Source of the DNA: Chloroflexota bacterium
Lineage (GTDB): Bacteria; Chloroflexota; Anaerolineae; Fen-1058
Assembly: GCA_016219235.1 (NCBI GenBank)
Contig: JACRBO010000405.1
Location: 1-8,647 of the forward strand
Length of the DNA: 8,647 nucleotides
Direction of reading: 5' to 3'
The position numbers and the translations under genes were made by a program. Positions 1 through 8,647 of the stretch are shown here, piece by piece (within the stretch, counting starts at the first letter, position 1; every line of letters starts with the position of its first letter). The notes beneath the pieces were generated by a model that was not told where the DNA came from, searched no databases, and worked only from the letters and a program-made list of their open reading frames with translations.

Positions 1-1294
1 AAACGCGCAGGTCGTCTCGCAGCGCCGCGGGGGTATCGAAGTACGAAACGTACACAAAGCCCCGACCCACATAATAGCCCAACTCCCACGCCAGCCAGTG
101 ATCGTACAGCACCGTGCCGGACGGCAGCGTCTTGAGAAACATCGCCACCTGATCGATGCCGTCGTTCGCGCCGTGATCGCCACCGATGGGATATTGCGAC
201 TCGGCGGCGGCAGCGGTGAAGGGCAGAGCCACGATGGTGATGATAGCGAGAATGAGGGACGGAGAGATGGAGTGAAGAGGTGAAGAGGTGACAAGGTGAC
301 CAAGCGCTCGCCCGATCAGTACCGCAGCAATCGGCACGAGCAACAGCACGTATCGATCCCAGATCGGGAAGTTGAACAGCCAGTGCAACACAAAAATACC
401 TGATAACCAGAGCAACAATCGCCGCCCTCTGATCGATACACGCAGCACTTGCGGCAAACCGATCAAACTGACAAGGCCCACAATTGGCCCGAAAAAATAA
501 GGCAAGAACGACAGCCAGCCCATCAGGCGCGGGCCAAGTTCGTCCAGAAAGATCAACCGGAGGTCGCCATAGTTGATCGTCTGCTGCTGCCAGAACGGTA
601 ATCCGCCCCGAGCGCGATCCCACGCAAGGACGAGCAGTGTAACGATGCCGAGGCCCAGCGCCAGCCGGAGCAACGACACGCCCTGTTTCCTTGTTTCCTT
701 ATCTACTTGTTTACTAAACACCCAGATCAACGGCGCAAAAAACAGACCTTGAACTTTGGCGGCAAACGACAGGCCTAATAGAATGCCCGCCCAACCCGAA
801 CGCCCGCGCGAGGCCGCGACCAGTGAGGCCAGCCCGAACATGATCATCATCGGGTCAAGAAACGCCGTAGGGGCGAAAGAAATCGCGAAAGGGGAGAGGG
901 CGAATAGCAGAGGAGGTAGTAGATTAGTAAATTGGTCAATTGGTAAATTAGTCAACGGGTCAACTGGTTGACTGGTTACCGATTGACCAATCACTAATCT
1001 ACCAGTTCCTAATCTACTAATCCCTAATCTCCACACCAGAACCACACTTACCACACTCGCGATCAGATTTGGCACACGCGCCGCGAGTTCCGATTGGCCG
1101 AAGACGTAGAAACTGATCGCGTTGAGGTAGATCAGCAGCGGCGGCTTGTCGATGGGCACACCCGTCAACAACGGGTTCTCGCCGCGCGCGACGGTCAGCG
1201 ACCACGTGCTGAACAACGCCTCGTCAGGATGAAAGCGATTGTCATACAGCGGGCCAAGTCGCAGCACGAAGGCCAGCAGGCAGATCGCCAACAT
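1..1294 (-). CDS. Family-39-type (PMT/ArnT-like) membrane glycosyltransferase, 3' end outside window
   Basis: Probable integral-membrane glycosyltransferase that moves a sugar from a polyprenyl-phosphate donor to a protein, lipid or cell-wall acceptor on the outer membrane face. About 430 codons are open with no stop, running off the left edge. The N-terminus has a short helix (residues 2-17), then the first extracytoplasmic loop with RFHPDEALFS; D24/E25 sit where the catalytic acid lies in GT39/GT83 enzymes. IDKPPLLIYL (48-57) and ELAARVPNLI (69-78) follow, both typical of PMT_2-type proteins, then many hydrophobic segments. The ATG at 1294 leads straight into the first helix, but no ribosome binding site precedes it because the upstream DNA is a heptamer array. 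An in-frame ATG at 1342 lies inside that array and is less likely. Three short-repeat arrays are translated in loops near residues 88-130, 192-204 and 332-345. The family assignment is firm; the substrate is unknown. Confidence 0.85.
   Translation of the reverse strand, partial: MLAICLLAFVLRLGPLYDNRFHPDEALFSTWSLTVARGENPLLTGVPIDKPPLLIYLNAISFYVFGQSELAARVPNLIASVVSVVLVWRLGISRLGTGRLVIGQSVTSQPVDPLTNLPIDQFTNLLPPLLFALSPFAISFAPTAFLDPMMIMFGLASLVAASRGRSGWAGILLGLSFAAKVQGLFFAPLIWVFSKQVDKETRKQGVSLLRLALGLGIVTLLVLAWDRARGGLPFWQQQTINYGDLRLIFLDELGPRLMGWLSFLPYFFGPIVGLVSLIGLPQVLRVSIRGRRLLLWLSGIFVLHWLFNFPIWDRYVLLLVPIAAVLIGRALGHLVTSSPLHSISPSLILAIITIVALPFTAAAAESQYPIGGDHGANDGIDQVAMFLKTLPSGTVLYDHWLAWELGYYVGRGFVYVSYFDTPAALRDDLRV
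243..301. repeat. Third octamer array inside the glycosyltransferase gene
   Basis: On the plus strand the units ATGGAGTG, AAGAGGTG, AAGAGGTG and ACAAGGTG lie at exact 8-bp spacing (267-298). More decayed units of the same period can be traced back to about 243. The clear part encodes HLVTSSPLHSIS (about residues 334-345) just before a hydrophobic segment. The clear units are well supported; the decayed end is a judgement. Confidence 0.6.
684..719. repeat. Short octamer array inside the glycosyltransferase gene
   Basis: On the minus strand four 8-bp units follow one another: GTAAACAA, GTAGATAA, GGAAACAA and GGAAACAG. They encode about 12 polar residues (SKQVDKETRKQG) between the hydrophobic segment FFAPLIW and the next helix, RLALGLGIVTLLVLAW. 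The array is AT-richer than the surrounding gene and in frame. The unit differs from that at 906-1032, but the 8-bp period is the same. Confidence 0.7.
906..1032. repeat. Inverted array of degenerate octamers inside the glycosyltransferase gene
   Basis: About fifteen consecutive 8-bp units fill this stretch. On the minus strand the first half uses units like AGATTAGT and the second half units like ACCAGTTG or ACTAATCT, so the halves are roughly complementary, with symmetry about position 965 (GTCAA-CTGG-TTGAC at 959-972). It is translated in frame as about 40 low-complexity residues (RLGISRLGTGRLVIGQ and onward) between the helix ending VVSVVLVW and the conserved LLFALSPF. Most relatives have only a short loop there, as far as I know the family. 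No target duplication or transposase is visible. Confidence 0.8.
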
Positions 1295-1297
1295 GAC

Positions 1298-1416
1298 GAG
1301 TGACGATTGACGATTGACGGTTGACGGCCGATCACTGACCATTGATGACTCTTCACTTATCACTCGTCACTCATCACTCGTCACTCATCACGCAGCACTC
1401 ATCACTCGTCATCATC
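1298..1416. repeat. Degenerate heptamer array in a divergent intergenic region
   Basis: About seventeen 7-bp units stand in a row. The left part uses GATTGAC-like units and the right part CACTCGT/CACTCAT units in near-perfect alternation. Parts of the two ends are complementary (GAGTGACGA against TCGTCACTC). The array starts four bases from the glycosyltransferase ATG, so it forms that gene's whole untranslated leader, and it ends about 60 bp before the plus-strand methyltransferase. It belongs to the same kind of short-unit array as 6154-6255. Not a CRISPR: units are contiguous, with no spacers. Confidence 0.8.
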
Positions 1417-1441
1417 GACCGAAGTCTACCACACCCGCTCG

Positions 1442-1450
1442 TGGTATCAT
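1442..1450 (+). promoter_or_regulatory. Candidate extended -10 promoter for the methyltransferase-asparaginase unit
   Basis: TGGTATCAT reads as an extended -10 element (TGn followed by TATCAT, one mismatch to TATAAT), about 29 bp before the start codon at 1479. No convincing -35 hexamer lies 17 bp upstream, which is tolerable for the extended type. It sits in the only non-repetitive part of this divergent region. Confidence 0.4.
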
Positions 1451-1466
1451 TGCCCCACTCGATTCC

Positions 1467-1472
1467 AAGGAG
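1467..1472 (+). promoter_or_regulatory. Ribosome binding site fixing the methyltransferase start
   Basis: AAGGAG lies six bases before the ATG at 1479. This favours that start over an in-frame ATG at 1314, whose 55 extra codons would be translated heptamer array. Confidence 0.8.
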
Positions 1473-1478
1473 TCACCC

Positions 1479-2525
1479 ATGTCTGCTCTATCGCCCTTTG
1501 CCACGGCCCTCGTCGGCAGCTTTCCCCACCTCGACGGCGCGGCTATCAGCCGCCGCCTCATCGCCGCCTGCGATGTGCCCGTCTGGCCGCAGCTGCCGCG
1601 CCGCACCTTTCGCGAGAACATGTACACGCAGTACACGTTTGGCCTGCCCGGCATCGTCGTCGATGACGCCGCCGAAAAAGTGACCTTCAACACCGCGCAA
1701 GATCTATCGCCCGCGCTGGAAGAATTTTATGCGCGCTACATCGCCGACGACGTTGATTCATTTGCATTGCCGCCCGACTACGCCGCCGGTTTTTACGCGA
1801 TGTTGGACGCGCTGCGTTCAACGCCCGGCGCGTGGGCCAAGGGGCAAGTCACCGGCCCGATCAGTTTTGGGCTGACCGTGATCGATCAAAATTTGCGATC
1901 GGGCCTGTATGACGAGCAACTTGCCGACCCCATCGTGAAGCAACTCGCCATGAATGCGCGCTGGCAAGTTCGGCAGCTCAAGACCGCGCGCGAGGGCGTC
2001 ATCATCTTCGTCGATGAGCCGTACCTTGTATCATTTGGTTCGGCCTTCGTCAGCCTGAGCCGCGAACAGGTCATCGCCTACCTCGACGAAGTCTTCGACG
2101 CCATTCATGCCGAGGGCGCGCTGGCCGGCGTGCATTGCTGCGGCAACACCGATTGGTCGGTGCTGCTGGCAACCAAAGTCGATATTCTCAACCTCGATGC
2201 CTATGGCTTCATCGAACATCTCGCGCTGTATCCCGACGAAGTACGCGCCTTCATCGATCGCGGCGGCCTGATCGCGTGGGGCATCGTGCCGAATAACGAG
2301 TTGATCACGCAGGTCACCGCGCAATCATTGGCCGATAAACTGCGCGCCGGGTTCGATCTAATCTCAACTAAAGCGGGGGCGCGGGGCGTCACCATCCGAT
2401 CGGCTGAGCTGGCCCAACGGAGCTTGATCGCGCCCAGTTGTGGTCTCGGCTCCACCACGATCGAGATTGCCGAGCGCGTGATCGATACGCTGGCGCAAAC
2501 CGGCGACATTCTTAAACGAGGCTAG
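1479..2525 (+). CDS. Core-MetE / UroD-superfamily cobalamin-type methyltransferase, candidate folate-independent methionine synthase
   Basis: A 348-residue cytoplasmic protein similar to the catalytic C-terminal half of cobalamin-independent methionine synthase (MetE) and to UroD-like corrinoid methyltransferases. Visible features are LVGSFPH near the N-terminus (11-17), FVDEPYL (177-183, the DEP motif of the fold), VHCCGNTDW (218-226) and PSCGLGST (319-326). H219, C221 and C321 match the zinc-binding His-x-Cys plus distal Cys of MetE; these activate the homocysteine thiol. The MetE N-terminal half is absent, as in short 'core MetE' or Mes-type enzymes, which take methyl from corrinoid proteins rather than from polyglutamyl methyl-folate. 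The nearby CODH/ACS maturation genes make a corrinoid iron-sulfur protein a plausible methyl donor (inference). The asparaginase-like gene starts six bases after the stop, so the two probably form an operon. Superfamily is firm, substrate unproven; a decarboxylase role is unlikely with these zinc ligands. Confidence 0.75.
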   Translation: MSALSPFATALVGSFPHLDGAAISRRLIAACDVPVWPQLPRRTFRENMYTQYTFGLPGIVVDDAAEKVTFNTAQDLSPALEEFYARYIADDVDSFALPPDYAAGFYAMLDALRSTPGAWAKGQVTGPISFGLTVIDQNLRSGLYDEQLADPIVKQLAMNARWQVRQLKTAREGVIIFVDEPYLVSFGSAFVSLSREQVIAYLDEVFDAIHAEGALAGVHCCGNTDWSVLLATKVDILNLDAYGFIEHLALYPDEVRAFIDRGGLIAWGIVPNNELITQVTAQSLADKLRAGFDLISTKAGARGVTIRSAELAQRSLIAPSCGLGSTTIEIAERVIDTLAQTGDILKRG

Positions 2526-2530
2526 CTGCC

Positions 2531-3013
2531 ATGAAAATCAAAATCTTCGCCGTCGGCGGCACCATCGACAAAATCTACTTCGATCAACTGAGCGAGTATC
2601 AGGTGGGCTTGCCCAATGCTCAGGAAATTCTCGACGCGCTGCCGATCGCCTTCGAGTACGAGATCGAATCGCTGTTGCGCAAGGACAGCCTGGACATGAA
2701 TGACGCCGATCGGCAGTTGGTGTCCGAGCACGTGGCGGCTGATTCGTGCGCGAAGATCATCCTCACGCACGGTACCGACACCATGATCGACACGGCGAAG
2801 AGACTAAGCACTATTCCCGGCAAGTGCATCGTGCTGACCGGCGCGATGGAACCCGCGCGCTTCAAGTCCAGCGATGCGGTCTTCAACGTGGGTGTAGCCG
2901 TAGGCGCGGTGTCGTCGCTGCCCGACGGCGTATACATCGCTATGAACGGTCGCATCTTCGATCCGTTCAGGTGCCGCAAAAACCGCGACAAGCGGATGTT
3001 TGAGGAACTGTAG
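2531..3013 (+). CDS. Short single-domain L-asparaginase-like protein
   Basis: A 160-residue protein equal to the N-terminal catalytic domain of asparaginases/glutaminases, which hydrolyse an amide side chain to the acid and ammonia. It has GGTID (residues 9-13, nucleophile candidate T11), ILTHGTDTM (77-85, T82/D83 of the second catalytic motif) and LTGAMEPARFKSSDA (102-116, K112). The C-terminal domain, which completes the active site of full asparaginases (about 330 residues), is missing. Stand-alone proteins of about 160 residues ending in an FDP...RKNR segment, as here, are a known group of uncertain activity, so this is probably complete rather than truncated. No signal peptide, so cytoplasmic. 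It follows the methyltransferase stop closely and is probably co-transcribed. Its last codons, CTG TAG, lie in the terminus of the palindromic element at 3007. Confidence 0.8.
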   Translation: MKIKIFAVGGTIDKIYFDQLSEYQVGLPNAQEILDALPIAFEYEIESLLRKDSLDMNDADRQLVSEHVAADSCAKIILTHGTDTMIDTAKRLSTIPGKCIVLTGAMEPARFKSSDAVFNVGVAVGAVSSLPDGVYIAMNGRIFDPFRCRKNRDKRMFEEL

Positions 3014-3077
3014 GGGCGAGGCTTGCCCTCGCCCACGGCGGCCACAAGCGGGCAACCGCAAGGGTTGTCCCTACAGT
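3007..3077. repeat. MITE-like palindromic element between convergent genes, likely bidirectional terminator
   Basis: A 71-bp element bounded by perfect 9-bp inverted repeats, ACTGTAGGG at the left and CCCTACAGT at the right. Inside are two hairpins: GGGCGAGG/CCTCGCCC (3014-3021 and 3027-3034) and GGGCAACC against GGTTGTCC (3050-3057 and about 3063-3070), separated by a short GC-rich spacer. The termini overlap both flanking genes: CTGTAG at the left is the last sense codon and stop of the asparaginase-like gene, and the complementary CTGTAG at the right does the same for the minus-strand ATPase gene. The paired hairpins could end transcription both ways, although no strong U-tract follows. 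It encodes nothing; a transposase acting in trans would be needed if it is mobile. Confidence 0.75.
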
Positions 3078-3856
3078 ATTTTCTGCATCATCTTCGCCAC
3101 CGCCTGATACAGTGGCGAATCAATCCCCAATTCCACCAGCGGCCGCGCGCTGAATTCAAATTCCTTCGCGCCTTCGTCGTGCGGCACTGTGCCCAATAGC
3201 GGAATGTCCAACTGCTGAATGCGCGCCATCAGGGGCGCGGGCACGTCGCCCGTCAAGTCATTCAAAATCAGATATGAATTATCGATGTGAATGTCCAGTT
3301 CTTTGCGGAAGCCCGCGATGCGCTCCGCCGCCACGATGCCGCGCTGCGTGGGATCGGTGACGATGAGCAAGTGCTGCACATCACGCGTGGTGCGGCGGCT
3401 AAGGTGCTCCATGCCCGCCTCGTTGTCGATGACGACGTAGGCGTAGTTCTTGCTCAAAGCGTCGATGACTTCGCGCAGGTTATGATTCACCGCGCAGTAA
3501 CAGCCTTGCCCCTCGCCGCGCCCCATCGCGATGAGATCGAACTTGCCGCCTTCAGCCAGTGACGATCGAATGTGGTAGTCCAGATACTCGCGCTTGGACG
3601 TACCGCCCGGCAGTGCGCCCATCGCCGCGCCCGCGCCGAGTAACGACTCTTTCACCTGCGATAACATATCCTCGCGGATGTCGCCCACAGTCCAATCCAG
3701 ATCAAGCCCCAACACCATGTTGAGATTGCTGCTGGGATCGGCATCGATCGCCAGCACCGCGCCCGGTTGCGACTCGCTGAGATACTTAATCACCATCGCG
3801 GAGATCGTGGTCTTGCCCACGCCGCCTTTACCCGCTAATGCAATCGTTGTTGTCAT
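3071..3856 (-). CDS. cooC: CooC-family nickel chaperone ATPase, ACS-associated (AcsF-like) branch
   Basis: A 261-residue cytoplasmic P-loop ATPase of the MinD/ParA class. CooC proteins dimerise on ATP, hold one Ni(II) at a Cys-x-Cys site and help load nickel into carbon monoxide dehydrogenase; the AcsF branch serves acetyl-CoA synthase. Visible are the deviant Walker A GKGGVGKTT (residues 9-17), AIDADPSSNL (36-45), the metal motif GQGCYCAVN (C119, C121) and VVIDNEAGMEHLSRRTT (141-157) as the Walker B/switch region. The CYC context and the NEAGMEHLSRRTT run differ from the second CooC here and resemble the ACS-linked type (from memory). The ATG at 3856 is chosen because GGAG sits five bases before it; a GTG at 3862 would overlap that site. 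It starts 30 bp after the hydrolase stop and ends in the palindromic element. Family very likely; CODH versus ACS target is inference. Confidence 0.85.
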   Translation of the reverse strand: MTTTIALAGKGGVGKTTISAMVIKYLSESQPGAVLAIDADPSSNLNMVLGLDLDWTVGDIREDMLSQVKESLLGAGAAMGALPGGTSKREYLDYHIRSSLAEGGKFDLIAMGRGEGQGCYCAVNHNLREVIDALSKNYAYVVIDNEAGMEHLSRRTTRDVQHLLIVTDPTQRGIVAAERIAGFRKELDIHIDNSYLILNDLTGDVPAPLMARIQQLDIPLLGTVPHDEGAKEFEFSARPLVELGIDSPLYQAVAKMMQKIL

Positions 3857-3886
3857 ATTCACTCCAGTAGATAGAAGACGAGAAAC

Positions 3887-4909
3887 CTAAGGCAACTGCT
3901 GCGCTAACAACCATTCAAACAAGGCCGAATCGTCGTAGGCCAGCGCCCACGACGCGCGATGATCGGTCGCTGGATACAGCGTGAATTTCACGTCGCTGCC
4001 ACACTTTTTCAAAGCATCCACCATCAATTGCGATTTCTTCGGCAGCACGATATCGTCCTGCTCGCCGTGAAAGACCCAGATCGGCATGTCTTTCAGGGCA
4101 CAGATGTTCCGCGGGATCGAATCGTTTTCGGAGTTCCAGCCGCCCGCGATGGGTGCCACTGCCGCAAAGCGATCGGGATACCGGATAGTCATCGCCCATG
4201 CGCCAAAGCCACCCATGCTCAAACCGGTCAAATACTCTCGTCTGGGATTAACCGCGAAATTCGCTTGAACGTAATCCAGTAAAGCGGCCACCCGATCGAG
4301 TTCGGCCCCCCACCACACGACGTCTTCCGGCGCTTGCGGCGACACCACAATGAACGGATAGTCCGCGTCGCCGATCAACAATTCCGGCAAGCCGGTAGCT
4401 GCCACCATGGCCGGATCAGCGCCGTTCTCGCTTGAACCGTGCAGGAACAAAATCAACGGCCAGGTCTGCGCCGGATCCTGCCCGTAAGCGCGCGGCAAGT
4501 ATAGCAGAAAACCCATGGTAAATGACTGTGTGACGCCGCCGGTGCTCACCGTTTGCAGCGTCATCGAATACGGGTGCTGTCCGATCTGAGGATCGATGGC
4601 AAGCGGCGGCGGCACAATCTCCGGCGTTGCCGTCGGAACGTCTGTCGCTGGAATTTCGGTCGGCGGAATCGCGGTCGCGGTTGGTTCCGGCGTGAAGGTC
4701 GCCGTCGGTTCAACCGTAGCCGTTGGCTCCGGTGTCGAGGTCGATGTGCTCGTCGCCGTCGGCGCAGGTGTGCCGACGGGCGTGGCCGTGAAAACGGGGA
4801 TGGGCGTCCGGGTCACAGACCCTGCCGCCGGCGTGAGCGCCGACCGGCCACAGGCGGCCAGCAGCATGGCCGCGATCACGAGACTCAGCCATCGAGTGTG
4901 TTTGCGCAT
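3887..4909 (-). CDS. Secreted lipoprotein alpha/beta-hydrolase (esterase / PHB-depolymerase-like)
   Basis: A 340-residue predicted lipoprotein. It starts with a basic n-region, a hydrophobic core and a lipobox, MLLAAC (residues 15-20), so Cys20 would be lipidated. A low-complexity linker of Thr, Pro, Ala and Glu (about 34-100) follows, of the type that tethers extracellular domains to the surface. The hydrolase domain (about 110-340) has LILFLHGSSENG (152-163, oxyanion region), GLSMGGFG (229-236, nucleophile S231), HGEQDDIV (281-288, acid D285 or D286) and ATDHRAS (314-320, H317), a complete triad of the esterase-D / polyhydroxybutyrate-depolymerase-like group. The substrate is probably an extracellular ester or polymer. 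An in-frame start at 4966 would put 19 polar residues before the signal peptide, so 4909 is preferred, though its ribosome binding site is weak. Lying between two cooC genes, it has no evident link to nickel chemistry. Confidence 0.85.
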   Translation of the reverse strand: MRKHTRWLSLVIAAMLLAACGRSALTPAAGSVTRTPIPVFTATPVGTPAPTATSTSTSTPEPTATVEPTATFTPEPTATAIPPTEIPATDVPTATPEIVPPPLAIDPQIGQHPYSMTLQTVSTGGVTQSFTMGFLLYLPRAYGQDPAQTWPLILFLHGSSENGADPAMVAATGLPELLIGDADYPFIVVSPQAPEDVVWWGAELDRVAALLDYVQANFAVNPRREYLTGLSMGGFGAWAMTIRYPDRFAAVAPIAGGWNSENDSIPRNICALKDMPIWVFHGEQDDIVLPKKSQLMVDALKKCGSDVKFTLYPATDHRASWALAYDDSALFEWLLAQQLP

Positions 4910-4959
4910 GAATTCATACCGTTCGTCGGGTTCGATCACGCTGTTTCCACAGACACACA

Positions 4960-4988
4960 AAGACACGGAGAGGACGTCTCCGTGTCTT
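4960..4988. terminator. Strong perfect hairpin downstream of cooC, possible terminator
   Basis: A perfect 12-bp stem, AAGACACGGAGA against TCTCCGTGTCTT, with a 5-base loop (GGACG). It lies 20 bp after the stop of the minus-strand cooC at 5009 and about 50 bp before the lipoprotein start. In the minus direction the tract after the stem is only moderately T-rich (TTGTGTGTCTG), so it may be a weak terminator, an mRNA-stability hairpin or a small palindromic repeat. It marks a break between two transcription segments. Confidence 0.55.
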
Positions 4989-5008
4989 CAACACTTATGG
5001 CGCTCGCG

Positions 5009-5794
5009 CTAAACCCGATCGGTGATCTGCGCCTCAAGGGCTTGCGCCATTTGCCGGGCGGCTTCGCGCAGCGCGGGCACGTAATCATACACGGCCACGC
5101 CCAACCGATCGGCTTCCTGCACCAGCAAATCCGCGCTGAGGAAGCCCAGCACGGGCAGGCCGGGCGTCTCTGATCTGAGGAAAGCGGCCTCGTCTTCATT
5201 GCGGACTTTGTTGCCGACGAGCCACAATCGGGTCAGGCCGATGTCGTTGGCCAGTTGTTTGATCTGCGCGGCTGTGCCTAAACTCCGACGAGTCGGCTCT
5301 ACCACCACGATCATGGCATCGACAAAATCGACGGTCGCGCGGCCCAGATGTTCCACACCCGCGTACATGTCCATGATCAACACGTCTTCTTTGCGAAACA
5401 TGAGGTGGGTGAATAGCGTCTTCAGCATGGCGCTTTCCGGGCAGATGCAGCCGGAGCCGCCCAGATCGACCGACCCCATTTCCAACAGGCGCACGCCGCG
5501 ATGGGCCACCGCAAACCGATCGGGGATGTCGTCGACGCGCGGATTGATCGTGAAGAAGCCGCCGCGGGTGCCGGGCTTCGCGCCCGTGCGTTCCTCGATC
5601 AGTTCGTCCATCTCCGCAATCGGATGCAGCTGCGCACGCAGTTCCGCCGGAAAGCCCAGCGCGCCCGCCAGACACGGCGACGGATCGGCGTCGGCGGCTA
5701 GTACGTTGCGGCCCAGGTCCGCATACGCTTGCGCCAGCAGCGCCGCCAGGGTTGTTTTGCCTACGCCACCTTTGCCGCTTAAAGCGAGTTTCAT
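5009..5794 (-). CDS. cooC: CooC carbon monoxide dehydrogenase nickel-insertion ATPase
   Basis: A 261-residue MinD/ParA-type ATPase close in style to CooC1 of Carboxydothermus. It has MKLALSGKGGVGKTT (residues 1-15, deviant Walker A), AADADPSPCLAGALG (33-47), EMDELIEERTG (61-71), INPRVDD (83-89), the metal-binding motif GGSGCICPE (C116, C118), MDMYAGVEHLGRAT (141-154, Walker B/switch) and VGNKVRN (193-199). Those motifs stand in the same order in CODH-linked CooC, which binds Ni(II) between two subunits and delivers it to the CODH C-cluster in the cytoplasm. Its ATG overlaps the stop of the HdrC-like gene in an ATGA arrangement, so the two are translationally coupled. A GGAG lies ten bases upstream, inside that gene. 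No CODH structural gene is in the window. Confidence 0.9.
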   Translation of the reverse strand: MKLALSGKGGVGKTTLAALLAQAYADLGRNVLAADADPSPCLAGALGFPAELRAQLHPIAEMDELIEERTGAKPGTRGGFFTINPRVDDIPDRFAVAHRGVRLLEMGSVDLGGSGCICPESAMLKTLFTHLMFRKEDVLIMDMYAGVEHLGRATVDFVDAMIVVVEPTRRSLGTAAQIKQLANDIGLTRLWLVGNKVRNEDEAAFLRSETPGLPVLGFLSADLLVQEADRLGVAVYDYVPALREAARQMAQALEAQITDRV

Positions 5795-6135
5795 ACCTGA
5801 ATATCTCCAGTCGGCGCCAACCCGCGTCGACGCGCCTCGTCACGTAGGGCCAGCATGATCGCGGGCATGTCCATGGTGCTGATACACATGCTGCGCGCAC
5901 GAGTCAACACACCGTCTGACCACAGCGTTTTGCTGGTCAGCACTTCGTCATCGTTCTGCAAAACCAATTGCAGCATCATTTCCAGGCTCAAATCTTCTTC
6001 AGCGGTGTGCGCGTGCTTGATGCAGTACGAGCAGCGCCCGCAGCGCCGCACGTCATAGCCGGTTGCCGCAAACACCAGCCCGCGCAAGGTATTGGGGGCC
6101 GGCGGTTTGCGTTGCGTAGCGGTCGTCTCTCCCAT
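5791..6135 (-). CDS. Small HdrC-like iron-sulfur protein, coupled to cooC
   Basis: A 114-residue protein resembling the HdrC/4Fe-4S dicluster ferredoxin domain, but reduced. Numbered from the ATG at 6135, RRCGRCSYC gives C32, C35 and C38 in CxxCxxC spacing, without the usual fourth Cys followed by Pro. The C-terminal half keeps the HdrC-like helical pattern (LSLEMMLQLVLQNDDEVLTS, then MDMPAIMLALRDEARRRG) but has only one Cys, C84 in RSMCIST, where HdrC has a second full motif. The four cysteines could hold a single [4Fe-4S] cluster. A TTG three codons upstream (6144) is possible, but the ATG is better spaced from a GGGA. It overlaps cooC by four bases, so an electron-transfer or scaffold role in CODH metallocentre assembly is plausible (inference). 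A frameshifted paralogue lies upstream at 6586-6877. Confidence 0.7.
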   Translation of the reverse strand: MGETTATQRKPPAPNTLRGLVFAATGYDVRRCGRCSYCIKHAHTAEEDLSLEMMLQLVLQNDDEVLTSKTLWSDGVLTRARSMCISTMDMPAIMLALRDEARRRGLAPTGDIQV

Positions 6136-6153
6136 GTAGTTCAATCCCGTTTT

Positions 6154-6255
6154 CGGTAATCGGTCAATCGGTAATCGGTCAATCGGTGATCAGTCAATCG
6201 GTGATCGGTTGACCAGTTACCAGTTACCAATCACCAGTTACCAATCACCAATCAC
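6154..6255. repeat. Inverted array of degenerate heptamers between cupin and HdrC-like genes
   Basis: The left half alternates CGGTAAT- or CGGTGAT-type heptamers with CGGTCAAT-type octamers, giving a 15-bp repeat. The right half is pure heptamers (CAGTTAC and CAATCAC). The halves are approximate reverse complements about position 6209 and could form a long imperfect hairpin. It lies right after the cupin stop (6259, minus strand) and 18 bp before the HdrC-like start, so it may separate or modulate the two units. The units are related to those translated inside the glycosyltransferase at 906-1032. Confidence 0.85.
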
Positions 6256-6258
6256 GGC

Positions 6259-6585
6259 TCACGATCGAATCATCGTCAGCGCCATCTTGAATTTCGTCGT
6301 CGCGCTCACCGCGTGCGGCTGGTTCGCGGGCATGATGATCAGATCGCCCGCTGTCAGATCAAACGGCTGCCCGGCAATCGTGATGCGCGTCTCGCCGTCC
6401 AACACCTGCACCAGCGCATCATACGGCGCGGTGTGTTCGCTGAGTTCCTGCCCGGCATCAAAGGCGAACAGCGTCACTGTGCCCGTCTTCTGATTGATCA
6501 ACGTGCGGCTGACCACCGCCCCAGCCTGATAGCTCACCAGATCGACCGTGTGAAACACCGTCGCCAGCAGATCATCTTTGGCCAT
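6259..6585 (-). CDS. Small cupin-2 domain protein
   Basis: A 108-residue single cupin barrel. Motif 1 is degenerate: SEHTAPYDALVQVLDGE (residues 49-65) keeps H51 and the Gly-Glu turn but lacks the second His of the HxH metal site. Motif 2 is AGDLIIMPANQPHAV (79-93), keeping PxxxPH with H91, and the protein ends FKMALTMIRS. Small cupins with this EH.AP.DALVQVL signature are widespread; they may bind a metal or small ligand as sensors, and no reaction is established for them as far as I know. No signal peptide, so cytoplasmic. The start at 6585 follows AGGAGG at ideal spacing and directly abuts the TGA of the broken HdrC-like gene, so the two were once one transcription unit. It ends just before the heptamer array. 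Confidence 0.85.
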   Translation of the reverse strand: MAKDDLLATVFHTVDLVSYQAGAVVSRTLINQKTGTVTLFAFDAGQELSEHTAPYDALVQVLDGETRITIAGQPFDLTAGDLIIMPANQPHAVSATTKFKMALTMIRS

Positions 6586-6877
6586 TCAATCCTCCTGTTG
6601 TATCAGACCACACTGCAACGCTTCCGCGCGCAGCGCCGCTATCGCTGTGGCGAAATCCAATCGATTCGCATAAACCCGCTGCGCTTCAGGCAAGACCGGC
6701 CCAGCATAGGCCGGCAGATAGCGCAGACACGCTCGTCATTGACGCTGAGCCGCTGCACCCAGTGTTCCAGTCCGCCCGCTGCATCGTCACCGGCCACGCT
6801 AGAGCATAAACCACAGTGACAACACGGCACCCGTCCTGGCCGGTTGCCGCCAGCACCAGCGGACGCAAATTCGTCAT
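6586..6877 (-). pseudogene. Frameshifted paralogue of the HdrC-like iron-sulfur protein
   Basis: Three reading-frame segments, joined in order, give one protein of about 95 residues matching the intact HdrC-like gene at 5791-6135. The first frame reads MTNLRPLVLAATGQD (intact copy: NTLRGLVFAATGYD). The second reads RVPCCHCGLCSS, with the same CxxCxxC spacing as RRCGRCSYC, and continues to VQRLSVNDERV (intact: LQLVLQNDDEVL). The third reads RYLPAYAGPVLP and then LDFATAIAALRAEALQCGL (intact: MDMPAIMLALRDEARRRGL), ending TGA directly before the cupin ATG. Both shifts behave as a missing base, near 6833-6834 and 6723-6724. The fourth cysteine of the intact copy aligns with a Tyr (RVYANRLDF). Two sequencing errors are possible, but every other gene in the window reads cleanly, so a decayed gene is more likely. 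Confidence 0.7.
6591..6596 (-). promoter_or_regulatory. Strong ribosome binding site of the cupin
   Basis: On the minus strand AGGAGG stands five bases before the cupin ATG at 6585, inside the last codons of the frameshifted HdrC-like gene. The cupin can therefore be translated even though the upstream gene is broken. Confidence 0.85.
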
Positions 6878-6905
6878 GACTTAACCCGGCCTTCGTGCTG
6901 AAGTA

Positions 6906-6914
6906 ATTTTAGCA
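6906..6914 (-). promoter_or_regulatory. Candidate extended -10 promoter upstream of the broken HdrC-like gene and cupin
   Basis: On the minus strand TGCTAAAAT matches an extended -10 (TGn plus TAAAAT), about 29 bp before the ATG at 6877. The -35 position holds only a weak match (GTGTGA). If real, it would drive the cupin and perhaps read on into the HdrC-like-cooC unit, for which I see no closer promoter. The rest of 6878-7095 shows no gene. Confidence 0.4.
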
Positions 6915-6994
6915 GAGTTTGCGGAGTCTCACACGCACATACATTGCGCCGGCGTCGCTAGCTTGACATTGTTAGATTTCCTGACTTGCCGCAA

Positions 6995-7040
6995 GAGAAC
7001 GCAAAGAACACCAAAGAAAATTGGTCATCTTTGCGCTCTC
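6995..7040. repeat. Inverted repeat downstream of the CPBP gene
   Basis: Arms of 13 bp, GAGAACGCAAAGA and TCTTTGCGCTCTC, pair with one mismatch around a 20-base loop that itself holds CCAA/TTGG. It lies about 55 bp after the minus-strand CPBP stop at 7096 and before the candidate promoter at 6906-6914. It may act as a weak terminator or be another short-unit palindromic repeat; no clear T-run follows. Confidence 0.5.
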
Positions 7041-7095
7041 TGTGTTCTGCCCGTGTCCGCATCGCGGCGGGCCGCTGACTGTATCCAAGACCAGG

Positions 7096-7995
7096 CTAAA
7101 GGGTAGACGCCACAATCGCGTCGAAAATGACGTTGAGCAGCCAATGCGACAGGACCACCGGCCAGATCGATCGGACTGTGTAGGCCACCACGCCCGCCGC
7201 CAACCCCCAGGCCAGCGTGCCCCACAGTTCGGGCAGCGGCTTGCCCAAATGCCAAGCCGTGTACGATAACATCTGAATCAGCAGCGCGTATCGGCCAAAG
7301 AAAAACACACCGGGCACGCCCGCCTCGGTTCCGGCTGCCTGCCGATCGCGAATGCGCGCCAGCCCAAACAACAGGTAGCCGCGAAAGATAAACTCGATGG
7401 CGATAAAGAACGGTAGATAGGTCAGCTCATATATCGCGAATTGACCAACACTCGTGAACGGCCGGTAAAATGGGTACGTGGCGCGCATATCGGCATCACC
7501 GGTGGCAGCCAGAAACGGGATCAAGCCTAGCACCATCGCCACCACAAACGCCTGCACCGCCAATTTGCGCCGGCCCTTGGCGGGCAGCCCCAGGCCATAG
7601 GCGGCCAGGTCTTCTTTGAAGACCCGTTTGATCAAGAACATGGGCACCACGACGACCAATAGCGCGCCGGCCCAAAACGAGATGAGCTCATTGTCCCACG
7701 GCAGGCCGGGGATCAATTGCGGCCGTGCGCCAATCTCCACGCCGGGACCGCGCCAGCCCGGCACCACGATCGTGAGCAGTTCGAGGTTGCCATGAAATCC
7801 CCACAGCATCAGCAAGACGAACGCCGAGCCGAAGATTTGCGCCGTGCGCTCCATTCGAAACGCCCGCACGGCATTCCAGACAACTTTCAGCACAGTGGTG
7901 AATTTCGGCGCGGTGAGTTCTTCGTCGGTAACGCCTGTTTCAAAGACCTCATCGCGGACGCGCTTGAGTCGGAAAGCCAAAGTATTGGTTGCCAT
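7096..7995 (-). CDS. CPBP-family intramembrane protein (CAAX protease/Rce1-like fold)
   Basis: A 299-residue multi-pass membrane protein. A cytoplasmic N-terminus of about 50 residues precedes hydrophobic segments near 52-67, 105-122, 145-163, 186-214, 229-248 and 258-290. CPBP motifs are present: IEFIFRG (200-206) at the EExxxR position, AWHLGKPLPE (247-256) with H249, and SHWLLN (283-288) giving HxxxN with H284 and N288. Family members are intramembrane endopeptidases or, in bacteria, often of unknown function, including bacteriocin-immunity proteins. The first Glu of EExxxR is Ile200 here, so the catalytic water activator of Rce1 is absent; I recall the same change in the HxxKPxPE subgroup. 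The ATG is three bases after the upstream stop, with GGGGTGA before it, so it is co-transcribed with the epimerase-membrane gene and is the last gene of that unit. Confidence 0.85.
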   Translation of the reverse strand: MATNTLAFRLKRVRDEVFETGVTDEELTAPKFTTVLKVVWNAVRAFRMERTAQIFGSAFVLLMLWGFHGNLELLTIVVPGWRGPGVEIGARPQLIPGLPWDNELISFWAGALLVVVVPMFLIKRVFKEDLAAYGLGLPAKGRRKLAVQAFVVAMVLGLIPFLAATGDADMRATYPFYRPFTSVGQFAIYELTYLPFFIAIEFIFRGYLLFGLARIRDRQAAGTEAGVPGVFFFGRYALLIQMLSYTAWHLGKPLPELWGTLAWGLAAGVVAYTVRSIWPVVLSHWLLNVIFDAIVASTL

Positions 7996-7998
7996 GTC

Positions 7999-8647
7999 TC
8001 ACCCCAGTCGCAAACGTCGTTTATACAGTGTCAACAGCAGCGCATTGACGATGACGATGAACGCACCGCCCGCCAGCCCCAGAACCAGCGCCCGCCCGAT
8101 CGGATCCGTAATCCCGAACGGCCAGTCGGGCGCGAACACCCACTTGAAATTCGGGCTAAGGTTAAGGGCATTCAGCAGCTCAGCCGCTCCGGCCAGCACC
8201 GACCCGGTGAGGAATTGCACGGCCACACTCCGCGTCCGAAGCGCCATCGCCAACGAGCCAAGCGCTAGACCAAACGCGCCAAAGATGACGACCAACACGA
8301 GCCAACCCGGTTCGAAGTGATAGAACTTGCCCAGAGATGAAGTCAGTTCGATCAAGATACCCAGCCCGCTCGCCACGGTCAGATACTTCAGCCAGCGCAG
8401 CCTGGGGGTGTCCAGCGGCATGGCCCTCAGCTGCGCCTGTTCTTCATAGAAATGGCGTGTGGTCAGCCGCATCCCGCTTAACAGATCATGCTGCGCCTCC
8501 CAGCCAAAATCACGTTTGGCGCGCGATGGATCAGTCACCCAGAAATGCTCACTCAACTCGCGCACTTTGTCGCGTGTGACCGGTGGCCGTTCGCGATTGA
8601 ACTGGGCGATGAACTCGGCGACGGGCGCGGCGAGAGCCAACAGGCCG
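7999..8647 (-). CDS. SDR-epimerase C-terminus joined to a four-helix membrane domain, 5' end outside window
   Basis: The reading frame is open to the right edge (…GLLALAAPVAEFIAQFNR), so the true start lies beyond 8647; a TTG at 8640 is internal. The first 68 or so residues look like the C-terminal end of an NAD(P)-dependent epimerase / 3-beta-hydroxysteroid-dehydrogenase-type SDR: RPPVTRDKVRELSEHFWVTD, then SRAKRDFGWEAQHDLLSG. A charged linker leads to four hydrophobic segments (about YLTVASGLGILIELTSSLG, WLVLVVIFGAFGLALGSLA, QFLTGSVLAGAAELLNALN and ALVLGLAGGAFIVIVNALLL), ending in a basic tail, LYKRRLRLG. SDR epimerases are normally soluble, so a C-terminal membrane domain is unusual. It would place a nucleotide-sugar- or sterol-type dehydrogenase at the membrane. 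The stop is three bases before the CPBP gene. The substrate cannot be judged without the Rossmann part. Confidence 0.7.
   Translation of the reverse strand, partial: GLLALAAPVAEFIAQFNRERPPVTRDKVRELSEHFWVTDPSRAKRDFGWEAQHDLLSGMRLTTRHFYEEQAQLRAMPLDTPRLRWLKYLTVASGLGILIELTSSLGKFYHFEPGWLVLVVIFGAFGLALGSLAMALRTRSVAVQFLTGSVLAGAAELLNALNLSPNFKWVFAPDWPFGITDPIGRALVLGLAGGAFIVIVNALLLTLYKRRLRLG

What the first reader, a model, noticed from the sequence alone, without database searches (positions are those of the whole stretch)
906..1032. Intergenic-type inverted octamer array translated in frame inside a membrane glycosyltransferase
About fifteen 8-bp units arranged as an inverted repeat are read through without a stop and add about 40 low-complexity residues in a loop between two helices. 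A related array at 6154-6255 is intergenic. This suggests a short-unit element that expands or inserts in coding DNA and is tolerated where a loop is free.
Basis: partly seen in the sequence, partly recalled or inferred. Interest (0 to 1): 0.7.

Follow-up and report, generated by a model that had tools for sequence, protein, structure and literature searches.

The report
Repeat arrays translated inside protein loops
Short DNA repeats that mostly sit between genes have taken over loops of working proteins in a group of environmental bacteria, where they are read as protein, and related species carry different repeats in the same loops.

Summary
Window 906-1032 is an array of mixed 7- and 8-bp units, G-rich arm left, C-rich arm right, read without a stop in a GT-C/PMT_2 membrane glycosyltransferase of a Thermoflexales-like bacterium (Chloroflexota). 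It codes for a loop predicted unstructured between two helices, about 24 residues longer than in 14 distant homologues.

Such arrays are dispersed in two relatives (at least 54 and 49 matches) and nearly absent from two others (0 and 1), whose same loop holds other interspersed repeats. Loop types are scattered over the gene tree. Window and G004 carry arrays at the same four places of this gene. TrmD loops show the same turnover.

Closest known: convergent heptamer repeats of Xanthomonas/Nostoc, and Rickettsia palindromic elements for in-frame insertion. Repeated re-occupation of the same loops by different repeat families is the new part. How arrays arise is inferred.

The parts
906..1032 (.). 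in-frame array of 7/8-bp units, G-rich arm left, C-rich arm right on +; edges reach about 901 and 1035
911..962 (+). left, G-rich arm (units such as GGTCAATT, GGTAAATT, AGTAGATT)
   Evidence: read from the sequence; skew +0.48 left of the split
963..1032 (+). right, C-rich arm (units such as ACCGATTG, ACCAATCA, CTAATCTA)
   Evidence: read from the sequence; skew -0.73 right of the split
2..1363 (-). host gene: PMT_2 / GT-C membrane glycosyltransferase, cut by the window edge at its C-terminal end
   Evidence: PF13231, E 1.8e-6; model pLDDT 80.9, pTM 0.84; best solved match ArnT 5EZM
272..299 (.). small GTGAAGAG-type array in the same gene, loop near residues 358-365
   Evidence: coincides with a G004 array in the protein alignment
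684..712 (.). small TGTTTCCT-type array in the same gene, loop near residues 217-226
   Evidence: next to a G004 array in the protein alignment
1294..1416 (.). 7-bp TGACGAT / TCACTCG array, G-left/C-right, covering the N-terminal codons of the gene and the divergent intergenic stretch
   Evidence: unit content differs in G001
6153..6255 (.). intergenic array of the same unit type; absent from the orthologous site of G001 (short TCACTCG array there) and G002

Best explanation
The stretch is a lineage-specific, convergent (G-left/C-right) array of 7/8-bp repeats of the dispersed kind that otherwise lies mostly between genes. It came to occupy a short cytosolic-type loop of a GT-C membrane glycosyltransferase, taking the place of the native residues, and it persists because the frame stays open and the loop tolerates length change. 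Units are gained and lost in frame-keeping sets (shown once: 15 nt, one 7 plus one 8). The same loop, and loops of TrmD and the MutL linker, are re-occupied over time by other array types or by unrelated palindromic repeats. Shown: array nature, in-frame reading, absence from distant homologues, dispersal in relatives, different repeat families at one site, frame-keeping indel, site-by-site turnover between orthologous intergenic sites. Inferred: how a new array arises (replication slippage and strand switching at short inverted units, or addition at broken ends), whether type swaps are new insertions or exchange of alleles by recombination, and the side of the membrane.
For: Array and open frame. 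Distant loci lack it, 14 of 14. Dispersed copies: at least 54 matches in G001 and 49 in G004, 0 in G002 and 1 weak one in G003 (40 of 88 and 40 of 64 candidates were scored, and some places count on both strands). Loop DNA: window, G001, G004 octamer-type arrays; G003 a CTCACCCC..GAGAGGGG element, G002 a CTGAGC..CGAAG element, both motifs repeated in their genomes (37 in G003, 8 in G002, the loop copies included). Window-G001 indel of exactly 15 nt in the array; intergenic array 6153-6255 missing in G001. Of 34 other arrays of 100 bp or more only 6 of 204 frames are open, while the 4 in-gene ones are open in the coding frame. Four array places in the gene match between window and G004 with different units. 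In-frame arrays also in TrmD, MutL, a YjeF-type protein and two further membrane proteins. Loop types need 40 changes on a tree of 108 homologues, with unlike sisters at SH-aLRT 97-100. Loop modelled at pLDDT below 50 for residues 118-131 between helices 92-115 and 142-156.
Against: Loop types were assigned by eye from peptides for 94 of 108 proteins, 14 left unassigned; DNA of the loop was seen for the window and G001-G004 only. The trees are quick ones with 39 of 105 (GT) and 62 of 115 (TrmD) inner branches open, so part of the scatter may be tree error. Full-length loop elements of G003 had no second full copy. The hairpin is not conserved: of 40 window pairs 25 are unchanged, 4 kept by one change, 2 by two, 3 broken and 6 lost to the indel in G001. 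dN/dS rests on one pair and 37 codons, the indel left out.
Confidence: 0.8

Rival explanations
1. Type swaps in the loop are mostly exchange of ready-made alleles between related species by homologous recombination; each array type entered the gene once or a few times.
For: Octamer-type alleles share end residues (VWRLG ... LLPP) across the tree; unlike sisters occur at short distances, e.g. TrmD P0148/P0232 at 0.05 changes per site, support 99.
Against: The shared end residues are themselves array-coded in the window DNA (WRLG and NLLP lie in units), so they need no common origin; intergenic sites without homologous coding flanks show the same turnover; no recombination test was run.
Confidence: 0.3
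2. A mobile palindromic element (RPE- or MITE-like), moved by a transposase, inserted in frame.
For: In-frame palindromic insertions in Rickettsia are the precedent (passages of PMC10969869 and PMC2229807); copies are dispersed.
Against: No fixed ends, no fixed length and no element consensus: units differ within and between arrays; no target duplication seen at the 6153 site against G001, where however a short other array lies, so this is a weak test.
Confidence: 0.12
3. Ordinary low-complexity coding loop that resembles the intergenic arrays by chance.
For: Purifying selection on the loop between window and G001.
Against: 7/8-bp periodicity crosses the codon frame; fold z -7.7, 0 of 200 shuffles; dispersed relatives in two genomes; absent in distant homologues.
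Confidence: 0.03
4. The gene is decaying or the array is an assembly artefact.
For: Metagenome source; the gene is cut by the window edge.
Against: The same array place is found in three independent assemblies (window, G001, G004), ORFs run through without a stop, dN/dS 0.11 in the rest of the gene.
Confidence: 0.02

Closest known systems
Heterogeneous G-rich heptamer repeats (GGGANTN)n of Xanthomonas and Nostoc (PMC4692102, passages read)
   Same: Short G-rich units, heterogeneous, dispersed, mostly intergenic with a minority in genes (11% and 7% there), and pairs in convergent orientation (70 and 75 cases there).
   Different: Window units are mostly GTNA-type and mix 7 and 8 bp; here arrays sit in frame in the same loops of conserved genes and change type between relatives; the passages read do not describe that.
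Rickettsia palindromic elements (PMC10969869, PMC2229807, passages read)
   Same: Palindromic repeats of about 100-150 bp read in frame inside conserved proteins.
   Different: RPEs are element families with terminal inverted repeats; here there is no fixed sequence or end, only short units, and several families use one loop.
Short tandemly repeated repetitive (STRR) heptamers of cyanobacteria (recalled; listing only)
   Same: 7-bp tandem units, dispersed.
   Different: Translated, loop-bound copies are not part of what I recall of them; the primary papers were not read.
DRT10 reverse transcriptase that makes tandem-repeat DNA (PMC12632851, passages read)
   Same: Adds short tandem units (9 nt in one system) to a DNA end.
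   Different: An antiviral cDNA system; no reverse transcriptase family match in G004, which is rich in arrays.

Membership tests
Convergent G-rich heptamer repeats (GGGANTN)n | unit consensus GGGANTN | tested here: not met
   Window 906-1032 reads mostly GTNA-type units, one GGGATTA on the minus strand (by eye). The TrmD loops of G001, G003, G004 do carry GGGATCA/GGGGATC units (by eye).
Convergent G-rich heptamer repeats (GGGANTN)n | two arms in convergent orientation | tested here: met
   56 of 61 arrays of 75 bp or more are G-left/C-right, 0 the reverse, 5 one-sided (the probes have this polarity themselves). Without probes: 18 of 20 skewed arms with a partner follow it, 2 do not; 11 of 13 if contigs holding the GT gene are set aside.
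Convergent G-rich heptamer repeats (GGGANTN)n | folds into G-quadruplexes | not tested
   -
Rickettsia palindromic elements | in-frame insertion in conserved protein genes | tested here: met
Rickettsia palindromic elements | element family with conserved sequence and terminal inverted repeats | tested here: not met
   No common ends among the arrays; units vary.
MITE / REP-type mobile element | target-site duplication or fixed termini | tested here: inconclusive
   None seen at the 6153 site against G001, which itself holds a short other array there.
Telomerase-like / DRT10 repeat synthesis | a reverse transcriptase gene in the genome | tested here: not met
   PF00078: 2 matches in G001, 3 in G002, 4 in G003, 0 in G004; the assemblies may be incomplete and not every RT may match this model.
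GT-C / PMT_2 glycosyltransferase (host protein) | PF13231 match and GT-C fold | tested here: met
   PF13231 at E 1.8e-6, above its cut-off; ArnT 5EZM best PDB match, E 1e-5, TM 0.56 by query length.

The most novel reading that the evidence does not exclude
The polarity, G-rich arm always 5' and C-rich arm 3' on either strand, holding even when the two arms are of different unit families (TrmD loops of G001 and G043, fold z +1.3 and +1.7), is what one expects if G-rich units are added to both 3' ends of a broken chromosome and the ends are then joined: a telomere-like end addition that leaves translated scars in loops. The loops of GT, TrmD and MutL would be places where such scars are survivable.
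Probability: 0.08. Interest if true: 0.88.

Novelty: new variant of a known kind. Interest (0 to 1): 0.6.

Why it matters
It shows that repeat DNA is a steady source of new protein segments in free-living bacteria: the same loops of conserved proteins (a glycosyltransferase, TrmD, the MutL linker) carry different repeat-derived peptides in close relatives, so birth, swap and loss of a translated repeat can be compared species by species. Between window and G001 the repeat-coded residues already look constrained, which makes the step from junk to kept protein testable. It also warns that odd low-complexity peptides in Chloroflexota proteins may be translated repeats, and it gives a clean polarity rule that any model of how such arrays arise must explain.

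Tried and rejected
Whole-genome work on the window's own genome failed: none is held. Rfam found nothing in the window. A hairpin with a kept structure was considered and not supported: strong in the window but only partly kept in G001, and only 2 of 7 periodic TrmD loops fold clearly better than shuffles (z 1.3, -1.0, -1.2, -1.5, -3.8, -7.6, 1.7). A reverse transcriptase as source of the units was tested and not supported. In TrmD loops the polarity is partly background: besides the 7 periodic loops, 8 of the 21 other measured loops also have left skew above 0 and right skew below 0, with smaller values. In the TrmD tree two loop types (WKL, RNAE) are no more clustered than in many shuffles (58 and 86 of 500) and only 11 of 115 inner branches are starred, so the TrmD scatter is weaker evidence than the GT one. 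Loop types HAE and LTP in the GT tree are not clustered at all (500 of 500 shuffles as low). TRF arrays in the sampled contigs include some that are plain coding repeats (for example L079). The MutL alignment listing was cut by the output limit, so no count is given for MutL. The TrmD model is weak (pLDDT 62, pTM 0.57) and is used only, where the two best solved TrmDs skip profile positions 75-100.

Rows dropped: GT homologues under 440 aa were left out of the alignment and tree (108 of 120 kept); MutL rows under 560 aa (114 of 120 kept); of 26 class loci L031-L056, 14 gave no usable loop because they lie on the other strand, and read some of them with a second pattern; L037 and L042 have longer, unrelated loops. 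Two TrmD loops (L247, L256) were too short to measure.

Literature: ten searches listed no paper on in-frame 7/8-bp arrays in Chloroflexota loops; listings are capped and the library holds open-licence papers only.

Full report
What is there. The window's first gene (2-1363, minus; cut by the window edge) is a PMT_2/GT-C membrane protein (PF13231, E 1.8e-6; model pLDDT 80.9 and pTM 0.84; best solved match ArnT 5EZM). Window 906-1032 lies inside it and is built of 7- and 8-bp units, G-rich on the left and C-rich on the right of the + strand. It folds far better than shuffles (z -7.7 and -5.8 on the two strands, 0 of 200 as good) and stays open in the gene's frame. In the model it is the stretch between helices 92-115 and 142-156, with residues 118-131 under pLDDT 50, so a disordered loop is the prediction.

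Is it ancestral? No. The window's closest named relative is a Thermoflexales bin (G001; 84.5% DNA identity over 3.4 kb). Fourteen of 14 more distant loci (L006-L019) have 43-44 residues from ARxP to SPFxI; the window has 67. Among 108 homologues of 440 aa or more, hand-sorted loop types are: octamer-array type 31, none 37, HAE type 10, LTP type 9, heptamer type 4, two small types 2 and 1, and 14 unassigned. Some close homologues have only six or seven residues there (P0012, P0024, P0028, P0030, P0031), so the array took the place of the native loop or was lost again.

Dispersed copies. A search with the window array gives at least 54 matches in G001 and 49 in G004, none in G002 and one weak match in G003 (40 of 88 and 40 of 64 candidates were scored in G001 and G004, and some places appear on both strands). 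The DNA of the same loop fits this: window, G001 and G004 carry octamer-type arrays, while G003 carries a CTCACCCC..GAGAGGGG element and G002 a CTGAGC..CGAAG element. Both motifs recur in those genomes: CTCACCCCYNGCCCCTCTCC with up to 2 mismatches 25, 40, 37 and 4 times in G001-G004 with 0 in the reversed control; CTGAGCNNAGN{0,1}CGAAG 13, 8, 28 and 10 times with 1 in the control. The full G003 loop element has no second full-length copy; the G002 one has a second copy at 84% over 76 nt.

Turnover at one place. Window and G001 share the loop array but differ by one indel of exactly 15 nt, one 7- and one 8-bp unit, which keeps the frame. The intergenic array 6153-6255 is absent from G001, where a short TCACTCG array lies; G002 has none, and G003 has a GACCTGGCAGGTT palindrome (no pair found for G004). 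In the gene itself arrays sit at four places (N-terminus, the loop of the finding, near residues 217-226 and near 358-370) in both the window and G004, overlapping or next to each other in the alignment, with different units. On the GT tree the types need 40 changes (32 without the unassigned rows), the octamer type 16, of which starred branches force 9; sisters of unlike type have SH-aLRT 97-100 in four cases (P0047/P0056, P0026/P0054, P0058/P0074, P0072/P0075). The tree is a quick one with 39 of 105 inner branches open.

Other genes. Of 89 array stretches found with four probes in stretches of G001, G004 and the window, 7 were flagged as lying in a gene by the script and two more are the known GT copies it missed; the stretches were picked around earlier matches, so this is not a random sample. 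Besides GT these are TrmD, MutL (a 155-bp array in the linker), a YjeF-type protein (weak coding score on one side), a PMT_2 protein and a TMEM260-like protein. In 120 TrmD homologues 74 have eight or more residues at the loop, of clearly different peptide types; P0148 and P0232 are sisters (support 99, 0.05 changes per site) with unlike loops. In the DNA of 30 TrmD loci, 28 measured, 7 are strongly 7/8-periodic (0 of 200 shuffles): 4 of 4 Thermoflexales genomes and 3 of 24 others. The two best solved TrmDs skip the matching profile positions 75-100.

Selection. Arrays of 100 bp or more outside genes are rarely readable: 6 of 204 frames open in 34 arrays; the four in-gene ones are all open in the coding frame. 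Between window and G001 the loop has dN/dS 0.11 (37 codons, 81% identity), the rest 0.11 (202 codons, 87% identity). This is one pair, with the indel left out. Against a generally constrained loop: in 34 of 36 pairs among nine octamer-type proteins the loop is less alike than the rest; P0009/P0010 share 96% outside and 57% inside. P0001/P0002 is the opposite (83% outside, 95% inside). The picture is long quiet spells and sudden replacement.

Architecture. Of 61 arrays of 75 bp or more, 56 are G-left/C-right, 5 one-sided and none the reverse; 600 random windows gave 163, 245 and 192. Since the probes have that polarity, I also took single arms found by TRF in contigs picked by number (560 kb): 22 of 56 have an inverted partner nearby, 20 of them are skewed, and 18 of these follow the rule; 11 of 13 without the contigs that hold the GT gene. 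The two exceptions are CACGCA-type arms. In 52 of 61 arrays the strand folds better than with one half flipped (median z -4.0), yet TrmD loops keep the polarity with arms that hardly pair (z up to +1.7), with the caution that some non-periodic TrmD loops lean the same way.

How it most likely works. Shown: a dispersed array type occupies a loop in frame, changes length in frame-keeping steps, and is replaced by other repeats in relatives. Inferred: arrays arise and grow at short inverted units by slippage and strand switching, or by addition at broken ends; most insertions in genes are lost by selection, and those in loops that tolerate length survive. Whether swaps are new arrays or imported alleles is open. 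A reverse transcriptase is not needed and none was found in G004.

Compared with what is known. Convergent, heterogeneous, G-rich heptamer repeats are described for Xanthomonas and Nostoc (passages of PMC4692102); in-frame palindromic insertions for Rickettsia (passages of PMC10969869 and PMC2229807). A survey of prokaryotic satellites notes heptamer-derived families and lists a Chloroflexus genome among satellite-rich ones (passages of PMC6749651). What I did not find in ten searches is the repeated, in-frame use of the same loops by several repeat families.

Noticed in passing
window 3007-3077: GC-rich palindrome between the ends of two convergent genes; G001 has a different palindrome at the same place. 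A two-way terminator or another repeat family.
   Followed up: partly
window 3071-3862 and 5009-5794: Two ParA/NifH-like ATPase genes near each other, function not studied.
   Followed up: no
window 6618-6868: Stretch with direct-repeat matches to 5725-5755 and 6044-6087, perhaps a decayed copy of part of the 5791-6144 ORF region.
   Followed up: no
L254, L229 (TrmD loops of G043 and G001): Chimeric arrays: left and right arm of different unit families, same polarity.
   Followed up: partly
P0106: Homologue with a long WLVSWLVGW..NHQTIQRTNHS insert at the third hot loop, by look another translated octamer array.
   Followed up: no
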